Source of the DNA: Bdellovibrionales bacterium
GTDB taxonomy: Bacteria; Bdellovibrionota; Bdellovibrionia; Bdellovibrionales; JAKFYE01
Direction of reading: 5' to 3'
Assembly (NCBI GenBank): GCA_021731045.1
Contig: JAKFYE010000015.1
Location: 79,058 to 143,057 of the forward strand
Length of the DNA: 64,000 bases
Part shown: in pieces, positions 1-64,000 of the stretch
Numbering within the stretch: position 1 is the stretch's first letter
Layout of the letters: each line of letters starts with the position of its first letter
Translations under genes and position numbers: made by a program
The notes under the pieces: model-generated
Database searches by the model: none
What the model was told of the DNA's origin: nothing
What the model saw: only the letters and a program-made list of their open reading frames with translations

Positions 1-151
1 CTTTTAAGGCGCGAAGATCATCACGAACATCTTCGCTTTCGGCTAAACATTCTTCTACAGCTTTGGTGCGCTCTTGATCCAAACGACCTTGAACATAATC
101 GTAAAGTAGCTCACGACATAAGAAATCACTTAGGACGCGTTTTTTAGGCAA
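1..151 (-). CDS. Anti-sigma-factor-like protein, N-terminal part (runs off the left edge)
   Basis: Only the first 50 codons are in the window, so the ORF track does not list it. Reading leftward from a TTG at 151 gives a product starting with PKKRVLSDFLCRELLYDY and rich in Glu/Asp/Arg. A Cys followed by LLYDYVQGRLD resembles the start of the small zinc-finger anti-sigma proteins that sit beside ECF sigma genes. The TTG is preceded by GGAGAGCGCA, and the start overlaps the stop of the sigma-like gene by 8 bases, as in translationally coupled sigma/anti-sigma pairs. The function is inferred from this arrangement; the rest of the protein is not visible. Confidence 0.55.
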   Translation of the reverse strand, partial: MPKKRVLSDFLCRELLYDYVQGRLDQERTKAVEECLAESEDVRDDLRALK

Positions 152-602
152 TGCGCTCTCCTAAAGTAATAAGATGTCCTAGTTGGCGAAGACCTCTCCC
201 AACTCGGTAGCGCACGGAGCCGATCGTAAGGCCTAATCCTCCAGCTATCGTAGCTTCATCAAACTCCAAGATCTGCGAAAGAACGACCGCAACGAGTTCT
301 TCGGAAGTCGACTCCTTATGAAATTGTCTCCACGCGCCTAAAGAAATTCCGTTGGTCAAAATATAATTAGATTTTGAATTTAAAGAGGCTTTATTTAAAA
401 TATGATCGGATTTCATTTTTTCAAAAATAGACGAAATTAAATGAATGACTATAGACGTGCTTTCGCTCTCAGAAAGAGTATTTTTTTTTAAACGTGAGCG
501 GCATTTTTGAATTGTGAGTTCACACGCTTTTTCAGCCAGCTCTTCGTCTAAAAGAGTAAGGTAAAAGAACAGCGCCACAGACTTGATCTGTGTTTCGGTC
601 AT
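144..602 (-). CDS. Sigma-70 region 4-like regulator (ECF-type)
   Basis: 152 residues. The C-terminal third (about 100-145) reads as a sigma region 4 helix-turn-helix: EELVAVVLSQ, then a helix with the ATIAGGLGLTIGSVRYRV pattern. The N-terminal part is helical but I do not recognise a clear region 2, so this is either a divergent ECF sigma factor or a regulator built on region 4. It begins 4 bases after the mreB stop and overlaps the following anti-sigma-like gene, so the three are probably one transcript read leftward. The pairing suggests a membrane- or redox-responsive switch, but the signal is unknown. Confidence 0.6.
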   Translation of the reverse strand: MTETQIKSVALFFYLTLLDEELAEKACELTIQKCRSRLKKNTLSESESTSIVIHLISSIFEKMKSDHILNKASLNSKSNYILTNGISLGAWRQFHKESTSEELVAVVLSQILEFDEATIAGGLGLTIGSVRYRVGRGLRQLGHLITLGERIA

Positions 603-606
603 TGCG

Positions 607-1674
<1,068 letters not shown>

Positions 1675-1676
1675 TT

Positions 1677-1704
1677 AGTGTACGGGACGAAACAAGAGTG
1701 TCAA
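1677..1704 (-). promoter_or_regulatory. Sigma-70-type promoter of mreB
   Basis: On the minus strand a perfect -35 TTGACA (1699-1704) is followed after 16 bases by TACACT (1677-1682), about 30 bases before the mreB ATG. It abuts the stop codon of the upstream amn gene, so mreB can be transcribed independently of amn. Confidence 0.55.
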
Positions 1705-2514
1705 CTACCATTCAAAGTGACGAACTTGATCCCCGCGTTCTTCAAGTTCACACATACTTTCCACCCCAATTTCGAGATGAAGATCTGTATAATCGCGAAA
1801 AACTTTTTTTGCTGACGCGCGCGTTTTAACTTCTTTAAAAGGCAAATCACTTACGAGCAATAATGCGCCGCATGGAACTTTGCACGCGAATGCGGTGATA
1901 AAAAGGGTCGCCGTCTCCATATCTATCGCCGCCGCTTTTTCTTGTGTCAAAACGGCTTTAAATTGATCGTCGAACTCCCAAAAACGATAATCTGTCGTGT
2001 GAATCACACCGGCAGAATATTTATATCCACGCTCTACAATAATTTGGCTGATAAACTTTTGAATTTTAAATGCGGGAAGAGCCGGCACTTCAGGCGGAAG
2101 AAAATGATCCGATGTTCCTTCTCCGCGAATAGCGGCCATCGGTAAAAACATATCGCCGACCTTAAGATCGCGGTGAAGTCCCCCGCACATTCCCAACATT
2201 AAAACCGCACTAGGATTGATTGAAGATAACATTTCAATCACAAGGGCCGACATAGGAGCGCCAATTTTAAAATCGATAATAGAAACATCGAGTGAAGGGA
2301 CATTGCAAATTCTCATGGCGGAACCCGCAAGAATTTTTGAATTATACATTTTGGAAAACCTTTCCATGTAATATTCAAAATTCGTCAAAATCACATGGCT
2401 GCAAATATCTTTAGCCCGTGAGCCGGTATATCGCTCAAGCATATCGAGCGCGATGGCCTTTTTTTCAGGGTGATTCCAAGGTCGTGCAGGTTCTGCCGGA
2501 AGTATTCTTGCCAT
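1705..2514 (-). CDS. amn: AMP nucleosidase, short single-domain form
   Basis: Hydrolyses AMP to adenine and ribose 5-phosphate. The protein belongs to the nucleoside phosphorylase fold: LMLGMCGGLHRDL near residue 110 and the substrate-binding AAAIDMETATLF near 200 are typical of Amn. At 269 residues it matches the catalytic part of the roughly 480-residue enterobacterial enzyme and lacks its N-terminal regulatory domain. The start is set at 2514 (MARILPAEP), which has a clear AGAGGAG ribosome site; the track ORF runs 32 codons further upstream into the divergent promoter region. It is divergent from the SCP2-domain gene. Confidence 0.88.
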   Translation of the reverse strand: MARILPAEPARPWNHPEKKAIALDMLERYTGSRAKDICSHVILTNFEYYMERFSKMYNSKILAGSAMRICNVPSLDVSIIDFKIGAPMSALVIEMLSSINPSAVLMLGMCGGLHRDLKVGDMFLPMAAIRGEGTSDHFLPPEVPALPAFKIQKFISQIIVERGYKYSAGVIHTTDYRFWEFDDQFKAVLTQEKAAAIDMETATLFITAFACKVPCGALLLVSDLPFKEVKTRASAKKVFRDYTDLHLEIGVESMCELEERGDQVRHFEW

Positions 2515-2584
2515 GTGCTCCTCTAGATGATTGAGTAAGGATAACGACTGTCGGGCGTAAGCGCAATAGTGGAGGAGTAATAAT

Positions 2585-3055
2585 ATGACCCATCGCGATT
2601 TAAATTCCATTGTTCAAAAACTTGGGTCTTTTATGACAACGAATAATGCGTGTGCGCAGGCAGCAAAAAGTTTAGGCCGCGGCGTCGAAATCGGAATTAC
2701 CGTTGAGGGTATTGACTGTACATTTTTTCGAAACGCGGAAGGCCCTGGCTTTGAAGTTCGAAAAGCAAAAAATCCTGACGTCACTTTTAAAATGAGTCCA
2801 CTTGCGACTGATACCTTATGCGACGTCCATGATCGTACACTTGGCGAGCTGGGCGTAGAGGTTTTAAAACAATATTTAGCGGGTGAAGTTCAGGTGCGAG
2901 TCAACGGAAGTCTTTTTGGAATTATGAAAAATGGATACCTCGGCATCATAAAAGATGCCGGACTGCCATTTGCGAAGTTTTTGGCCGAGCACGGAGTCGC
3001 TAACATTTCAAAAATTCCAGAAATTATAAAAAAGCTTAAAAAGAAAGCGTTATGA
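2585..3055 (+). CDS. SCP2 sterol-carrier-domain protein
   Basis: 156 residues with the features of a stand-alone SCP2 domain: an N-terminal helix, strands around ITVEGIDCTFF, and PDVTFKMSPLATDTL followed by a helix and LAGEVQVRVNGSLFGIMK, the hydrophobic lipid-binding half. Such domains bind fatty-acyl or sterol-like lipids, but the bacterial role is mostly undefined. GGAGGAG precedes the ATG. The gene is divergent from amn, and its last codons overlap the glpD stop codon tail-to-tail by 6 bases. Confidence 0.75.
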   Translation: MTHRDLNSIVQKLGSFMTTNNACAQAAKSLGRGVEIGITVEGIDCTFFRNAEGPGFEVRKAKNPDVTFKMSPLATDTLCDVHDRTLGELGVEVLKQYLAGEVQVRVNGSLFGIMKNGYLGIIKDAGLPFAKFLAEHGVANISKIPEIIKKLKKKAL

Positions 3056-4681
3056 GCTCCAACCCATCTCAAATTTAAGGTGAGTTTCGATTCTCTGCTT
3101 TTGTTTTGAAATTTCGGCTACTGACCAACCGAGTTCGTGCGAAAACACTTCGCAGATTTCATCGATAAACGGAAGGCCGTGATCTTTTCTTGCAAGAAAT
3201 AGCGGCGCCCGACGAATATAAAAATCATCCAGATGGATGCACATTGTTTCGTGAATGGCATAATAAGCTTCCATTTGCCAAATAGATTTATGACCACGTG
3301 CTTTTGCAATCTCTAAAATATCTAAAGCTTCAAGTCCATGTCGCTCTACCAAAAAAGCAACCTCTTCGCTTGAACGCTGATACTTTTCCGCAAAGCTTGC
3401 GACTTGTATTCGTGATCTATTGAAATTTTCAACCGAGGCTTTAGGATTAAGGGGTATTTTCGTGTTTGATTTTGAAAAACGCGCACGATCTTCTATAGAA
3501 AATTGATTGAGTGCGAAGTCCACAATTTCTTGTGCCATATGACGATAGGTCGTGTACTTTCCGCCCGCAACGAAAGTAAAGTTGCGTGGATCTGTCCATA
3601 TTTTATGTTCGCGACTTGTTTTGCCTTCAGAAGAAGACCCATCAAAAACTAACGGGCGCACTCCCGAGTAAGAGGCTACAATATCTGCACGCGTGATGCG
3701 CGCGCCCGGAAAGTATTCTTCAATAATACTTAAAATATATTTTACATCGGCTTCTTCGGTGTGAACCTGTGCGGGATCACCGGGATAGTCTGTATCCGTA
3801 GTTCCAATAATAATCATTTCGTGTCGAGGAATTCCAAAAACAATTCTATTTTTAGCATCATCCACCATAACGACGGCCTCTTTTAATGGTAGTCGTTTAC
3901 GATCAAACGTAAGGTGAACACCCTTTGTTGGTCTTAGTGTTTTTTTCCAATCTCTGAGAATGTCCTCACCAAAAATATCGGTCCAAGGTCCTACTGAGCC
4001 TACGAAGTGTTTGGCCTTGAGTGAAAATTCTTTTCCGCTCAATTGATCGCGGCACACAAGAGCCGAAACTTTATTCTGCTGATATTCAACGTTTCCAACT
4101 TGAACATAGTTTGCCGCGACCGCCCCGTTGCCAAAAGCCGAACGATGCGTTTCGAGCGTGAGACGATCATCATCCATATAGGCATCGTAATACGCATACG
4201 CACCTTCGAGTTCCATCGGCCGTAACAAAGGTAAACGGCTGAGGGTTTCTTCTCGCTCTAATCTTTCGTGCATTTCGGGAGCATCAAACATCGAAAGGAC
4301 ATCGTATAAAAACATTCCGAGTCCCATTTTAAACATACCCACCTTTGATGATTCATAGAGTGGAAGTACAAATTTGAGTGGATGTACTAAGTGTGGCGCG
4401 ATTTCAAAGAGCGTTTTACGCTCAGAGAGGGCTTCAAAAACTAAACCGAATTCTAAGTTTTCTAAATAGCGTATCCCGCCATGAATGAGTTTACTAGAAC
4501 GTGAACTCGTACCAAAAGCAAAATCACGAGCTTCGACCAGCGCCACTTTCATACCGCGACTGGCGGCATCCCGAGCGACTCCGGCGCCGTTAATTCCGCC
4601 CCCGACGATGGCGAGGTCAAAAGTTTCACGACTCATACGCTCAATATTTTTTTGCCGCTGAAAAACAGAGAATGGCTTCAT
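3050..4681 (-). CDS. glpD: Aerobic glycerol-3-phosphate dehydrogenase
   Basis: FAD-dependent, membrane-associated enzyme that oxidises sn-glycerol 3-phosphate to dihydroxyacetone phosphate and passes electrons to quinone. The dinucleotide-binding site LAIVGGGINGAG lies near residue 23, followed by SSRSSKLIHGGIRYLE, a family signature; the C-terminal DAO domain contains WTDPRNFTFVAGGKYTTYR. The 543-residue length is normal. The start at 4681 leaves a 9-base gap to xth, so the two are likely co-transcribed; MSRETFD 15 codons later is an alternative start. No glpF or glpK is in the window. Confidence 0.92.
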   Translation of the reverse strand: MKPFSVFQRQKNIERMSRETFDLAIVGGGINGAGVARDAASRGMKVALVEARDFAFGTSSRSSKLIHGGIRYLENLEFGLVFEALSERKTLFEIAPHLVHPLKFVLPLYESSKVGMFKMGLGMFLYDVLSMFDAPEMHERLEREETLSRLPLLRPMELEGAYAYYDAYMDDDRLTLETHRSAFGNGAVAANYVQVGNVEYQQNKVSALVCRDQLSGKEFSLKAKHFVGSVGPWTDIFGEDILRDWKKTLRPTKGVHLTFDRKRLPLKEAVVMVDDAKNRIVFGIPRHEMIIIGTTDTDYPGDPAQVHTEEADVKYILSIIEEYFPGARITRADIVASYSGVRPLVFDGSSSEGKTSREHKIWTDPRNFTFVAGGKYTTYRHMAQEIVDFALNQFSIEDRARFSKSNTKIPLNPKASVENFNRSRIQVASFAEKYQRSSEEVAFLVERHGLEALDILEIAKARGHKSIWQMEAYYAIHETMCIHLDDFYIRRAPLFLARKDHGLPFIDEICEVFSHELGWSVAEISKQKQRIETHLKFEMGWSS

Positions 4682-4690
4682 ATGTAATGC

Positions 4691-5455
4691 CTAGTCTGCC
4701 ACGATGAGTTCAATTGGGCAATGATCTGAACCTTTTATTTGCGAATGAATGATTGAACCTTTAATACGATCACGGAACTCTTCATTAATACAATGATAGT
4801 CGATTCGCCATCCCACATTTTTTTCGCGAACTCCGGGGCGATAACTCCACCATGTATAATGTCCGCCCTCTTGTTCAAATTCACGAAAAGTATCAACAAA
4901 ACCTGAAGATAAAAACTGGTCCATCCATTTTCGCTCTTCTGGCAAAAACCCGGCGGTTTTAGTATTCGATTTGGGATTTTTAAGATCAATTTCTTTATGA
5001 GCAACATTATAGTCACCACATAAAATTATGTTCTTCCCTTTTTTTACGAGACTCTGACAATGCTTCTGGATTTTTTTATTAAATTCTAATTTGTATGGTA
5101 ATCGTGTGTGCTCTCGTTGCGAATTTGGAAAATATGTGTTCAATAATACAAAGTCTTTAAATTCGATTTGTAAAACACGGCCTTCCCTATCAAAGGAAGG
5201 ATCGCCAATTCCTTTTGTTACAGAGATTGGCTCTTGTTTAGAATAAATAGAAACTCCGCTATAACCGGGCTTCTCTGCAGGAAACCATATGGCGTGGTAT
5301 TTAAATGGATTTTTGTGGTGTTCTAAAAGCTGGTGCTCCTGAATTTTAATTTCTTGCAAGCATAGAATATCAGGCTTCTTTTTTTCAAAAAAACCGTAGA
5401 GCCCCTTGTCCCAAGAGGCTCTCAAACCATTGACATTCCAAGACACCAGCTTCAT
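4691..5455 (-). CDS. xth: Exodeoxyribonuclease III (AP endonuclease)
   Basis: Base-excision-repair nuclease of the ExoIII/APE1 family that incises abasic sites and removes 3' blocks. The 254-residue protein begins KLVSWNVNGLRA and carries the metal-binding Glu in CLQEIKI (near 35), the catalytic GDYNVAH (near 147), and the terminal SDHCPIEL with the catalytic Asp-His pair. Length and motif spacing are normal. It is followed closely by glpD and is head-to-head with a lipoprotein gene only 12 bases away. Confidence 0.93.
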   Translation of the reverse strand: MKLVSWNVNGLRASWDKGLYGFFEKKKPDILCLQEIKIQEHQLLEHHKNPFKYHAIWFPAEKPGYSGVSIYSKQEPISVTKGIGDPSFDREGRVLQIEFKDFVLLNTYFPNSQREHTRLPYKLEFNKKIQKHCQSLVKKGKNIILCGDYNVAHKEIDLKNPKSNTKTAGFLPEERKWMDQFLSSGFVDTFREFEQEGGHYTWWSYRPGVREKNVGWRIDYHCINEEFRDRIKGSIIHSQIKGSDHCPIELIVAD

Positions 5456-5467
5456 GCTTTTATCTTT

Positions 5468-6328
5468 ATGCTAAAAAATATGTGGGTTTCAATTTTATTC
5501 GTAAGTTTTATCGTAGCGGGATGCGCTTCGTTGAAGAGAACTTCAACCGTTCCTCCCGGCGTAAATCCTCTGCCGCCTGTTGAAGCCCCGACAGTCAATG
5601 ATCTCCCTTTGCCTGAAGGGCAATGGAAAGTCGAAAGCCAAGATTTTCGCCCCGAACTCACTCGTTGGGTTGAGAAAAACACAAAAGCTACTTACACAAA
5701 AGTAGCGCAAGAAGCCCAAAGACAAATTAATAAAAACGGCCTGATTTATATTGTAGATGTTAAAAATCTTGCTGAAAAATATTTTGGTTATAAATCTCTC
5801 ACTTTACCAAACGGACACGACATCCATTTTTCTACCGCCAATTCTTTTGAAGGTACGTGTGGAGAGAAATACGTAAAAGTTTCGGTGATGGGCTTTGAAA
5901 ATGGACTTCCGATTCTTTTGACAAACGATGGACCTAAAACCGTTAAAGGCCTCACTCTTGAAAAAACTTTGTTACGTCGATCCGAGGCCGATACGACCGG
6001 CGTAATTCTGTATCGCCCACAAGCCGAACCTCCATGGAATATTGCTCCCGACGGTAAAAGTTTGATCTGGCAATATGATTTAAAACAAAGTTTGCTTTTG
6101 CAATGGTGGCAAAAGCTCGCCCGTCGCTACCGGGAGTTACGCGAAGAACGACCGTATATTGCGGTACGAATTACCGAAGATAAGTTTGTTGTCGAGACCT
6201 ACGAAAAAACTTTGCTCCCAGCAGCCTACGAACAAGTGAATCCGAATCAAAAAGACGATCCTTATTTAATACGCCGAGTGTATAAACCAAAGGGAATCGT
6301 CGTCGACTTCGAAGCCAAATGTACATGA
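5468..6328 (+). CDS. Predicted lipoprotein of unknown function
   Basis: 286 residues. A short signal peptide ends in a lipobox (SFIVAGC, Cys near residue 19), so the protein should be lipidated; the following Pro-rich stretch looks like a linker. The body is hydrophilic with a long charged helical segment (WWQKLARRYRELREERPY) and I recognise no domain. No Shine-Dalgarno sequence precedes either possible start (ATG at 5468 or 5480), and the start lies 12 bases from the divergent xth start. After its TGA stop the same frame continues for 14 codons to a TAA inside the long inverted repeat (see findings). Confidence 0.75.
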   Translation: MLKNMWVSILFVSFIVAGCASLKRTSTVPPGVNPLPPVEAPTVNDLPLPEGQWKVESQDFRPELTRWVEKNTKATYTKVAQEAQRQINKNGLIYIVDVKNLAEKYFGYKSLTLPNGHDIHFSTANSFEGTCGEKYVKVSVMGFENGLPILLTNDGPKTVKGLTLEKTLLRRSEADTTGVILYRPQAEPPWNIAPDGKSLIWQYDLKQSLLLQWWQKLARRYRELREERPYIAVRITEDKFVVETYEKTLLPAAYEQVNPNQKDDPYLIRRVYKPKGIVVDFEAKCT

Positions 6329-6356
6329 TTCTTCACCAACACACGTCTTACCTGGG

Positions 6357-6518
6357 TTTCTTTCCAATTCTAAATTTCGAATATATCTCTGAATAAGGGC
6401 GTCCTCCATGAGCGCGTTCGCGCACTTTCGAGGCCATCCTTGGCCTCGAATTCGCTTTGCGAAACGTGCGCTCAATCCTTATTCAGAGATATATTCGAAA
6501 TTTAGAATTGGAAAGAAA
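6357..6518. repeat. Long hairpin element 1: perfect 42-bp inverted repeat
   Basis: Bases 6357-6398 and 6477-6518 are exact reverse complements over 42 bases, separated by 78 bases. The loop is itself structured: TGAGCGC pairs with GCGCTCA, and TTCGAGGCCA with TGGCCTCGAA. It sits between convergent genes. The right arm encodes the last codons (ISFQF-stop) of a leftward remnant, and the left arm encodes SFQF-stop in the rightward direction. It could act as a two-way terminator, but the stem is far longer than a normal terminator and lacks a T-tract. Confidence 0.85.
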
Positions 6519-6615
6519 TCGTGAAAATGTGCGCTTGTTGAGGAACACTGGGATTGGGCGCAAGCTCGTGTAGGCTGAATTGGAGACTCGGTACGGACAC
6601 ACTTTTGGGACGCAT
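6502..6615 (-). pseudogene. Possible 3' remnant of an outer-membrane beta-barrel gene
   Basis: The frame of the 118-residue track ORF contains, after the stop of the neighbouring real gene, a stretch ending AHIFTISFQF-stop. It alternates hydrophobic residues and ends in Phe, as the last strand of an outer-membrane barrel does, preceded by LQFSLHELAPNPSVPQQ. Upstream this frame becomes low-complexity and overlaps the 6668-7075 gene, so only the last 37 codons look protein-like. I read it as the leftover end of a lost barrel gene; this rests on composition only. Confidence 0.35.
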
Positions 6616-6629
6616 TGAGTCCCAAAAGT
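6601..6629 (-). terminator. Hairpin downstream of the 6668-7075 gene
   Basis: ACTTTTGGGAC and GTCCCAAAAGT form a perfect 11-bp stem with a 7-base loop, about 40 bases after the stop codon of the leftward gene. No long T-run follows on the minus strand, so it may be an RNA 3'-end hairpin rather than a classic terminator. Confidence 0.4.
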
Positions 6630-6667
6630 AAGTCCTTACCTTTTTGCCTTTTTGATATCCGTGCCTT

Positions 6668-7075
6668 TTAGCGTTTGGTGGTTTTGATTTCTTTGGTTTC
6701 GGTGTTGAGGGTGTAGAAGACGCTTTGGAGGTGTTTGTCGCGGGCGTATTTGGTGGCGGTTTCGAGTAGGATTTTGGAGGCGACTGCGCTGACGGCCGAA
6801 ATGTGTTCAACCCATAGGACTTGGGTGAGGCCTTGATAGAATAATAAGGGTTGAGCAAGGAAGTAGCCTTGGAATTCTTTTTTTTCGGAGTTGGACCACA
6901 GACCGACGCTCCAGCCAGTGGTAAGATAATGATTTAAAGATTCTTCGCGCCAAGGAGCATTCCACGAGAACATTTCTCGTTCCATGGGGTCTTGAATTTT
7001 TTGTTCGAGTTTTATGAGTTCGAACTCTCGAATGAAGGTTTTGGCTGTGAGGTCGAGAATTTGAATGAGTTCCAT
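6668..7075 (-). CDS. Hypothetical protein, possibly acetyltransferase-like
   Basis: 135 residues, amphipathic, with aromatic strands (GWSVGLWSNSEKKEFQGYFLAQPLLFYQGL) followed by a helix (SAVASKILLETATKYARDKHLQSVFYTLN). The pattern of strands, a helix, then a variable-residue strand recalls a GNAT acetyltransferase half, but I see no clear acetyl-CoA loop and do not assign the family. It is chosen over the overlapping 118-residue frame because that frame is Pro/Ser/Lys low-complexity. The Shine-Dalgarno sequence is weak. It is divergent from the HAD-phosphatase gene. Confidence 0.6.
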   Translation of the reverse strand: MELIQILDLTAKTFIREFELIKLEQKIQDPMEREMFSWNAPWREESLNHYLTTGWSVGLWSNSEKKEFQGYFLAQPLLFYQGLTQVLWVEHISAVSAVASKILLETATKYARDKHLQSVFYTLNTETKEIKTTKR

Positions 7076-7150
7076 CGTTATTTTTGTATACCGTGAAGAC
7101 CCTGTTATTAGTAGAATCTTATATGTCTATACGCAAAAATAGGTGGGACG

Positions 7151-7900
7151 ATGGCCGCTCTTTATGAAAAAGAATTAGCAGATTTAAAAACCAAGCTTAA
7201 AAAAGCAAAGGCCGAGACTCAAGGGCCGTGGATTGCGGCATTTGATGCTGATGGGACGCTTTGGGATATCGACCTCGGGGAGCTTTTTTTTGAACATCAG
7301 ATTCAAAATTGTAATTTAAAGTTGCCCACTGATCCTTGGAAATATTATGAAGACGCAAAAAAAGTAGACCCGCCTACGGCTTATCTTTGGCTCGCGCAAA
7401 TTAACAAAGGGCAACCTTTGAAACGCGTGCAGACTTGGGCCGAGAATACGTTCGTCGAAAACTCGCCGTTTCCGATTTTCAAATTTCAAAAAGATCTCAT
7501 CGCATTTTTGCACGAAGAGCGTTTTTTAGTTTACGTCGTCACCGCTTCGGTCAAATGGGCAGTTGAGCCCGGAGCCCAGCGATTGGGAATTCCCGCGTCT
7601 CGTGTTTTAGGTATCACCACCAAAGTTCGCGATGGCGTTATCTCTGATATTCAAGACGGCCCTATCACCTATCGTGCGGGCAAAGCCGAAGCTTTACTTA
7701 AAGCCACCAACGGCGTGCGCCCGATTTTTTGTGCCGGCAATACTCTCGGAGATTTACACTTACTCGAATCCGCAACTCATGTCGCCGCAGCCATCGTTTC
7801 CCAAAAGCCCGACGAACATTTATTTTCTACGGAGCAAGAGTTGCAAACCCAAGCTCGCCTTAATGACTGGATCTGTTTTGACTTTAGCTCTGAATATTAA
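7151..7900 (+). CDS. HAD-superfamily phosphatase (phosphoserine-phosphatase-like)
   Basis: 249 residues. Motif I is FDADGTLWD near residue 31, with the nucleophilic Asp and the acid/base Asp two residues later. Motif II is YVVTAS near 125, a Lys lies at RAGKAEAL near 178, and motif IV is AGNTLGDLHLL near 200. A helical cap follows motif I (LGELFFEHQIQ). This order and the cap position match the HAD subclass I-b phosphoserine phosphatase group, but the substrate cannot be told. The ribosome site AGGTGGG precedes the ATG. The gene stands alone, convergent with pepP. Confidence 0.8.
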   Translation: MAALYEKELADLKTKLKKAKAETQGPWIAAFDADGTLWDIDLGELFFEHQIQNCNLKLPTDPWKYYEDAKKVDPPTAYLWLAQINKGQPLKRVQTWAENTFVENSPFPIFKFQKDLIAFLHEERFLVYVVTASVKWAVEPGAQRLGIPASRVLGITTKVRDGVISDIQDGPITYRAGKAEALLKATNGVRPIFCAGNTLGDLHLLESATHVAAAIVSQKPDEHLFSTEQELQTQARLNDWICFDFSSEY

Positions 7901-7936
7901 GATCTCACCTTACCAAGTCACGCAGCCTCGTATTTT

Positions 7937-9253
7937 TTAATTTCTCATGACCGCTTCAATATCAGAAGTTTCTTTTGGAGCCTTTAGAGTCATGTTGAAA
8001 TGGCCGGTTTCGGTGACGACGATATTGTCTTCGATTCTGACGCCCATCCCACGAAATTCGGCGGGGGCCGATTCGTCATTTGATGGAACATAGAGGCCCG
8101 GCTCAACTGTAAAGATCATTCCTGGCTCAAGTGCGCGCGATTCACCGTTCAAAGTGTAAGGCCCGAGGTCGTGTACGTCCATGCCTAACCAGTGTGAGAC
8201 TCCGTGCGGATAGTATTTTTTAAACGCCATAGATTCAATGGCGTCTTCAACCGAGCCTTTGAGTAAGCCAAGCTCTAGCATGGCCTGAGTTAAAATTTTT
8301 ATGGTAGCCGTTTGAAGATTCTTGAAAACTAAGCCGGGTTTAATCATATTTAAAATTTCTTTTTGCGCGAACAAAACGCAATTATAAAACTTTTTTTGAC
8401 TCTCACTGAATTTGCCATTGACCGGAAACGTTCTCGTAATGTCGCCGGTAAAATAGTTCCACTCTGTGCCAGCATCGACTAATAAAAACTCACCATCGCG
8501 GCATTCTTGATCGTTGAAATTATAGTGAAGCGTTGTTGATCCATTCCCACTGGCCACAATCGCGTTGTAACCCATACGCGGAGATTGGTGCATCATAAAC
8601 GTGTGGCGAAGCACGGCTTCAACTTGTCGCTCGTTAACTCCCGGTTTAGTAAACTTCATCACGGCGATGTGCCCTTCGGCAGAAATTTCGCAGGCCTTCT
8701 TCTGCCATTCGATATCTTTTGGAGATTTCATAAGGCGCATCTCACCGAGAACTTCAAACGGATCGACCACCGGCTTTAAGCCGAGCCCGCTTCGACCCAG
8801 TTTTTCTCGCGCAACATCTAAAGCCTTCGCAAATGTTTTATCAAAGTCACTATTTTGATAGAGTCGATAGTACACGCGATCCACCGGCATCAAAAGATCT
8901 GGCAGAACAGAGTCCATTTCGTTAATGGAATATGTTTTATCAAAGCCAAACTCCGCCTTCGCACCTTCTGGTCCGTAGCGAAAGCCATCCCATGTTTCTC
9001 GAAGAGGATCCTTCGGCAACACAAACATAACGGTTTCTGGATTTTGTCCAGGACGATACACAAGCACGGAGCCTGGTTCTTCATATCCTGTGAGATAAAA
9101 TAAATTTGTGTCCTGGCGATATTCATAGTGAACATCGTGATTGCGTATTAACGCCGGATGCGCGGGTATAACCATCGCGCCACCTTTTATTTTTTCGGCG
9201 ATCTTGCGTCGACGATCGGCAAATATTTTTATATCTAAATCAGGCTTTCTCAT
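7937..9253 (-). CDS. pepP: Xaa-Pro aminopeptidase (aminopeptidase P)
   Basis: M24B metallopeptidase that removes N-terminal residues preceding proline. The N-terminal domain starts at residue 6 and contains the family segment DTNLFYLTGYEEPGSVL. The pita-bread domain shows all metal ligands: the Asp pair in LLVDAGTEW and FTGDITRTF, the His in YPHGVSHWLGMDVHD, and the Glu pair in FTVEPGLY and VRIEDNIV. The 438-residue length is normal, and AGGAG precedes the start. It is the last gene of a six-gene leftward run, 9 bases after the patatin-like gene. Confidence 0.92.
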   Translation of the reverse strand: MRKPDLDIKIFADRRRKIAEKIKGGAMVIPAHPALIRNHDVHYEYRQDTNLFYLTGYEEPGSVLVYRPGQNPETVMFVLPKDPLRETWDGFRYGPEGAKAEFGFDKTYSINEMDSVLPDLLMPVDRVYYRLYQNSDFDKTFAKALDVAREKLGRSGLGLKPVVDPFEVLGEMRLMKSPKDIEWQKKACEISAEGHIAVMKFTKPGVNERQVEAVLRHTFMMHQSPRMGYNAIVASGNGSTTLHYNFNDQECRDGEFLLVDAGTEWNYFTGDITRTFPVNGKFSESQKKFYNCVLFAQKEILNMIKPGLVFKNLQTATIKILTQAMLELGLLKGSVEDAIESMAFKKYYPHGVSHWLGMDVHDLGPYTLNGESRALEPGMIFTVEPGLYVPSNDESAPAEFRGMGVRIEDNIVVTETGHFNMTLKAPKETSDIEAVMRN

Positions 9254-9262
9254 AACTGGCTC

Positions 9263-10219
9263 CTAAAATCCGTATTTTTCTGAAAGTTTTTTGGCCGCGA
9301 TCATTCCTGACTGACTTCCAAATAAAATCATCGATCGGCGCGCATCGAAATTCATAATGTCATACTCCCGCGTGTGCACGCCAATAACAAAGTCAACCGC
9401 ATCTTGATCTTGAGCAACACGATTGCGAAGTTCATTCCATAGCAGTTGAGTCGCATAACTATCTTTTGTTTTTTTAGATTTAATCAACACGCCTTGGGCC
9501 AAAACATTAACTAAAACTACAACCTCCGCGCCACCGTCACGCAATTTTTTAGCAGCGTCTTTGATATTAAAAGCAGAAGCCGCGTTGTCGCGATAAGGTT
9601 TATACATTGGAGGAAAGGGCAAGCAGTTCATAATGCTATCTTTGAAAGACGTGCTCGACCATGCCGTTTGGTTTGTTTCAACGTTCGTCGTGGGGCAAGA
9701 AAATGAGATGTCGGAATCACTTACACTTTTATTTTCAAAAACATCTTGCAAGAATTTTTCAAGAGCGCCGACATTTTTGGGTTCAATATCTGAACGAAAT
9801 AATGTCGGGCTTGGAAGATCTTCTTTTTTGAGCTTCAGCATTTTCCATTCCACATCATTGCTCTTGCCTTTAAGCGAATAGAGTCCCCCGATTAAAGATC
9901 CCCACTCAAGGCCGACAACCGAATGAATAGGAATATGAGCTTTTTCAAGTTCATGTAACACTCCAATATGGGCGAAAGCTTTTAAACCGCCGGGGCCTAA
10001 AATTAAGCCAACTTTTGGTACGTTCGTCGCACGTGGAAGCGTAACTACTTTAGAATCGTTAGCGGTTGGGGCACTTTCACGCGCCGGTGGCTCGTTTCTT
10101 TTTTGATGAGACGAGCAAGAAATTAAAATAAGTACGAGGCTGGTCTTAAAAAGTTGTGCCGCAACATTAGAGATGTTTTGGATTCGGTTTGGCGTAAAGA
10201 AAAAACTCTTTGTTTCCAT
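9263..10219 (-). CDS. Patatin-like lipoprotein lacking the catalytic serine
   Basis: 318 residues from the ATG at 10219, which has AAAGGTG upstream and overlaps the tlyA end by 53 bases; the longer track ORF would overlap tlyA much more. A signal peptide ends in a lipobox (LILISC). The patatin fold is recognisable: the oxyanion loop GLILGPGGLKAFAHIGVL, then VVGLEWGSLIGGLYS where active enzymes have G-x-S-x-G. Here the serine position is Glu, and the usual Asp-Gly-Gly motif reads YRDNAAS. Hydrolase activity therefore looks unlikely; a binding or structural role is inferred. Co-transcribed with tlyA and pepP. Confidence 0.8.
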   Translation of the reverse strand: METKSFFFTPNRIQNISNVAAQLFKTSLVLILISCSSHQKRNEPPARESAPTANDSKVVTLPRATNVPKVGLILGPGGLKAFAHIGVLHELEKAHIPIHSVVGLEWGSLIGGLYSLKGKSNDVEWKMLKLKKEDLPSPTLFRSDIEPKNVGALEKFLQDVFENKSVSDSDISFSCPTTNVETNQTAWSSTSFKDSIMNCLPFPPMYKPYRDNAASAFNIKDAAKKLRDGGAEVVVLVNVLAQGVLIKSKKTKDSYATQLLWNELRNRVAQDQDAVDFVIGVHTREYDIMNFDARRSMILFGSQSGMIAAKKLSEKYGF

Positions 10220-10937
10220 CAGCACCTTTGATTGAACTCTCAAAGTAATCTTGTATCGTGAGATACAAATTTTTACAAATAACACGTAGTTTTTCTTCAA
10301 CGACTCCGTATTGTTGAGAATCGCGAACGATGCCGCCCTTCCCCAGACCTTCAATACCCACTTCAAATTGCGGCTTAACAAGAGCTAAGATCGCACCCTC
10401 TTGTCCTAGAAGCTCGACACATCGAGGCAATATATGTTCAAGCGAAATAAACGAAACATCAATGACGATCAAATCAAAATTTGTATCGCAGCCATTCGCG
10501 AGTAAATCAGACGCAGATAAATTACGCGCATTGAAATTTTCGATAACTTTTAACCGCGATTCTTTTTTTAAACTTTCGGCCAACTGGTGGCTCCCAACGT
10601 CCACGCCCACAATATTTCGCGCGCCCATTTTTAATAAGTAATCAGAAAAACCCCCTGTTGAAATTCCGATATCTAAAATTATTTTGTTCGCGATCGGTAT
10701 GTCCAGCTGTTCTACAGCACCTTTTATTTTAAGTGCCGCTCTTGAGACATACTCACGCAACGGGTGATTTTGAACCTCGACATCTTCTGTTTCTGAAGGA
10801 AGTAAAAAACTGGGTTTAGTAATCACAACTTTTTGATAATAAACGAGTCCCAGAGAGATCAACTCCTGAGCCTGCTGTCGCGAACGCGCCAAACCTTTTT
10901 TCACTAAAAAATTGTCTGTGCGTTCTTGGGAGGCCAT
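10167..10937 (-). CDS. tlyA: TlyA-family RNA ribose methyltransferase
   Basis: 256 residues: an S4 RNA-binding domain at residues 5-65 (RTDNFLVKKGLARSRQQAQE) followed by an FtsJ-type methyltransferase with the AdoMet loop ILDIGISTGGFSDYLL near 90 and the catalytic-lysine segment LALVKPQFEVG near 185. The family 2'-O-methylates cytidines in ribosomal RNA. In many bacteria tlyA lies in the same xseA-xseB-ispA neighbourhood, as here; dxs, often present in that block, is absent. Confidence 0.9.
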   Translation of the reverse strand: MASQERTDNFLVKKGLARSRQQAQELISLGLVYYQKVVITKPSFLLPSETEDVEVQNHPLREYVSRAALKIKGAVEQLDIPIANKIILDIGISTGGFSDYLLKMGARNIVGVDVGSHQLAESLKKESRLKVIENFNARNLSASDLLANGCDTNFDLIVIDVSFISLEHILPRCVELLGQEGAILALVKPQFEVGIEGLGKGGIVRDSQQYGVVEEKLRVICKNLYLTIQDYFESSIKGADGNKEFFLYAKPNPKHL

Positions 10938-10951
10938 AATCTCAATCCGTT

Positions 10952-11815
10952 TTAATTTTTTCGATTTTCGTTATAGCGGGCAAGTTGCTCCAGAGCCCAA
11001 GATTGTTCTCCAAAGATTCTCACCTCATGAATTGCCGTTTCTGTTAGCTCATGAAGGTAGGCTTTGGTTTTTTCTATTCCTATCGCCATTGGGTAATTTC
11101 CAAATTTTGTTTTTTGTGGCTCAAAATCTAAAATGTCATCTGCAACTTGAAACGCCAATCCCAAAGTTTCTGCATATTTTTTTATAGCACTTGAGTTTTT
11201 GACATCCGCTTTCGCAATTTTAGCAACGCCTTCGGCCGCGGCGCGAATCAAAGCCCCTGTTTTTAAACCATGAAGCGCATCTAATTCTTGTGCGGTCAGC
11301 ATGTCGGACTTCGACATATCAATCGCTTGACCACCAACCATACCCACAAAGCCACTGGCGTCGCACAAAATCTCTACGAGTTCGTTGGCCAACTCAGGCT
11401 CGTAATTCTTCGCAACCCAACCGAGAGCCTCGATCAGCAACGCGTTTCCGGCAAGTAGCGCCGTGGCCTCATCAAAAACTTTATGATTTGTTGGCTTACC
11501 TCTGCGAACGTCATCGTTGTCCATACACGGCAGATCATCGTGAATCAGTGAGTAGCTATGAATCATTTCAATTGCGGCAGCAAAAGGAAGTACACGTGCT
11601 GGGTCAAGACCCAAAACTTCGCCCACCCATAAACTTAAGACCGGACGAAAGCGTTTTCCCCCTGAGAAAACCGAATACTCCATAGAATCTGCAAGACGTG
11701 ACAATGCCGTCGAATGCAGTTTCGAAGTCCGTGCGCGTGTGAGTTTCGGCACAATCTGTTTTAGATAGTCTTCGACGACTTGGGCAGTGTCTGCCCATTT
11801 ACGTTCAAATTCCAT
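10952..11815 (-). CDS. ispA: Farnesyl/geranylgeranyl diphosphate synthase
   Basis: Prenyl chain-elongating enzyme of isoprenoid synthesis, supplying undecaprenyl and quinone side chains. The first Asp-rich motif is DDLPCMDNDD near residue 92 and the second is VADDILDFEPQ near 225; GGKRFRPVLSLW and GLKTGALIRAA are also typical. The 287-residue length matches bacterial IspA. The start codon overlaps the xseB stop by one base, indicating translational coupling. Confidence 0.92.
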   Translation of the reverse strand: MEFERKWADTAQVVEDYLKQIVPKLTRARTSKLHSTALSRLADSMEYSVFSGGKRFRPVLSLWVGEVLGLDPARVLPFAAAIEMIHSYSLIHDDLPCMDNDDVRRGKPTNHKVFDEATALLAGNALLIEALGWVAKNYEPELANELVEILCDASGFVGMVGGQAIDMSKSDMLTAQELDALHGLKTGALIRAAAEGVAKIAKADVKNSSAIKKYAETLGLAFQVADDILDFEPQKTKFGNYPMAIGIEKTKAYLHELTETAIHEVRIFGEQSWALEQLARYNENRKN

Positions 11816-12039
11816 TACTCGTCATCAAGATCAAAATCTTTTAGCGTTGGGTTGCCATTCGCATCTACGCCTAAAAGCATTTTTACTTTTTGTTCGGCTT
11901 CGCTCAATTGCGAGTGACATTCTTTTGTGAGCTTCACGCCTTCTTCAAAAAGTTTTAGCGAATTATCGAGCGCAAGATCTCCGCCTTCCATTGACTGCAC
12001 AATGTCTTCGAGTCTTTTTATTTTCTTTTCAAAATCCAT
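11815..12039 (-). CDS. xseB: Exodeoxyribonuclease VII small subunit
   Basis: 74 residues, a helical hairpin: DFEKKIKRLEDIVQSMEGG near the N-terminus, then LALDNSLKLFEEGVKLTKEC, both hallmarks of XseB. It binds XseA to form the single-strand-specific exonuclease VII. It lies 8 bases after xseA and overlaps ispA by one base. Confidence 0.92.
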   Translation of the reverse strand: MDFEKKIKRLEDIVQSMEGGDLALDNSLKLFEEGVKLTKECHSQLSEAEQKVKMLLGVDANGNPTLKDFDLDDE

Positions 12040-12047
12040 TTATAACC

Positions 12048-13553
12048 TCATGGTTTCGTGTTTTGAATCAAGGCTTCAGCAGAACCATTCGCAAACTGTA
12101 TGTTTACGCTGGCTCCTTTTTTTAGCTGCGACGCTGATTTAATTAATTTTTTATTTTCAGTAACAATAGAATAGCCTCGCGAGACGACTTTGAGTGGGCT
12201 GAGAGAGTCCAAAAGATCCGAGGCCCGCGCCAATCGCTGTCGTTCATGTTCTACATTGTTATGCGTTTGGCTTGTGAGTTGCGAATATAAATATTGGAGC
12301 TGTTGCTTAATTGTATTTAGTTTTTGTTGCGGGTCGCCCAGTTTTTGTCGAAGCAAAACAATCAGCTGTTGTTTTTCGTCTAAAACATGCTTCATGGATA
12401 ACTCGAGTCTCTGCAAAAGCTCATCACAACGAATTGCTAAATCTTGTAAGCGTCTTTTAGGATCTACCAATCCCCTTTCGAGAGACGATAAATGTTTTTT
12501 TTCAAACTGAATTTTTTTAGCGGTGGCTTGGGTTAGCTGACTCAGCAGCATTTTCAATTTTTCTTGCAGGTCTGAGGTGTTGCGCACCACGAGTTCTGCG
12601 GCCGCCGAAGGCGTCGGCGCGCGAAGATCTGCAACAAAATCGGCGATTGTAAAATCGATCTCGTGCCCGACGGCCGATATTGTCGGAATCTGACAATGGG
12701 CGATCGCGCGTGCGACCGCCTCATCATTAAAACCCCATAAGTCCTCCATGGAGCCACCACCGCGACCGACGATAAGAACGTCGAATCCTCCCACTTTTTG
12801 CGCAAGTTCAATTCCGCGAACAATGTCTACCGGTGCTTGCGCGCCTTGAACGACCGCAGGAATAACGGTGATCTCAATACCGCGTGCTCGTCGAGATAAA
12901 ATATTCAGCATGTCGCGAATCGCCGCTCCTGTCGGAGACGTTACGATGGCAATTCGCTTCGGCATAAACGGCAGCGCTTTTTTGCGAGACACCTCAAACA
13001 AACCTTCGGCTTTTAACTTCGCCTTTAATTGTTCAAACGCCATTTGCAAGGCGCCTAATCCGACCGGCTCCATAATTTCGCAAAATATTTGGTAATTCCC
13101 TCGCGGTTCATAAACCGTGATTTTACCTTTAACGACAACTTCCATTCCGTTATCCGGCTTGAACTTTAGCTTTTGATTAAGTCCGCGAAACATCACCGCG
13201 CTGATTTGTGCTGTGCTATCTTTCAAACTAAAATAAAAATGTCCTGAGGTATGAGGTTTAAAATTTGAAATTTCTCCGCGTAACCAAACTGTCCCAAATT
13301 GCCCTTCGAGAGTTCCGCGAATCATACGATTTAAGTCGCCGACCGAAAGAATCTGCGGCTCAGATTTTGTCTCCGTAATTTTTTCTGTGATTTTCTCTTG
13401 TGATTCTTTGACTAGGTCTTTTGATGCATCTTTGGACATATCTTTGGTCACTGTTAATTCCGCCATAGGCGCGGTTTTGGGCACAGGAGTCTCTGGCTTT
13501 TTCTCTTCTACTGGAGCTGAATTTAAAAAATCTTCGAGTGAAAGCTGACTCAT
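12048..13553 (-). CDS. xseA: Exodeoxyribonuclease VII large subunit
   Basis: Catalytic subunit of exonuclease VII. After an unusual charged N-terminal extension rich in Lys, Glu, Thr and Pro (about residues 8-70), the OB-fold starts at SVGDLNRMIRGTLEGQFG. Family motifs follow: GRGGGSMEDLWGFNDEAVARA and SAVGHEIDFTIADFVADLRAPTPSAAAE, then a long coiled-coil arm. At about 500 residues it is longer than the usual 450 because of the extension. I set the start at the ATG at 13553; the track start is a TTG 13 codons earlier, and neither has a strong ribosome site. Confidence 0.9.
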   Translation of the reverse strand: MSQLSLEDFLNSAPVEEKKPETPVPKTAPMAELTVTKDMSKDASKDLVKESQEKITEKITETKSEPQILSVGDLNRMIRGTLEGQFGTVWLRGEISNFKPHTSGHFYFSLKDSTAQISAVMFRGLNQKLKFKPDNGMEVVVKGKITVYEPRGNYQIFCEIMEPVGLGALQMAFEQLKAKLKAEGLFEVSRKKALPFMPKRIAIVTSPTGAAIRDMLNILSRRARGIEITVIPAVVQGAQAPVDIVRGIELAQKVGGFDVLIVGRGGGSMEDLWGFNDEAVARAIAHCQIPTISAVGHEIDFTIADFVADLRAPTPSAAAELVVRNTSDLQEKLKMLLSQLTQATAKKIQFEKKHLSSLERGLVDPKRRLQDLAIRCDELLQRLELSMKHVLDEKQQLIVLLRQKLGDPQQKLNTIKQQLQYLYSQLTSQTHNNVEHERQRLARASDLLDSLSPLKVVSRGYSIVTENKKLIKSASQLKKGASVNIQFANGSAEALIQNTKP

Positions 13554-13616
13554 TTGAGTCGAGAGATTATGCGTCAGATAAGAGTGAGTCAATATCCGAT
13601 TTTCACGTGTTTTTGG

Positions 13617-13844
13617 TTAAAACGGAGGCTCAGATAGCAGTAGATTTTGTATCGACCAAAACGTTCCCACTAACAGACAGACAAATCCCAATGTTCGATG
13701 CGACAAAACTTGTGTCGACAGCGCCTGCGGCAATCTTGTTTGCGCTAAATTTGTAAACCATTTTGAATTTAAAAGAAGGGTCATTGTTACGCCATAAACA
13801 AAAACTACGAAGGGAAAATAGTAATCTAACTGAGCAAGATTCAT
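13617..13844 (-). CDS. Small membrane protein of unknown function
   Basis: 75 residues from the ATG at 13844. Two hydrophobic segments are visible, around DYYFPFVVFVYGVTMTLLL (residues 5-24) and TLGFVCLLVGTFWSIQNLLL (about 50-70), separated by a polar loop, so it probably spans the inner membrane twice. It lies upstream of xseA on the same strand and may be the first gene of that transcript. I do not recognise a family; coding status rests on the coherent two-helix pattern. Confidence 0.5.
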   Translation of the reverse strand: MNLAQLDYYFPFVVFVYGVTMTLLLNSKWFTNLAQTRLPQALSTQVLSHRTLGFVCLLVGTFWSIQNLLLSEPPF

Positions 13845-13887
13845 GCTCACGTATCGGTACACAGAGTAAAAAAATAATCTAGGCTAA

Positions 13888-14047
13888 AGGGCGTGTCCTC
13901 AATTTGAACTACCGTTAATTTATTTGATTTTGAGCTGGTGCTTCGTTACTTCTCCTCGAATTAGCTTTCGCTAGTCCTTCGTCGGCGCGCCTCGCTCCAA
14001 CTCAAACTTAAATAAATTAACGGTAGTTCAAAATGAGGACACGCCCT
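13888..14047. repeat. Long hairpin element 2: about 54-bp imperfect inverted repeat
   Basis: Bases 13888-13941 and 13994-14047 are inverted repeats with only a few mismatches; the outer part starts AGGGCGTGTCCTCA on both sides, and the first 47 positions differ at about three or four. The short loop contains TAGCTTTCGCTA, itself able to fold. The loop shares CCTCGAATT-x-GCTTT-x-CG with the loop of the element at 6357-6518. It lies between the small membrane gene and the 6S RNA promoter. No transposase ORF fits inside. Confidence 0.8.
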
Positions 14048-14114
14048 AAGTAGTGAGCACGGTGTTAAAAGTATGTTGTGCCGTCTCAAAATAAATCACT
14101 GGGCTCATGTTACA

Positions 14115-14142
14115 TTGACGATTTTTGTAGTTCTGTTAGAGT
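14115..14142 (+). promoter_or_regulatory. Promoter of the 6S RNA gene
   Basis: TTGACG (14115-14120), a 16-base spacer and TAGAGT (14137-14142) fit a sigma-70 promoter. Transcription would begin near 14149-14151, which is where the closing stem of the predicted 6S RNA begins. Confidence 0.5.
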
Positions 14143-14150
14143 AAGAATCT

Positions 14151-14336
14151 GAGGTTTCTGCTCGGTTCGATCCGTTAGCGGAAATTAAAACCTGACAAGC
14201 ACATTATCGGGGACTGTCCCTGGCGATGGTGAGCAAGCTCAGCTTGTACTGAGAAGCCTAAAGTCGCTACCATGGTCGCCCACTTGACGCTATATGAGGT
14301 TTGAATTTCCAATAACCCCGGCCAGAGTGGAAGCCT
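14151..14336 (+). ncRNA. ssrS: 6S RNA
   Basis: The region folds into the long interrupted helix of 6S RNA. GGTTTCTGCTC near the 5' end pairs with GAGTGGAAGCC at the 3' end, GGAAATTAAAACCT (14180-14193) pairs with AGGTTTGAATTTCC (14297-14310) with one mismatch, and GGCGATGG pairs with the CCATGGTCGCC segment. The apical part GGTGAGCAAGCTC, then GAGAAGCCTAAA, closely matches the E. coli ssrS apical sequence as I remember it, and GGGGACTGTCCC corresponds to its GGGCCAGTCCCC. The length of about 186 nt is standard, and eight Ts follow as a terminator. 6S RNA binds housekeeping RNA polymerase in slow growth. Confidence 0.87.
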
Positions 14337-14881
14337 TTTTTTTCTGCACAGATCTCGGATTCTTCTTTTTTAAAACGTCTTAAATTTACTCTCTGATGAA
14401 TCTCATTTTTGCAATTTCGGCTCTCGCCGAAGTCAGCCAGTGCTTTTGGGATTCAGGGAAAAAAGAACCCCCTTCAGAAGAAAGGGGGCCGCAATATGAA
14501 ATACAAGTTGTATTCATATCGGACCGTTTCGAAGAAACTTGAGTTTTTGCTTCGTTGTACGTTGATGGGTTTGCAAATTCTTGAGTGGATACTTCGAATC
14601 GCAACTTGGATATAGAAGTTTAATCTGCTGCTTTTTGTGGGTGGCTTAAAAGGACATACAAGGATGGTGCTGGCTGGCTTCGGCGCCTTTCATCTGCACG
14701 GTTTAAAGCGCTATCTCATTTTGAGACACTTTGAGGCGTCTACTAAAAATGACCCCAGTCAAATCCTTTGACATTTGACTACTATTTGAAAAATCCTATT
14801 AGTATCAAGGTCTTATATTAGAGCTGAAACCGCCTCTCGTGGCATTTTGCTTGCTCTTCATGATGGTAGGGGGATTTTAAG
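14336..14881. other. Intergenic region between 6S RNA and the coiled-coil protein gene
   Basis: Apart from the 6S T-run (14336-14343) and the possible 39-residue ORF listed separately, I see only a short CTCATTTTGAG hairpin near 14720. A TTGACA at 14768-14773 could be the -35 of the 14882 gene, without a convincing -10. The two track ORFs here (14386-14604 minus, 14409-14615 plus) overlap and are not credible in full. Confidence 0.4.
14496..14615 (+). CDS. Possible 39-residue basic/hydrophobic peptide
   Basis: From the internal ATG at 14496 the frame gives a basic N-terminus (MKYKLYSYRTVSKKL) followed by a hydrophobic stretch ending ILEWILRIATWI, like a small membrane-associated peptide. The start is preceded by AAGGGGGCCGCAAT. 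The AAGGGGG would be the ribosome site, and it is base-paired in a CCCCCTT/AAGGGGG hairpin (14468-14488) that could hide it. It follows the 6S RNA gene. No homolog is recognised and it may be chance. Confidence 0.3.
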   Translation: MKYKLYSYRTVSKKLEFLLRCTLMGLQILEWILRIATWI

Positions 14882-16363
14882 ATGAAAACATTGATATTCA
14901 TTTCGACTTTGTTTTTGAGTGTTAATGGTTTTTCTCAGGTTACTCCAACAACTCCCAGTGTTGTCGTTGATTCTACAATGCGTGACTATAATTGTTCTCA
15001 AGCAGAAACTGGCGCAACACTATGTCGTACAAATAAACCTGAAACCAAAACAACGATTATTCTGAATGGTACAGATAAAATCTTAGTTTGTTCCGCAGCT
15101 ATCTCATATCACAACCGTTGTGAAAAAGAATATGAGACTGATTGTTCGCGAGCTAATAAAAGCCTTGAAGAAGCCTCGAAAGCAAAAATTGGCGCTTGTA
15201 AAAAAATGGGCAGCTGTGAGGCGGGGGGGCAGTTTCAAATCTGTGAGGATTATCTCGCCAGTGAAGGTGATTTAGATTTGGATCTCTCTACAAAGTCTAG
15301 CAAACTGGCTTTGATTCAAGCCTGCCCTTACTTTGCTAAAATAGAAAAAGAAGAGAAAAAAGAAGAAGTCACTCAACTCGAAGACGCTTTTGTTAAAACA
15401 GAAACCCAACTAAAAGACCTCACTGAAAAAATGAAAACAGAATCAGAGCAAGCGACGAAAGACCAAAAAACTATGGAAGATGACTCTGCAAAACTAGGCG
15501 TCGAAGCCAAGGCCGAACTCGAAGCTCTCAATGCGAAAATCGAAGAAGCTCATGGCGACAACACCAAAACCGTTGCGGCAATAAAAGACACCATCAATAC
15601 TCTTATTGCCAATGTTGAGCAAAAAAAGATTGTGGAGCTAGGAAAGGCCACGATTAAATATCAAGAGGTTCTCACGCAAGTTCACCAACAGTGCTATCAA
15701 ATGGGCCTAAACGCCGCGAAAAAAGAAAGTACGAATTTGAAAAGCCGTACCGGCGTTTCTGCCAATTACAGTTTAGATATTGCAAAAATAGGCATTCTTC
15801 AGCACTTGCGAAATAAAGCCAACGAAGCGTTTCGTCAGTGTCAACAAAGCCGTATGTACAAAGGACCTCTTGAGTCGGCTTTGCGTTTGTATAACGACCA
15901 AAAAGCACTCTTAGATCTCGAAATAAAAAATACAAACGACCGTATTCTCGATCTAAGAAAACAGTTTGCAAATCTTCCTGTAGACTCTGGCAACGAAATT
16001 TCAGCTATGGAAAAATCCGTTTACGAAAAGGCTCAAGCGGCTTTATTGGATACTCAAAAAAGAGCTGAACAAATTGCGGCCTTCGCCCAAACCAATATCA
16101 AGTCTCAAGAGAATCAACAAAAAGAACTTTTTACACTTCAAAACAAACAGAACGCTCAAAAGAAAACTTTAGATGCGGTCAAAGCCGACTTATCAAAAGT
16201 TAAGCAAGCCGCGACAGGTTCTGCAACCGAAGAGGACTTTCGAATTGCTCAGGCAGCAGTTGAAACTTGGAAAGATGCGAAAGCACATTCTGAAACTAAG
16301 TGTGCCGCATCCTCTACAAGCTCTTCCGGTGGAACGTCAGGTTCAGGAACCACTCACGAGTAA
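14882..16363 (+). CDS. Exported coiled-coil protein of unknown function
   Basis: 493 residues with a Sec signal peptide (residues 1-18, cleavage after NGFSQ or close by). A Cys-rich head (about 35-150, ten or more Cys) is followed by long Lys/Glu/Gln-rich coiled coil (about 150-470) and a Ser/Gly/Thr tail. Paired Cys suggest disulfides in the periplasm. The leader has a G-rich ribosome site, GTAGGGGGATTTTAAG, like those of two other Cys-rich exported genes in this window. No family is recognised; a surface or periplasmic structural role is a guess. Confidence 0.75.
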   Translation: MKTLIFISTLFLSVNGFSQVTPTTPSVVVDSTMRDYNCSQAETGATLCRTNKPETKTTIILNGTDKILVCSAAISYHNRCEKEYETDCSRANKSLEEASKAKIGACKKMGSCEAGGQFQICEDYLASEGDLDLDLSTKSSKLALIQACPYFAKIEKEEKKEEVTQLEDAFVKTETQLKDLTEKMKTESEQATKDQKTMEDDSAKLGVEAKAELEALNAKIEEAHGDNTKTVAAIKDTINTLIANVEQKKIVELGKATIKYQEVLTQVHQQCYQMGLNAAKKESTNLKSRTGVSANYSLDIAKIGILQHLRNKANEAFRQCQQSRMYKGPLESALRLYNDQKALLDLEIKNTNDRILDLRKQFANLPVDSGNEISAMEKSVYEKAQAALLDTQKRAEQIAAFAQTNIKSQENQQKELFTLQNKQNAQKKTLDAVKADLSKVKQAATGSATEEDFRIAQAAVETWKDAKAHSETKCAASSTSSSGGTSGSGTTHE

Positions 16364-16463
16364 CACTCGCAAGTAATACTGCTATATAATTAACAATACT
16401 CATAACCAGCCCGCGTTATTTTCTTATAAACGCGCAGGTTGAATTTACCCCACAATGTTTGAT

Positions 16464-16492
16464 TTGCATGACGTCCCTGTATCAGAGATAAT
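16464..16492 (+). promoter_or_regulatory. Possible promoter of the PBP1A gene
   Basis: TTGCAT, a 17-base spacer and GATAAT lie about 40 bases before the ATG. The -10 is good; the -35 matches only the leading TTG. Confidence 0.3.
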
Positions 16493-16529
16493 AATTCGTT
16501 ATTGTCAGACGAAAGAATAGGGATCTCTT

Positions 16530-19295
16530 ATGAAACGTATCGTGTTGGCCGTCGTGGGACTCATATTTGCCGGATTTGTTGGTGTCGCCGCTTTTCTTTT
16601 TTATCTTTCAGCAAATCTTCCGCAGTTGATGACAATAAAAGATTACAAACCGCTCGTGGTATCAGAAGTTTTTGATTCTCATGGAGAAAAAATTGGCGAG
16701 TTCTTTCGCGAAAAACGTATTGTTGTTCCAGTCGATAAAATTCCTGAAAAATTAATCAATGCGTTTGTGGCCGCCGAAGACGACACGTTCTTTCAGCACA
16801 GCGGAATTAACTATATTGCCATTGTACGCGCGTTTATTGCCAACGTGAGAGCCGGAAAAAAAGTTCAAGGAGGTTCGACGATCACTCAGCAGGTCGCGCG
16901 CTCGCTGTTGCTCACTCCCGAAAAAACATATACGCGAAAAATTAAAGAGGTTTTGCTTTCGTACAAAATGGAAACCAACCTTTCCAAAAAAGATATTATG
17001 TACCTCTACTTAAACCAAATTTATCTTGGAGAGGGTGCTTACGGAGTCACTGCAGCCGCACGCGTGTACTACCGAAAAGATCTTAAAGATTTAAAATTAT
17101 CCGAAATGGCAATTTTGGCGGGACTACCTCAAGCTCCGAGTCGTTACTCTCCGCTTGATGCCCCGAGCTCCGCGAAAGCGCGACAAAAATACGTGCTCGG
17201 TCGAATGGAAACCGTCGGATTTATCTCGCAAAAAGAACATGACGAAGCCGTTAACGAACCGATTACCGTTTATGCCCGCCAAAAATATCGGGAGATCGCG
17301 CCTTATTTTGTTGAGACCATTCGTCAACAGCTCGTAAAAACTCTGGGCGAATCCAAAGTTTTAGATGAAGGCATTCGTATTGAAACCGGTCTTAATAAAA
17401 AAATACAACTCGCTGCTCAAGAGCAAGTCGCACAAGGCTTACGTGAGTTAGACAAGCGTCAGGGTTATCGGGGCGCTCTAAAAAACGTAACGGATGTTAA
17501 AGACGTCGCCGACGTGCTTTTAAAAACCCGCAACAAATTAATGGACGAAGCCTCTCCTGAACTCGTTGTACAAGCCGACGGTACGGTGCCAGCCCGCGGT
17601 CCTTTAAATCTTAACCCTCAAGTATCTAAAGATCCGCAAGCTAAGAAAAAAAATCTTCCAGATTACGTAAAACTTCAGACTCTCACCGAAGGTGTTGTGA
17701 CACAGATTAACGATAAATGGGGAGTCGTCACGGTACGATTTGCTGAGAGTCAAGGCGCCATTGACCTCGAGACAATGAAGTGGGCGCGCAAACCAAATCC
17801 TGAGGTTCGTTCTGATTTTGACGAACTCACTTTACCCTCTAAGGCGCTTAAAGTTGGCGACGTCATCATGTTAAAAGTGGTGAGCGATAAATTTCAATCT
17901 CCTCGACTCACTGAAAAATTAGCGACGCTTCGTAAGAACTTTGCACGGGTAAATAAAAAAGGTGTGTTTGAACTTCCAAAAGATTTTCCGCAGCTAGATG
18001 ACTATGCTGGCATTGAATTGGAGCAAGAGCCGTTGGCAGAGGGCGCGCTTTTGTCTTTTGATTTAAAGTCGCAAGATATTTTAGCAATGGTGGGTGGTTA
18101 CGCTTTCGAGCGCAACGAATTCAATCGCGCACTTCAAGCTACGCGCCAAACAGGTTCTTCGTTTAAGCCGATTGCCTACACGGCCGCGCTTGATAACGGC
18201 TTTAGCCCAAATCGCGTTATTATTGATGCCCCGATTGTCTATGAGTTTGAAGCTCCCCCAGAAGAAGGCGGAACGGTCAGCGCAGATGGCGAAACAAAAA
18301 AGTGGAAACCCGGAAACTACGGAAAAACTTTTGGCGGCGATGTTCTTTTTAGAAATGCCCTGATTAGCTCGTTGAATATTCCGACCGTCAAGATTATGGA
18401 AGAGACATCTGTTCCCGTTGTTGCAGACTACGCAAAACGTCTCGGGATTTTTTCTCCTCTTAATATGGATTTAGGAATGGGCTTGGGATCCAGTTCGGTC
18501 ACGTTGTATGAGATGACCAAAGTCTTCGCGCATTTTGGTCGCTTAGGAAAGCGTATCTATCCTGTTCTCATTCGAAAAGTGAAAGATCAAGCAGGGGCCG
18601 TTTTACTTGAAAATATGAGCTTAGACTCAAGATTTGAAAACGAAACATCCGAGATGGACGCAGATATTGAAGAACGTCGTTTAAAATATCTTGAAGCCTT
18701 AGCACAACAAGCGACAGATCCAAATGCGCCCGCACCCAATCCCGAAGCTCCCGTGCCGACACCATCAAAAAAGAAAACAGCAAAAATATTTTTTGATGAT
18801 AAAGATCTTCTCATCAGTCCACAAACGGCGTATCTCATGACAAGTTTATTACGCGGAGTTATTTTTGATCCCGGCGGAACTGGCGGAGCAGCTAAAGAGA
18901 TTGGCCGACCTGCCGCTGGCAAAACAGGAACCACAAGCAGTTATTATGACACTTGGTTTTTGGGCTACACCCCGCAAATCGTAACTGGGGTTTGGGCGGG
19001 ATATGACAGCGAAAAGTCGCTTGGCGTTGGCGAGACCGGTGGAAAGACGGCGCTTCCTATTTGGCTACGCTACATGATGAAGGCTCATGAAGATTTGCCG
19101 CGACAAGAGTTTCCAACTCCCGATAAAATAGTGTTTGCAAATATTGACAATGTGACCGGCAAGCTTGCCTCCGCTTCTTCTAAAGTGGTAGTACGTCAAG
19201 CCTTCCTTGAAGGAACAGAGCCTACGACGACATCTTCAGAGTCGTCGTCCACGGGCGAAGACAAAGATTTTTTAAAAGACGATTTATCGCAGTAG
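16530..19295 (+). CDS. ponA: Bifunctional penicillin-binding protein 1A
   Basis: Class A PBP that polymerises and crosslinks peptidoglycan in the periplasm. One N-terminal membrane anchor (residues 4-25) precedes the glycosyltransferase domain, with AAEDDTFFQHSG (catalytic Glu), GGSTITQQVAR and LYLNQIYLG. An OB-like insert follows (around VTQINDKWGVVTVRF). The transpeptidase has the SxxK motif in TGSSFKP, SxN in SSLN and KTG in GKTGTTSSYYDTWF. The 921 residues are slightly long because of the insert and an Ala/Pro-rich loop before the KTG domain. uvrA follows after 5 bases, so they share a transcript. Confidence 0.94.
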   Translation: MKRIVLAVVGLIFAGFVGVAAFLFYLSANLPQLMTIKDYKPLVVSEVFDSHGEKIGEFFREKRIVVPVDKIPEKLINAFVAAEDDTFFQHSGINYIAIVRAFIANVRAGKKVQGGSTITQQVARSLLLTPEKTYTRKIKEVLLSYKMETNLSKKDIMYLYLNQIYLGEGAYGVTAAARVYYRKDLKDLKLSEMAILAGLPQAPSRYSPLDAPSSAKARQKYVLGRMETVGFISQKEHDEAVNEPITVYARQKYREIAPYFVETIRQQLVKTLGESKVLDEGIRIETGLNKKIQLAAQEQVAQGLRELDKRQGYRGALKNVTDVKDVADVLLKTRNKLMDEASPELVVQADGTVPARGPLNLNPQVSKDPQAKKKNLPDYVKLQTLTEGVVTQINDKWGVVTVRFAESQGAIDLETMKWARKPNPEVRSDFDELTLPSKALKVGDVIMLKVVSDKFQSPRLTEKLATLRKNFARVNKKGVFELPKDFPQLDDYAGIELEQEPLAEGALLSFDLKSQDILAMVGGYAFERNEFNRALQATRQTGSSFKPIAYTAALDNGFSPNRVIIDAPIVYEFEAPPEEGGTVSADGETKKWKPGNYGKTFGGDVLFRNALISSLNIPTVKIMEETSVPVVADYAKRLGIFSPLNMDLGMGLGSSSVTLYEMTKVFAHFGRLGKRIYPVLIRKVKDQAGAVLLENMSLDSRFENETSEMDADIEERRLKYLEALAQQATDPNAPAPNPEAPVPTPSKKKTAKIFFDDKDLLISPQTAYLMTSLLRGVIFDPGGTGGAAKEIGRPAAGKTGTTSSYYDTWFLGYTPQIVTGVWAGYDSEKSLGVGETGGKTALPIWLRYMMKAHEDLPRQEFPTPDKIVFANIDNVTGKLASASSKVVVRQAFLEGTEPTTTSSESSSTGEDKDFLKDDLSQ

Positions 19296-19300
19296 GAACA

Positions 19301-22093
19301 ATGGAAGAAAAATTAGATCTGTCGCATATCAAATTATTAGGTGTGCGACAGAACAATTTAAAAAACATCAATGTGAATATTCCTTTGGGCGCCCTCACCG
19401 TCGTATGTGGTCCAAGTGGTTCCGGTAAATCTTCGCTTGCGTTTGAAACTTTATTTGCCGAAGGACAACGCCGCTTTATCGAAAGCATGTCTAATTACGC
19501 ACGCCAATTTTTAAATAAAGCTCCACAGCCCGATCTTGATTCTATTGAAAACATTCCGCCCGCCATCGCGGTCGAACAGAAAAACCACGTCAAAACAAGC
19601 CGCTCAACAGTGGGAACAACAACCGAAGTTGTCGATTACCTGCGGCTTCTTTACGAAAAAGTGGGCGTGCCCTATTGCCCGAACCATAAAACAAAGATTG
19701 AAAGCGAAAGCGTGACCCAAGCTACGCAAAAAGTTCTCGATAAATTTACCGGCAAGCGCGGCTACATTTTAACTCCTGTTCTGCACGAAGGACGAATCGC
19801 CAAAGGTAAAAAACTTTTGCCCTTACTTCTTAAAGAAGGATTCGTACGTGTACTTATTAACGGCGAATCGATCGATTTAACTCCAAAAACGGTTTTGCCA
19901 GCTGAAGATTTTTTTATCGTAATTGATCGCGTGGCATTTCGTGAAGACGACCGCGGCCGCTTGACTGATTCTTTGGCGCAAGCGTATGCCGCTAGTCAAA
20001 AACTCAATGCAAATCTCAATGGAGGGCGCGCCCGAATTTTAACGACTGAAAACGAAGATCTTTTGGTCAGTGAAGAAAACGCCTGCTCACTTTGCGGCTT
20101 TACCTTTCCCGAAATTTCTTCGCGCTTATTTAGTTTTTCAAGCCCTGTTGGCGCATGTCCTACGTGCAATGGATTTGGCAATACCCTTAGTCTTGATGAA
20201 AAAAAAGTGATTCCGAATCCTTCGCTTTCTATTGCGCAAGGAGCGATTCATCCCTTTACCATGCCAAGTGCTTCGACCGATCGTAAAGATCTGCTCGCGT
20301 ATTGTAAAAAAGCGAAAATAGATATTCACACTCCCTGGAAGGATCTTCCTAAAAAACAAACGCAGACGCTATGGAACGGAAATGATGGTTTTTACGGCGT
20401 CAAAGGGCTCTTTGATTATCTCGAGACAAAAAAATACAAAATGCACGTGCGAGTCTTTTTGTCTCGATATAAGTCAGGCGTAGAATGTCCTGAGTGTAGT
20501 GGCACACGTCTTCGCAAAGAGGTTCAGAATATTTTAATTCAAAATAAATCTATCATTGAGCTATCAAATTTACCGCTAAGTGATTTTTTAGACAGCTTAA
20601 ACAAACTGAAGCTCTCAAAAAAAGAAAAAGAAACTTCAGAGGAAATTTTAAAACAGCTGATCGCACGCGCGCAGTTTTTAGTTGATGTCGGCGTAGGGTA
20701 CTTAACACTTGATCGACAAACACGAACGCTCTCGGGCGGAGAGTACCAAAGATTAAATCTTGCGAACCAATTAGGAATGGGGCTTTCGCAAACACTCTAT
20801 GTATTAGATGAGCCAACGGTTGGATTGCATCCCAAAGACAATCATCGTTTAATCCAAATTTTAAAACGACTTAAAGATCTTGGAAACACCCTTGTCGTCG
20901 TCGAGCACGACAAAGATGTGATTCGCAGTGCCGAGCACGTTATAGAGCTAGGCCCAGGCTCGGGACATCTGGGTGGCGAAATTATTTTTGATGGCTCCGC
21001 AAAAGAATTTTTTAACTCTAAAGAGTCCCGGACCGCTCATCATCTTCGACTGGATAACCAATGGAAGCCTGCGCATGCCTCACGGCTTGTGAATATTGAA
21101 TCGTACAAATATTTAATGACGATTAAAGGTTGTAAGGGTCACAACTTAAAAAACATCGATGTCTCAATACCTTTAAATCGTCTTGTGGTGGTAACAGGTA
21201 TGAGTGGATCTGGAAAGTCCTCGCTCGTGAGTCACACACTGTACCCAGCTATTATGCAAAATCTCACCGGCGAAAATCAGCCGACTTTACCCTTTAGTAG
21301 TTTAAGCGGACTCGAACATATCAAGGATGTTATTTTTATCGACCAAAAACCAATTGGCAAAAGTGCCCGTAGCAATCCGGTTACGTACATGAAGGTGTAT
21401 GATGAAATTCGCGAAATTTTAGCTTCGACCGAGGATGCCAAAACTCGCGGTTATACCTCGCGGTTTTTCTCTTTAAATGTCGACGCCGGTCGATGCCCTC
21501 GCTGTCAGGGCAATGGTCACGAAACCATTGACATGATGTTTATGGATGACATTACCTTGGTGTGTGAAGAGTGTAACGGAAAGCGATTTAAAAAAGAAAT
21601 TTTGGATGTGCGTTTTCGCGGTAAAAATGCCGATGATATTTTAAATTTAACCGTAACGCAGGCGATGGATTTTTTTATTTCTCATCCTAAAATTCGACGT
21701 CCCCTTTCGGTTTTAAAAGAAGTCGGACTTGATTATTTACGTCTTGGGCAAAGTTCACGCAGTTTGAGTGGTGGAGAATCCCAAAGATTAAAAATTGCGA
21801 AAGAGTTCGATTCGATTAATCAAAAAGCGACGCTTTATATTTTAGATGAGCCCACGACAGGCCTTCATCCGCATGAAGTTCAACTCTTGCTCGCGGTTTT
21901 AAATAAACTCATAGATGCGGGCGGCAGCGTTTTACTTATTGAACACAATATGGATATCATTCGCTCTGCTGATTATCTCATTGAGTTGGGCCCTGAGGGC
22001 GGCGCTAAGGGTGGGCACTTATTATTTGTTGGAACCCCAGAAGAAATGGCGCGTGCAGGCAATTGTCCTACGGCCGAATTTTTAAAAATGTAA
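19301..22093 (+). CDS. uvrA: UvrA-family excinuclease ATPase
   Basis: DNA-damage recognition ATPase of nucleotide excision repair. Two ABC modules are present: Walker A in GPSGSGKSSLAFETLF and GMSGSGKSSLVSHTLY, signatures LSGGEYQRLNLA and LSGGESQRLKIA, Walker B in LYVLDEPTVGLH and LYILDEPTTGLH. Zinc modules are CSLCGF...CPTCNGFG and CPRCQGNG...CEECNGKRF. The UvrB-binding segment (about 120-240) is present, so it is not the shortened UvrA2 type. Several normally invariant segments differ from the classical enzyme (NHVKTSRSTVGTTTE; Tyr in the first signature), so it could be a second UvrA paralog. The 930-residue length is normal. Confidence 0.88.
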   Translation: MEEKLDLSHIKLLGVRQNNLKNINVNIPLGALTVVCGPSGSGKSSLAFETLFAEGQRRFIESMSNYARQFLNKAPQPDLDSIENIPPAIAVEQKNHVKTSRSTVGTTTEVVDYLRLLYEKVGVPYCPNHKTKIESESVTQATQKVLDKFTGKRGYILTPVLHEGRIAKGKKLLPLLLKEGFVRVLINGESIDLTPKTVLPAEDFFIVIDRVAFREDDRGRLTDSLAQAYAASQKLNANLNGGRARILTTENEDLLVSEENACSLCGFTFPEISSRLFSFSSPVGACPTCNGFGNTLSLDEKKVIPNPSLSIAQGAIHPFTMPSASTDRKDLLAYCKKAKIDIHTPWKDLPKKQTQTLWNGNDGFYGVKGLFDYLETKKYKMHVRVFLSRYKSGVECPECSGTRLRKEVQNILIQNKSIIELSNLPLSDFLDSLNKLKLSKKEKETSEEILKQLIARAQFLVDVGVGYLTLDRQTRTLSGGEYQRLNLANQLGMGLSQTLYVLDEPTVGLHPKDNHRLIQILKRLKDLGNTLVVVEHDKDVIRSAEHVIELGPGSGHLGGEIIFDGSAKEFFNSKESRTAHHLRLDNQWKPAHASRLVNIESYKYLMTIKGCKGHNLKNIDVSIPLNRLVVVTGMSGSGKSSLVSHTLYPAIMQNLTGENQPTLPFSSLSGLEHIKDVIFIDQKPIGKSARSNPVTYMKVYDEIREILASTEDAKTRGYTSRFFSLNVDAGRCPRCQGNGHETIDMMFMDDITLVCEECNGKRFKKEILDVRFRGKNADDILNLTVTQAMDFFISHPKIRRPLSVLKEVGLDYLRLGQSSRSLSGGESQRLKIAKEFDSINQKATLYILDEPTTGLHPHEVQLLLAVLNKLIDAGGSVLLIEHNMDIIRSADYLIELGPEGGAKGGHLLFVGTPEEMARAGNCPTAEFLKM

Positions 22094-22160
22094 ACCTGAG
22101 CCCAATTCACCATGAATAAATAGTGCCAATTTAGATTTGCCCAGAGTATATTTCAGCCAT

Positions 22161-23870
22161 ATGCCGACCTATAAAAAATTGTTGCCCTATTTGCTTTTAA
22201 ACAAGCGCTACTTCGCGGGCATGATTGTTTTTGGCATTATCATGAGCGTGGCCCAAGCCTATGTGGCTCGCATTACAGGGCAGCTTTTTGATGGGCTCAA
22301 TAACAAAGATATTCAAGCGGCGATCGTCGCGTCGCTTTATATCCCGGCGCTCTACTTTGTTCACGGTATCGCTCGATATTTACATTGGTTTTATTTGAAA
22401 ATGACGGCCGAGCTGCTATCGACCAAACTCCAGCGCGAGCTTCAAGAAAAATACATGCAGATGAATTTGGGTTACTACAGCTCTTCCGATACCGGCGGCA
22501 TGATCAGTAAAACCATCAACGATGTTAGCGCCATTCAGTTTGGCGTTACTATTTTTGCAGACCTCGCTCGCGAACCTATTACCGCTCTACTTTTGATGGG
22601 CTACATTTTATATTTAGATTGGAAGCTCACCGTTATTTTACTTTTGGTTTGTCCGCCCGTTATTTTTATTATCAGCTCTCTATCTCGCGGCGTTCGCAAG
22701 TACAGTCACCAGCAACAAGAGTCCATGGAAGACTTTACTTCCACTCTCAAAGAAACTGTAGACGGAGTACGTATTATTCAATCGTTTAATTTAATGAATG
22801 AAATGAGACGACGTCTTTCGTTAGTGATTGATCATTACATCGCCGTTAGAAAAAAAATTATTATTCGTCAAGAATCGGCAGGCCCTTTGACGGAGTTTTT
22901 GGTTTCGACCGTCGTGGCATTACTTTTTTATTATAAAGGCCATGATATTATTAATGGCACGTCGACGCTTGGTGAATTTATGGCGTACTTTACGGCGCTT
23001 GCGATTATGACTCCGTCGATTAAAAAAATTCAGGACGGAATTATTCGTATTCAACCAACGTTAGCTTCTACCGAACGGATCTTTACCGTCCTAGCAGCAA
23101 AAACAATTGTTCCAGAGACAGTGAATCCAGTTACGTTTCCGTTAGATTGGAAAGAAATTGAATTTAAAAACGTGTCATTTTCTTATGGTAACTCCGCCGT
23201 TTTAAAAAGTATTAGTTTAAAAATTAAACGTGGTGAGCGTCTGGCTCTTGTCGGCGAAAGCGGCAGCGGAAAATCCACTTTTGTAAATTTACTTGAGAGA
23301 TTTTATGACCCTCTAGAGGGAGAAATTTTAATCGGCGGCGTCTCAACTCGAAATATTAGTTTACATGAGCTACGCGAACACATCGCCTTAGTTACCCAAG
23401 ACGTATTTTTATTTAATGACTCTATCGAACGAAATATTCAATCGGGCAACTTTGGCAAACAACACTACACCGTTCAAGAGTCTGCACAAATGGCCAACGC
23501 GCACGATTTTATCGCCCGCATGCAGAATGGTTACGAAACTCGCGCCGGCGATCGAGGCGGGCGTCTTTCTGGTGGAGAGAAACAGCGTATTTCAATTGCG
23601 CGCGCTATTTACAAAAACGCGCCAATTCTTATTTTAGACGAGGCCACGAGCGCACTCGATTCTGCCAGCGAAGTCGAAGTACAAAAAGGCCTCGATAAAC
23701 TTATGGAAGGGCGAACGGCCTTTGTGATTGCCCATCGCTTTTCTACTATCGTCAATGCCGACCGAATTCTTGTTTTCAAACACGGCGAAATCATCGAACA
23801 AGGCACTCATCAACAACTCATGGAACACAAAGGAACTTACTACGAGTTCCAACAACTTCAGAAAATTTGA
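22161..23870 (+). CDS. MsbA-like ABC exporter (half-transporter)
   Basis: 569 residues from the ATG at 22161; the track start is a TTG eight codons upstream, and neither start has a strong ribosome site. The N-terminal six-helix domain (about 15-310) is typical of type IV exporters. The ATPase domain has Walker A GESGSGKST, the Q-loop VTQDVFLFNDS, signature LSGGEKQRISIARAI, Walker B ILILDEATSALD and the H-loop FVIAHRFST. Order and length fit MsbA/lipid A-core flippases, but drug exporters look the same, so the substrate is left open. It acts as a homodimer in the inner membrane. Confidence 0.85.
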   Translation: MPTYKKLLPYLLLNKRYFAGMIVFGIIMSVAQAYVARITGQLFDGLNNKDIQAAIVASLYIPALYFVHGIARYLHWFYLKMTAELLSTKLQRELQEKYMQMNLGYYSSSDTGGMISKTINDVSAIQFGVTIFADLAREPITALLLMGYILYLDWKLTVILLLVCPPVIFIISSLSRGVRKYSHQQQESMEDFTSTLKETVDGVRIIQSFNLMNEMRRRLSLVIDHYIAVRKKIIIRQESAGPLTEFLVSTVVALLFYYKGHDIINGTSTLGEFMAYFTALAIMTPSIKKIQDGIIRIQPTLASTERIFTVLAAKTIVPETVNPVTFPLDWKEIEFKNVSFSYGNSAVLKSISLKIKRGERLALVGESGSGKSTFVNLLERFYDPLEGEILIGGVSTRNISLHELREHIALVTQDVFLFNDSIERNIQSGNFGKQHYTVQESAQMANAHDFIARMQNGYETRAGDRGGRLSGGEKQRISIARAIYKNAPILILDEATSALDSASEVEVQKGLDKLMEGRTAFVIAHRFSTIVNADRILVFKHGEIIEQGTHQQLMEHKGTYYEFQQLQKI

Positions 23871-24079
23871 GCTTTTCGTCTACATGTCTCACATTGAGAC
23901 TCCAAAAATGAAATGAAAATTCAAAGGCTTAGGCCAGTTTTGACAAACAAATAAGCACTCGCCTTAAGTTGTCCAAAGTTTTGACGATAAGTCTGCAAGA
24001 GGTTTTGCCTCAACGAGTGCACAGGACGTCGCGCTTTTTTAAATGTCAGGACGACTCATTTACAGAAGGAGCCGCCCAC

Positions 24080-25636
24080 ATGATTAATTGGGACGAGTTT
24101 GAGCACATACACGTAATTAAAAAATTGAAAGAAATTTTAAGCTCATGGTGGAACATCGATACTCTTTTTACAGATGATCGTGGTCATCTTAAAGGATTCG
24201 ATAAAGACAAAAAATTACTTGTGAATCCCGCCGTCAAATTTTTGATGGACAAACCTACAACGCACGAATCACTTGCCGAGCTCGTACAAAAAGCGACCGA
24301 AGACCTAAAAGGCTCAGGCCTAGGTTACTCGATTCGTCGATGGGACGCTGGCGGATTTGATGCTGCGATTTTTCCGATTGTAATCGAAAATGATTTTGTC
24401 GGTACCGTGGTGGCACTCGGATTTTTTAAAGACAATGCAAATCCGTCTCGTCTTAATGAAGTGCGCGACCGCCTCGCGGCTTTTGGCGCTTCGAGCGACT
24501 TAATTCAAGGCTGCTTAAATAAAATTCCGTTTATGAAAGATGAAGATCGTCAGCATTTTACTGAACTTTGTGAGCTTGTGGCTCAGGAAGTTGTAACGCT
24601 TCACCTTGAAATTACTAGCCGTGAAGACCGTATCAGCGAGTTAAATAAAGAATTGGGCACACGTTACAAATACGACAACATGATTGGTAAATCAAAACCA
24701 ATGCAAGATATGTATTCGCTCTTAGATAAAATTAAATCTGCCGAGAGCACCGTTTTGATTCAAGGTGAAAACGGAACAGGTAAGGAGTTGATCGCTAAAG
24801 CGATTCACTACAATTCTCCTCGTAAAGACAAAGCTTTTATTATTCAAAACTGTTCAGCCTTTAATGACAATCTTTTAGAGTCAGAACTTTTTGGTCACGT
24901 AAAAGGATCGTTCACCGGCGCGATTAAAGATAAAAAAGGTCTTTTTGAAATGGCCGACAAAGGAACTTTCTTTTTGGATGAGATTGGAGATACCTCTCCG
25001 ACAATGCAGGTAAAACTTCTTCGCGTCATTCAAGAGGGCACTTTCTTGCCTGTGGGCGGAACAGAATCTAAACGCGTCGATGTAAGAATCATCGCAGCAA
25101 CGAACCGTGATCTTAAAGAGATGGTTGAAAAAGGAACATTCCGAGAAGATTTGTATTATCGCTTGAATGTGATCAATCTTCGCGTGCCGCCACTTCGCGA
25201 GCGCAAAGAAGATATTCCACTATTGATCGAGTTCTTTTTAGACCGTGCAGCTCAAGGCGCCGTACATCCTAAAAAAATCATGACGAAGAGAGCTTTAGAA
25301 AAACTTTTTGATTACGCCTTTCCGGGTAATATTCGTGAACTTCAAAACGAAATTGAGCGCGTGGTCGTATTGGCCGGCGCCGAACAAAAAATTGCGGCCG
25401 ATATGCTTTCGGCACGAATTTTAGAAACGGGCGACAAAACGAAAGTTCAAGGCGCTCGTGTTCACGGAAAACTTAAAGATGCCTTGGAAGAACTCGAACG
25501 CGAGATGATCAAAGATGGTCTTCGTCGCACGGGTTGGAACAAATCCAAACTAGCAAAAGAACTCGGCATTTCCCGCGCCGGCCTTATCATGAAGGTCGAA
25601 AAGTACGGCCTCGATAAACGAAAACTTCTTCGCTAA
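24080..25636 (+). CDS. Sigma-54-dependent transcriptional activator
   Basis: 518 residues from the ATG at 24080 (AGAAGGAG upstream); the track ORF adds 37 codons that look non-coding. The N-terminal sensory part (1-190) resembles PocR/GAF-type ligand domains (AAIFPIVIENDFVGTVVALGFF) with no receiver Asp pocket. The AAA+ domain is complete: Walker A GENGTGKELIA, the sigma-54 contact loop GSFTGA, Walker B GTFFLDEIGD, and the arginine-finger region FREDLYYRLNV. A Fis-type helix-turn-helix ends the protein (NKSKLAKELGISRAGLIMKV). Target genes are unknown; a shorter, degenerate relative follows. Confidence 0.9.
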   Translation: MINWDEFEHIHVIKKLKEILSSWWNIDTLFTDDRGHLKGFDKDKKLLVNPAVKFLMDKPTTHESLAELVQKATEDLKGSGLGYSIRRWDAGGFDAAIFPIVIENDFVGTVVALGFFKDNANPSRLNEVRDRLAAFGASSDLIQGCLNKIPFMKDEDRQHFTELCELVAQEVVTLHLEITSREDRISELNKELGTRYKYDNMIGKSKPMQDMYSLLDKIKSAESTVLIQGENGTGKELIAKAIHYNSPRKDKAFIIQNCSAFNDNLLESELFGHVKGSFTGAIKDKKGLFEMADKGTFFLDEIGDTSPTMQVKLLRVIQEGTFLPVGGTESKRVDVRIIAATNRDLKEMVEKGTFREDLYYRLNVINLRVPPLRERKEDIPLLIEFFLDRAAQGAVHPKKIMTKRALEKLFDYAFPGNIRELQNEIERVVVLAGAEQKIAADMLSARILETGDKTKVQGARVHGKLKDALEELEREMIKDGLRRTGWNKSKLAKELGISRAGLIMKVEKYGLDKRKLLR

Positions 25637-25665
25637 TCCTAAAAAACTCAAAACTCAGCACACCC

Positions 25666-25687
25666 AAAAGGACCGCAAGGTCCTTTT
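25666..25687 (+). terminator. Terminator after the sigma-54 activator gene
   Basis: AAAAGGACC and GGTCCTTTT form a perfect 9-bp stem around GCAA, ending in TTTT then ACTATTTTC, 30 bases after the stop codon. Confidence 0.7.
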
Positions 25688-25719
25688 ACTATTTTCTGAT
25701 CCCCTCAAACCCTCAATTT

Positions 25720-25833
25720 GGGGACGGAGCTCTTCTAAGCTACTATAATTCTTAGGGTTTTTTGTCTGTTTGAAGCCTGCTTTTTTTCGGACACGTCGAT
25801 TGGCGCACCACTTTATTTGTGAGCTCCGTCCCC
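25720..25833. repeat. REP-like inverted pair 1 (GGGGACGGAGCTC)
   Basis: An exact 13-mer GGGGACGGAGCTC (25720-25732) faces its exact reverse complement (25821-25833) across 88 bases. The homology extends outward (CCTCAATTT on the left, mirrored by GAATTGGAGG on the right), giving arms of about 22 bases. It is intergenic, just after the terminator, in the 385-base gap before the degenerate activator gene. The same arrangement recurs at 33090-33254 and around the RAYT gene at 37.4-38.5 kb. Confidence 0.8.
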
Positions 25834-26021
25834 GAATTGGAGGGAGGGCTTTTTTTGGCGGGTGTGTGGTAATTTTTTTAGTCTTAGTCTTCTACTAGAC
25901 ACTCTGCCCCTAATGAAAGGCTTGTGTTTTCAATAGCTTAAGTTCGTTTTTTTTGGGCACATCCCTTGCGATAGGCATCCAACATACTGAGAGAGAGTTC
26001 CCTATTATCTGGAGAGAAGTG

Positions 26022-26975
26022 ATGAGTCAGGCAACAAGCAAAAAAGACAGAATGTTTCAGCGTTTGGCAAACATGATGAAAGAGCGTTTTGATACGAACA
26101 TCACGTTTACGGATTTTACTTCACGCCTTCGCGTTGCGGACGTAAAGGCGGTTACGGCGGTTCAGCGCAATCCGATGGCTTCGTTTATTGCGACCGACAA
26201 AGACATGGTTTTGCCGATTCGTACCGAATCGCAACTCTACGGCTTTATCACTTTATTTGATGGAATTTATTTGAAAGAAGCCCAACTTGAACAAATTCGT
26301 CAGGTCACAGATCTCTTATTAACAGAAAGTTGCCTGCTCGAAGATAAAGCGCAACGCATGAAAGTTGTCGAACACCACATTAAAACTTTTAATTCGCTAG
26401 AAGACATTATCGATCTTCGAACAAAAATGAAGGATCAAGAAATTAATTTTATAAATCCCGAAATTTCTATTCCCCACGAAAATCTTGATTCGGTTTTTCC
26501 AATTTTGATTGAAAGCCACTCGATCGAGGACGCGCAAGAACTTGCGGTTGAGATTCACCGTACATCTAATCGCACTTCGTTTTTAACTTACGAAAGTTAT
26601 ATCGCGAGTGAACTCACATCAGTTGAAAAAATAAAATCGTTGGGTCCGATTACTTTATTTATTCCTAATCTCAGCGAAGTTCCGCTCGACATGCAAATGA
26701 CGCTTGAAAGTTATTTGCATTTTTCTTCGCGAACGACTCATCACCCCCGCATCATTTGCGCGGTTCAAGAAAATCCCGATGAACTTGTAAAAACGGGCGA
26801 GTTTCACGCCGGTCTTTATGAGAAAATTCGTATGGCTCGCGTAAAACTTCCTCCGAAAGGAACAAGTTCTATGACGATAGAAGAGATGATGGGATTTTTT
26901 ACGACCGAATATAAAATGGAAACTTCGAACGAGAGACACCTTTATCTTGTAAATCCGAAGGAACCTTCTCACTAA
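26022..26975 (+). CDS. Degenerate sigma-54 activator-like protein
   Basis: 317 residues from the ATG at 26022, which follows GGAGAGAAGTG; the track start is 23 codons upstream. The N-terminal half looks GAF-like (VLPIRTESQLYGFITLFDG). The second half can be laid on the AAA+ core of sigma-54 activators: ESHSIEDAQELAVEIHRTSN sits where Walker A and its helix belong, GPITLFIPNLSEVPLDMQMT where Walker B belongs, and GEFHAGLYEKIRMARVKLPP where the arginine-finger region belongs. The glycine-rich P-loop, the acidic Walker B residues, the GAFTGA loop and the DNA-binding domain are all missing. It is probably not an ATPase; it may modulate the neighbouring activator (inference). Confidence 0.7.
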   Translation: MSQATSKKDRMFQRLANMMKERFDTNITFTDFTSRLRVADVKAVTAVQRNPMASFIATDKDMVLPIRTESQLYGFITLFDGIYLKEAQLEQIRQVTDLLLTESCLLEDKAQRMKVVEHHIKTFNSLEDIIDLRTKMKDQEINFINPEISIPHENLDSVFPILIESHSIEDAQELAVEIHRTSNRTSFLTYESYIASELTSVEKIKSLGPITLFIPNLSEVPLDMQMTLESYLHFSSRTTHHPRIICAVQENPDELVKTGEFHAGLYEKIRMARVKLPPKGTSSMTIEEMMGFFTTEYKMETSNERHLYLVNPKEPSH

Positions 26976-27012
26976 ACTTTGGTCGAGTTTCACGTAACAA
27001 AATGGCGTGACA

Positions 27013-27036
27013 CAGGGTCGTCTTTTTGCGACCCTG
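27013..27036 (+). promoter_or_regulatory. Hairpin directly upstream of amgK
   Basis: CAGGGTCG and CGACCCTG form an 8-bp stem around TCTTTTTG, ending 5 bases before the amgK ATG. No Shine-Dalgarno fits between hairpin and start. It may end the upstream transcript or control amgK translation. Confidence 0.45.
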
Positions 27037-27041
27037 AATAA

Positions 27042-28082
27042 ATGAACGCGCTTCCGAAGCAAGTCCTTGAAAAAGAGACTTATTTTTCATTTTTAGCATC
27101 TGCATTATCTTCAACGGAAGTCGAAGTTATTCCTCTTGCGGGAGACGCGTCAGCACGTCGCTACTTTCGTGTCGTAAAAGATCAAACCTCGTGGGTTCTA
27201 ATGGTTTGGGAGCCCTTCGTCGACGATGACAACTACCCTTTCTTAAGTGTGCTCAATCATTTCAAACGCAACGGCGTGTTGGTTCCTGAAATCGTGGCGA
27301 AATCGCCGGCTCAAGGCCTCGTTCTATTAGAGGATCTTGGAGATCTCACTCTTGAAAGAAAGTTTTGGGAAAATCAAAATCAAGAGTCTGCTTATCCTTT
27401 TTACGAACAGACCATCGATGAACTCATCAAAATGCATTATCAATCCACCCAAGATAAACGGACGTGCACGGCTTTCAACATTATGTTTGATACTGAAAAA
27501 TTCATGTGGGAGATGAACTACGCCAAAACACATCTCTTAGAAGGCGTATGTAAAATTAATTTTTCTGATAATGAACTTGCGACTCTCGATTCATGTTTTA
27601 GAAACATATGCGAAACTTTGCATAAAGAACCTAAGTTTATTTCTCACCGTGATTATCACTCCCGAAACGTGATGATTAAATTTGGCAAAACGCGCATCAT
27701 CGACTTTCAAGATGCTCGTCTGGGGCCAATTCAATATGATTTGGTCAGTCTACTCAGAGACTCGTATGTGAATTTAGGCGACGAGATGGCCGAAAAATTA
27801 ATTGAGTATTATCTATCGCGCAGAAGCGAGTTTAATCTTCCCAAAATTCCTCACGATCGTTTTTTTGATATTTATGAACTGCAAACAATTCAGCGTTGCT
27901 TTAAAGCGTGTGGAAGCTTTGCAAGTTTCTTTAATGCTCGAGAAGACCGACGTTATTTAAAATATATTTCTAAAACTTTACAAACGGTAAAGCAAAGTCT
28001 TGAACTCTTTCCGCAATACAAGCCGTTCTTACAAATTTTGAACGATCACGGCGTGTTGGATAAACAGTACGATTCCCTATGA
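27042..28082 (+). CDS. amgK: N-acetylmuramate/N-acetylglucosamine kinase AmgK
   Basis: Aminoglycoside-phosphotransferase-fold sugar kinase that phosphorylates MurNAc at the anomeric position in the cell-wall recycling route that bypasses de novo UDP-MurNAc synthesis. Motifs: GDASARRYFRV near residue 36 (nucleotide loop), the catalytic loop ISHRDYHSRNVMI near 205, and the metal site IIDFQDARLGPIQYDLVSLLRD near 225, the last being very typical of AmgK. The 346-residue length is normal. Its stop overlaps the murU start in an ATGA, and murU is its pathway partner, which supports the assignment. Confidence 0.88.
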   Translation: MNALPKQVLEKETYFSFLASALSSTEVEVIPLAGDASARRYFRVVKDQTSWVLMVWEPFVDDDNYPFLSVLNHFKRNGVLVPEIVAKSPAQGLVLLEDLGDLTLERKFWENQNQESAYPFYEQTIDELIKMHYQSTQDKRTCTAFNIMFDTEKFMWEMNYAKTHLLEGVCKINFSDNELATLDSCFRNICETLHKEPKFISHRDYHSRNVMIKFGKTRIIDFQDARLGPIQYDLVSLLRDSYVNLGDEMAEKLIEYYLSRRSEFNLPKIPHDRFFDIYELQTIQRCFKACGSFASFFNAREDRRYLKYISKTLQTVKQSLELFPQYKPFLQILNDHGVLDKQYDSL

Positions 28083-28912
28083 AGGCTATGATCCTCGCCG
28101 CAGGATTAGGAACGCGGCTACGTCCACTCACCAATACGGTACCTAAACCCGCTGTACCGCTATTAAACATCCCGATTGGCTATTGGCCGCTTTATCATTT
28201 GTTACGCGCTGGAGTTGATGAGCTCGTGGTGAACACCCATTACCTTCCCGAAAAAGTGGTCACCCTTTATAAATCCGTACAAGGCCGAGTTAAAACTTTG
28301 AACTTCACGCTCGAAGAAAAAAAAATTCTTGGGAGCGGTGGCGGAATTGGTTTTGCACGAGAGTATTTGCAAAGCTCTCGAAGCTTCGCGACTCTTTTTA
28401 AATCTTTGTACAAACCGAAAAATTCAAATAACAACAACGGCGCATTTTGGGTTGCGAATGCCGATGAGATTTTCTTACCTGAAGACCCCGCTTTGTTTTC
28501 TAAGGTTTGGACCCAACATCAAGTCCAAAACAATCTTGCAACTCTAGTTTTGGTTCAACACCCAGATGTCGGCACAAAATTTGGTGGCGTCTGGTGCGAC
28601 TCGCAAATGAATGTTCGTGGTTTCGGAAAAGCGTCTCCCGCTCCTGGGCTAAAGCCTTATCACTTTACCGGCTTTCAAATTTTGAGCTCGAATGTCTTTA
28701 AATATATTCCCCCAGGAGAATCAAATATTTTTTATGATGTTCTCGTTCAAGCCCTTTCCAAAGGAGAACGCGTGGGGTCTATCGTGGATAACGGTCTTTG
28801 GTTTGAAACAGGAAACATCGAAGACCTTAAGCTTGCCACGGAACATTTAAATCTGTTGAAAGAAAAAAACCCCACCCTCCAATCCTTAATTAAAGAATTC
28901 GCCCTTAAATAG
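28079..28912 (+). CDS. murU: MurNAc-1-phosphate uridylyltransferase MurU
   Basis: Converts MurNAc alpha-1-phosphate plus UTP to UDP-MurNAc. The nucleotidyltransferase signature AMILAAGLGTRLRPLTNTVPKP opens the protein (Gly-rich loop and Lys), and WVANADEIF near residue 122 supplies the metal-binding Asp. The C-terminal part has YHFTGFQILSSNVF. The 277 residues are slightly longer than the 220-240 of Pseudomonas MurU. It overlaps amgK by 4 bases. A generic sugar-1-phosphate nucleotidyltransferase would look similar; the amgK coupling decides the call. Confidence 0.85.
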   Translation: MKAMILAAGLGTRLRPLTNTVPKPAVPLLNIPIGYWPLYHLLRAGVDELVVNTHYLPEKVVTLYKSVQGRVKTLNFTLEEKKILGSGGGIGFAREYLQSSRSFATLFKSLYKPKNSNNNNGAFWVANADEIFLPEDPALFSKVWTQHQVQNNLATLVLVQHPDVGTKFGGVWCDSQMNVRGFGKASPAPGLKPYHFTGFQILSSNVFKYIPPGESNIFYDVLVQALSKGERVGSIVDNGLWFETGNIEDLKLATEHLNLLKEKNPTLQSLIKEFALK

Positions 28913-28981
28913 CGTTCACGTTTCGTGTCGCATTCAAATAAATAAAGTGCACCTCATATATTGTTCGTTTAGACTTTGAAT

Positions 28982-30103
28982 ATGAATGTTCTTGGAATCA
29001 TGAGCGGTACAAGTATTGATGGTGTCGATTTAGTTTTGTGTCGCATTCAAAAATCTCCGCTCACATGTAAGTTGATCGGATCTGTCAGTTTTAAATTTCC
29101 GTCCTCGTTACAAGATGAACTTAAACTTGCCGCCAAGCACGAGTTGCGTGTGGATCGTTTGGCCCTCGTTCATCATGAGCTCGGCCGTTTTTATGCTGAA
29201 ATCTGCGCTAAAACAGTTCGTGCAAAAAAATGGAAAGTTGATGTTGTGGGGGTTCATGGACAAACGGTGTTTCATGCTCCGCCTAAAGCCACGTTGCAAA
29301 TTGGTGAAGCCTCGTACTTACGTGCGGTACTGGATGTTCCGGTTGTTTGTGATTTTCGAACTTTGGATTTAGCTTTGGGCGGCCAAGCTGCGCCACTTGC
29401 GACGCTCTTTCATCAAAAAATTTTGGCGCCGCTAGCTTTGAAACTTATCAAGAAAAAATCGGCTCCCGTTGCCATTCAAAACTTAGGTGGGATTGGCAAC
29501 GTTAGTTATTTTAACGGCAAAACGTCTTTTGCTTTTGATACCGGCCCCGCAAACATGTTGATTGACCTTGCGTGCTCACATCTGACAAACAAAGAATTCT
29601 CGTTTGATAAAAATGGTGCGTTTGCCACCAAAGGAATCCCGGCTCCGGGGTTAATCAGCAAGTGGATGAAACACGAGTATTTTTCTCGTCGGCCACCAAA
29701 AAGTTGCGGCCGAGAAGAATTCGGAGAATCTTTTTTAATTGGCGCCTTGGGCGATCTCGAGGCTTCTTCCAAAAGTGAGAATAAACTTTCAGATACGCTC
29801 GCCACCCTGACAGAATTTACAGCGGTCTCTCTGGCCGACAGCTACAAGCGCTATTTGCCGCAGCCTCCTGCCGTCGTTGTTCTCTGTGGTGGCGGAGCAA
29901 AAAATCCGTATCTAAAGTCTCGCATTCAATATCATCTTCCGAAATCGCAGGTGTTAACATCTCAAGATTTAGGTTGGCCGGCAGAAACTATTGAAGGCGC
30001 CGCCTTTGCTCTGCTCGCCGCATTTCGTATTTGGAATATCCCTTCAAACTTACCGCAAACAACTGGCGCAAAAAAGGCCGCTTCTCTCGGAAAAATTCTT
30101 TAA
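28982..30103 (+). CDS. anmK: 1,6-anhydro-N-acetylmuramate kinase
   Basis: Cleaves and phosphorylates anhMurNAc to MurNAc-6-phosphate using ATP. The N-terminal GIMSGTSIDGVD loop is diagnostic; VVGVHGQTVFH near residue 85, NLGGIGNVSYF near 165 and FDTGPANMLID near 185 are also standard. The 373-residue length is normal. I set the start at the ATG at 28982, since the track start is a TTG two codons earlier; no clear ribosome site is visible. It follows amgK-murU on the same strand, completing three steps of wall-sugar recycling. Confidence 0.93.
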   Translation: MNVLGIMSGTSIDGVDLVLCRIQKSPLTCKLIGSVSFKFPSSLQDELKLAAKHELRVDRLALVHHELGRFYAEICAKTVRAKKWKVDVVGVHGQTVFHAPPKATLQIGEASYLRAVLDVPVVCDFRTLDLALGGQAAPLATLFHQKILAPLALKLIKKKSAPVAIQNLGGIGNVSYFNGKTSFAFDTGPANMLIDLACSHLTNKEFSFDKNGAFATKGIPAPGLISKWMKHEYFSRRPPKSCGREEFGESFLIGALGDLEASSKSENKLSDTLATLTEFTAVSLADSYKRYLPQPPAVVVLCGGGAKNPYLKSRIQYHLPKSQVLTSQDLGWPAETIEGAAFALLAAFRIWNIPSNLPQTTGAKKAASLGKIL

Positions 30104-30117
30104 GCTCAGGAGACTTG

Positions 30118-30468
30118 ATGTACGCAACTTTGGGATTACTTTTTCTCTCAAATATTTTTATGACATTTGCGTGGTATGGACATCTGAAAACTTTGGGTTC
30201 CAAACCTTTGTGGCTCGCCATCCTTATCAGCTGGGGCATTGCGTTTTTTGAATACTGCTTTCAAGTTCCCGCCAATCGCATGGGTTACGGAGAATTTTCG
30301 CTCGCACAGCTTAAAATTATGCAAGAGGTGATGACGCTCGTTGTGTTTGTTGGTTTTTCAACTCTGTACATGGATAGTAAAATGACTCTGAATTATCTTT
30401 GGGCTGGAGTTTGTTTGCTCGGCGCCGTTTATTTTATTTTTCGCGACACCGTACCGCCAACTGTTTAG
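30118..30468 (+). CDS. DUF486/DMT-family small membrane protein
   Basis: 116 residues from the ATG at 30118 (CAGGAGACTTG upstream); the track ORF starts 29 codons earlier inside anmK and is wrong. Four hydrophobic helices are visible, with FMTFAWYGHLK near residue 12, AFFEYCFQVPANRMGYGEFSL near 45, and a C-terminal helix GVCLLGAVYFIF. This matches the DUF486 family of small drug/metabolite-transporter-like proteins; the substrate is unknown. It lies 14 bases after anmK and is probably co-transcribed. Confidence 0.8.
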   Translation: MYATLGLLFLSNIFMTFAWYGHLKTLGSKPLWLAILISWGIAFFEYCFQVPANRMGYGEFSLAQLKIMQEVMTLVVFVGFSTLYMDSKMTLNYLWAGVCLLGAVYFIFRDTVPPTV

Positions 30469-30482
30469 ACAACTACTTTTAA

Positions 30483-31451
30483 TTATGGCGCCGTCGGGGC
30501 TACGCCACTTGCGCTTTCATTGAATTGATTTTTTTTACGTTGGTCCTCGTAGCGACGACGAATCATTCCAAACATGTCGTCTCCCGCCACACCGATTTGC
30601 CCACCTTGACCATCAGATTTTGAAAGCCCTACAACCGTTGGTTTGACTTTGTTACCGCCCATAAAGTCCCTCATGTTAAAACCTGGTTCGGGTTTTGCGG
30701 CAACCGCGGAACCACCGCCTTCATCGGCGCCAAACTTTGCAAGAACTGCAGCCAATTGTTTATCCATTTGTTTTTTCATTTCGTCTTGACCTTCATTCAG
30801 CGCCGCGATTTCGGCATCGGTAAGTCCTGCCGCTTTCATTCCCGCCGCTGAACCTAACGAGCTCATTGAAAACGTACCTTTGGGAGTGGTTAGAGAATTG
30901 TTTTCTTTATTGTATTCGTAGCCTCTGGCTTTCATATCCTCAAGAGATCGACCAGCCATATTCATCGCATCGTCAAGATTGAGTCCGATGGCTTTAAGAA
31001 CATCTGCAGGAGTTAATTTTTCGAACGGAGCAAGAGTTGGTGGCGGCGCCATTTGTGGGTGATGTGATCCACCACCTCCTCCTTCCACTGTTTCTGCGGT
31101 TTTTTCTGGATCCTCCGTACTTGCGGGGCCATTGAAGCATTGAGGCGGCAGACATACAGAATCATCGTGGGCTTTAAGAAGTTTTCTTATTGTGTTGACA
31201 GTATAGATTATTTGTACAGCATCGAAAGTCGCGCGAATACAATAGGCGACGGCCGCAAGCCCACCTTTGGTGCAGTTTTTTCCGCTCATGACCAAATCTT
31301 TACCAGTAAATGTAACGGCAACTCCTGCGCTCGCGAGTCCAATGATAGTTTGTTGATTCATCTTACCTGCATGGGCCTGAGGAGAAAAAACAAGGGCGTG
31401 TATACACACGATAGTAAGAAGGATTTTTTTAAAACGACTTTGAACAAACAT
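30483..31451 (-). CDS. Exported protein with C-terminal NMRDF motif, unknown function
   Basis: 322 residues with a Sec signal peptide (residues 1-28, ending AHA). A hydrophobic, Cys-containing region (about 35-100) may hold a membrane segment. A Gly/Pro linker follows, then a helical part and a tail containing FNMRDFMGGNKVKPTVVGLS and MIRRRYEDQRKK. The NMRDF-Gly-Gly element and a basic helix after it recur near the C-terminus of the upstream gene product. GGGGGAG precedes the ATG. It is the last gene of a leftward group with the TadG-like gene. Confidence 0.7.
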   Translation of the reverse strand: MFVQSRFKKILLTIVCIHALVFSPQAHAGKMNQQTIIGLASAGVAVTFTGKDLVMSGKNCTKGGLAAVAYCIRATFDAVQIIYTVNTIRKLLKAHDDSVCLPPQCFNGPASTEDPEKTAETVEGGGGGSHHPQMAPPPTLAPFEKLTPADVLKAIGLNLDDAMNMAGRSLEDMKARGYEYNKENNSLTTPKGTFSMSSLGSAAGMKAAGLTDAEIAALNEGQDEMKKQMDKQLAAVLAKFGADEGGGSAVAAKPEPGFNMRDFMGGNKVKPTVVGLSKSDGQGGQIGVAGDDMFGMIRRRYEDQRKKNQFNESASGVAPTAP

Positions 31452-31486
31452 GTCTCCCCCATAAATACGAAAGGCAAATCACGTAA

Positions 31487-32899
31487 CTACTTGGTCTCGA
31501 TTGTTTGTTTAGTCTCACGAAGACGATTCACCTGACGAGAAACCTTTTCAAAATTCGATGGACCATTCATATCGCTCACACCGTTTTTCTCAAGATCCGA
31601 TTTACCAGCAAGACCGCGCTTTCCGCCTGGGAGGAAATCGCGAAGATTCATTCCGTTTTTATCACCCGATGATCCGGTACCAAACGGATAGGATCCGGTG
31701 CCTCCCGCCGAGTATCCGCCGCCACCCGCAGGGCCTTGAAGAATATCGGTGTTGAGCGAACCTTTGTTGGTTCCTTTACCTGCCGTCGGATTACCTGAAA
31801 ATCCGCCGCCTGGAGAGAACGCGCCACCCGGTTGCATTTGCCCCCCAGCACCACCGCCATTCGGATTTTTACTTCCAAACGCCTCCGCCGTATCACCCGG
31901 AATTTGATTCAAAAGATCTGCATCAGCAAATCCTCCATCCATACTTGAACCAGCTTCTCCCAACATTTGCTCTGCAGGAATTGCCGCTACTGCCGGCTCG
32001 GCCGTTGGACACATGGGATCTTGAGGGTTTCTATCACAAATACATTTTGGTTCAGTGTACATGTATTGACTAAGGCTACAGTCGACATCCGCAATGTACT
32101 GCGCACACTCAGAGAGACCTTTGTTTCGATATTTTCCAGAAATAGGATCACACATAATCGGCGGGCAGACGGGTTTGTTTCTTAAATCATCCATGGTCTC
32201 ACATGTCTCCGCCGCGACCGCAGTTTCACACGTTTTTGATTGTTGGTAACCCACATAGTTTTGCATAGCTTGCATAAACCCTTGGCCCGCAACGGTAGTT
32301 AATCCACTACAAGAAGATCCAAGCTGGCTCGCTTCTGCCGCATTTTCTCTGTGCTTAGCGCACGCTTGCATTTCAAAACTTGAGCAACTGGGATTGAGTG
32401 AGTTAAGACACTTGTTTCGCGCATTATTAATACAGTTGTTATAGTTTGTATTTTCATTTGAGGCGGCCGCTTTACAAGACGACTTACACGAATTTGAAGT
32501 TGTTAAACACGTCGTTGCAAAACCAATGTTCGCGCTCCCGGCAATGATATTTAATTTTTTTGAAGCTTCACAAATCTTTTTTATATCACCGGTGGCACCT
32601 GCTTGCGCAATGCTATTCACCGCGGCCGTTACTTGAGGAGTCATCTGAATCGATTTACAAGAAACCTCAGCCGCACTTGCCGAACCCTTACACGCAGAAA
32701 ATTTGGTGTCGGTGATGTATCCCGCCGTCATATCATCGTAGTTTTCAGGCGCTTGTTGTGCCGCTGCAGGCGTCGGTGTCGGAGTTGTCATACATCGATC
32801 GAAACCTTGTCCGTTAGGATCGCATTGTCCAAAAGCATTTATGGACACGCTAAAGATTAATACAACTGACAACAAGAAATTTTTCTTCCCAAAAATCAT
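31487..32899 (-). CDS. Exported Cys-rich/Gly-rich protein, unknown function
   Basis: 470 residues. The signal peptide ends near residue 24 (NAFGQC; Gln before Cys makes a lipobox doubtful). Residues 25-300 contain roughly 30 Cys, many spaced like disulfide-linked helices (NSCKSSCKAAASNEN, NCINNARNKCLNSL). A Gly/Ser/Pro-rich stretch (about 330-420) follows, then GMNLRDFLPGGKRGLAGKS and a basic helix VSRQVNRLRETKQ. The C-terminal module matches the next gene. A GGGGGA ribosome site precedes the ATG. A secreted or surface protein associated with the TadG-like gene is inferred. Confidence 0.72.
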   Translation of the reverse strand: MIFGKKNFLLSVVLIFSVSINAFGQCDPNGQGFDRCMTTPTPTPAAAQQAPENYDDMTAGYITDTKFSACKGSASAAEVSCKSIQMTPQVTAAVNSIAQAGATGDIKKICEASKKLNIIAGSANIGFATTCLTTSNSCKSSCKAAASNENTNYNNCINNARNKCLNSLNPSCSSFEMQACAKHRENAAEASQLGSSCSGLTTVAGQGFMQAMQNYVGYQQSKTCETAVAAETCETMDDLRNKPVCPPIMCDPISGKYRNKGLSECAQYIADVDCSLSQYMYTEPKCICDRNPQDPMCPTAEPAVAAIPAEQMLGEAGSSMDGGFADADLLNQIPGDTAEAFGSKNPNGGGAGGQMQPGGAFSPGGGFSGNPTAGKGTNKGSLNTDILQGPAGGGGYSAGGTGSYPFGTGSSGDKNGMNLRDFLPGGKRGLAGKSDLEKNGVSDMNGPSNFEKVSRQVNRLRETKQTIETK

Positions 32900-33286
32900 C
32901 GGAGTCCCCCATCCCTATATCGGAGCAAGAGAGGCGCCATATGAGGGTGATTCAGTCACAAAACACACTGTTTTTTCGTCCAAAATCCCCTCACCTGTCT
33001 AAGAGCGAGACATCCTATTTAAGCGTCTCAAATTGAAACAGCTCCCTCGAAAACTCGACCCTTTTTTAAAACAAATCCAGCCCTCTCCCGGGGACGGAGC
33101 TCCTTCTTCAGATCAAAAAAACAAATCAGTTTAAATTTCGGCTTTTCAACTTTGAAAAAACACGGACAAAAAACATCAATCAATTCCGCATCTTGTGTGA
33201 GCTCCGTCCCCCGCCAGGCAAATTAATTCAATATCTTTCGCGAGCTCCGTCCCCATTTATGCGGTCCCATTTATGCGCGCGAATGT
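32900..33286. repeat. Intergenic region with three REP-like copies (33090, 33199, 33242)
   Basis: GGGGACGGAGCTC at 33090-33102 is followed after 96 bases by its reverse complement at 33199-33211, and a second reverse copy lies at 33242-33254. Just after this is a short tandem repeat of CCCATTTATGCG (about 33252-33276). The spacer is AT-rich and shows only weak similarity to the 25.7 kb spacer. Nothing else is seen in this 387-base gap between the TadG-like gene and the Cys-rich protein gene. Confidence 0.8.
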
Positions 33287-35290
33287 CTACTGAAACTCGG
33301 GGGGTGGCGGATTCATAATCGGGCCCACATTTCCGCCGCCGCCCGTTCCGGCTTCTGGGTCATTCAAGTACTCTTCTGAAACTAATTTGACCGAATAGCC
33401 AACGCGACCGCCATACCCGCAACCACCAGGTATTCCGCGTGCCGGGTTTTTAAAATCTGACAGGCATTTAGCAAAAACCGCGTCGGGAAAATCATAATTG
33501 TATTCGCTCCCTGCAAGTTGTTGAGGGGCCCACCCGGTTAAAAGTTTACCTGGATCACGAATAATATATGTCGCGCTTTCCGCATATAACGGAGCATAGA
33601 CTTTCACCTGTTTCCACACATTCATCGGATCATAATCCGGCGAGCCCACGCGATATCCTAAATCGGGTCGAGCTTTAATCGAGTTGTTGGACGCTTTGAT
33701 GTACGTATCCGAAAACTGTGGGTCGATAGAGTAGTAAGTAATATCGAATAAATCTGGAGCGACGGCCGCAATTTCAAACTGACGAATCCAAGGACCTTCT
33801 GTTTTTCCTGGCTCCCAGGCCAAGACATCGGCATTCGAATCTTCAAACGTCGCATAGGGAAGCAATCCCCAAAAATCAGCTTCGAGGCGTGAACGCGCCT
33901 TAGCTAAAAAAGCACTTCTGAGTTGTGTGAGCGTAAGTTTGCTTCTTAGGCCAATAAGATCTCCTGGGTAGCGCGAATAATTTGGCGTCGAAATATTTTT
34001 ATTATTTCTACCATCTGCTGATTCTCCACCTTCAGGCATAACCGCGGCCGGCAAAAGTCGATCCACAAAATCTCCGCTCGTAGAAGACGCGCTTCCTCTT
34101 TGCCACTCAGTACGAAACCACGGGCCAATCCTGCCACCAAAAGGCTTAGCGAAAGCACGCGCACGCAACGTAACGGCAGCACCAAACGGTGCAAACGGAC
34201 GGCGTCCTTTTACGGTGGCTTCGACTCCCACGTAACCCATAATCCACGGATTTTTTTCGTATCCAACCGTAGAGTGATAAGGGTCGCGAAGATTGGGCGG
34301 CTCCCCACAAATACCCCTCGCCATGTCTTTCGCTCTTTGTGAGGAATCATACGTTGGAGATTGATAACACGGCTTGACCTCAACCTTACAATCACCTTCT
34401 TCGAGTACTATTGGATCTAAATAATAGATTTGTGGGAGGACACTAATTTTATTGATCCATCCTCCGTCACCAGCACTAGGATGGCCAAAGGAGTTATAAA
34501 GCCTCATTTCAAGATTTTCCTGGTTTGAGCGCGTGAGGTTTTTTTCTAAAGTTTTTTTTGCACCCTCTCTAACCGATTCATTTTCAAGATCTGAAAAATC
34601 TCCGACATTTGCTGAAAGGCTTTTTGCATAAAACTCGATTACCTTTGCACGGTTGGCAATATCGCCCTTGTAAGCGCCCATCCATTTTAAAGTTTGGTAA
34701 AAACTTCTTATACCAGACGCCTTGCAAGCATCATCAAATTGAGTACGCAAATCTTGCATGATTTCATAGGTGGCAAGATTTGTTTGTACCCAAAACGCAA
34801 TGACCTTAGGAGGGTCCGGAAAATGTACCGCAGCATCTTCAACTTTATTTTTACAAAAATTTTCTATGTTTTCTCCAGGCTTAATTGGGCTTAACTTCCA
34901 CCAAGAGTGTTGGGTACACACTATTGGATAGCGATCGTTAATAGGAACATCTCCGGCATTTGAATTTACGCTCACATTCATCGGCTCAAAAAACGGGTGA
35001 CCTTTTGAAGCCATGTCGCCTAATGCGCGAACTCTCCATGAGAGTAACTTCCAGCTTTGGCGAATTTGATAATTTGAATGAGCAATCGCATTTAATACTT
35101 CGGCTTGTTTTCCGGCTGCGTAATATGCGGCAAGATCCACCGAGTTTTGTAAATTAATTTTATCGTGAACCAATAAGCCAATATTAATAATCATTGCAAA
35201 GAAAACAAACAGCACCTGAAAGATCATAGCGATAAAAATAGCCATGTATCCGCGTTGATTTTTTAGAGCGCTGCATAGTTGTATATTCAT
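33287..35290 (-). CDS. TadG-like membrane-anchored protein
   Basis: 667 residues. The N-terminus (NQRGYMAIFIAMIFQVLFVF, residues 12-31) is a TadE/TadG-type prepilin-like segment: a Gly followed by a hydrophobic helix, then HDKINLQNSVDLAAYYAA, the typical TadG continuation. The rest is a large extracytoplasmic domain with aromatic and Cys residues and a Gly/Pro tail. TadG-like proteins act with Flp/Tad pilus machines, but no tadA, B or C genes are in the window. Two exported Cys/Gly-rich genes follow on the same strand. Confidence 0.7.
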   Translation of the reverse strand: MNIQLCSALKNQRGYMAIFIAMIFQVLFVFFAMIINIGLLVHDKINLQNSVDLAAYYAAGKQAEVLNAIAHSNYQIRQSWKLLSWRVRALGDMASKGHPFFEPMNVSVNSNAGDVPINDRYPIVCTQHSWWKLSPIKPGENIENFCKNKVEDAAVHFPDPPKVIAFWVQTNLATYEIMQDLRTQFDDACKASGIRSFYQTLKWMGAYKGDIANRAKVIEFYAKSLSANVGDFSDLENESVREGAKKTLEKNLTRSNQENLEMRLYNSFGHPSAGDGGWINKISVLPQIYYLDPIVLEEGDCKVEVKPCYQSPTYDSSQRAKDMARGICGEPPNLRDPYHSTVGYEKNPWIMGYVGVEATVKGRRPFAPFGAAVTLRARAFAKPFGGRIGPWFRTEWQRGSASSTSGDFVDRLLPAAVMPEGGESADGRNNKNISTPNYSRYPGDLIGLRSKLTLTQLRSAFLAKARSRLEADFWGLLPYATFEDSNADVLAWEPGKTEGPWIRQFEIAAVAPDLFDITYYSIDPQFSDTYIKASNNSIKARPDLGYRVGSPDYDPMNVWKQVKVYAPLYAESATYIIRDPGKLLTGWAPQQLAGSEYNYDFPDAVFAKCLSDFKNPARGIPGGCGYGGRVGYSVKLVSEEYLNDPEAGTGGGGNVGPIMNPPPPEFQ

Positions 35291-35386
35291 AGCCGTGTTT
35301 TCAGTCTAACATTTTGACAACGACACCCAAAGACGAGATGCTAAGTCTCTACCTTAGCACCTCTCGAAAGTTTAGGAGCCTCGACC

Positions 35387-36310
35387 ATGGTCTGGAAAAA
35401 TCTGCTTATTACCTTAGCTTTTCTCTTAATTTCTACATTCTCTCAGGCCAGCGTTCTTCAAGAAGGCTGGTACAAAATTATAATGGGTGGTCAACATATC
35501 GGGTTTGTGGTCTTACGTTACGAATTTAACGAGAGCAAAAAACAATTTGTTGCAACGTCTTTTACGCAAACAAATCAGCTCGGCGGAAATCTTAAAGAAA
35601 GTTTGATTGCAACTTCCGCGCAAAATCTTGATCCGGTCTCGTACCAATTTACTTCGACCGTGGGACAACTGGTAAAAACGATTGATGCCTCTTTTTTAAA
35701 AGGCGTGTTGAGCGCAAAAGTTTCTGAGGGTGGAAAAGTTGAGTCCATTCAGAATAAATTGCAAAAAGGTACTTTTTTAAGTCAGTTTTTAATTTACGTC
35801 GTTTTACAAAACCCTAAAGGATTAAAAGTCGGAAATCGCTTTGCTTACAGTGCCGTCGCTGAAGAAGACGGCAAAGCCCAAGAGGGTGAGGCTTTTGTTT
35901 CGGGAATGGAAAAAGTGAACGGTGTCGATACGTATAAAATTCTCAATACATTTAAGGGTGCAAAATACGTGAGCTATGTAACTCCAAAAGGACTTATTTT
36001 ACTTACAAAATCGCCAACCCAAAGTCTTTCAACCGAGCTCACCGCCAGTATGGAAGATGCGACTAAAGGACTCGACGTTAATAAAAAAACTTTAACTCTG
36101 CTTTTCAAAAACCTACCTGTAGCGGCCGCTCCGCACGCGCCGACAACAGAAACCGCTGCTCCTAAAACCGAAGCCCCCACTTTACCCGTTGAGCCGAATC
36201 ACATTGATGAAGACAAAGCAAAAAAACTTCAAGAAGGTGCCGACACGACAACACCAAAAGGAATTTTGATTCCGCCGGGCAAAGGCGAGCAGCCGCCAAA
36301 GAGCAAGTAA
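35387..36310 (+). CDS. Exported protein of unknown function preceding nagZ
   Basis: 307 residues with a Sec signal peptide (1-22, ending FSQAS). The body (25-230) alternates beta strands (EGWYKIIMGGQHIGFVVLRYEF, KYVSYVTPKGLILLTKSP) that suggest a beta-rich periplasmic domain. The last 80 residues are a Pro/Ala/Thr/Lys-rich tail. AGGAG precedes the start. The gap to nagZ is only 3 bases, so the two genes are co-expressed, and a wall-related role is a reasonable but unproven inference. Confidence 0.7.
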   Translation: MVWKNLLITLAFLLISTFSQASVLQEGWYKIIMGGQHIGFVVLRYEFNESKKQFVATSFTQTNQLGGNLKESLIATSAQNLDPVSYQFTSTVGQLVKTIDASFLKGVLSAKVSEGGKVESIQNKLQKGTFLSQFLIYVVLQNPKGLKVGNRFAYSAVAEEDGKAQEGEAFVSGMEKVNGVDTYKILNTFKGAKYVSYVTPKGLILLTKSPTQSLSTELTASMEDATKGLDVNKKTLTLLFKNLPVAAAPHAPTTETAAPKTEAPTLPVEPNHIDEDKAKKLQEGADTTTPKGILIPPGKGEQPPKSK

Positions 36311-36313
36311 ACT

Positions 36314-37426
36314 ATGACAACAACGAGGCAAAAAGTCGGTCAAGCGACAATGATCGGAATTTCTGGAAAGTCTCTGACCGAGGGCGAAAAGAAATTTATT
36401 GTTCAAAACAATATCGGCGGCATCACGCTTTTTTCTCGCAACATCGAAACGCCCCAACAATTACACAAACTCACGACCGAAATCCAAGCTCTTCGCAATC
36501 AACAGCCTGATAAAGCACCATTACTTATTGCAATCGACATGGAGGGCGGCCGAGTCGCACGCCTCAAGGCCCCCTTTACCCAATGGCCCCCACTAAAAAA
36601 AATCGGCGACCTCGACTCCGCCAGCATCGCCTTCAAATTCGCCGAAAGCATGGGGACGGAGCTCCAAGCCATCGGCGTAAATTTAGATTTTGCCCCGTGC
36701 GTAGACATTTTAACCAATCCCCAAAATATTTTGATCGGGGACCGCGCCCTCAGCACGGACGCCGAAGCAGTTGGAAAACTCGCGAGCGCTTTGGTGCGTG
36801 GGTATATTAAATCTGGCGTTATCGCGTGTGCCAAACACTTTCCGGGTCATGGCAACACGATCATCGATTCTCATTTTGATTTGCCCGTCGAAGATGTTTC
36901 ACTTGAAACCTTAATTGCGCGTGAGCTCTCTCCCTTTAAAAAAACATTTCGCGCACGACTCGATATGGTGATGACCGCACACATTCTGTACAAAAATATT
37001 GATGCCGAATGGCCCGCAACACTTTCTAAGAAGATTCTGAGTGAGATTTTGCGCAAAGAATGCGGATATCGCGGGCTCGTGATTTCGGACGATCTTGACA
37101 TGAAAGCTTTACGAAAGCTCTATGAACCAGGAGTCATTGCGGTTCGCGCGTTAGAAGCAGGAATAAATATTCTACTTTATTGCAACGAAGCCGAAACTCC
37201 AGAAATGGGGCTAGACGCTATCGACAAAGCTTTAGCTGACAAAAGAATATCGATGGATGCCGTAGAAAATAATTACCAGCTCATGTTAAAACTGAAGAAG
37301 TCTAAAGTAAAACAAATCGACCCACTCCCCTTGCCAGAAGCCGCTCGCATCATCGGCCACCCCGATCACCTCGCGCTCTCCAAAGCCATCGCCTCCGGCC
37401 AAATCCCCGAAGGCATGACCACCTAA
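36314..37426 (+). CDS. nagZ: Beta-N-acetylglucosaminidase NagZ
   Basis: GH3 glycosidase that removes GlcNAc from GlcNAc-anhMurNAc muropeptides, the step before AnmK. Motifs: GGITLFSRNIETPQQL near residue 35, AIDMEGGRVARL near 75, the catalytic-His loop CAKHFPGHGNTIIDSHFDLP near 175, and the nucleophile in VISDDLDMKAL near 260. The 370 residues are slightly long. The sequence GGGGACGGAGCTC (36652-36664), identical to the REP-like core, lies in frame as Gly-Thr-Glu-Leu within a conserved segment. No ribosome site is clear; coupling to the preceding gene is likely. Confidence 0.9.
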   Translation: MTTTRQKVGQATMIGISGKSLTEGEKKFIVQNNIGGITLFSRNIETPQQLHKLTTEIQALRNQQPDKAPLLIAIDMEGGRVARLKAPFTQWPPLKKIGDLDSASIAFKFAESMGTELQAIGVNLDFAPCVDILTNPQNILIGDRALSTDAEAVGKLASALVRGYIKSGVIACAKHFPGHGNTIIDSHFDLPVEDVSLETLIARELSPFKKTFRARLDMVMTAHILYKNIDAEWPATLSKKILSEILRKECGYRGLVISDDLDMKALRKLYEPGVIAVRALEAGINILLYCNEAETPEMGLDAIDKALADKRISMDAVENNYQLMLKLKKSKVKQIDPLPLPEAARIIGHPDHLALSKAIASGQIPEGMTT

Positions 37427-37432
37427 CAAACC

Positions 37433-37444
37433 AGGGACGGAGCC
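37433..37444. repeat. REP-like core left of the RAYT gene
   Basis: AGGGACGGAGCC, two mismatches from the REP-like core (first base and the T of GAGCTC), lies 6 bases past the nagZ stop, in plus orientation. It mirrors the copy at 38461-38473 on the other side of the transposase gene. Confidence 0.65.
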
Positions 37445-37676
37445 TAATTTACGAAAACTCCTGGCGATTTATAACTTTCCAATATAGCCACTTTTCAATT
37501 TCATTTAAATTTATAAATTGATCGATATTACGCGTATGTAATTTTAAAAAATTGGATTATTTTATATCCGTTATTTAAAAATCAAGCACAAACACTAAGT
37601 TCGCTAGACTAAAAAACAAACTTATCTATTAATATCAATGTAGATACTGCTGCTTTTTTAAAATGTTACTTATTTT

Positions 37677-38381
37677 CTATCCAGGTTTTAAATCGTTTTT
37701 TGTGGCTAACGCATAAATTATTTTAGAAATACGTCGCATCTTCCAGAGTTGAGATCCTATAAACGGTTGAAAAAATTCTGTGCGGTCTTGCGTTTGCTCT
37801 AAATATTTTAAAAATAATGTTCTATACTTGTGTTGCCTTTCTCTCTCCGTTGTACCAAGTTCCATATACCATTCGGGAGTCGTCAGTAGTTTTGTGAACT
37901 CGTCTTTAATTCCATAAGCGTAAAATCTGTAACTTGAATACTTATTAAACTTCAGTTTTCTTTCAATATATTTACCAGCTCTTATGGGATTTGCCTCAAC
38001 ATAAAAGTGGACCCTCATTTGATGTTCTGAATTTTCAATAAGTGGTGTTTTTGGTCGACCTTCCGCTACCTTTCCTGATCTCTTATGGATTCTGTTATAT
38101 CTTGCGCCAAATAGTGCGTGGGCTTGGCGTAAAAAATCTGAAAACTTTCGGCTTCCTTGATCAAAACTACTTACGTTATGAAAGTGATTATCCATACATG
38201 CATACGCGTGAATTTTTACACAACCGTCTTTAGCATGAGAATTTAGAGCTTCTTTTACACAAGTTAAATAGAGAGATTTCATTAAGTCCGTTTGAAGATA
38301 ATTTTCGCGATTATGGCATCGCCAATATTGGTGCACCCAACCCTGGGATTCATAAAGCTGCAATGAACGAGGAATACGCAT
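37677..38381 (-). CDS. REP-associated tyrosine transposase (RAYT)
   Basis: 234-residue single-domain Y1 transposase. The HUH-type metal motif appears in YACMDNHFHNV near residue 65, and the catalytic-Tyr region in VHFYVEANPIRAGKY near 140, matching the YVxxNPxRAG hallmark of RAYTs; ARYNRIHKRSGKVAEGRPK between them is also typical. RAYTs are single-copy, domesticated IS200/IS605 relatives that mobilise short palindromic repeats. Here inverted copies of a GGGGACGGAGC repeat flank the gene at 37433 and 38461. The gene and its flanks are more AT-rich than the neighbours, which suggests horizontal origin. Confidence 0.85.
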   Translation of the reverse strand: MRIPRSLQLYESQGWVHQYWRCHNRENYLQTDLMKSLYLTCVKEALNSHAKDGCVKIHAYACMDNHFHNVSSFDQGSRKFSDFLRQAHALFGARYNRIHKRSGKVAEGRPKTPLIENSEHQMRVHFYVEANPIRAGKYIERKLKFNKYSSYRFYAYGIKDEFTKLLTTPEWYMELGTTERERQHKYRTLFLKYLEQTQDRTEFFQPFIGSQLWKMRRISKIIYALATKNDLKPG

Positions 38382-38460
38382 AATAAATGTGTAAGCTAAA
38401 CTGAAGCCAGATTGAGATCAAAAATAGCGCCTGTTGACGATTTATGAGCACCGGTATACC

Positions 38461-38473
38461 GAGCTCCGTCCCC
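38461..38473. repeat. REP-like core right of the RAYT gene
   Basis: GAGCTCCGTCCCC, the exact reverse complement of GGGGACGGAGCTC, lies 80 bases upstream of the RAYT start codon and about 57 bases before the cobalamin riboswitch. Confidence 0.75.
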
Positions 38474-38529
38474 GTTTTGGGTGGATGCGCAGCAGCTATG
38501 GGATTGGTTTGATGGCGAAATTTTTTAGA

Positions 38530-38704
38530 GTGTGGTTTAAGCAGGAAAATTAATAACAGGAAAGAAGGTTTGAATCCTTCGCGGTACCCGCCACTGTATG
38601 TAGTACGCCTTAAGGCAACCGCATCGACGTCACTGGAAACGCTTAATCGCCAAACTGGGAAGACCTCGATGACAAAAACGGTCTACAAGCCAGGATATCT
38701 GTCC
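38530..38704 (+). promoter_or_regulatory. Cobalamin riboswitch
   Basis: The leader of btuB contains the conserved core of AdoCbl-type riboswitches: AACAGGAAAGAAGGTTTGAA, then GCGGTACCCGCCACTGTA, the AACTGGGAAGACC segment, and the 3' B12 box AGCCAGGATATCTGTCC (38688-38704). Only 6 bases separate the B12 box from the AAGGAG ribosome site and no terminator intervenes, so control of translation initiation is the likely mechanism. It should shut the btu operon off when cobalamin is plentiful. Confidence 0.93.
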
Positions 38705-38721
38705 AACATAAAGGAGTCTTC

Positions 38722-40569
38722 GTGGAACAAAGACAACGGTTTTTTACTATTTCAAGAAATCAATACCAGCTTATTTTCGCCTGCATCATAGTCACACTTT
38801 CAGCACACGCTCAAATCCATACACTACCATCAGAAAAAGTGGAATCAACACCAATAACAACGTTTTCTGAAGAAACGGCCGCTTGGCCAACGCAAAGATA
38901 CGATTCGGAACTATTGCAATCATCGAACCTTTCAACTTTTGAAACATTAAATCGTGTGCCCGGAATCGAAACTCGGGGGAGCTTAAGTAAAGGCTCACCC
39001 GCAATTACCTTTCGTGGTTCCACAAAGGCCAATCGTAGCTTGCTTTTATACGACGGCATTCCGCTCAACTTAGCAGACGGAATAGGCGCTCAAGAATTAT
39101 TAATTCCGCGCGAGGCCCTTGGTAGCATACAAATTTTAAAAGGTCCTTCGGGTGTATACTACGGCGCAGGCGCAATGAGCGGAGGAGTCAACTTTCAACC
39201 TGAATTTTATACCCGCTCTCGTCTTCGGGCAACGGCCGGTAGCTTCGGACAAAAAGGCGCATTCGCAGCAGCAAGCTTAATAAATGACGAACGTAATCAG
39301 GTTCAACTTACGGGTTTTACTGAATCTCTCGATGGCGATTACCCTTATTTTTCTCCGACATCTGGACAAAACGGAACGCGTACACGTACAGATACTCACA
39401 CTCAACGCGGAACTTTTTCGGGAAATCATATACTTTCTGGTTACAGGTTAGGTTATCGAATTTTACACGCGCAGGAGTTTGGCTCCGTCCCCGGCGCGAT
39501 AGGGTCGCCCGATCCGACTTCGGCTCAAAAAACGGGCGGTATTTATGCCTTTAAAGTCAGCAAGGCTTATGGACCTCGTTGGGACACTAAAGTTTACGCT
39601 TCGAATGTACAAACTCAAAGTCATTTTCTCACAGAGAAAACTCAAGTCTCTTATGACTCCCGCGCATCCGAAACCGTGACCGGCTTTGTTACTTCCTATA
39701 ATGAAGGTGCAGAATTACGTCTTCAACTTTTAGGCGACTACAAAGAGAGTTCGCTTTCAACTGTCGCGATTTCGAATAAACGCGAACAACAGGCCGAACC
39801 CGGACTTCTAGTGTCTTTTCCGTTCGCGGATGACGCCGTTATGCAGGCAGGTGTTCGTTATTTAGCTTCTTACGGAATTTTGACTAAGGCGTTGGGGGTG
39901 GTGCGAACATATGAGAACAAAAAATTTTGGGTTACTTATGCAGAGGGGTTTCGAGCTCCGTCCCTGTCTGACAAGTATGCGGAGTATACGACGTTTCATG
40001 GAAATCACGATTTGAAGCCTGAGGTTTCTACTCAGATTGAGGTTGGCGCCTCTCAACAAAGTCGCAAACATGATGATAGTTTTTTAAATCATTTTAATTC
40101 TGAGATTTCTGTTTTTTCAACCAGCTACGACAATCTCATTACAACGACTTCCGATTTTTCTACGCTTACGAACAAAGACTTTGTGCGTATTTTTGGAGGA
40201 GAAGCCGCCGCAAGTTATCCTTTTGATCTTTGGGATATCGGTCTTGCCTACTCTCACGTCAATGCGAAGTTTAATAACTTGCCGTTAGCCCTAACAACGG
40301 AGCACAAACTTCAAGCCTCCCTCGCACATTATTTTGGACCCATCGTTTTTGAATTACAAAGCACGAGTTGGATAAATTATTATCGCACAGCCTCGAATGA
40401 AGATAAATCAAACTGGAACACATACGACTTTAAAGTTCGCACCATCGGCCTCACAGATTGGATTTTTTCGGCCGGTGTTTACAATATGTTTGATGAACCG
40501 ATCGAGTATATGACGGGATATCCTGAACCTCGAAAGCGATTTACTGCATCTTTAGAAAGGTTGTTCTAA
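38722..40569 (+). CDS. btuB: TonB-dependent cobalamin receptor BtuB
   Basis: Outer-membrane barrel that imports cobalamin using TonB energy. The start is a GTG after AAGGAG. A signal peptide spans residues 1-29 (SAHA). The plug domain has TLNRVPGIETRG, the plug loop AITFRGSTKANRSLLLYDGI and GPSGVYYGAGAMSGGVNF. The barrel carries the conserved GFRAPSLSDKY and ends in LERLF with the terminal Phe. The 615 residues are typical. Two copies of the REP-like core (39481 and 39953) fall in frame in the coding sequence. Function is supported by the riboswitch and the btuFCD genes behind it. Confidence 0.93.
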   Translation: MEQRQRFFTISRNQYQLIFACIIVTLSAHAQIHTLPSEKVESTPITTFSEETAAWPTQRYDSELLQSSNLSTFETLNRVPGIETRGSLSKGSPAITFRGSTKANRSLLLYDGIPLNLADGIGAQELLIPREALGSIQILKGPSGVYYGAGAMSGGVNFQPEFYTRSRLRATAGSFGQKGAFAAASLINDERNQVQLTGFTESLDGDYPYFSPTSGQNGTRTRTDTHTQRGTFSGNHILSGYRLGYRILHAQEFGSVPGAIGSPDPTSAQKTGGIYAFKVSKAYGPRWDTKVYASNVQTQSHFLTEKTQVSYDSRASETVTGFVTSYNEGAELRLQLLGDYKESSLSTVAISNKREQQAEPGLLVSFPFADDAVMQAGVRYLASYGILTKALGVVRTYENKKFWVTYAEGFRAPSLSDKYAEYTTFHGNHDLKPEVSTQIEVGASQQSRKHDDSFLNHFNSEISVFSTSYDNLITTTSDFSTLTNKDFVRIFGGEAAASYPFDLWDIGLAYSHVNAKFNNLPLALTTEHKLQASLAHYFGPIVFELQSTSWINYYRTASNEDKSNWNTYDFKVRTIGLTDWIFSAGVYNMFDEPIEYMTGYPEPRKRFTASLERLF

Positions 40570-41375
40570 TGAAATTTTTAAATATCGCTCTACTCTTTTT
40601 TGTTAGTCTTCCGCTCTTCGCAAAACCATTACCGCAAAAATTGGTTGTGTTAAGTCCCGCTTTATTTGAAATTATTTTTTCTCTCGGTGAAGGTAAGCGT
40701 ATTATCGGGGCCACGGAATATTCCGATTATCCCCGACAAGCGAAGCCGATTCCCCGCGTTGGGAGTTACGCGAGCCCTTCGATAGAAAAAATCGTGGAAC
40801 TTAAACCGGAAGCCGTCTTGCTTGCCGATGAGGGTGTTGACACCGTGACAGAATCCCTTGCACGTGCGGGTATAAAAACAAGAATTTATAAAATGAAAAC
40901 GCTCCGTGACTTTGAAACCGTCGTCACTCAGCTCGGAAAAGAGCTGAGCGTTGAAAAAAAGGCCGACGCCGTATTAACCAATTGGAAAAATGATTGGAAA
41001 AAACTCGAAAGCGAAAAGTCTCAACACCGCGTTCTCATTCAAGTCGATCATGACCCTATCTTCGTTGCAGGAGACAAAACGTTTCTTTCTGAAATTATCG
41101 ACCGGTGTGGGTCAAGTAACGACATGAGTTCTTTGAATGGCTACAAACAGCCCACCCTAGAACGACTCGCGCAAACAAAAGCCGATACCATTCTCGTAAC
41201 GGCCCAAATTAAAGCCAAAGACCTTAAAGAAAACATCTTGGCGTTTTGGGAGAAACAACCTCTCAATTCTAAACCGCGAATTTTGTTTGCTGATCCCGAT
41301 CAACTCAGTCGATTGGCGCCACGATTGCCGCTCGCCGCTCTTAAAATTTGCAAAGACTTAAAAGCGACGCCATGA
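40569..41375 (+). CDS. btuF: Periplasmic cobalamin-binding protein BtuF
   Basis: 268 residues with a signal peptide (1-18, LPLFAK). The domain is a class III solute-binding protein with two lobes and a linking helix: LVVLSPALFEIIFSLGEGKRIIG, then SDYPRQAKPIPRVGSYASPS, the usual BtuF/FhuD opening. It delivers cobalamin to BtuCD. The ATG shares one base with the btuB stop (TAATG). Confidence 0.88.
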   Translation: MKFLNIALLFFVSLPLFAKPLPQKLVVLSPALFEIIFSLGEGKRIIGATEYSDYPRQAKPIPRVGSYASPSIEKIVELKPEAVLLADEGVDTVTESLARAGIKTRIYKMKTLRDFETVVTQLGKELSVEKKADAVLTNWKNDWKKLESEKSQHRVLIQVDHDPIFVAGDKTFLSEIIDRCGSSNDMSSLNGYKQPTLERLAQTKADTILVTAQIKAKDLKENILAFWEKQPLNSKPRILFADPDQLSRLAPRLPLAALKICKDLKATP

Positions 41376-42361
41376 ACACCCTTCGCTTTTTTTTCATTCT
41401 CATGCTTATAGCACTATTTTGTCTCTCAATGAGTGTGGGTACGAGTTCAATAGATTTCAGTATTTTTTTAAAATATCTTTTTCAAAAAGTGCCTTTGGAC
41501 AATTCTCAAATTTATATTTTAGAAAGCCTCCGCTTTCCGCGAACCATGACCGCACTGAGCGTCGGCGCAAGTCTTGGTTTGGCGGGCCTACTTTTGCAAA
41601 TGCTTCTCGATAACCCCCTTGCTGAGCCTTACACCTTGGGTCTTTCGGGCGGCGCCACTCTCGGCGCACTAATTAGTTTAATTATTCCGCTCCTTCCTTT
41701 GTCTTTGTGGCTCCCGCTCGGAGCCCTTATCGGATGCGCGCTGGTGACCGCGATTATTTTATTGCTCCTAAAAAACTCTTCGGCCTTTCGTGCCCGCGCG
41801 TTGATTCTCTTTGGAATTATGATTTCATTATTTTGCGGCTCGCTCGTAACGCTCTTGCTCAGTCTTTTTGATCCCACTAAACTTCACACCGCTATTCATT
41901 GGATGATGGGACATTGCGGAACTTCACGCGATCTCTGGTGGCCGCTCGTCGCCAGCACATGCGCTCTCAGCACCATCTGGGTTTATCATCGCAACTCTTC
42001 GCTCGACAGTCTTTTGCTCGGTGAAGACCTCGCCTTGTCTATCGGAACAAAGCTTTCACGAATTCGTAGAGAGACCGTCATCATCGTAGCCTTCTTAACC
42101 GCAACTAGTGTGGCGCTCATGGGGCTTGTCGGATTTGTAGGACTCTTAGCTCCGCATTTCTCACATCTTCTAACAAAAAGTCGGCGCACAAAACCCTCAT
42201 TGTTTTTAACGCTCATCACGGGTGCAATTCTTTTACTCGGCGCTGATATCATCGGACGAATTCTCGGTGGCGAAACCGAAATTCCTGCTGGCAGTCTCGT
42301 GGCCCTCATCGGCGCGCCATTTTTAATGATTTTACTTTTTAAGAGGTTTCGAGATGTTTGA
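41372..42361 (+). CDS. btuC: Cobalamin ABC transporter permease BtuC
   Basis: 329 residues from the ATG at 41372, which overlaps the btuF stop (ATGA); the track start lies eight codons upstream inside btuF. About ten hydrophobic helices are present, with the FecCD-family signatures LRFPRTMTALSVGASLGLAG and DNPLAEPYTLGLSGGATLGA near residues 50-95, and GFVGLLAPHFSHLL near 255, the helical loop that contacts the ATPase. It forms the inner-membrane channel as a dimer. Confidence 0.92.
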   Translation: MNTLRFFFILMLIALFCLSMSVGTSSIDFSIFLKYLFQKVPLDNSQIYILESLRFPRTMTALSVGASLGLAGLLLQMLLDNPLAEPYTLGLSGGATLGALISLIIPLLPLSLWLPLGALIGCALVTAIILLLLKNSSAFRARALILFGIMISLFCGSLVTLLLSLFDPTKLHTAIHWMMGHCGTSRDLWWPLVASTCALSTIWVYHRNSSLDSLLLGEDLALSIGTKLSRIRRETVIIVAFLTATSVALMGLVGFVGLLAPHFSHLLTKSRRTKPSLFLTLITGAILLLGADIIGRILGGETEIPAGSLVALIGAPFLMILLFKRFRDV

Positions 42362-43067
42362 ATATTCAAAACTCTCACTTGGATACCGCACATCACTTCT
42401 TGAACTAGAAGATGGCCAAATATCCTCTGGCATTACTTTTATTTTTGGCCCAAACGGCGCCGGAAAGTCGACGCTTCTTAAATCTTTTGCAGGATTATTA
42501 ACACCGCTGAGCGGAAACATACTCTCGCTTCAAAAACAAATCGCGTATCTACCCGCAAGAAATCAAATTCAATATGGCGTAACCGGATCAGATCTGCTCG
42601 AGCTTTTTCAAGCAAAGTCCTCTCCATTTTTTTCAAATTCACTTCTCGAACAACTGGGAGTTCAAAACTTTCTTCATAGACCACTTCATGAGTTATCCTC
42701 TGGAGAAGCGCAACGCATGATTCTGGCTGCCGTTCTTTCTCACCCCTCACGCTCTGTTGTTCTGGATGAGCCTCTCACAAATTTAGACTGGTCCCACGGA
42801 TTTAGTTTAGAAAGTCTTATTAAGAATATGCTTCAACAGGGACGCAACTTTTTGGTGAGCTCTCACGATTTCAATTGGGCTTTGCTTTTTTCAGAGGCCC
42901 GAGCCCTCGTCCTGTTCGATGGTCGAGTTCTTGTTGACGCACCTGTAGAATCTGCGTTGACCCATTCGAAAGTTCAGGAAGTCTTCAGTTTTAAAAGCCA
43001 GGTGATTCAAAACCCCCTGAGCCATGCTAAACTTTTAGCACTGGCAAACTATGACAGACAAAAATAA
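42354..43067 (+). CDS. btuD: Cobalamin ABC transporter ATPase BtuD
   Basis: 237 residues. Walker A is FGPNGAGKSTLL near residue 32, the signature is LSSGEAQRMILAAVL near 112 (second Ser where Gly is usual), and Walker B is SVVLDEPLTNLDW near 137, followed by the switch His in LVSSHDFNWA. It powers BtuC. It overlaps btuC by 8 bases, and its end overlaps tonB by 17 bases. Confidence 0.9.
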   Translation: MFEYSKLSLGYRTSLLELEDGQISSGITFIFGPNGAGKSTLLKSFAGLLTPLSGNILSLQKQIAYLPARNQIQYGVTGSDLLELFQAKSSPFFSNSLLEQLGVQNFLHRPLHELSSGEAQRMILAAVLSHPSRSVVLDEPLTNLDWSHGFSLESLIKNMLQQGRNFLVSSHDFNWALLFSEARALVLFDGRVLVDAPVESALTHSKVQEVFSFKSQVIQNPLSHAKLLALANYDRQK

Positions 43068-43929
43068 TAAAACAAAATTTGGCGCATTCGGAGTTTCCAT
43101 TTTTATTCATGGCGCGATCTTGTTGGCTATTGCCACGATGACCATTCAATTGACCATGCCCGAAGGAAACGTTTCAGATGCCATCGAGTTTAATGCGATC
43201 GTTCCGGAAGGGACGCAGCTTTCTACTCCAAACGTAGCTCCTCAAGCGCAACCAGAGTCTCCCGAAAAAGTGAAACGACAAGATGCTCCTCCCCCGCCCC
43301 CTGCGCCTTCTGAAAAAGTTCCCGAAATTTCTGAAGAGTCTGTAAAGCCCGTAGTGCCGGTAGAAGACGGATCGCTCGATGTCGTACAAGACAAACCTGA
43401 ATACGCGCAACCCGAACCCGTCGCAGAGCCCGAGAAAGCTCCCGAGCCTGTTGCTGAGGAACTCCCGCAGGCAAAAGAACCCGATGAAGAAGCTCCCCGC
43501 CCCCCAGCGCCCGTCGTCGGAGCGCATGCAGAAGAAACAAAAACCGTCGGAAACGATGCTGCCGATCTTAAGGGTCAAGAAAAAGTAGAGGACCAAAACT
43601 TTGGAGCCGCCCAAGGTGTGCGAAACGCCGATCAATTTTTACGAGCCGTTCCGGGCAATAAGCAGCCCGAGTATCCGTGGATGGCGCGCCTTCGTCGCAT
43701 TGAAGGCCAAGTGCTTGTTCATTTTGATGTAAGTGAGCGTGGTGAAGTTTCAAATATTCAAATTATTCAAAGTACGAATGAAATGTTTAACGATAACGTT
43801 TTGAAAGCAATGAAAACTTGGAAGTTTATCCCGCCCGTAGAGCCGGGAGTGTACGCAAAACCATGGACCTTTCAACTCAAGGGCGACTCGAAAGAAAAGC
43901 CAACCCTACTTCGTCGTAAATCAAATTAG
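43051..43929 (+). CDS. tonB: TonB energy transducer dedicated to the btu operon
   Basis: 292 residues: a membrane anchor at 10-33 (GAFGVSIFIHGAILLAIATM), a long Pro/Glu/Ala-rich periplasmic spacer (about 65-190), and the C-terminal TonB domain (about 205-285) with QPEYPWMARLRRIEGQVLVH and AMKTWKFIPPVEPG. It links the inner-membrane proton-motive force to BtuB. No exbB or exbD genes accompany it, so it must use a motor encoded elsewhere. Its start lies inside btuD without an evident ribosome site, indicating coupled translation. Confidence 0.9.
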   Translation: MTDKNNKTKFGAFGVSIFIHGAILLAIATMTIQLTMPEGNVSDAIEFNAIVPEGTQLSTPNVAPQAQPESPEKVKRQDAPPPPPAPSEKVPEISEESVKPVVPVEDGSLDVVQDKPEYAQPEPVAEPEKAPEPVAEELPQAKEPDEEAPRPPAPVVGAHAEETKTVGNDAADLKGQEKVEDQNFGAAQGVRNADQFLRAVPGNKQPEYPWMARLRRIEGQVLVHFDVSERGEVSNIQIIQSTNEMFNDNVLKAMKTWKFIPPVEPGVYAKPWTFQLKGDSKEKPTLLRRKSN

Positions 43930-43960
43930 ACTGTTAGTTAGATAGTCTCTGTCCAACAGA

Positions 43961-44098
43961 CTATTCTTCTTTATCACCAAAAAGTTTTGCTTTAGTTGGA
44001 GTTGTGCCGGCATTACGATTTTTAGCTTTGCGTTTTGCACCACCGCGAGCGTCGCGACGGAGTCTCTTAAGTTCAGTTGCTCGTGTTTTGGATGCCAT
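43961..44098 (-). CDS. Small highly basic protein (45 aa), not in the ORF track
   Basis: Reading leftward from the ATG at 44098, preceded by AAGAGGTAAAA, gives a 45-residue product starting MASKTRATELKRLRRDARGG and ending in TKAKLFGDKEE. It is rich in Lys/Arg, with an acidic tail. The composition suggests an RNA- or ribosome-binding protein. It is convergent with tonB and lies 45 bases downstream of the divergent group's 5' neighbour on the same strand. A 7-bp ATAGTCT/AGACTAT hairpin near its stop may serve as terminator for both sides. Function unknown. Confidence 0.65.
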   Translation of the reverse strand: MASKTRATELKRLRRDARGGAKRKAKNRNAGTTPTKAKLFGDKEE

Positions 44099-44143
44099 TT
44101 TTACCTCTTGTGAATTTGACGCTTATTAACGAGGTACTGGCTA

Positions 44144-45031
44144 TCAAAAGAACATATTCAAGTCAAACGATTGCCGGTGTTGATCCTTCGTGCGCACGTC
44201 CTTCTCAAAGGCGTAGTTTATGGCAAACTTTGGTCCTTCCCACCCAACCCCTGCGGTCAAGATTGTCTTCTTCGCCACATCATCAAACTTCGCGCCAAAT
44301 CGTGGCTTAAAACCGCTCAAAAAGAGGGTTTCGGTTCCGATCATGATAATACCTTTTTTATTTGGATTGTATTTTGTGGGATACGAAACATCCAATCTCG
44401 CACGAAAAATCGGTTCATATAAATAATGAAGTCCCAACGCGAGTTCTGGTCGCAATTGTGGTTCGTGTTCATCTAAAAAATTGTACGTCACTAATGCCAT
44501 TCCAAAATTTTCTAGCGGCGTGTACAAGAGCCCTGCGCTCCCCTGATAAATAATCTGCTCTGATAAACTCGGAGGGCGTCGACTCCACCTTTGGGCTTGT
44601 ACGCCTAGCGAAAGCCCTTCAATAACGAATCCTCCTACAGACAAAACATAGTCTTCAATATCCGTTATTTGCCCATTGAGTTTTTGTTCCGAATTAATGT
44701 AGGAAAAACCACCAAGAAACAGGGACTCCGAACTTCCATCTGCAATATTAACCGACCAGTCCCGTGTCCCTCCGAGATCCTCATGTGATTCGTATCGATA
44801 ACCACCATCAAGATTATAACCCTTTAAATGAGCCAATGAAGCCGGATTTAAAAGGTGCCCCTCAGATTCGCCTGCCGCCCGACCGGCGCCCCCCATTGCA
44901 TTAGATTTGGGGCCAGAAAAATATTGGGCAAATACAGGTTTCGGGTTGCCTAACAGGACCAATCCCAGAGATAATAAGGATATGTTTAAAGCAAGTTTTC
45001 GCACCGCATTGATGTGGTTGGTTTTCGTCAT
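44144..45031 (-). CDS. Outer-membrane beta-barrel protein (OMPP1/FadL-like opening)
   Basis: 295 residues from the ATG at 45031; the strong GGAGG just upstream supports this start over the 69-codon-longer track ORF. A signal peptide (1-35) ends PVFAQ. The mature N-terminus reads GPKSNAMGGAGRAAGESEGHLLNPASLAHL, the AMGGAG...NPA pattern of FadL/OMPP1-type barrels, followed by repeated amphipathic strands and a C-terminal SFDLNMFF. Substrate unknown. Its first 50 bases overlap antisense the first 50 bases of the M23-peptidase gene. Confidence 0.78.
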   Translation of the reverse strand: MTKTNHINAVRKLALNISLLSLGLVLLGNPKPVFAQYFSGPKSNAMGGAGRAAGESEGHLLNPASLAHLKGYNLDGGYRYESHEDLGGTRDWSVNIADGSSESLFLGGFSYINSEQKLNGQITDIEDYVLSVGGFVIEGLSLGVQAQRWSRRPPSLSEQIIYQGSAGLLYTPLENFGMALVTYNFLDEHEPQLRPELALGLHYLYEPIFRARLDVSYPTKYNPNKKGIIMIGTETLFLSGFKPRFGAKFDDVAKKTILTAGVGWEGPKFAINYAFEKDVRTKDQHRQSFDLNMFF

Positions 45032-46259
45032 GATTCCGGCCTCCGTTTTGGCCAACCTCGAAGACTCCAGCGAGGATGACAGCGCATTTACCGAGTCCGA
45101 AATCGAAACGGGTAACACTGATGAAACACCCGACGTCGAACTCAACCTAGACAAGACTAAAAAAGATAAAAAGACAATCATTCGTACAGTGCGGCGCTCA
45201 GATTCTCTTTTGGGAATTCTAACTTCAAATGGCTTCAAGAGCGATGAGGTTTACAGTTTTTTGGCCCTTCCGAGTTGGCCAAAGCATTACGTTCTGACTC
45301 CTGGCGCGCGCTACCTTGTTTCTTCGTTTAAGGATTCTAAAAATGTCGAACTGATTTTCTTTCTACAAAGAAGCCCGCAAGTACTAAAACTCTCAAAAGA
45401 TGAAGGCAAAACAGAGTTCAGTGTTTCAGATTTGAACTTTGAATTGCGAGTCAGACAAATTAGCGGCGAAGTTCAAGGCTCTCTTTTTAGCAGTATTCGA
45501 CGGGCCGTACCGGATGGCTGGGTGACCCTCCGCTTTTTAGATGCCTATGCTCTTGATTACAAACTCGACAAACAAGTTCGTCGCGGAGCTAAGTTTTCAA
45601 TTACGTACGAAGAAAAACTGATTAACGGCCAATACGTAGCTCCCGGAGAAGTTTTGTACACGTCTGTAGAAATCGATGGCGGCAAACAAGAGCGTTATTT
45701 TTTGAAATCAAGCGAGGGCGGAGCTTTTTTAGCCATGGACGCCGATCACGACACTCGTCCTTTTTATGCACCCATCGAATACCTACATATTTCTTCACCG
45801 TTTAACATGAAGCGCTTTCACCCTATTCGCAGACGTCGAATTCCCCATAAGGGAACAGACTTTGCCCTTAATCATGGGTCTACAATCTATGCCGCCCTTG
45901 AAGGAACGGTCGCACGTGTAGGTCGCAACAAAGCCGCCGGTATGTTCATCGTGGTCAAACATAAAAATGGATACCAAACAGATTACGTTCATATGAGCGA
46001 GGTCGATCCTAAAATTAATGTTGGTTACGATGTTAAGGCCGGACAAAAACTCGGCGAGGTCGGTTGCACAGGTTTTTGTACACGACCACATCTTCATTTC
46101 GGTATTTCAAAAAATGGTGTTAGCCTTGATCCCATTAAGTACATGAAGCCATACACTGTCCTTTATGAACCACATGTTAAAAGCTTTGCAGACTGCCTAC
46201 TAAAGAAATCTGCCTCCCGTAATGCGGCTGACCTCTGCACCCCGACAGCTAAAAATTAA
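44982..46259 (+). CDS. M23-family peptidoglycan endopeptidase
   Basis: 425 residues from the ATG at 44982 (AAGGAT upstream); the track start is 25 codons earlier. A signal peptide (1-25, SVLA) and an acidic linker precede an OapA/LysM-like segment (VRRSDSLLGILTSNGFKSDEV). The LytM/M23 domain begins near residue 270: ISSPFNMKRFHPIRRRRIPHKGTDFAL gives the first zinc His and Asp, and TRPHLHFGISKNG the HxH pair. All zinc ligands are present, so it should cut peptidoglycan crosslinks in the periplasm. It is divergent from, and overlaps, the barrel gene. Confidence 0.88.
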   Translation: MFKASFRTALMWLVFVMIPASVLANLEDSSEDDSAFTESEIETGNTDETPDVELNLDKTKKDKKTIIRTVRRSDSLLGILTSNGFKSDEVYSFLALPSWPKHYVLTPGARYLVSSFKDSKNVELIFFLQRSPQVLKLSKDEGKTEFSVSDLNFELRVRQISGEVQGSLFSSIRRAVPDGWVTLRFLDAYALDYKLDKQVRRGAKFSITYEEKLINGQYVAPGEVLYTSVEIDGGKQERYFLKSSEGGAFLAMDADHDTRPFYAPIEYLHISSPFNMKRFHPIRRRRIPHKGTDFALNHGSTIYAALEGTVARVGRNKAAGMFIVVKHKNGYQTDYVHMSEVDPKINVGYDVKAGQKLGEVGCTGFCTRPHLHFGISKNGVSLDPIKYMKPYTVLYEPHVKSFADCLLKKSASRNAADLCTPTAKN

Positions 46260-46308
46260 CAATTAAATTATTGCGAGTTTTTTTATACAAAACTCTAGAC
46301 GCGTATTC

Positions 46309-47502
46309 TTAGCGCCAGCAGATTGAGAGATACTCAGGACACTGATAATTATTTGAACCACCACAAACATCTAGTACCCCACGCCCCCACTCTATAGACT
46401 TATTTTGATTATAGCACTGTGCAGGTATCGACGAGCTCGCAAGCGTGTCAACGATACAACGATTTGTTTGACTAATCCTCCAACGAGTTGAGGAAACTGA
46501 ATCAATGAGCAAAGCTTTTGCCGCCGTATAGGCTTTTAAGTCGTCACCCTGCAGGCCAGTTGCATCCCATGGCCCTCCACAACCAGCAGAGTTCTCGTGG
46601 CCAGCCGGAACAATTCGATACTGCGCCTGCGCCTTGCAATTCCAACTTGCAATAGGAGCAAAGCTTCCGTCGACAACATTTTTCTCCGTGAGTGAGGCCA
46701 ATACTTTGCTATTGTGGGCGTTTAAAAGTCCGCCAGTATTTTTATCTGTAGGTGCACCCACTGTTGCAACGTATCCTCTGCCATAAACGGCATTTAAATT
46801 TCCACCGCTGAGATCAGAAGGTGCGATAATACGATAATCTTTTTGAGACGCATCCGAAAAAAATGCGCCTTGAAAACCAATAACTGAAATTCCCGAATTT
46901 GAAATCGCGTCGACAATAGCACCCTCTGAAATATTACTAATTAAAAATGAGCCGACCAAAGGCTTACCATTAATTATATTGAGTTTGTTTTCTGTCGTTG
47001 TCAGAGCGAGGTCGTTTACGACAGCTGTTGAGGTTAAAGAACCCCATGGAGAAACGCCCACACGCCCAGCGTAGGGACCTGTTCCGAGCGGATTGCCTTT
47101 TATATTTGAAGGCAAGCGTAGAGAGACTTGTAATTTCGCCTCTCTCGAGTAGCGATTGTCGATCAACATTTGTTTAACTTTAGATGCCTTTATGTTATTC
47201 GCAGCCAAGTAATCTTGAAAAGCTTGAGATAAAAATATTCCTGACCCAGAAAAAATCGCACCTAGTTTTACCGTAAAATACGAAGTCTTATCGAGCTCTG
47301 GTCGATCAGAGCAACTCATGTAAGCATACGTATCGGGCTCAACATCTAAAGGGAATGGTCCTTGCGAAGCAAATTCTTCTGATGATAGCAAACCTTTTTG
47401 TTCAGGAACTTGTGCGCAGTTTTGATAAAACAACACAGAAGTGCTCAATAACACCGCAAGACTCAAAATACTTTTTAAATTATTCTTAAATACGTGGAGC
47501 AT
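46309..47502 (-). CDS. Predicted exported lipoprotein, unknown function
   Basis: 397 residues. The N-terminus has a signal segment followed by STSVLFYQNCAQ; a Cys directly after such a segment with FYQNC or FQNC is a common pattern in predatory-bacterium lipoproteins (recalled, not checked). The body is beta-rich with Gly/Asn turns (GNPLGTGPYAGRVGVSPWGS) and the C-terminal 80 residues contain several Cys. No family is recognised. GGAGAACG precedes the ATG. It is convergent with the M23 gene and upstream of the nrd promoter region. Confidence 0.7.
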   Translation of the reverse strand: MLHVFKNNLKSILSLAVLLSTSVLFYQNCAQVPEQKGLLSSEEFASQGPFPLDVEPDTYAYMSCSDRPELDKTSYFTVKLGAIFSGSGIFLSQAFQDYLAANNIKASKVKQMLIDNRYSREAKLQVSLRLPSNIKGNPLGTGPYAGRVGVSPWGSLTSTAVVNDLALTTTENKLNIINGKPLVGSFLISNISEGAIVDAISNSGISVIGFQGAFFSDASQKDYRIIAPSDLSGGNLNAVYGRGYVATVGAPTDKNTGGLLNAHNSKVLASLTEKNVVDGSFAPIASWNCKAQAQYRIVPAGHENSAGCGGPWDATGLQGDDLKAYTAAKALLIDSVSSTRWRISQTNRCIVDTLASSSIPAQCYNQNKSIEWGRGVLDVCGGSNNYQCPEYLSICWR

Positions 47503-47992
47503 CGTTCTCCTAAAGCCTTAAAAAGCACAACCCGTGCCGCTTAGAGCAGGCCTAGTGTTTTCAGTTACTTGCTGATTTGAGTCTAATTGAGAGTGTTGAA
47601 AGTCACGAGTCCAGACACACATATTCCACAGCTTTTTCCACATGTAACGTGGACTTAGTGTGGATTTGTCTGATTTTTATACAGTGTTTTATTCGTGATC
47701 ATTTGAGTTAACTCTATGAAAGCCCAGTGTTTTAAAGAAAACTTAGACATATGTCGTGTCCGTCAAGTCTCAAGTAAATGCTATTTGTGAGATTTTGTTG
47801 CAACTGAATGAGTCAAATTTTCGTCGCTAAATTCGTCAAATTTTTTTAGCACATTTTTCGGAATTGCTATTGCAAAGTCTCGCGGATGTGATTTGATTTT
47901 GTTCAAGCATTAGAGATTTTTTAAGGGATTTTTAGAATTTCTAACTGCCCTCACTAAAGTGAAACTACAAACGATGTCATGAGGACTCCGAA
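47503..47992. promoter_or_regulatory. Upstream region of nrdB with DnaA-box-like motifs
   Basis: This 490-base gap contains TATTCCACA (47622), TTTTCCACA (47634, a full match to TTWTNCACA) and, reversed, TGTGGATTT (47659), plus a TCCAC/GTGGA inverted repeat around ATGTAACG. In E. coli DnaA regulates nrdAB through such boxes. Two GTCAAATTTT copies 23 bases apart (47812, 47835) may be another operator. I saw no NrdR box of the ACACWATATATWGTGT type. Confidence 0.4.
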
Positions 47993-49018
47993 GTGCAAAA
48001 AAATGAAATTTTAGCAACAAAAAATAAGGCTGACGCAAACGAACAAAATAATATGAATGAAATTTTACTAGCTGAAAATAAAAGACGTTTCGTGCTGTTT
48101 CCTATTCAACACCAAGCCATTTGGGAGATGTATAAGAAGGCGGAAGCTTCTTTCTGGACTGCAGAAGAGATTGACCTTTCTCAAGATATGACAGATTGGG
48201 CAAAGCTGAATCTCAACGAAAAACATTTTATTTCACATATTTTAGCCTTCTTTGCCGCGAGTGATGGGATTGTAAACGAAAATCTGGCTATGCGTTTTTC
48301 AAACGAAGTCCAAATTCCTGAAGCGCGCTGTTTTTACGGATTTCAAATTGCAACCGAAAACATTCATTCTGAAACCTATGGCCTCTTAATAGACACCTAC
48401 ATTCGCAATCCCGCAGAAAAAGAACATCTTTTTAATGCTCTCGAAACTGTTCCCGCAGTTAAGAAAAAAGCTGAGTGGGCAATGAAATGGATTAGTTCTG
48501 ACAGAACGTTTGCCGAACGCCTTGTCGCATTTGCTGCAGTTGAAGGAATTTTCTTCTCTGGCAGTTTCTGCTCGATCTTCTGGTTAAAAAAGCGCGGGCT
48601 TATGCCGGGGCTTACGTTTTCAAACGAATTAATCTCGCGAGATGAAGGTCTTCACTGTGATTTTGCATGTCTGCTGTATTCGATGATGAACGGTCGTCCA
48701 TCAGAAGACACCATTCGCTCTATTATTATGGATGCGGTCACGATTGAAAAAGAATTTATTACCGAGGCTCTACCGGTTGATTTAATCGGCATGAATTCTA
48801 AAATGATGGCCCAATATATTGAATTTGTTGCCGATCGTTTGATTAAAGCCCTTGGTTACAAATCTATTTATGGAGCATCAAATCCATTTGATTGGATGGA
48901 GTTAATCTCTTTAGAAGGAAAAACAAATTTCTTTGAAAAACGAGTCGGCGATTATCAAAAGAGTGGGGTCATGACCGATCGCTCGCAACAGGTATTTACA
49001 CTAGACGCAGAATTTTAA
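47993..49018 (+). CDS. nrdB: Class Ia ribonucleotide reductase small subunit NrdB
   Basis: Provides the diiron-tyrosyl radical for ribonucleotide reduction. The start is a GTG after ATGAGGACTCCGAA. Di-iron ligands and the radical region are recognisable: [14 protein letters not shown] near residue 97, [16 protein letters not shown] near 130, and [14 protein letters not shown] near 222. The 341 residues are normal. The first 34 residues contain a duplicated NEIL-x(3)-NK unit from an in-frame DNA repeat, and the ATG at 48053 at the second copy is an alternative start. nrdA follows after 51 bases. Confidence 0.92.
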
Positions 49019-49069
49019 CTCTGTCGATAAAGATGTATCGACAGTAAAAAGTCCAAGAGGGGAATTACA

Positions 49070-51559
49070 ATGTACGTCGTAAAAAGAGACGGCCGTAAAG
49101 AGGCTGTACAATTTGATAAAATCACTTCACGCATCAAAAAACTATGCTACGGCCTAGACTCTGATTTTCTTGATGCTACCGAAGTTGCAAAAAAAGTCGT
49201 CCAAGGGGTTTACGATGGTGTGACGACGGCCGAACTTGATAATCTCGCCGCAGAAACCGCTGCGTATTTAACCACAACCCATCCTGATTACGCGTTACTC
49301 GCAGCACGCATTGCGGTTTCAAATTTGCACAAAAATACAAAAAAATCATTTTCAGAAACCATGTCGGATTTGTATTCCTATATTGACCCGCGCTCTCAAA
49401 AACCAGCACCTCTTTTAGCTGATGACGTTTACGAAATCATTATGAAAAACGCCGAGATGCTCGACTCTTCAATTATTTATGATCGTGATTTTAGTTATGA
49501 TTATTTTGGATTTAAAACACTTGAGCGCAGTTATTTATTAAAACTCAACGGTCAAATTGTTGAACGCCCTCAACACATGCTTATGCGTGTGGCCGTTGGC
49601 ATTCACAAAGAAGACATTCCTGCCGCTATTGAAACTTATAATTTACTAAGTGAAAAATGGTTTACCCATGCGTCTCCAACGCTCTTTAACTCTGGGACTC
49701 CTAAACCTCAACTTTCTTCATGCTTTTTGCTCACCGTAAAAGATGATTCTATTTCAGGAATTTACGATACCCTTAAGCAATGCGCCGAAATTTCTCAATC
49801 TGCTGGCGGCATCGGACTTTCTATTCATAACATTCGTGCAACCGGTAGTTATATTCGCGGAACAAACGGAACTTCTAACGGCATCATCCCGATGCTAAAA
49901 GTTTTTAACGATACCGCTCGTTACGTCGATCAAGGAGGGGGCAAACGCAAAGGCGCTTTTGCCATTTATCTTGAGCCTTGGCATGCCGATATTTTTTCTT
50001 TCTTAGATTTGCGTAAAAACCACGGAAAAGAAGAAATGCGCGCTCGCGATTTATTTTATGCGATGTGGATTCCAGATCTCTTTATGAAGCGTGTTGAAGA
50101 CAATGGCGATTGGTCTTTGTTCTGCCCGAATGAAGCTCCTGGTCTTGCCGATTGTTGGGGCGAAGAGTTTGAACGCCTCTACTCTAAATACGAACAAGAA
50201 GGACGCGCACGTAAATCTGTAAAGGCTCAAGAACTTTGGTTTGCAATGCTTGAATCTCAAGTTGAAACCGGCACGCCTTATATTTTGTATAAAGACGCCG
50301 CCAACAGAAAGTCGAATCAGCAAAATCTCGGTACAATTAAATCTTCAAATCTTTGCACTGAAATCATTGAGTACACGTCGAAAGACGAAGTTGCCGTTTG
50401 TAATTTAGCTTCAATTGCTCTACCAAGATTTGTCGAGAACGGTCAGTTTGATCATCAGACACTCTTTAATGTAACTAAGGTTATCACGCGAAATTTAAAT
50501 AAAATTATCGACGTGAATTACTACCCAGTTCCTGAGGCCCGTAACTCCAACTTACGTCACCGTCCGATCGGACTCGGTATTCAAGGTTTAGCGGATGCCT
50601 TTATCAAAATGCGCTTTGCTTTTGACTCACAAGAGGCACAACTGCTTAATAAAGAAATTTTTGAAACAATTTATTTTGCGGCGCTAACGGCTTCTTGTGA
50701 GCTCGCCGAAAAATTGGGTCCTTATTCTTCTTATGAGGGCTCACCCGTTTCTAAGGGCATTCTCCAATATGACATGTGGAATGTAACACCTACTTCTCGC
50801 TGGGATTGGGCCGCACTTAAAAAACAAATTTCTGTTCACGGAATTCGTAACAGTCTTTTAATTGCTCCTATGCCTACGGCCTCGACGTCGCAAATTTTAG
50901 GTAATAACGAATGTTTTGAGCCATACACTTCAAATATTTACACCCGAAGAGTTTTGAGTGGGGAATTTACAATTGTAAATCAACACTTGCTCAAAGATCT
51001 TGTCGATCTTGGCATATGGTCTCCTGCTTTAAAAAATAAAATCGTTGCGGCCAATGGTTCAGTTCAGGCCATCGATGAAATTCCCGCAAAATTAAAAGAG
51101 ATTTACAAAACTGTTTGGGAAATCAAACAAAGAGTTATTTTAGATATGGCCGCCGATCGCGGGGCATTTATCGATCAAAGCCAAAGCTTGAATATTTTTA
51201 TCGATAAACCAAATTTTGCCAAACTAACTTCAATGCATTTTTATGCATGGAAGAAAGGGCTTAAAACCGGAATGTATTATTTGCGTACAAAGGCCGCCGC
51301 CGAAGCGATTAAATTTACGATCGAGAAAGAGCAAGTGGCCTTTATGCCGGGTTCAAAAGAAACTTTCTCTGCCCCTGGCATTTCTGCGACTACTGCAGTT
51401 AGTAATCTGCGCATGCCTACTTCTCCAGAAATAGACGGGATGGCTGATTTAGGCTTGCCCGAAACTCTCGCTGGAGTCACAAAGTCTTACGATGCCGGAA
51501 TGTCTGAAATCGCCTGCAGCCTAGATAACCCCGAAGATTGCGTTGCGTGCGGAAGTTAA
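49070..51559 (+). CDS. nrdA: Class Ia ribonucleotide reductase large subunit NrdA
   Basis: Catalytic subunit reducing NDPs to dNDPs. The ATP-cone is at residues 1-95 ([20 protein letters not shown]). The catalytic site shows [20 protein letters not shown] near 218, [13 protein letters not shown] near 425, and [11 protein letters not shown] near 445 containing the second active-site Cys; the C-terminus has the redox-active CVACGS. The 829-residue length and motif order are those of the NrdA family. GAGGGG precedes the ATG. Confidence 0.94.
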
Positions 51560-51568
51560 TAGCTTCTA

Positions 51569-51616
51569 TCTAGAGTCTATCTCATAAAGATTTTTATTAA
51601 TGAGACAGACTCTAGA
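51569..51616. terminator. Bidirectional terminator after nrdA
   Basis: TCTAGAGTCT-A-TCTCAT pairs with ATGAGA-C-AGACTCTAGA: 17 positions with one mismatch around an AT-rich 14-base loop. It lies just after the nrdA stop and includes the stop codon of the leftward gene at 51612. Confidence 0.65.
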
Positions 51617-52013
51617 CAAGCTCTGGTTCGTATTGTCGGAAGGGCTCTTCTACATAAACCAGTTGCCGAATAACGGCTTGAAAATCTTCATTTGAATCAA
51701 CAAAATGTTTTTTAATAAATTCTGTGTTCTTTAAACCTTCGAGTGCTTGCGCCTCCTTAGGCGAACAAAAAATATATATAGGGATAGATTTAGATCTTAG
51801 GCCTACGCTGCGAATAAACATTTCTGCCCGCTCTCGGCTTCTGGGAAAACAAAAAACAGCCAAATCGGCATTTGCAAAATTTGAGAACGGCATATCAGTA
51901 ACTCTTTCTATTGTTTTGACTGCCGTAAAAAGCTGTCCCAACTCTCCGTGGATTTGTCTAAGTATTCTTACTGACAAACCTTCGATAGCGAAAACTATTC
52001 TTTTGTCTCTCAT
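51612..52013 (-). CDS. Hypothetical protein, receiver-like fold possible
   Basis: 133 residues with an alternating strand/helix pattern: KRIVFAIEG, then VRILRQIHGELGQLF, ADLAVFCFPRSRE, then SIPIYIFCSPKEAQAL. This resembles a Rossmann-like or receiver-type alpha/beta domain without an obvious phosphorylation Asp pocket. No family is recognised. It has a truncated copy about 630 bases upstream (52456-52644), and the upstream DNA is also duplicated. No Shine-Dalgarno is visible. Confidence 0.6.
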   Translation of the reverse strand: MRDKRIVFAIEGLSVRILRQIHGELGQLFTAVKTIERVTDMPFSNFANADLAVFCFPRSRERAEMFIRSVGLRSKSIPIYIFCSPKEAQALEGLKNTEFIKKHFVDSNEDFQAVIRQLVYVEEPFRQYEPELV

Positions 52014-52455
52014 TTTTTATACCCGCAAAATAGTAAATAAATTTTATGTATATAAACGTATCGGCGGGTTCGTGGCAAAACAAACACTTTGTGCTTTTGT
52101 TAAAACAAATCGGACCAACGACTTAGATTAAAAAATCTTAACAATCTTAACTTTCTTAGTAATCTTAGTAAACAACTTTTGTTTTTATGTGTTCTGACGA
52201 TTATTTTTGTTTACGCAAGATATTCTTAAAAACCAACTCTTACAAAGCTTGCGAATTTAATATTTGAGGCTTAACCAAATTAACCTTTTTGCTTTTGGAT
52301 GAAAAACTATCTGTAGCAATCAAATATTGACATTTGTATTCGAGCCTTGCTTTTGTTCTTTTGCTTAATTAAGACTCACAAGCTTGTGATTTGTTTAAGA
52401 CTTAAAGTTTTCTTCTAACTTGCTGTCAGAAATATTAATTAAGTGTTTTTGGGTG
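52014..52455. other. AT-rich intergenic region with short repeats
   Basis: A cluster of near-repeats of AATCTTAAC and CTTAGTAA lies around 52133-52175. The first 70 bases resemble the DNA just upstream of 52644, consistent with a duplicated 5' region. No coding signal is seen. Confidence 0.4.
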
Positions 52456-52644
52456 TCATGAGGTTCCTTTGTATTTCTCAGAAAAAAGCGAGAGTTTAAA
52501 ATTACTAAAATTTAAAAACGACGTATCCGTAACTCTTTCTATTATTTTAACGGCCGCGAAAACTTGTCCTAATTTCCGATGGGCTTGCCTTAGCCTTTTT
52601 ACCGAAAAACCTTCGGCCGCAAAAATTAATTTTTTGTCGCTCAT
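52456..52644 (-). pseudogene. Truncated paralog of the 51612-52013 gene
   Basis: From the ATG at 52644 the product follows the neighbouring 133-residue protein for about 50 residues (LIFAAEGFSVKRLRQAHRK against IVFAIEGLSVRILRQIHGE; the segment IERVTD is identical), then diverges and stops. About 70 residues of the fold are missing. Upstream sequence is also similar, including CAAAA-x(2)-GTAAATA-x-ATTTTAT. It is a decayed duplicate. Confidence 0.7.
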
Positions 52645-52808
52645 TTCGTATCTCACAAAACTGTAAATACATTTTATTTATGCGCACCTTAGCGGCATGT
52701 TTATAAAAAGACAAATGCTTTGTCGCTTATGGATGGCCCGCGAGCTGCCTAACAAATGGACTCCCCCTTAAAGACTCTGTTAAATCCTAATAACCAAAGA
52801 GGTACATT

Positions 52809-53030
52809 ATGAAAGTTTTAGGGTTTGCCGGTTCGCTTCGAAAAGACTCGCTCAATCAGCTGCTTTTGCGATCTGCGGCGCGCACGCCCATGTTATTAGC
52901 TCGCCGAAGAATATCGGGGAGATTTCAGGCGTTACAAAAAATACATTAGATTGGATTTCTCGGGTGAAACCCTTCTTTTTACTAAAGGGCCTTAGGGGGA
53001 GTCAGAGGCCTTTGGCAGGCTATTGCCTTT
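52809..53030 (+). pseudogene. NADPH-dependent FMN reductase pseudogene
   Basis: The first 24 codons, after an AGAGG ribosome site, match the start of NADPH-dependent FMN reductases (MKVLGFAGSLRKDSLNQLLL). The frame is then lost. In another frame the next part of the family reappears as ISSPKNIGEISGVTKNTLDW (from near 52894), equivalent to the PEYNGSIPGVLKNALDW region, and then fades. At least one internal deletion of roughly 40 codons is needed. Too broken for the ORF track. Confidence 0.72.
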
Positions 53031-53182
53031 TTTGCGAAAAACTTAAAGCTTAACAAAGCCAATTCCACGATAAGTTCATTTTTATAAGCATTTGATTTAA
53101 TAGCTGTTTTTTTATCCTGATCCGCGTATAGGTATAAAAGCACAGAGCGTTAATTAACTAAACATAAACCAGAAAGATAAAC

Positions 53183-56100
53183 GTGGATCATGTTGAGCCT
53201 TTAAAAAAGCCTTCTACAGATCTTGGATCTGAAAGCCTACTCAATCAGCAAAAAAATACGTTTTTAAATAACGCTTTGGACGCGATTCTTTCTGTAGATA
53301 AAAACGATCGTATCACCGAATTCAATCCTTCTGCAGAGAAGGTTTTTGGCTACCTTCGCTCTGAAGTTCTTGGACAAGGTGTCACTGAACTTATTATTCC
53401 CGAGCGCTTTAGAGAGACTTATAAAAAAGGGATGGCCCACTATTTGGCGACAGGCGAGGGGCCTTTTATGGATCGCCGACTTGAGCTCGTCGCCCTTCGT
53501 AAAGACCGAACAGAATTTCCTATCGAGCTCACGATCGCGAGACTTCAAATTGAGCCGCTTTTATTGACTGGGTTTATCCGCGATATTTCAGATCGTAAAC
53601 AAGCCGAAAGTCTTTTAAAAAATTCAAAAAAAGCATTAGAGAAAACCGTGACTTCGCAAACGTCGGAACTTGGAAAAAGCGAAGAACGTTTTCGATTGAT
53701 GGTTTCGGCTATTAAAGATTATGCGATTTTTATGTTAGACGAAGCAGGCCACATTATCACGTGGAATACCGGCGCCGAAAACCTTAAAGGTTACAAAGCC
53801 TCTGAAATCGTAGGTCAGCATTTTTCTAAATTTTATCCCCAAAAAGATATTCTGAATCGCAAACCGGAGTTTGAACTTCAAGAAGCCACCAGAGTGGGGC
53901 GTTTTGAAGATGAAGGTTATCGACTTAAAAAAGATGGCTCTCTCTTCTGGGCAAACGTTATTATTACGGCTGTAAGAAACGATGAGGGTAAGCTCATTGG
54001 TTTTTCTAAAGTGACTCGCGATTTATCTGAACGAAAACGTTACGAAGACAATTTAAGCTACATGCGAGATCAGCTCGCTTTAGAGTTAAAAGAAAAAACA
54101 AACGAGCTGGTCCAATCACGCGATCAATTAAACGTTATTCTCAAAGGTATCCATGATGGCATCACTGTTTTAGATGAAAATGGCAATTTTGTTTATGCCA
54201 ACGAGAGCGGCGCAAAAATGTGCGGTTTCGCTTCGGCAAAAGAATTTCTTGCGGCCAAAACTGAAGATGTTATGTCTAAGTTTGAAATTATGGATGAGGA
54301 TGGTCGGCCGTTTCCTACCTCTAGGCTACCAGGGCGTTTGGCACTGCTGGGAGTTGAAGACCCGACAGAAATTATCGTGCGCTTTCGTTACAAAGATACG
54401 ACTGAAGAAAGATGGTCCATCGTTAAGGCCAATCCGATTTATGATGAAACCCGAAAGGTGCGTCTTGCGGTTACAATCTTTAAAGATTTTACGGATCGCA
54501 AACGTTCTGAGGACGCAATAAAGTATCTTGATGAAGCAAGCCGAATACTTATTTCGTCTTTAGATTACGAACAAACTCTAGCTCAAATTGCCAAACTGGC
54601 CGTACCCAAAATCGCCGATTGGTGTGCCATAAATCTTCGCGTTGAAGGCGAAGATTTACCAAGGTCGGTCGCGATTGAACATTTTGACCGAAAAAAATTG
54701 GATTTAGTTGCAAAGTTTCAAGCTCGTTATCCAAATAACTGGGATGCTAAAACCGGAGCTGCAAATGTTTTGCGCACAGGAATATCTGAGCTGTATACCG
54801 AAATTCCAGACGAATTATTGCGCGTCAGCTGTCAAGACGAAGACCATTATCAAATGGCATTAGCTCTCGGGTTAAAATCAGGAATGGTGGTCCCACTAAG
54901 TTCGCGTGGAAAAACCTTCGGCGTTATTACTTTTATTTCAGCCGAGTCTGGTCGTCGCTATACGCCCACCGACCTTACTTTTGCCGAAGAACTCGCGCGC
55001 CGAGCGGGCGTCGCTATTGATAATGCGATTTTATATTCTGAGGCAGAAGCCGAAAAAAATAAATCTAAAGATGCGCTAGAAAAAATGGCGAAACTCGCAG
55101 AAGTCGCAGCTTCGGCCAATCAAGCAAAAAGTCTCTTTTTAGCAAACATGTCTCATGAAATCCGCACTCCTTTAGGCGCAATTTTAGGTTTCACGGATTT
55201 TTTAAATGATCTGACTTTGTCTCCTGTTGATCGTACAAAATATACCGACATCATTAACCGAAACGGTCAGTTACTTACACAGCTTATCGACGATATCTTA
55301 GATCTTTCTAAAGTTGAAGCGGGACACTTAGAAGTTGAGTGTCTTGAAATTTCTTTGACGACTTTAATCTCTGATATTGCATCGTTAATGAGTTTGCGTG
55401 CGCAAGAAAAAGGCCTAAATTTCTATGTAGAGATTGATCCACGAACACCCGATTTTATTTATTCTGACCCCACTCGTTTACGACAAATTCTTATTAACAT
55501 TATTGGTAACGCCATCAAGTTTACCGAAAAAGGTGGCGTAAAAATTTTGGTGCAACCAGATTCTTCAAATCTTAAAAACATCTCTTTTATAATTGAAGAT
55601 TCAGGCCTAGGCATTCTTCCTCACAATCGCGAACGTTTATTTGAATGGTTTACTCAAGCTGATCCGTCTACGACGCGAAAATTTGGAGGCACCGGCTTGG
55701 GCTTGGCGCTTTCGCGAAAACTTGCACGTTCCCTGGGGGGCGACATTGCTTTCTTAGATTCTCAAATGCCAGGAACAAGATTTCACATATTTATTGCTAC
55801 GCATTTAGATAAAAATCAAGAGGCCAAACTCGTGCAAAAACCCGCATTCTTTATATCTTCAGAAAAAATAAAACTTCAAGATGCTCCACCAGCGCTCCAA
55901 CTCACAGGTATGCGTATTTTGTTAGTTGATGATTCTGCGGATAATCGTGTTCTAATTGAGAGCATTTTAAAACGAAAAGGTATCTTCGTTGACCTCGCGA
56001 CAAATGGTCGCGAGGGGGTTGAAAAGGCCATCAGTAATTCCTACGATCTTGTTCTTATGGATATTCAAATGCCGATTCTTGATGGGCTACAAGCTACAAT

Positions 56101-56275
56101 AGAGCTGAGAAATCAAGGTTATCATAAACCTATTGTGGCGCTGACAGCACATGCGATGAAAGAGGAGCGCGAGAAGACACGCGCCGCCGGTTGTGATGCA
56201 CATGTAACAAAGCCTATCGAAGTTTCTAAGTTACTGACTCTTCTCGCCAAATATAGAGGCTTACCCGCTTCTTAA
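53183..56275 (+). CDS. Hybrid histidine kinase (PAS-PAS-PAS-GAF-HisKA-HATPase-REC)
   Basis: 1030 residues with no membrane segment, so a cytosolic sensor. PAS1 is at about 20-140 (ALDAILSVDKNDRITEFNPS), PAS2 at 165-285, PAS3 at 310-435, and a GAF domain at about 450-620. The HisKA His is in FLANMSHEIRTPLGAI near 650. The ATPase has NIIGNAIKFTEKGG, DSGLGILP and GTGLGLALSRKLA. The C-terminal receiver (about 905-1025) has LLVDDS, the phospho-acceptor in VLMDIQMP and the switch Lys in HVTKPIE. The start is GTG after AGAAAG. No partner regulator is adjacent. Confidence 0.92.
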   Translation: MDHVEPLKKPSTDLGSESLLNQQKNTFLNNALDAILSVDKNDRITEFNPSAEKVFGYLRSEVLGQGVTELIIPERFRETYKKGMAHYLATGEGPFMDRRLELVALRKDRTEFPIELTIARLQIEPLLLTGFIRDISDRKQAESLLKNSKKALEKTVTSQTSELGKSEERFRLMVSAIKDYAIFMLDEAGHIITWNTGAENLKGYKASEIVGQHFSKFYPQKDILNRKPEFELQEATRVGRFEDEGYRLKKDGSLFWANVIITAVRNDEGKLIGFSKVTRDLSERKRYEDNLSYMRDQLALELKEKTNELVQSRDQLNVILKGIHDGITVLDENGNFVYANESGAKMCGFASAKEFLAAKTEDVMSKFEIMDEDGRPFPTSRLPGRLALLGVEDPTEIIVRFRYKDTTEERWSIVKANPIYDETRKVRLAVTIFKDFTDRKRSEDAIKYLDEASRILISSLDYEQTLAQIAKLAVPKIADWCAINLRVEGEDLPRSVAIEHFDRKKLDLVAKFQARYPNNWDAKTGAANVLRTGISELYTEIPDELLRVSCQDEDHYQMALALGLKSGMVVPLSSRGKTFGVITFISAESGRRYTPTDLTFAEELARRAGVAIDNAILYSEAEAEKNKSKDALEKMAKLAEVAASANQAKSLFLANMSHEIRTPLGAILGFTDFLNDLTLSPVDRTKYTDIINRNGQLLTQLIDDILDLSKVEAGHLEVECLEISLTTLISDIASLMSLRAQEKGLNFYVEIDPRTPDFIYSDPTRLRQILINIIGNAIKFTEKGGVKILVQPDSSNLKNISFIIEDSGLGILPHNRERLFEWFTQADPSTTRKFGGTGLGLALSRKLARSLGGDIAFLDSQMPGTRFHIFIATHLDKNQEAKLVQKPAFFISSEKIKLQDAPPALQLTGMRILLVDDSADNRVLIESILKRKGIFVDLATNGREGVEKAISNSYDLVLMDIQMPILDGLQATIELRNQGYHKPIVALTAHAMKEEREKTRAAGCDAHVTKPIEVSKLLTLLAKYRGLPAS

Positions 56276-56285
56276 TTACAATTAC

Positions 56286-56696
56286 TTAGTGAGATCTCAC
56301 GGTTGCATCGAGATGCGATTTGTTTCTGCGCCCACGATAATCAGATTTTCGTATAATCTCTTTTCGGCGAAGATTTTCAGGATAACTCGTTTCGCTAAAG
56401 TCAAACGTATGCGTGCGAAGGATTTCATGTTGTTGCAGAGACTCTTCGTCTTTCTCTGCGTCTGTTTCTGGCTTTTGTGTTTTCATTTGTTTTAATCTTT
56501 CAAGTTTACGATGTGTTTCGGCTTGAAAGCTTTCTTCTAATTTACGTCCAGAAATTATGATCTTTCCTAAAAGAGCCAGGCCCCTATCTAACGTTTTATA
56601 TATGCGATGTCTTAACGCTTGTTCACCTTCCTTCGCAATAATAACTCCGTTTTTTTGAATTCGCTTACCTGCATCTACTATTTGTTTGGGTGCCAT
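56286..56696 (-). CDS. Hypothetical charged protein
   Basis: 136 residues from the ATG at 56696, which has a strong AGGAGG; the track start is 20 codons upstream. Very rich in Lys/Arg/Glu, with helices around RHRIYKTLDRGLALLGKIII and a coiled-coil-like QAETHRKLERLKQMKTQK; the tail is basic. No signal peptide, no recognised domain. It is convergent with the histidine kinase (10 bases apart). Confidence 0.6.
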   Translation of the reverse strand: MAPKQIVDAGKRIQKNGVIIAKEGEQALRHRIYKTLDRGLALLGKIIISGRKLEESFQAETHRKLERLKQMKTQKPETDAEKDEESLQQHEILRTHTFDFSETSYPENLRRKEIIRKSDYRGRRNKSHLDATVRSH

Positions 56697-56920
56697 GAAT
56701 CCTCCTGATGTGTCCTTAAGCAAAAAACATTCCTTGTTAAAAATGAACTCCGCCAATTTCGACTTATTTTTAGAAGACTTTGGGACTAATTTCCCGACAC
56801 GAATGAAGAGACATGCCCCAAAAAAAAATTGGATCGAAATTTGTTCGCTTTAAACTAAAAAATATATGGCATTTAATTTGTACTAACAGTGGTCTCCAAC
56901 AACCCTTTAAGGAGGAGTCT

Positions 56921-57403
56921 ATGAAATATTTTATGTCCCTTGCTCTTGTTTTTTTATGTGCCGCCGCAAATGCGGATCTATCAAATAGAAAAACATATGT
57001 ACATTTTGATGGTGCACTGATTGTTCCAGGAGCACAGCTTGAGTCAGATCTAGGTTTTCTTGCCGAAGCTGGAGGCGATTATGTTTTTAAATTAGCCGAC
57101 ACGCCTGGACGAAACGTTGTTATGATTCTTAATGCAGATGAGACCGAAGTTTTAGCTATGATGAATGTCATTCAAACTCAACGAAGCCGTTTAACAGAAG
57201 ATACTGAAATCGTTTATTACACGCGAGCGGATGGAAAAATAGTACTTCAAAAATGGTTCTACCCAGGAGAATATGCTGGCTATGAATTTTTAGGCTGGCG
57301 CGATCACATGGATGAGCCTGCGCAAGTTACTCCGGACCAAGACCATTGTGAAGATCATGCAGATCAAGCCGACCAAGCTGATCAATCTGCACAAGCCAAT
57401 TAA
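56921..57403 (+). CDS. Exported protein with acidic DQ-rich tail
   Basis: 160 residues from the ATG at 56921 (AAGGAGGAG upstream); the track ORF begins 36 codons earlier. A signal peptide (1-18, ANA) is followed by a compact domain (KTYVHFDGALIVPGAQLESD; VVMILNADETEVLAMMNVIQ; ADGKIVLQKWFYPGEYAGYE). The tail repeats DQAD units (HADQADQADQSAQ). No family is recognised; it is probably periplasmic or secreted. A 13-bp perfect hairpin follows. Confidence 0.68.
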   Translation: MKYFMSLALVFLCAAANADLSNRKTYVHFDGALIVPGAQLESDLGFLAEAGGDYVFKLADTPGRNVVMILNADETEVLAMMNVIQTQRSRLTEDTEIVYYTRADGKIVLQKWFYPGEYAGYEFLGWRDHMDEPAQVTPDQDHCEDHADQADQADQSAQAN

Positions 57404-57418
57404 TCTGTCGCCTATGAA

Positions 57419-57446
57419 TCAATGCGAGAATTTATTCTCGCATTGA
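57419..57446 (+). terminator. Terminator after the DQ-tail protein gene
   Basis: TCAATGCGAGAAT and ATTCTCGCATTGA form a perfect 13-bp stem with a 2-base centre, 15 bases after the stop codon; a loose T-rich stretch follows. Confidence 0.65.
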
Positions 57447-57455
57447 TCTCTTGCT

Positions 57456-57800
57456 TTATTTTTGAATATTTTTTAAAAAATTTTCTTCTTTATCGCTACC
57501 TTGCGAGCGAACAGAATTCACACGTTCTGTTTTTTTATTCAAATTAAAAAAACCATAAACTTTTGCCGACGCTCCTCGCGGCAAAAACAAGTCGGCGCTT
57601 TCTATATTCAGCTTTATTCCATTATCTTCAATCTTAATTCTGTTTTTTTCTGCCCGTCCTATTTCTTTAGCGCCAGCAAAAGGTACGTAGCTGATATAAA
57701 ATGAACCTTTATGTGTTGTCGCTCCAAAATAAACATTCGTTCCGTCCGAATTGTCTATGCGGGCGGCCTGTATAGCCGCGGACCGAGATCCTCGACGATT
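57456..57800 (-). pseudogene. 5'-truncated gene remnant
   Basis: A leftward reading frame stays open for 114 codons to a TAA at 57456 but begins right after a TGA and has no ATG, so the track omits it. The product is protein-like: RSAAIQAARIDNSDGTNVYF, then GSFYISYVPFAGAKEIG, and LNIESADLFLPRGASAKVYG. It looks like the C-terminal part of a gene whose start is lost. DNA at 57950-58000 shows another short protein-like run in the opposite direction (SSIDLEEVVDQLKAFDRLLQ), so this 600-base gap may hold several fragments. Confidence 0.5.
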
Positions 57801-58013
57801 TCATCCCAATTCAAGCGTTGACCCATACCTTACTTGACCCGAATTCTTTAAAAGGTTGCAGGCAATATTCATTAATATTGCAGATTTTAAGTGGGCGCTT
57901 GCGCGATGCGATGGGTGTTTTGTTTTTCTAGAGCTCCATTGATTTGGAAGAAGTTGTTGACCAGCTAAAGGCTTTCGATAGGCTTTTACAAGTATGTTTT
58001 TTAGGGAGAACTT

Positions 58014-58739
58014 ATGCTACTAAAATTGGTTGTCGTGCTTTTTGTTTTATTACCGTTTTGCGCTCATGCTGAGAAGGCACAGCCACAAACTCCTCCCGAA
58101 GAAAAAGTTGAAAAACCCGTGGTTATCCCGCCACCGCCGCCAGTTGAAACCAATCGGAATAGTGAACAAAATCGCGAAGGTAAAACCTACCAAGCAAACG
58201 CTCTTTTGACAGGTTCGGGTCCAAGTTCAGGTTCGACATCGGGGCTTCAATTTGGATATTTTCTGAAACCAAACGACATCTTGATGCTTGAATACACAAC
58301 TGCGACCTCTTCAACTAATTATACATCCTCGGTTTCAGGAGTCGTGGTTAGCCAATCAGATACAAAAATTACCTATAATTCTTTGGGCATCCATTACAAA
58401 TATTTTTCTTCAAATTCATTTTATGTGCGTGGCGGTTTGGATTTTATGAAAGGCCACCTCAACAATAATTACGTTTCAAATTACGGAAGCTCTAGCTACA
58501 GTTTTGATGCCCATGTCTTGAGCGTGATGTTTAATATCGGAAATCAATGGCAATGGGATAATTTTACATTAGGCTGTGACTGGGTTGGGGCGACGTCGCC
58601 AATCCTCACTCGTTTTTCGGATGAAAGAATAAACTCAAATTACTCGAGTGAGCGAGGTCTTATGGAAGGCGATCAATCCAATTACTTCTCTCACTTAAAA
58701 ATAAATCTCTTGCGTTTTTTCCTTGGCGCATCTTGGTAA
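58014..58739 (+). CDS. Predicted outer-membrane beta-barrel protein
   Basis: 241 residues. Signal peptide 1-19 (CAHA), a Pro/Glu/Lys linker (VEKPVVIPPPPPVETN), then alternating strands rich in Ser/Asn/Tyr (LQFGYFLKPNDILMLEYTTA; KYFSSNSFYVRGGLDF) ending in FFLGASW. It resembles small eight-stranded OmpA/OmpW-like barrels in layout; the exact family is not recognised. GGGAGA precedes the ATG. Confidence 0.7.
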   Translation: MLLKLVVVLFVLLPFCAHAEKAQPQTPPEEKVEKPVVIPPPPPVETNRNSEQNREGKTYQANALLTGSGPSSGSTSGLQFGYFLKPNDILMLEYTTATSSTNYTSSVSGVVVSQSDTKITYNSLGIHYKYFSSNSFYVRGGLDFMKGHLNNNYVSNYGSSSYSFDAHVLSVMFNIGNQWQWDNFTLGCDWVGATSPILTRFSDERINSNYSSERGLMEGDQSNYFSHLKINLLRFFLGASW

Positions 58740-58814
58740 AGAAGATAAATTTTTTATTTAGACGTATGATGACGTAGTGAGAAAACCATCTCGCTATTTT
58801 TAAAAGGAGACTAT

Positions 58815-59381
58815 ATGCAACGATTTTACACACAGGTCTGGACGCGCTCGATTTTTTTAAGTCTTTCGCTTCTTGCCTGCTCGATTATGGCAATGACATC
58901 TGGCTGCGCTTCGGGGGGATTTAAACTCACCCGTCAATATGCAAGTTGGGTAAATTCCCAAAATATTATTCTGCGAATTGTATTATATATTCTTACGAGC
59001 ATTGTGTTTGCCGTAACTATGCTGATCGACCTTGTAATCTTTAACACCATGGATTTCTGGGAAGGTCGGGTATCTGCTGGATCTTATAACTTTAAAGAAG
59101 GCGATAAAACCTATTTTGTGGAACACAAGTTCATGCCAGGTACCAAGCTTCGCCATTCAACCATTCAAGTTGAAGACAAAAACCATATTCGCCTTCAAGA
59201 AGTTGTGCTCAACGAAACGCCATCTGGTGAGATTGAACTTATCGTCGACGGTAAAATCCGTTCGCGAGTTCGCAATATTTCATCTTTGCCTATCGCCTCG
59301 GTTTTTAATGATCACGGCTTGTTGATTGAAGAAAAAGTTCTTTTGTTCACAACTCCTTCAACCGTTTTGGCGCATCGATAG
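58815..59381 (+). CDS. DUF3332-like lipoprotein
   Basis: 188 residues. A signal segment ends at a lipobox-like TSGCASGGFKLTRQYASWVN, then a hydrophobic helix (IVLYILTSIVFAVTMLIDLVIFNTMDFWEG) and a C-terminal domain (GEIELIVDGKIRSRVRN). This Cys, Trp-Asn-Asn-like stretch, and IDL-V-FNT-DFW order is characteristic of the DUF3332 family as I recall it. Function unknown. AAGGAG precedes the start, and a strong terminator follows. Confidence 0.75.
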   Translation: MQRFYTQVWTRSIFLSLSLLACSIMAMTSGCASGGFKLTRQYASWVNSQNIILRIVLYILTSIVFAVTMLIDLVIFNTMDFWEGRVSAGSYNFKEGDKTYFVEHKFMPGTKLRHSTIQVEDKNHIRLQEVVLNETPSGEIELIVDGKIRSRVRNISSLPIASVFNDHGLLIEEKVLLFTTPSTVLAHR

Positions 59382-59408
59382 TTTTTATAGGTGTCGATAA
59401 CTCGAGAA

Positions 59409-59434
59409 AACTCCCGATCATCGGGAGTTTTTTT
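59409..59434 (+). terminator. Rho-independent terminator
   Basis: ACTCCCGAT and ATCGGGAGT form a 9-bp stem followed by TTTTTT, 28 bases after the DUF3332-like gene. Confidence 0.85.
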
Positions 59435-59634
59435 AAATATCTTCGATATGTTCAAATCTTTAAATGCCTTTATAGCATACAAGTTGTTCTTAATTCAAAA
59501 CGATGAGGATGCCTTTTAATCATTTTTAAGTTTCTTCTTCATAATTTTGACGAACGTCCAGACGGTCCTAGGAAAAATCTAAAAAAATGCGTGAAGGTGC
59601 TGTGTTTTTGCTCGAGATTTCCTTATGCTTAGGT

Positions 59635-60225
59635 ATGAGAAAAAATATACTTACAATACTTGTGGCGATTCTATTAAGTTCAAATGCGTGGGCCGCACTT
59701 TCGCCCCTTGCTTTGAGTATTGTTCCCCCACTCCAATATCCGGCTTCTGATTATTCGATTACTGGTGCGCGGGTGAGTGCTCTGTGGGGACGGCATCGAG
59801 ATATTTATGGGATCGACATTGGCTTGCTCGGCAACATCACCGAACAAGATTTTGTAGGGATTGGCGTATCGGGACTCTTCAACGCGACGTACGGAACAAC
59901 AACAGTTTGGTTTTTACAAGCAGCATTGGGTATGAACTATAACAAGCAGAAAACCAATGTTTATGGCGTGCAAGTCGCAGCCGTAAATATTAATGAGGCG
60001 GCGTCTGCGATAGGTGGACTTCAGCTAGCACTAACCAATATCGGTGACCACACAACAATTTATGGGGCCCAAGTTGGTATCTACAACCGAGCTTTAACGG
60101 TTAATGGTTTTCAAATAGGCATTATCAACGTGACCGAGACTCTTCGCGGTATTCAGATCGGTCTTTTAAATTTTCAAAGCAAAGGCCTGTTTAAAGTTTC
60201 ACCAATTATAAATATCGGATTTTAA
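59635..60225 (+). CDS. Surface-repeat protein (LA_2272-like)
   Basis: 196 residues from the ATG at 59635; the track ORF adds 16 residues that would precede the signal peptide (NILTILVAILLSSNAWA). The second half consists of five repeats of about 12-17 residues with the pattern [ILV]-x-G-x-Q-[ILV]-[AG]-[ILV]-x-N: VYGVQVAAVNIN, IGGLQLALTNIG, IYGAQVGIYNRA, VNGFQIGIINVT, LRGIQIGLLNFQ. This is the hallmark of LA_2272-type surface-repeat proteins and suggests stacked beta strands. It ends in NIGF. Ribosome site TTAGGT is close to the ATG. Confidence 0.75.
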   Translation: MRKNILTILVAILLSSNAWAALSPLALSIVPPLQYPASDYSITGARVSALWGRHRDIYGIDIGLLGNITEQDFVGIGVSGLFNATYGTTTVWFLQAALGMNYNKQKTNVYGVQVAAVNINEAASAIGGLQLALTNIGDHTTIYGAQVGIYNRALTVNGFQIGIINVTETLRGIQIGLLNFQSKGLFKVSPIINIGF

Positions 60226-60231
60226 ACTCGC

Positions 60232-60327
60232 CTAATAAATACCAAATTTATCGAGTGCCGACGTGCTGTTGGCTCCCCCGATCGCGCCGATTAGAAGAAC
60301 AAAAATAAAATTGAATGATTTTATCAT
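60232..60327 (-). CDS. Possible 31-residue exported peptide
   Basis: Not in the ORF track. From the ATG at 60327, one base after the stop of the heparinase-like gene, the frame codes for MIKSFNFIFVLLIGAIGG, then a Ser/Thr/Ala cleavage-like site and a mature tail of about seven residues (LDKFGIY) before TAG. It is essentially a signal peptide plus a short peptide. GACGGGAAT upstream is a weak ribosome site. It might instead be the leftover start of a longer exported gene. Confidence 0.4.
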   Translation of the reverse strand: MIKSFNFIFVLLIGAIGGANSTSALDKFGIY

Positions 60328-60328
60328 T

Positions 60329-62911
60329 TTAAATTCCCGTCACAATAATATTTGCTGATTCTGAAATCGTATATGAAAAACTAATTGCGCCAGAGTCTGT
60401 GGCTTTTTTCACAAAGCTTGATGTGGTAACGCCGCCAACTTTGACCTCTACACGATAATCACGCAGAGGCTGAAGATCGCTAATCACATCTCGATGCGCT
60501 CCTAAATAGCTCGTCACATAACTAACCGGGCTTTGAAGTTGATCTGCTTGTATAGCAAAGAGAACAACCCACGACTTTCCATTGACCGAAAGTTCTGCTC
60601 CTTCTGCATTACCATCAAGGCTTTTTATATATTGATGGGTAGACATATTGGCTTGAGATAAAGCCGTCGCTTGAAACACGTGTAAAAAACTATCCGCAAC
60701 CGTTCCCGTACTTGAAACTTGATAGTTCGTAGCAGAAATTCCGTCATACGTTATGTTTGCCAATACCGGCATAGGATTCGCCGGTACAAGTGACGACATA
60801 AAGAGTCGGCTACTACCCTTATCTATAACAAATTTATTTCCGTTTTGTACTGGTGGGCCACCAAAATTAATATTAAAAATTTTCTTTACGTTTGCCGTCG
60901 CAGTGAGCGCTTGATCGTGAACAATTAAAATCTCGGGTCGTAAATACACCGTGCTCCGTCGTGCGCGCACCACAGAATTACCCATATTTGTATGGGCCGC
61001 TTTATATGTCGCTGTAAAATCGGCTTCGGCATACGTATAGTCAGATTCGTCATCAAACTTTTGAATTCCCACAGAACCTGCCGCGGCCCAATACCCTTGC
61101 CCCGGAGGATAAACGCTATTCACTCCACCATCGTCAAAGCCAAGAGTGTTATGGTATGGCAATGTCTCCGTAAGCCCGTAGCCGCCAGAATTTACAATTA
61201 AATAATCTGTTCCCCGATTGAGCGTAATGTGTCCTTGATCCCGGTGTTGATGGCTATCAAAAATAGTTGTCGCGGCTAAACTCCACCAAACGGCGTTGGC
61301 GTCCCAATCTGAGCGAGCAATCAGTGGCCCAGTTGTTTGCGCTAAGTAGGACACAGAGAAATCTCTTTTATAATCTTTGACCGGCCCAACAACAGACTCT
61401 CCTAAATTAACTAAAAATTGTCGCGCATAACTCGACATCACGTGATCTGGAAATAAATTTATAAACACTTGCGCAATACTTTTAGGGGTCGAGATACTCG
61501 CCGGTAATGTTGACCAATCTCCCCCATCATAAAACGTATTCTGATCTGGCTTTACCTGATGAATTGTTGTAGGAATAAGATTGTTAAACCATGCGAGTGA
61601 CGTGATCAAGTCTTCGCCACACAAATCTCGCCACAAGACAAATGTTCCGAGAATATCGGCCGCCGACCCGCCTGCATATTGACCGTCTTGTGTCGATCCA
61701 CCTTCAAGATTTTTAAGTGCGGCTTGTGTTGCTAGAATCAAAGTCTTAGCCAACGCTTTTAACTCTTGAGCTCGGGGATTTTCATCGGCGGTGGCTAACG
61801 CCGTGTAGAGTGCCGGCAACAAATAACCTCGCGTATAGTAGTTATTCGTTGGACAGTTTGCGCAGTAAGCATTGGCGGCATACCAATCGAGCTCTTGATT
61901 TAATAGTGTGTAGTAACTTTTCTTTAAATGTGCGGGAAAATTTGGATGATCCCACAAAAGATCGTAACCATAAGCCAAGCCCACCATGAAAACGCGTGCA
62001 GGGTAACCAGGTCCATCTGGCTGAATGGCATTGAGACCACCCATTTTGTTTCCGGACTGTTCGTAGTTCAGAGAAACGTAGCGGGCATAGATGGCTTCGG
62101 TGCTCGAAGGTGCAGAATTAAAATTGAGTGCCGAATTTGTAATTGTGTATGTTGTATTCGTTTGAACCGTCGTCTGAGAGTTCGTGTAGCTGACGTAATA
62201 AGTTGCGCCTTCTGCCGGGTGAGGCAACCCTGGCTTCCAAACTAAAACGTAATTACCCAAGGTGTTGTGTCGATATTGATAGTCGACATTCGAAACCGGA
62301 TAGTCTGCATTGCCATTTGGAGAATTACTAATTTTTACAATACGAAAAAACTCAGAGAGTTTGTTTGGTGTAGCGCTTGAATAAACAAACGAAACGGTTT
62401 GGACATCGGCTTTATAAATTTGAACTTGCGTCGGATTAAGGGGCGGCATTGAGAGGTTAAATTGTCTGGTATTTCCGTTACCGACACCTACAAGTTCGGC
62501 ACTCTCGGGACCGCCATACATATTATCTAAGTACAGAACCCTCATAAGTCCCAACGCTTTTTTAGAATAAAAATCGGCTCGCAAGGGATCTTTTGTTTTC
62601 GTAATACGGTATGCGCGTGCATAAAACTCTAGAGCATTACGATAGTCCCAACCGGCATAACCTGGGTAAATGACTTTACCTAAATCCAAGTCGGCTTGGG
62701 TGATCATATTGTTATAAGCGGTCGGATCTTTACCTGCGGCCAACGCTTGTTGATCTGTAAAAAGTTTCGGATGGCCAGTATTAATCAATTCGAAGTTGCT
62801 TGATGAACTCATAGCAAACGGAGATTTTTTGAGGGGTTTAAACCCACCGGTACATGCAGAAAGAATCATGGCTACAAAGGTACTTCCGACAACGGCAGAG
62901 ATGATTCTCAC
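60329..62911 (-). CDS. Heparinase II/III-like polysaccharide lyase lipoprotein
   Basis: 860 residues with a GTG start after GGAG. Lipobox MILSACTGG makes it a lipoprotein. An N-terminal alpha/alpha-toroid-like helical region (about 280-480: YTRGYLLPALYTALATADEN) is followed by the beta domain of the heparinase II/III family, with the hallmark FDSHQHRDQGHITLNRG near residue 560 and LIVNSGGYGLTETLPYHNTL. Such proteins cleave uronate polysaccharides, but the substrate here is unknown. An insert at about 140-280 rich in Asn/Thr/Tyr is unusual. Confidence 0.75.
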   Translation of the reverse strand: MRIISAVVGSTFVAMILSACTGGFKPLKKSPFAMSSSSNFELINTGHPKLFTDQQALAAGKDPTAYNNMITQADLDLGKVIYPGYAGWDYRNALEFYARAYRITKTKDPLRADFYSKKALGLMRVLYLDNMYGGPESAELVGVGNGNTRQFNLSMPPLNPTQVQIYKADVQTVSFVYSSATPNKLSEFFRIVKISNSPNGNADYPVSNVDYQYRHNTLGNYVLVWKPGLPHPAEGATYYVSYTNSQTTVQTNTTYTITNSALNFNSAPSSTEAIYARYVSLNYEQSGNKMGGLNAIQPDGPGYPARVFMVGLAYGYDLLWDHPNFPAHLKKSYYTLLNQELDWYAANAYCANCPTNNYYTRGYLLPALYTALATADENPRAQELKALAKTLILATQAALKNLEGGSTQDGQYAGGSAADILGTFVLWRDLCGEDLITSLAWFNNLIPTTIHQVKPDQNTFYDGGDWSTLPASISTPKSIAQVFINLFPDHVMSSYARQFLVNLGESVVGPVKDYKRDFSVSYLAQTTGPLIARSDWDANAVWWSLAATTIFDSHQHRDQGHITLNRGTDYLIVNSGGYGLTETLPYHNTLGFDDGGVNSVYPPGQGYWAAAGSVGIQKFDDESDYTYAEADFTATYKAAHTNMGNSVVRARRSTVYLRPEILIVHDQALTATANVKKIFNINFGGPPVQNGNKFVIDKGSSRLFMSSLVPANPMPVLANITYDGISATNYQVSSTGTVADSFLHVFQATALSQANMSTHQYIKSLDGNAEGAELSVNGKSWVVLFAIQADQLQSPVSYVTSYLGAHRDVISDLQPLRDYRVEVKVGGVTTSSFVKKATDSGAISFSYTISESANIIVTGI

Positions 62912-63124
62912 TTTGGGACTCCACTCAAAAGTAAATTTTTAAAATCTACCAAGCTCAGTTTGTCGCAAACTAAGACATAAATATGTATCGGACTTTTTAC
63001 TGGATTCTTAATTGAAAGTCCTGCATTTAAGCCTGAAAATGTGAATAATTGCAGGATCTTGCCGCGATCGTGCGTCAAAGATATGTACAATAATTTAAAG
63101 TTTCAAAATAATTTAAATGACCGT

Positions 63125-63562
63125 TTATTCAGAAAAAACTTTTTTGCGATTCGACTTTTTTTCTTTTAGCTTTTTTTTGAATGTTCGCTTTCTCAATTTT
63201 GATGAGGCTGTTGGTTTTGTTGGTCGTCGCGCCTTTCTTGGCGTAAAGGCTTTTATCAAAAACGCTTCGAGTTTTTCAAAAACATCTCGACGGTTTTGAA
63301 CTTGATCGCGATAACGAGAGCTTGTGAGCAGCAGCTCACCTTTGAGAGTGATATGACTCGCAAGTTCTCTGCGAATCACATGCAACAACTCCCAAGGCAA
63401 CGACGATGTGTTGAGATCCCACCGCAACAAAACCTTGCTTTCAACTTTGTTGACATTCTGCCCACCAGCTCCCGAACTTCGAGAAAACGAAACCGTACAT
63501 TCAGATTCGATATGAGAGAGGACTTTACGAGCAGCTTCGAAAGCAAATTCTTTTGGTTCCAC
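63125..63562 (-). CDS. arfB: Ribosome-rescue hydrolase ArfB
   Basis: 145 residues. The release-factor GGQ loop is in SFSRSSGAGGQNVNKVESKV near residue 28, and the C-terminal tail is Lys/Arg-rich (KLRKRTFKKKLKEKKSNRKK), which enters the empty mRNA channel of stalled ribosomes. Length and tail match ArfB/YaeJ rather than a full release factor. The start is a GTG. Function: hydrolysis of peptidyl-tRNA on non-stop ribosomes. Confidence 0.88.
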   Translation of the reverse strand: MEPKEFAFEAARKVLSHIESECTVSFSRSSGAGGQNVNKVESKVLLRWDLNTSSLPWELLHVIRRELASHITLKGELLLTSSRYRDQVQNRRDVFEKLEAFLIKAFTPRKARRPTKPTASSKLRKRTFKKKLKEKKSNRKKVFSE

Positions 63563-63644
63563 CTACAAAACGTACAATACTCTTTTTAAAGAGGCTTTGG
63601 GCGAAGCGTCATCGCAGTTGTCGCAAAACTAAGAGCAAATTGTA

Positions 63645-63673
63645 TTGCACTTTCGACAACTTAAAACTATTTT
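63645..63673 (+). promoter_or_regulatory. Promoter of tRNA-Ser
   Basis: TTGCAC, a 17-base spacer and TATTTT end 17 bases before the tRNA; transcription would begin a few bases upstream of it. Confidence 0.4.
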
Positions 63674-63690
63674 TTGCCCTTCAAGATCCC

Positions 63691-63780
63691 GGAGGGGTGG
63701 CAGAGTGGTTGAATGCAACGGTCTTGAAAACCGTCAGGCTCGCAAGGGTCTCGTGAGTTCGAATCTCACCCCCTCCGCCA
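63691..63780 (+). tRNA. serT: tRNA-Ser(UGA)
   Basis: A 90-base cloverleaf with a long variable arm. The acceptor stem GGAGGGG pairs with CCCCTCC, the anticodon loop CTTGAAA carries TGA, and the T-loop contains GTTCGAATC. CCA is encoded at the 3' end. The long extra arm (CTCGCAAGGGTCTCG) is typical of class II serine tRNAs. Confidence 0.95.
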
Positions 63781-64000
63781 TTAAAATTCAGTATCCAGAA
63801 TACGGTTAACGGTATCCCGGATACAGTACAGAATTCAGAATCAGAAATCAGCAGGTTGTAAATTGGGTTCTACGGTTCTACTCACTCGATGGTGGAAGTG
63901 TATCCAAAAGTTCAAACATCTTAAATATTTAGCAGCCGAAGTCTGTAGTTAATAAAGCTTCGAACTCCAAAAGATGAGTATTGTTCACCTTTTGCGAGGC
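63781..64000. other. Region after tRNA-Ser with an imperfect inverted repeat
   Basis: GTATCCAGAATACGG (63791-63805) and CGGTATCCCGGATAC (63810-63824) pair at 12 of 15 positions around TTAA. No gene start is seen to the window edge. tRNA-Ser 3' ends are common integration sites, but no integrase or duplicated tRNA end is visible. Confidence 0.45.

Follow-up and report, generated by a model that had tools for sequence, protein, structure and literature searches.

Two exported proteins encoded side by side in a Bdellovibrionales genome, here termed A and B, have unrelated bodies and end in C-terminal tails that profile comparison indicates are homologous. Together with a TadG-like gene, they form a cassette that is core in the class Bdellovibrionia; the conservation of the A–B pair, its sigma28-type promoter and its attack-phase expression in Bdellovibrio bacteriovorus HD100 are likewise evidenced. 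The TadG-like protein alone belongs to a known kind, and the novelty lies in the tail-bearing A–B pair.

Prey attachment by Bdellovibrio-type predators has long been an open question, and many of the genes that a transposon screen showed to be required stayed labeled "hypothetical". Bd0150, which is very probably the HD100 counterpart of B, and its operon partner Bd0149 can now be connected with a TadG-like pilin, with sigma28 control in the attack phase and with a class-wide tail. Being only about 20–30 residues long, this tail lends itself to truncation, exchange or use as bait, and it offers a testable handle on the assembly of the prey-contact apparatus.

The cassette occupies positions 30483–35290 of the window, the whole 64,000-nucleotide stretch of DNA that was analyzed, and is transcribed from the minus strand in the order TadG-like gene, a 387-bp gap, A, and B (Table 1). 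The three ORFs are confirmed at the coordinates given in the first-pass annotation of this DNA. The source assembly (2.58 Mb, 47 contigs, 84% complete) belongs to an order-level relative of Bdellovibrio.

Table 1. Features of the cassette, in transcription order and window coordinates
Feature	Position	Strand	Basis
TadG-like minor-pilin gene, 667 aa	33287–35290	-	PF13400 match, alignment, AF2 model
Intergenic region 5′ of the A–B pair, with sigma28-like -10 CCGATA	32900–33286	-	2 promoter mismatches in the window
Exported protein A, 470 aa, with a Sec-type signal peptide, a helical body rich in Cys, a Gly-rich linker and the C-terminal tail	31487–32899	-	
Tail of A: NLRDFLPGGK box and RGLAG, then a linker and the basic helix SNFEKVSRQVNRLRETK	31490–31648	-	Profile match to B tail, motif alignment
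Exported protein B, 322 aa, with a Sec-type signal peptide, a helical hairpin bearing a conserved pair of Cys, a small alpha/beta domain, a flexible linker and the C-terminal tail	30483–31451	-	
Tail of B: NMRDFMGGNK box, then a linker and the helix IGVAGDDMFGMIRRRYEDQRKK	30486–30677	-	Profile match, motif alignment, AF2

The C-terminal tail of A and B

The tail profiles of 34 A-type and 36 B-type homologues match each other with E = 1.3e-7 and a score of 42.9 (20 column-shuffled controls score 5.2–11.3), whereas the profiles of the bodies do not match (E = 0.56). When the full-length profiles are compared, the alignment is confined to the tail region (E = 4.9e-8). The two tails of the window, compared alone, have a modest likeness, with a Smith-Waterman score of 47 that is equalled by 56 of 5000 shuffles. 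These comparisons bear out the proposal of the first-pass annotation that two proteins with differing bodies carry a common C-terminal module, and both proteins also look exported, as had been claimed.

The conserved core of the tail is a basic amphipathic helix, [SND]-[NIL]-[FW]-x-x-[IVAM]-x-R-[RQ]-Y, which is followed by basic residues and carried on a Gly-rich linker; a narrower form of the core has [MK] at the second x. The core is present in 34/34 A tails and 36/36 B tails, and absence of the tail from homologues, named at the outset as grounds for abandoning the module, was looked for and is not the case. The N-[ML]-RDF motif by which the module had been recognized is real, NLRDFLPGGK and NMRDFMGGNK being the sole N[ML]RDF matches among the 292 stop-to-stop ORFs of the window, but the box is the less conserved half: NxRDF (LxxFLPGG/NxRDF) is found in 23 of the 34 A tails and in only four of the 36 B tails, those of the source genome and three family-f7 genomes. 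The lead-in before the helix core reads IGVAGD in B and GITGxxG in A. The tail lies near the C terminus throughout, despite protein lengths of 355–773 aa in A and 282–442 aa in B. In an AF2 model of B, residues 293–306 form a helix, preceded by a mostly low-confidence linker (residues 246–291), and the B tail is thus modeled as a small tethered helix. Moderate amphipathicity is seen in the tail helix (moment 0.39 vs 0.29 for shuffled sequences), and the segment has a mean net charge of about +2.

As read from the sequences, A and B appear to combine Sec-type signal peptides, Cys-rich bodies and a Gly-rich linker. The signal peptides are short and were recognized by eye, and the Cys content averages 16 in A and about 4 in B. 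Neither a pilin-like N-terminal helix with a prepilin peptidase site nor a Pfam pilin match was found in A or B. No family in Pfam, NCBIfam or the PDB covers A, B or the tail, and NCBIfam gives no match for any cassette protein.

Short conserved C-terminal sorting modules on otherwise unrelated exported proteins are known from the T9SS CTD, PEP-CTERM, MYXO-CTERM and LPXTG systems. The tail of A and B differs from these in having no trailing transmembrane segment, beta-CTD or sortase motif; it consists of a flexible linker that leads into a soluble, basic helix.

The TadG-like protein and the distribution of the cassette

The N terminus of the TadG-like protein matches the Pfam Tad family PF13400 (E = 2.4e-7, 31.4 bits against a cut-off of 22.3 bits). 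A family alignment from 30 genomes has 49 invariant columns, and the protein ends in ...IMNPPP after a large helix/beta distal region. The AF2 model (pLDDT 80.6, pTM 0.85) places helices at residues 6–91 and 169–226 and strands at 261–408, predicting a pilin-like N-terminal helix of 86 residues, then another long helix and, beyond it, a beta region. In a Bdellovibrio relative (G028, L078:9309-11572), the TadG-like gene is split into ORFs of 310 and 444 aa by an apparent frameshift, which could stem from a sequencing error or reflect natural loss. Foldseek searches with the TadG-like and B models and PDB profile searches returned nothing credible, only low-complexity or chance matches, and the PDB search with the TadG-like protein gave no match below E = 0.5.

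Similar to canonical TadE/TadF/TadG proteins of Tad/Flp loci, the TadG-like protein has the PF13400 N-terminal helix and is found in a genome with Tad machinery. Unlike them, it is encoded outside a tad operon, with NagZ, AnmK, MurU and AmgK as neighbors and no TadE/F in the neighboring ORF lists that were read, and it has no vWA-type C-terminal domain by Pfam at E up to 1.

Another known system to compare is the Kil system of Myxococcus xanthus (PMC12075869). There, KilL, KilM and KilN make up the Tip complexes; KilN has a pilin base whose distal domain, built from two long helices plus a beta scaffold, is without a PDB homologue, it forms a heterotrimer with the minor pilins KilL and KilM, and a KilN-like Tip is predicted for B. 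bacteriovorus by structure search (PMC12075869). As far as a comparison with the written description goes, the helices and strands of the TadG-like model agree with KilN. The Kil Tip and the cassette appear to share a large minor pilin of TadG type, in which two long helices are joined to a distal part rich in beta structure, along with a predatory context and paralogous Tip clusters away from the main Kil machinery. They differ in that KilL and KilM are pilin-like with prepilin peptidase sites, whereas A and B begin with Sec-type signal peptides, lack a pilin helix and end in a common tail.

Of 106 good genomes from the class Bdellovibrionia, 103 have the TadG-like gene and 102 have B, mostly in single copy. 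In a sample of the phylum, 54 of the 55 B-bearing genomes belong to this class, and B is found in 1 of 138 genomes outside it. TadG homologues, mainly of the N-terminal part, extend through most of the phylum without B. In 17 of 41 TadG loci the gene is followed immediately, on its own strand, by A and then B; eight loci show other nearby arrangements and 16 have neither nearby, some of these lying at contig ends. The A–B pair is unlinked from TadG in several genomes, and A and B lie on separate contigs in two (G001, G015). The cassette recurs in the sister order (L224, L225). In family f14 of another class, two genera (L218, L247) have TadG followed by exported proteins whose tails are of the types SPSLFSRVTHAYQKK and SLFERVSLKIKK, with a best E of 7.8e-6; other TadG homologues of the phylum mostly have no adjoining tail protein. 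Genome G201 has three tail proteins in succession, the weakest of which was recognized by eye. Searched with the tail profile at E <= 0.05, a set of 16 genomes gave two to four tail proteins for each member of the class; HD100 has five in all, counting a flagellar-side cassette described below. In other classes of the phylum (L213:10462-11367, L217:10739-11323, L259:9459-10043), a histone-like protein rich in Lys and Ala and an HD-domain-like protein, both recognized by eye, follow the TadG-like gene instead.

Co-conservation of the tail with TadG-like proteins, suggested as a check in the first-pass annotation, is therefore borne out by these counts and by its location near TadG in most of the loci checked. 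The companion check on Tad machinery gave a positive but uninformative answer: an orthologue of the Tad export ATPase (a Bd0111-type TadZ-TadA fusion) is encoded in 40/40 genomes, including the source genome (G000:C3:98892-101060, 58% identity), and since every genome has it, co-occurrence cannot discriminate. PF13629 had been considered as a marker of the machinery and was dropped in favor of the Bd0111 ATPase as uninformative, because it misses HD100 itself. A presence-absence correlation of TadG and B (Fisher p = 2e-5) was discarded as evidence, being confounded by incomplete genomes.

Counterparts in HD100, attack-phase control and docking of the tail

The HD100 locus reads motA, motB, nagZ, LolA-like, TadG, a 486-aa A protein, a 336-aa B protein, NamZ, murU and amgK, with names assigned by synteny and eye except for NamZ, which was assigned by Pfam. 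Orthologues of A and B are thus in the same order and genomic neighborhood as in the window. The published Bd0149 allele c.767G>T, G256V (PMC11323537), fits the A ORF and neither of the other two cassette ORFs. NamZ also has Gly at position 256, but the HD100 "muramidase" is Bd0152 (PMC11656739). Because of this fit and the FliA-type promoter directly upstream, Bd0149 is the HD100 A protein. The B ORF starts 9 bp downstream of A, and Bd0150 is therefore very probably B, an assignment that rests on gene order and not on a record sequence. The TadG-like orthologue (L077:8950-11169) is probably Bd0148. The HD100 tad genes lie at about 97–105 kb and the cassette at 132–137 kb. A 101-aa Bd0108-type ORF at 96,873-97,178 fits the published breakpoint near 97,050 in Bd0108 (PMC11323537); the hit locus (Bd0108/Bd0109) was considered as the identity of the cassette and ruled out, being about 35 kb distant and encoding different proteins. 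No tail matches were found among the HD100 tad-locus proteins.

A transposon mutant of Bd0150 shows no attachment to, killing or rounding of prey (class I) and is absent from the five complemented strains named (PMC6561027). Bd0149 G256V co-occurred in biofilm-forming host-independent strains (PMC11323537); G256 is not conserved and is located in the body, so the mutant is uninformative on the tail. In the literature searched, Bd0149 and Bd0150 were found only as hypothetical or uncharacterized proteins, and no description of the shared tail, the TadG partnership or the class-wide distribution was found.

The A–B pair is preceded by a sigma28 (FliA)-type promoter. The motif TAAA-N16/17-CCGATA is perfect in 8/35 A–B loci, against 0/614 control genes from these loci (Fisher p = 3e-11); when one mismatch is allowed, the counts are 15/35 and 24/614, respectively (p = 4e-11). 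These p-values are optimistic because the A–B loci are related to one another. In the window, a perfect -10 element lies about 20 bp 5′ of the A start, but the -35 element is imperfect. HD100 has TTAAG-N16-CCGAAA in the gap directly upstream of A, to be compared with the attack-phase consensus TTAAG-N16-CCGATA (PMC3627812), and Pbd0149 is a FliA-motif promoter that was selected among highly expressed attack-phase genes (PMC12622784). TadG shows no FliA-type promoter enrichment across its family.

On balance, A and B may be attack-phase envelope proteins that use their common tail to dock on an assembly of the envelope, the likeliest being the tip of a TadG/Kil-type pilus; this reading stands at about an even chance. 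The cassette would then be a lineage-specific accessory of a Tad/Flp (Kil-type) pilus, with the TadG-like protein as a large minor pilin and probably the tip scaffold. In Bdellovibrionia, the A–B operon would be transcribed by sigma28 in the hunting attack phase. A and B would leave the cytoplasm by the Sec pathway and fold in the oxidizing envelope, and the shared tag, a Gly-rich linker with the [FW]-x-x-[IVAM]-x-R-[RQ]-Y helix, would hold both on one common partner, most likely the TadG/pilus-tip assembly or its outer-membrane base. The divergent bodies would be displayed as prey-contact or adhesion modules. The export route, the docking, the docking partner and the display are all inferred. 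More tentatively, the cassette could represent a docking-tag system of Bdellovibrionia in which a short C-terminal helix plugs interchangeable modules onto one Tad/Kil-type pilus tip under flagellar sigma factor control, making the tip an exchangeable tool holder for prey attachment.

HD100 has a second set of tail proteins that bears on the partner. At L236:7114-11574 (about 488–493 kb), three tandem A-type exported proteins of 529, 461 and 459 aa have near-identical tails (LRQFLPGGK...GITGPHSNIWxKIQNRYQV). They adjoin flgF/flgG/flgA/flgH/flgI-like genes, identified by eye, between GPx-like and lysC-like genes, and no TadG is near; congeners have two (L237) or one (L238) such flagellar-side tail proteins. 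Because of this cassette, the lack of FliA control of TadG and the unlinked A–B loci, a receptor other than TadG has to be considered. The tail could be a general signal for envelope retention or secretion that is read by an outer-membrane, pole or flagellar-associated complex, the linkage of TadG, A and B then reflecting a shared prey-contact function and not binding. Such a receptor is a possible, if doubtful, alternative, given the class-wide co-conservation and frequent adjacency with TadG, which recurs in family f14 outside the class, and the number of tail proteins per genome, which is small for a general sorting signal. The earlier view of A and B as parts of a surface or secretion apparatus therefore fares unevenly: a surface, attachment-related role fits the published genetics and expression in HD100, but sorting or docking by the tail, and TadG as its partner, are conjectural, and the unlinked A–B loci, the phylum-wide occurrence of TadG without B and the flagellar-side cassette speak against them.

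Pairing of A with B, or of A with A, through a coiled-coil-like helix is an unlikely explanation in which the proteins would build a surface polymer or layer and TadG would be a mere neighbor; the usual adjacency of A and B in one operon, their matching tails and the amphipathicity of the helix are consistent with it, but not the separation of A and B in G001 and G015 or the tandem A-only proteins of HD100. That the tail is a duplication relic with a generic membrane-binding helix and no specific partner is highly improbable: basic amphipathic helices can bind membranes, and the segment is positively charged, but D/N/S-N/I-F/W, R-R-Y and the IGVAGD lead-in are kept across some 70 proteins whose bodies have diverged beyond recognition.

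Surroundings of the cassette

The plus-strand flanks encode AmgK-, MurU-, AnmK- and NagZ-like proteins of MurNAc recycling, a small DMT-family protein and an exported protein of 307 aa with a sub-threshold match to LolA_like. The recycling genes enclose the cassette (27042-30103 and 36314-37426 in the window; L077:13797-17029 in HD100). In HD100, NamZ occupies the AnmK slot, possibly by a same-place exchange of the recycling enzyme.

The repeat GGGACGGAGCTC is present in eight copies in the window, counting both orientations, compared with 0.07 expected. Copies are located at 33091-33253, 25721-25832, 36653, 38461 and 39953, three of them within the gap between the TadG-like gene and A. The repeats resemble REP elements, and an ORF at 37677-38381 is RAYT-like by eye, without a Pfam match. 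At 38516-41375, a cobalamin riboswitch (RF00174) precedes genes for a TonB-dependent receptor and for a periplasmic binding protein, likely a vitamin B12 uptake operon, and a 6S RNA is located at 14152-14337.
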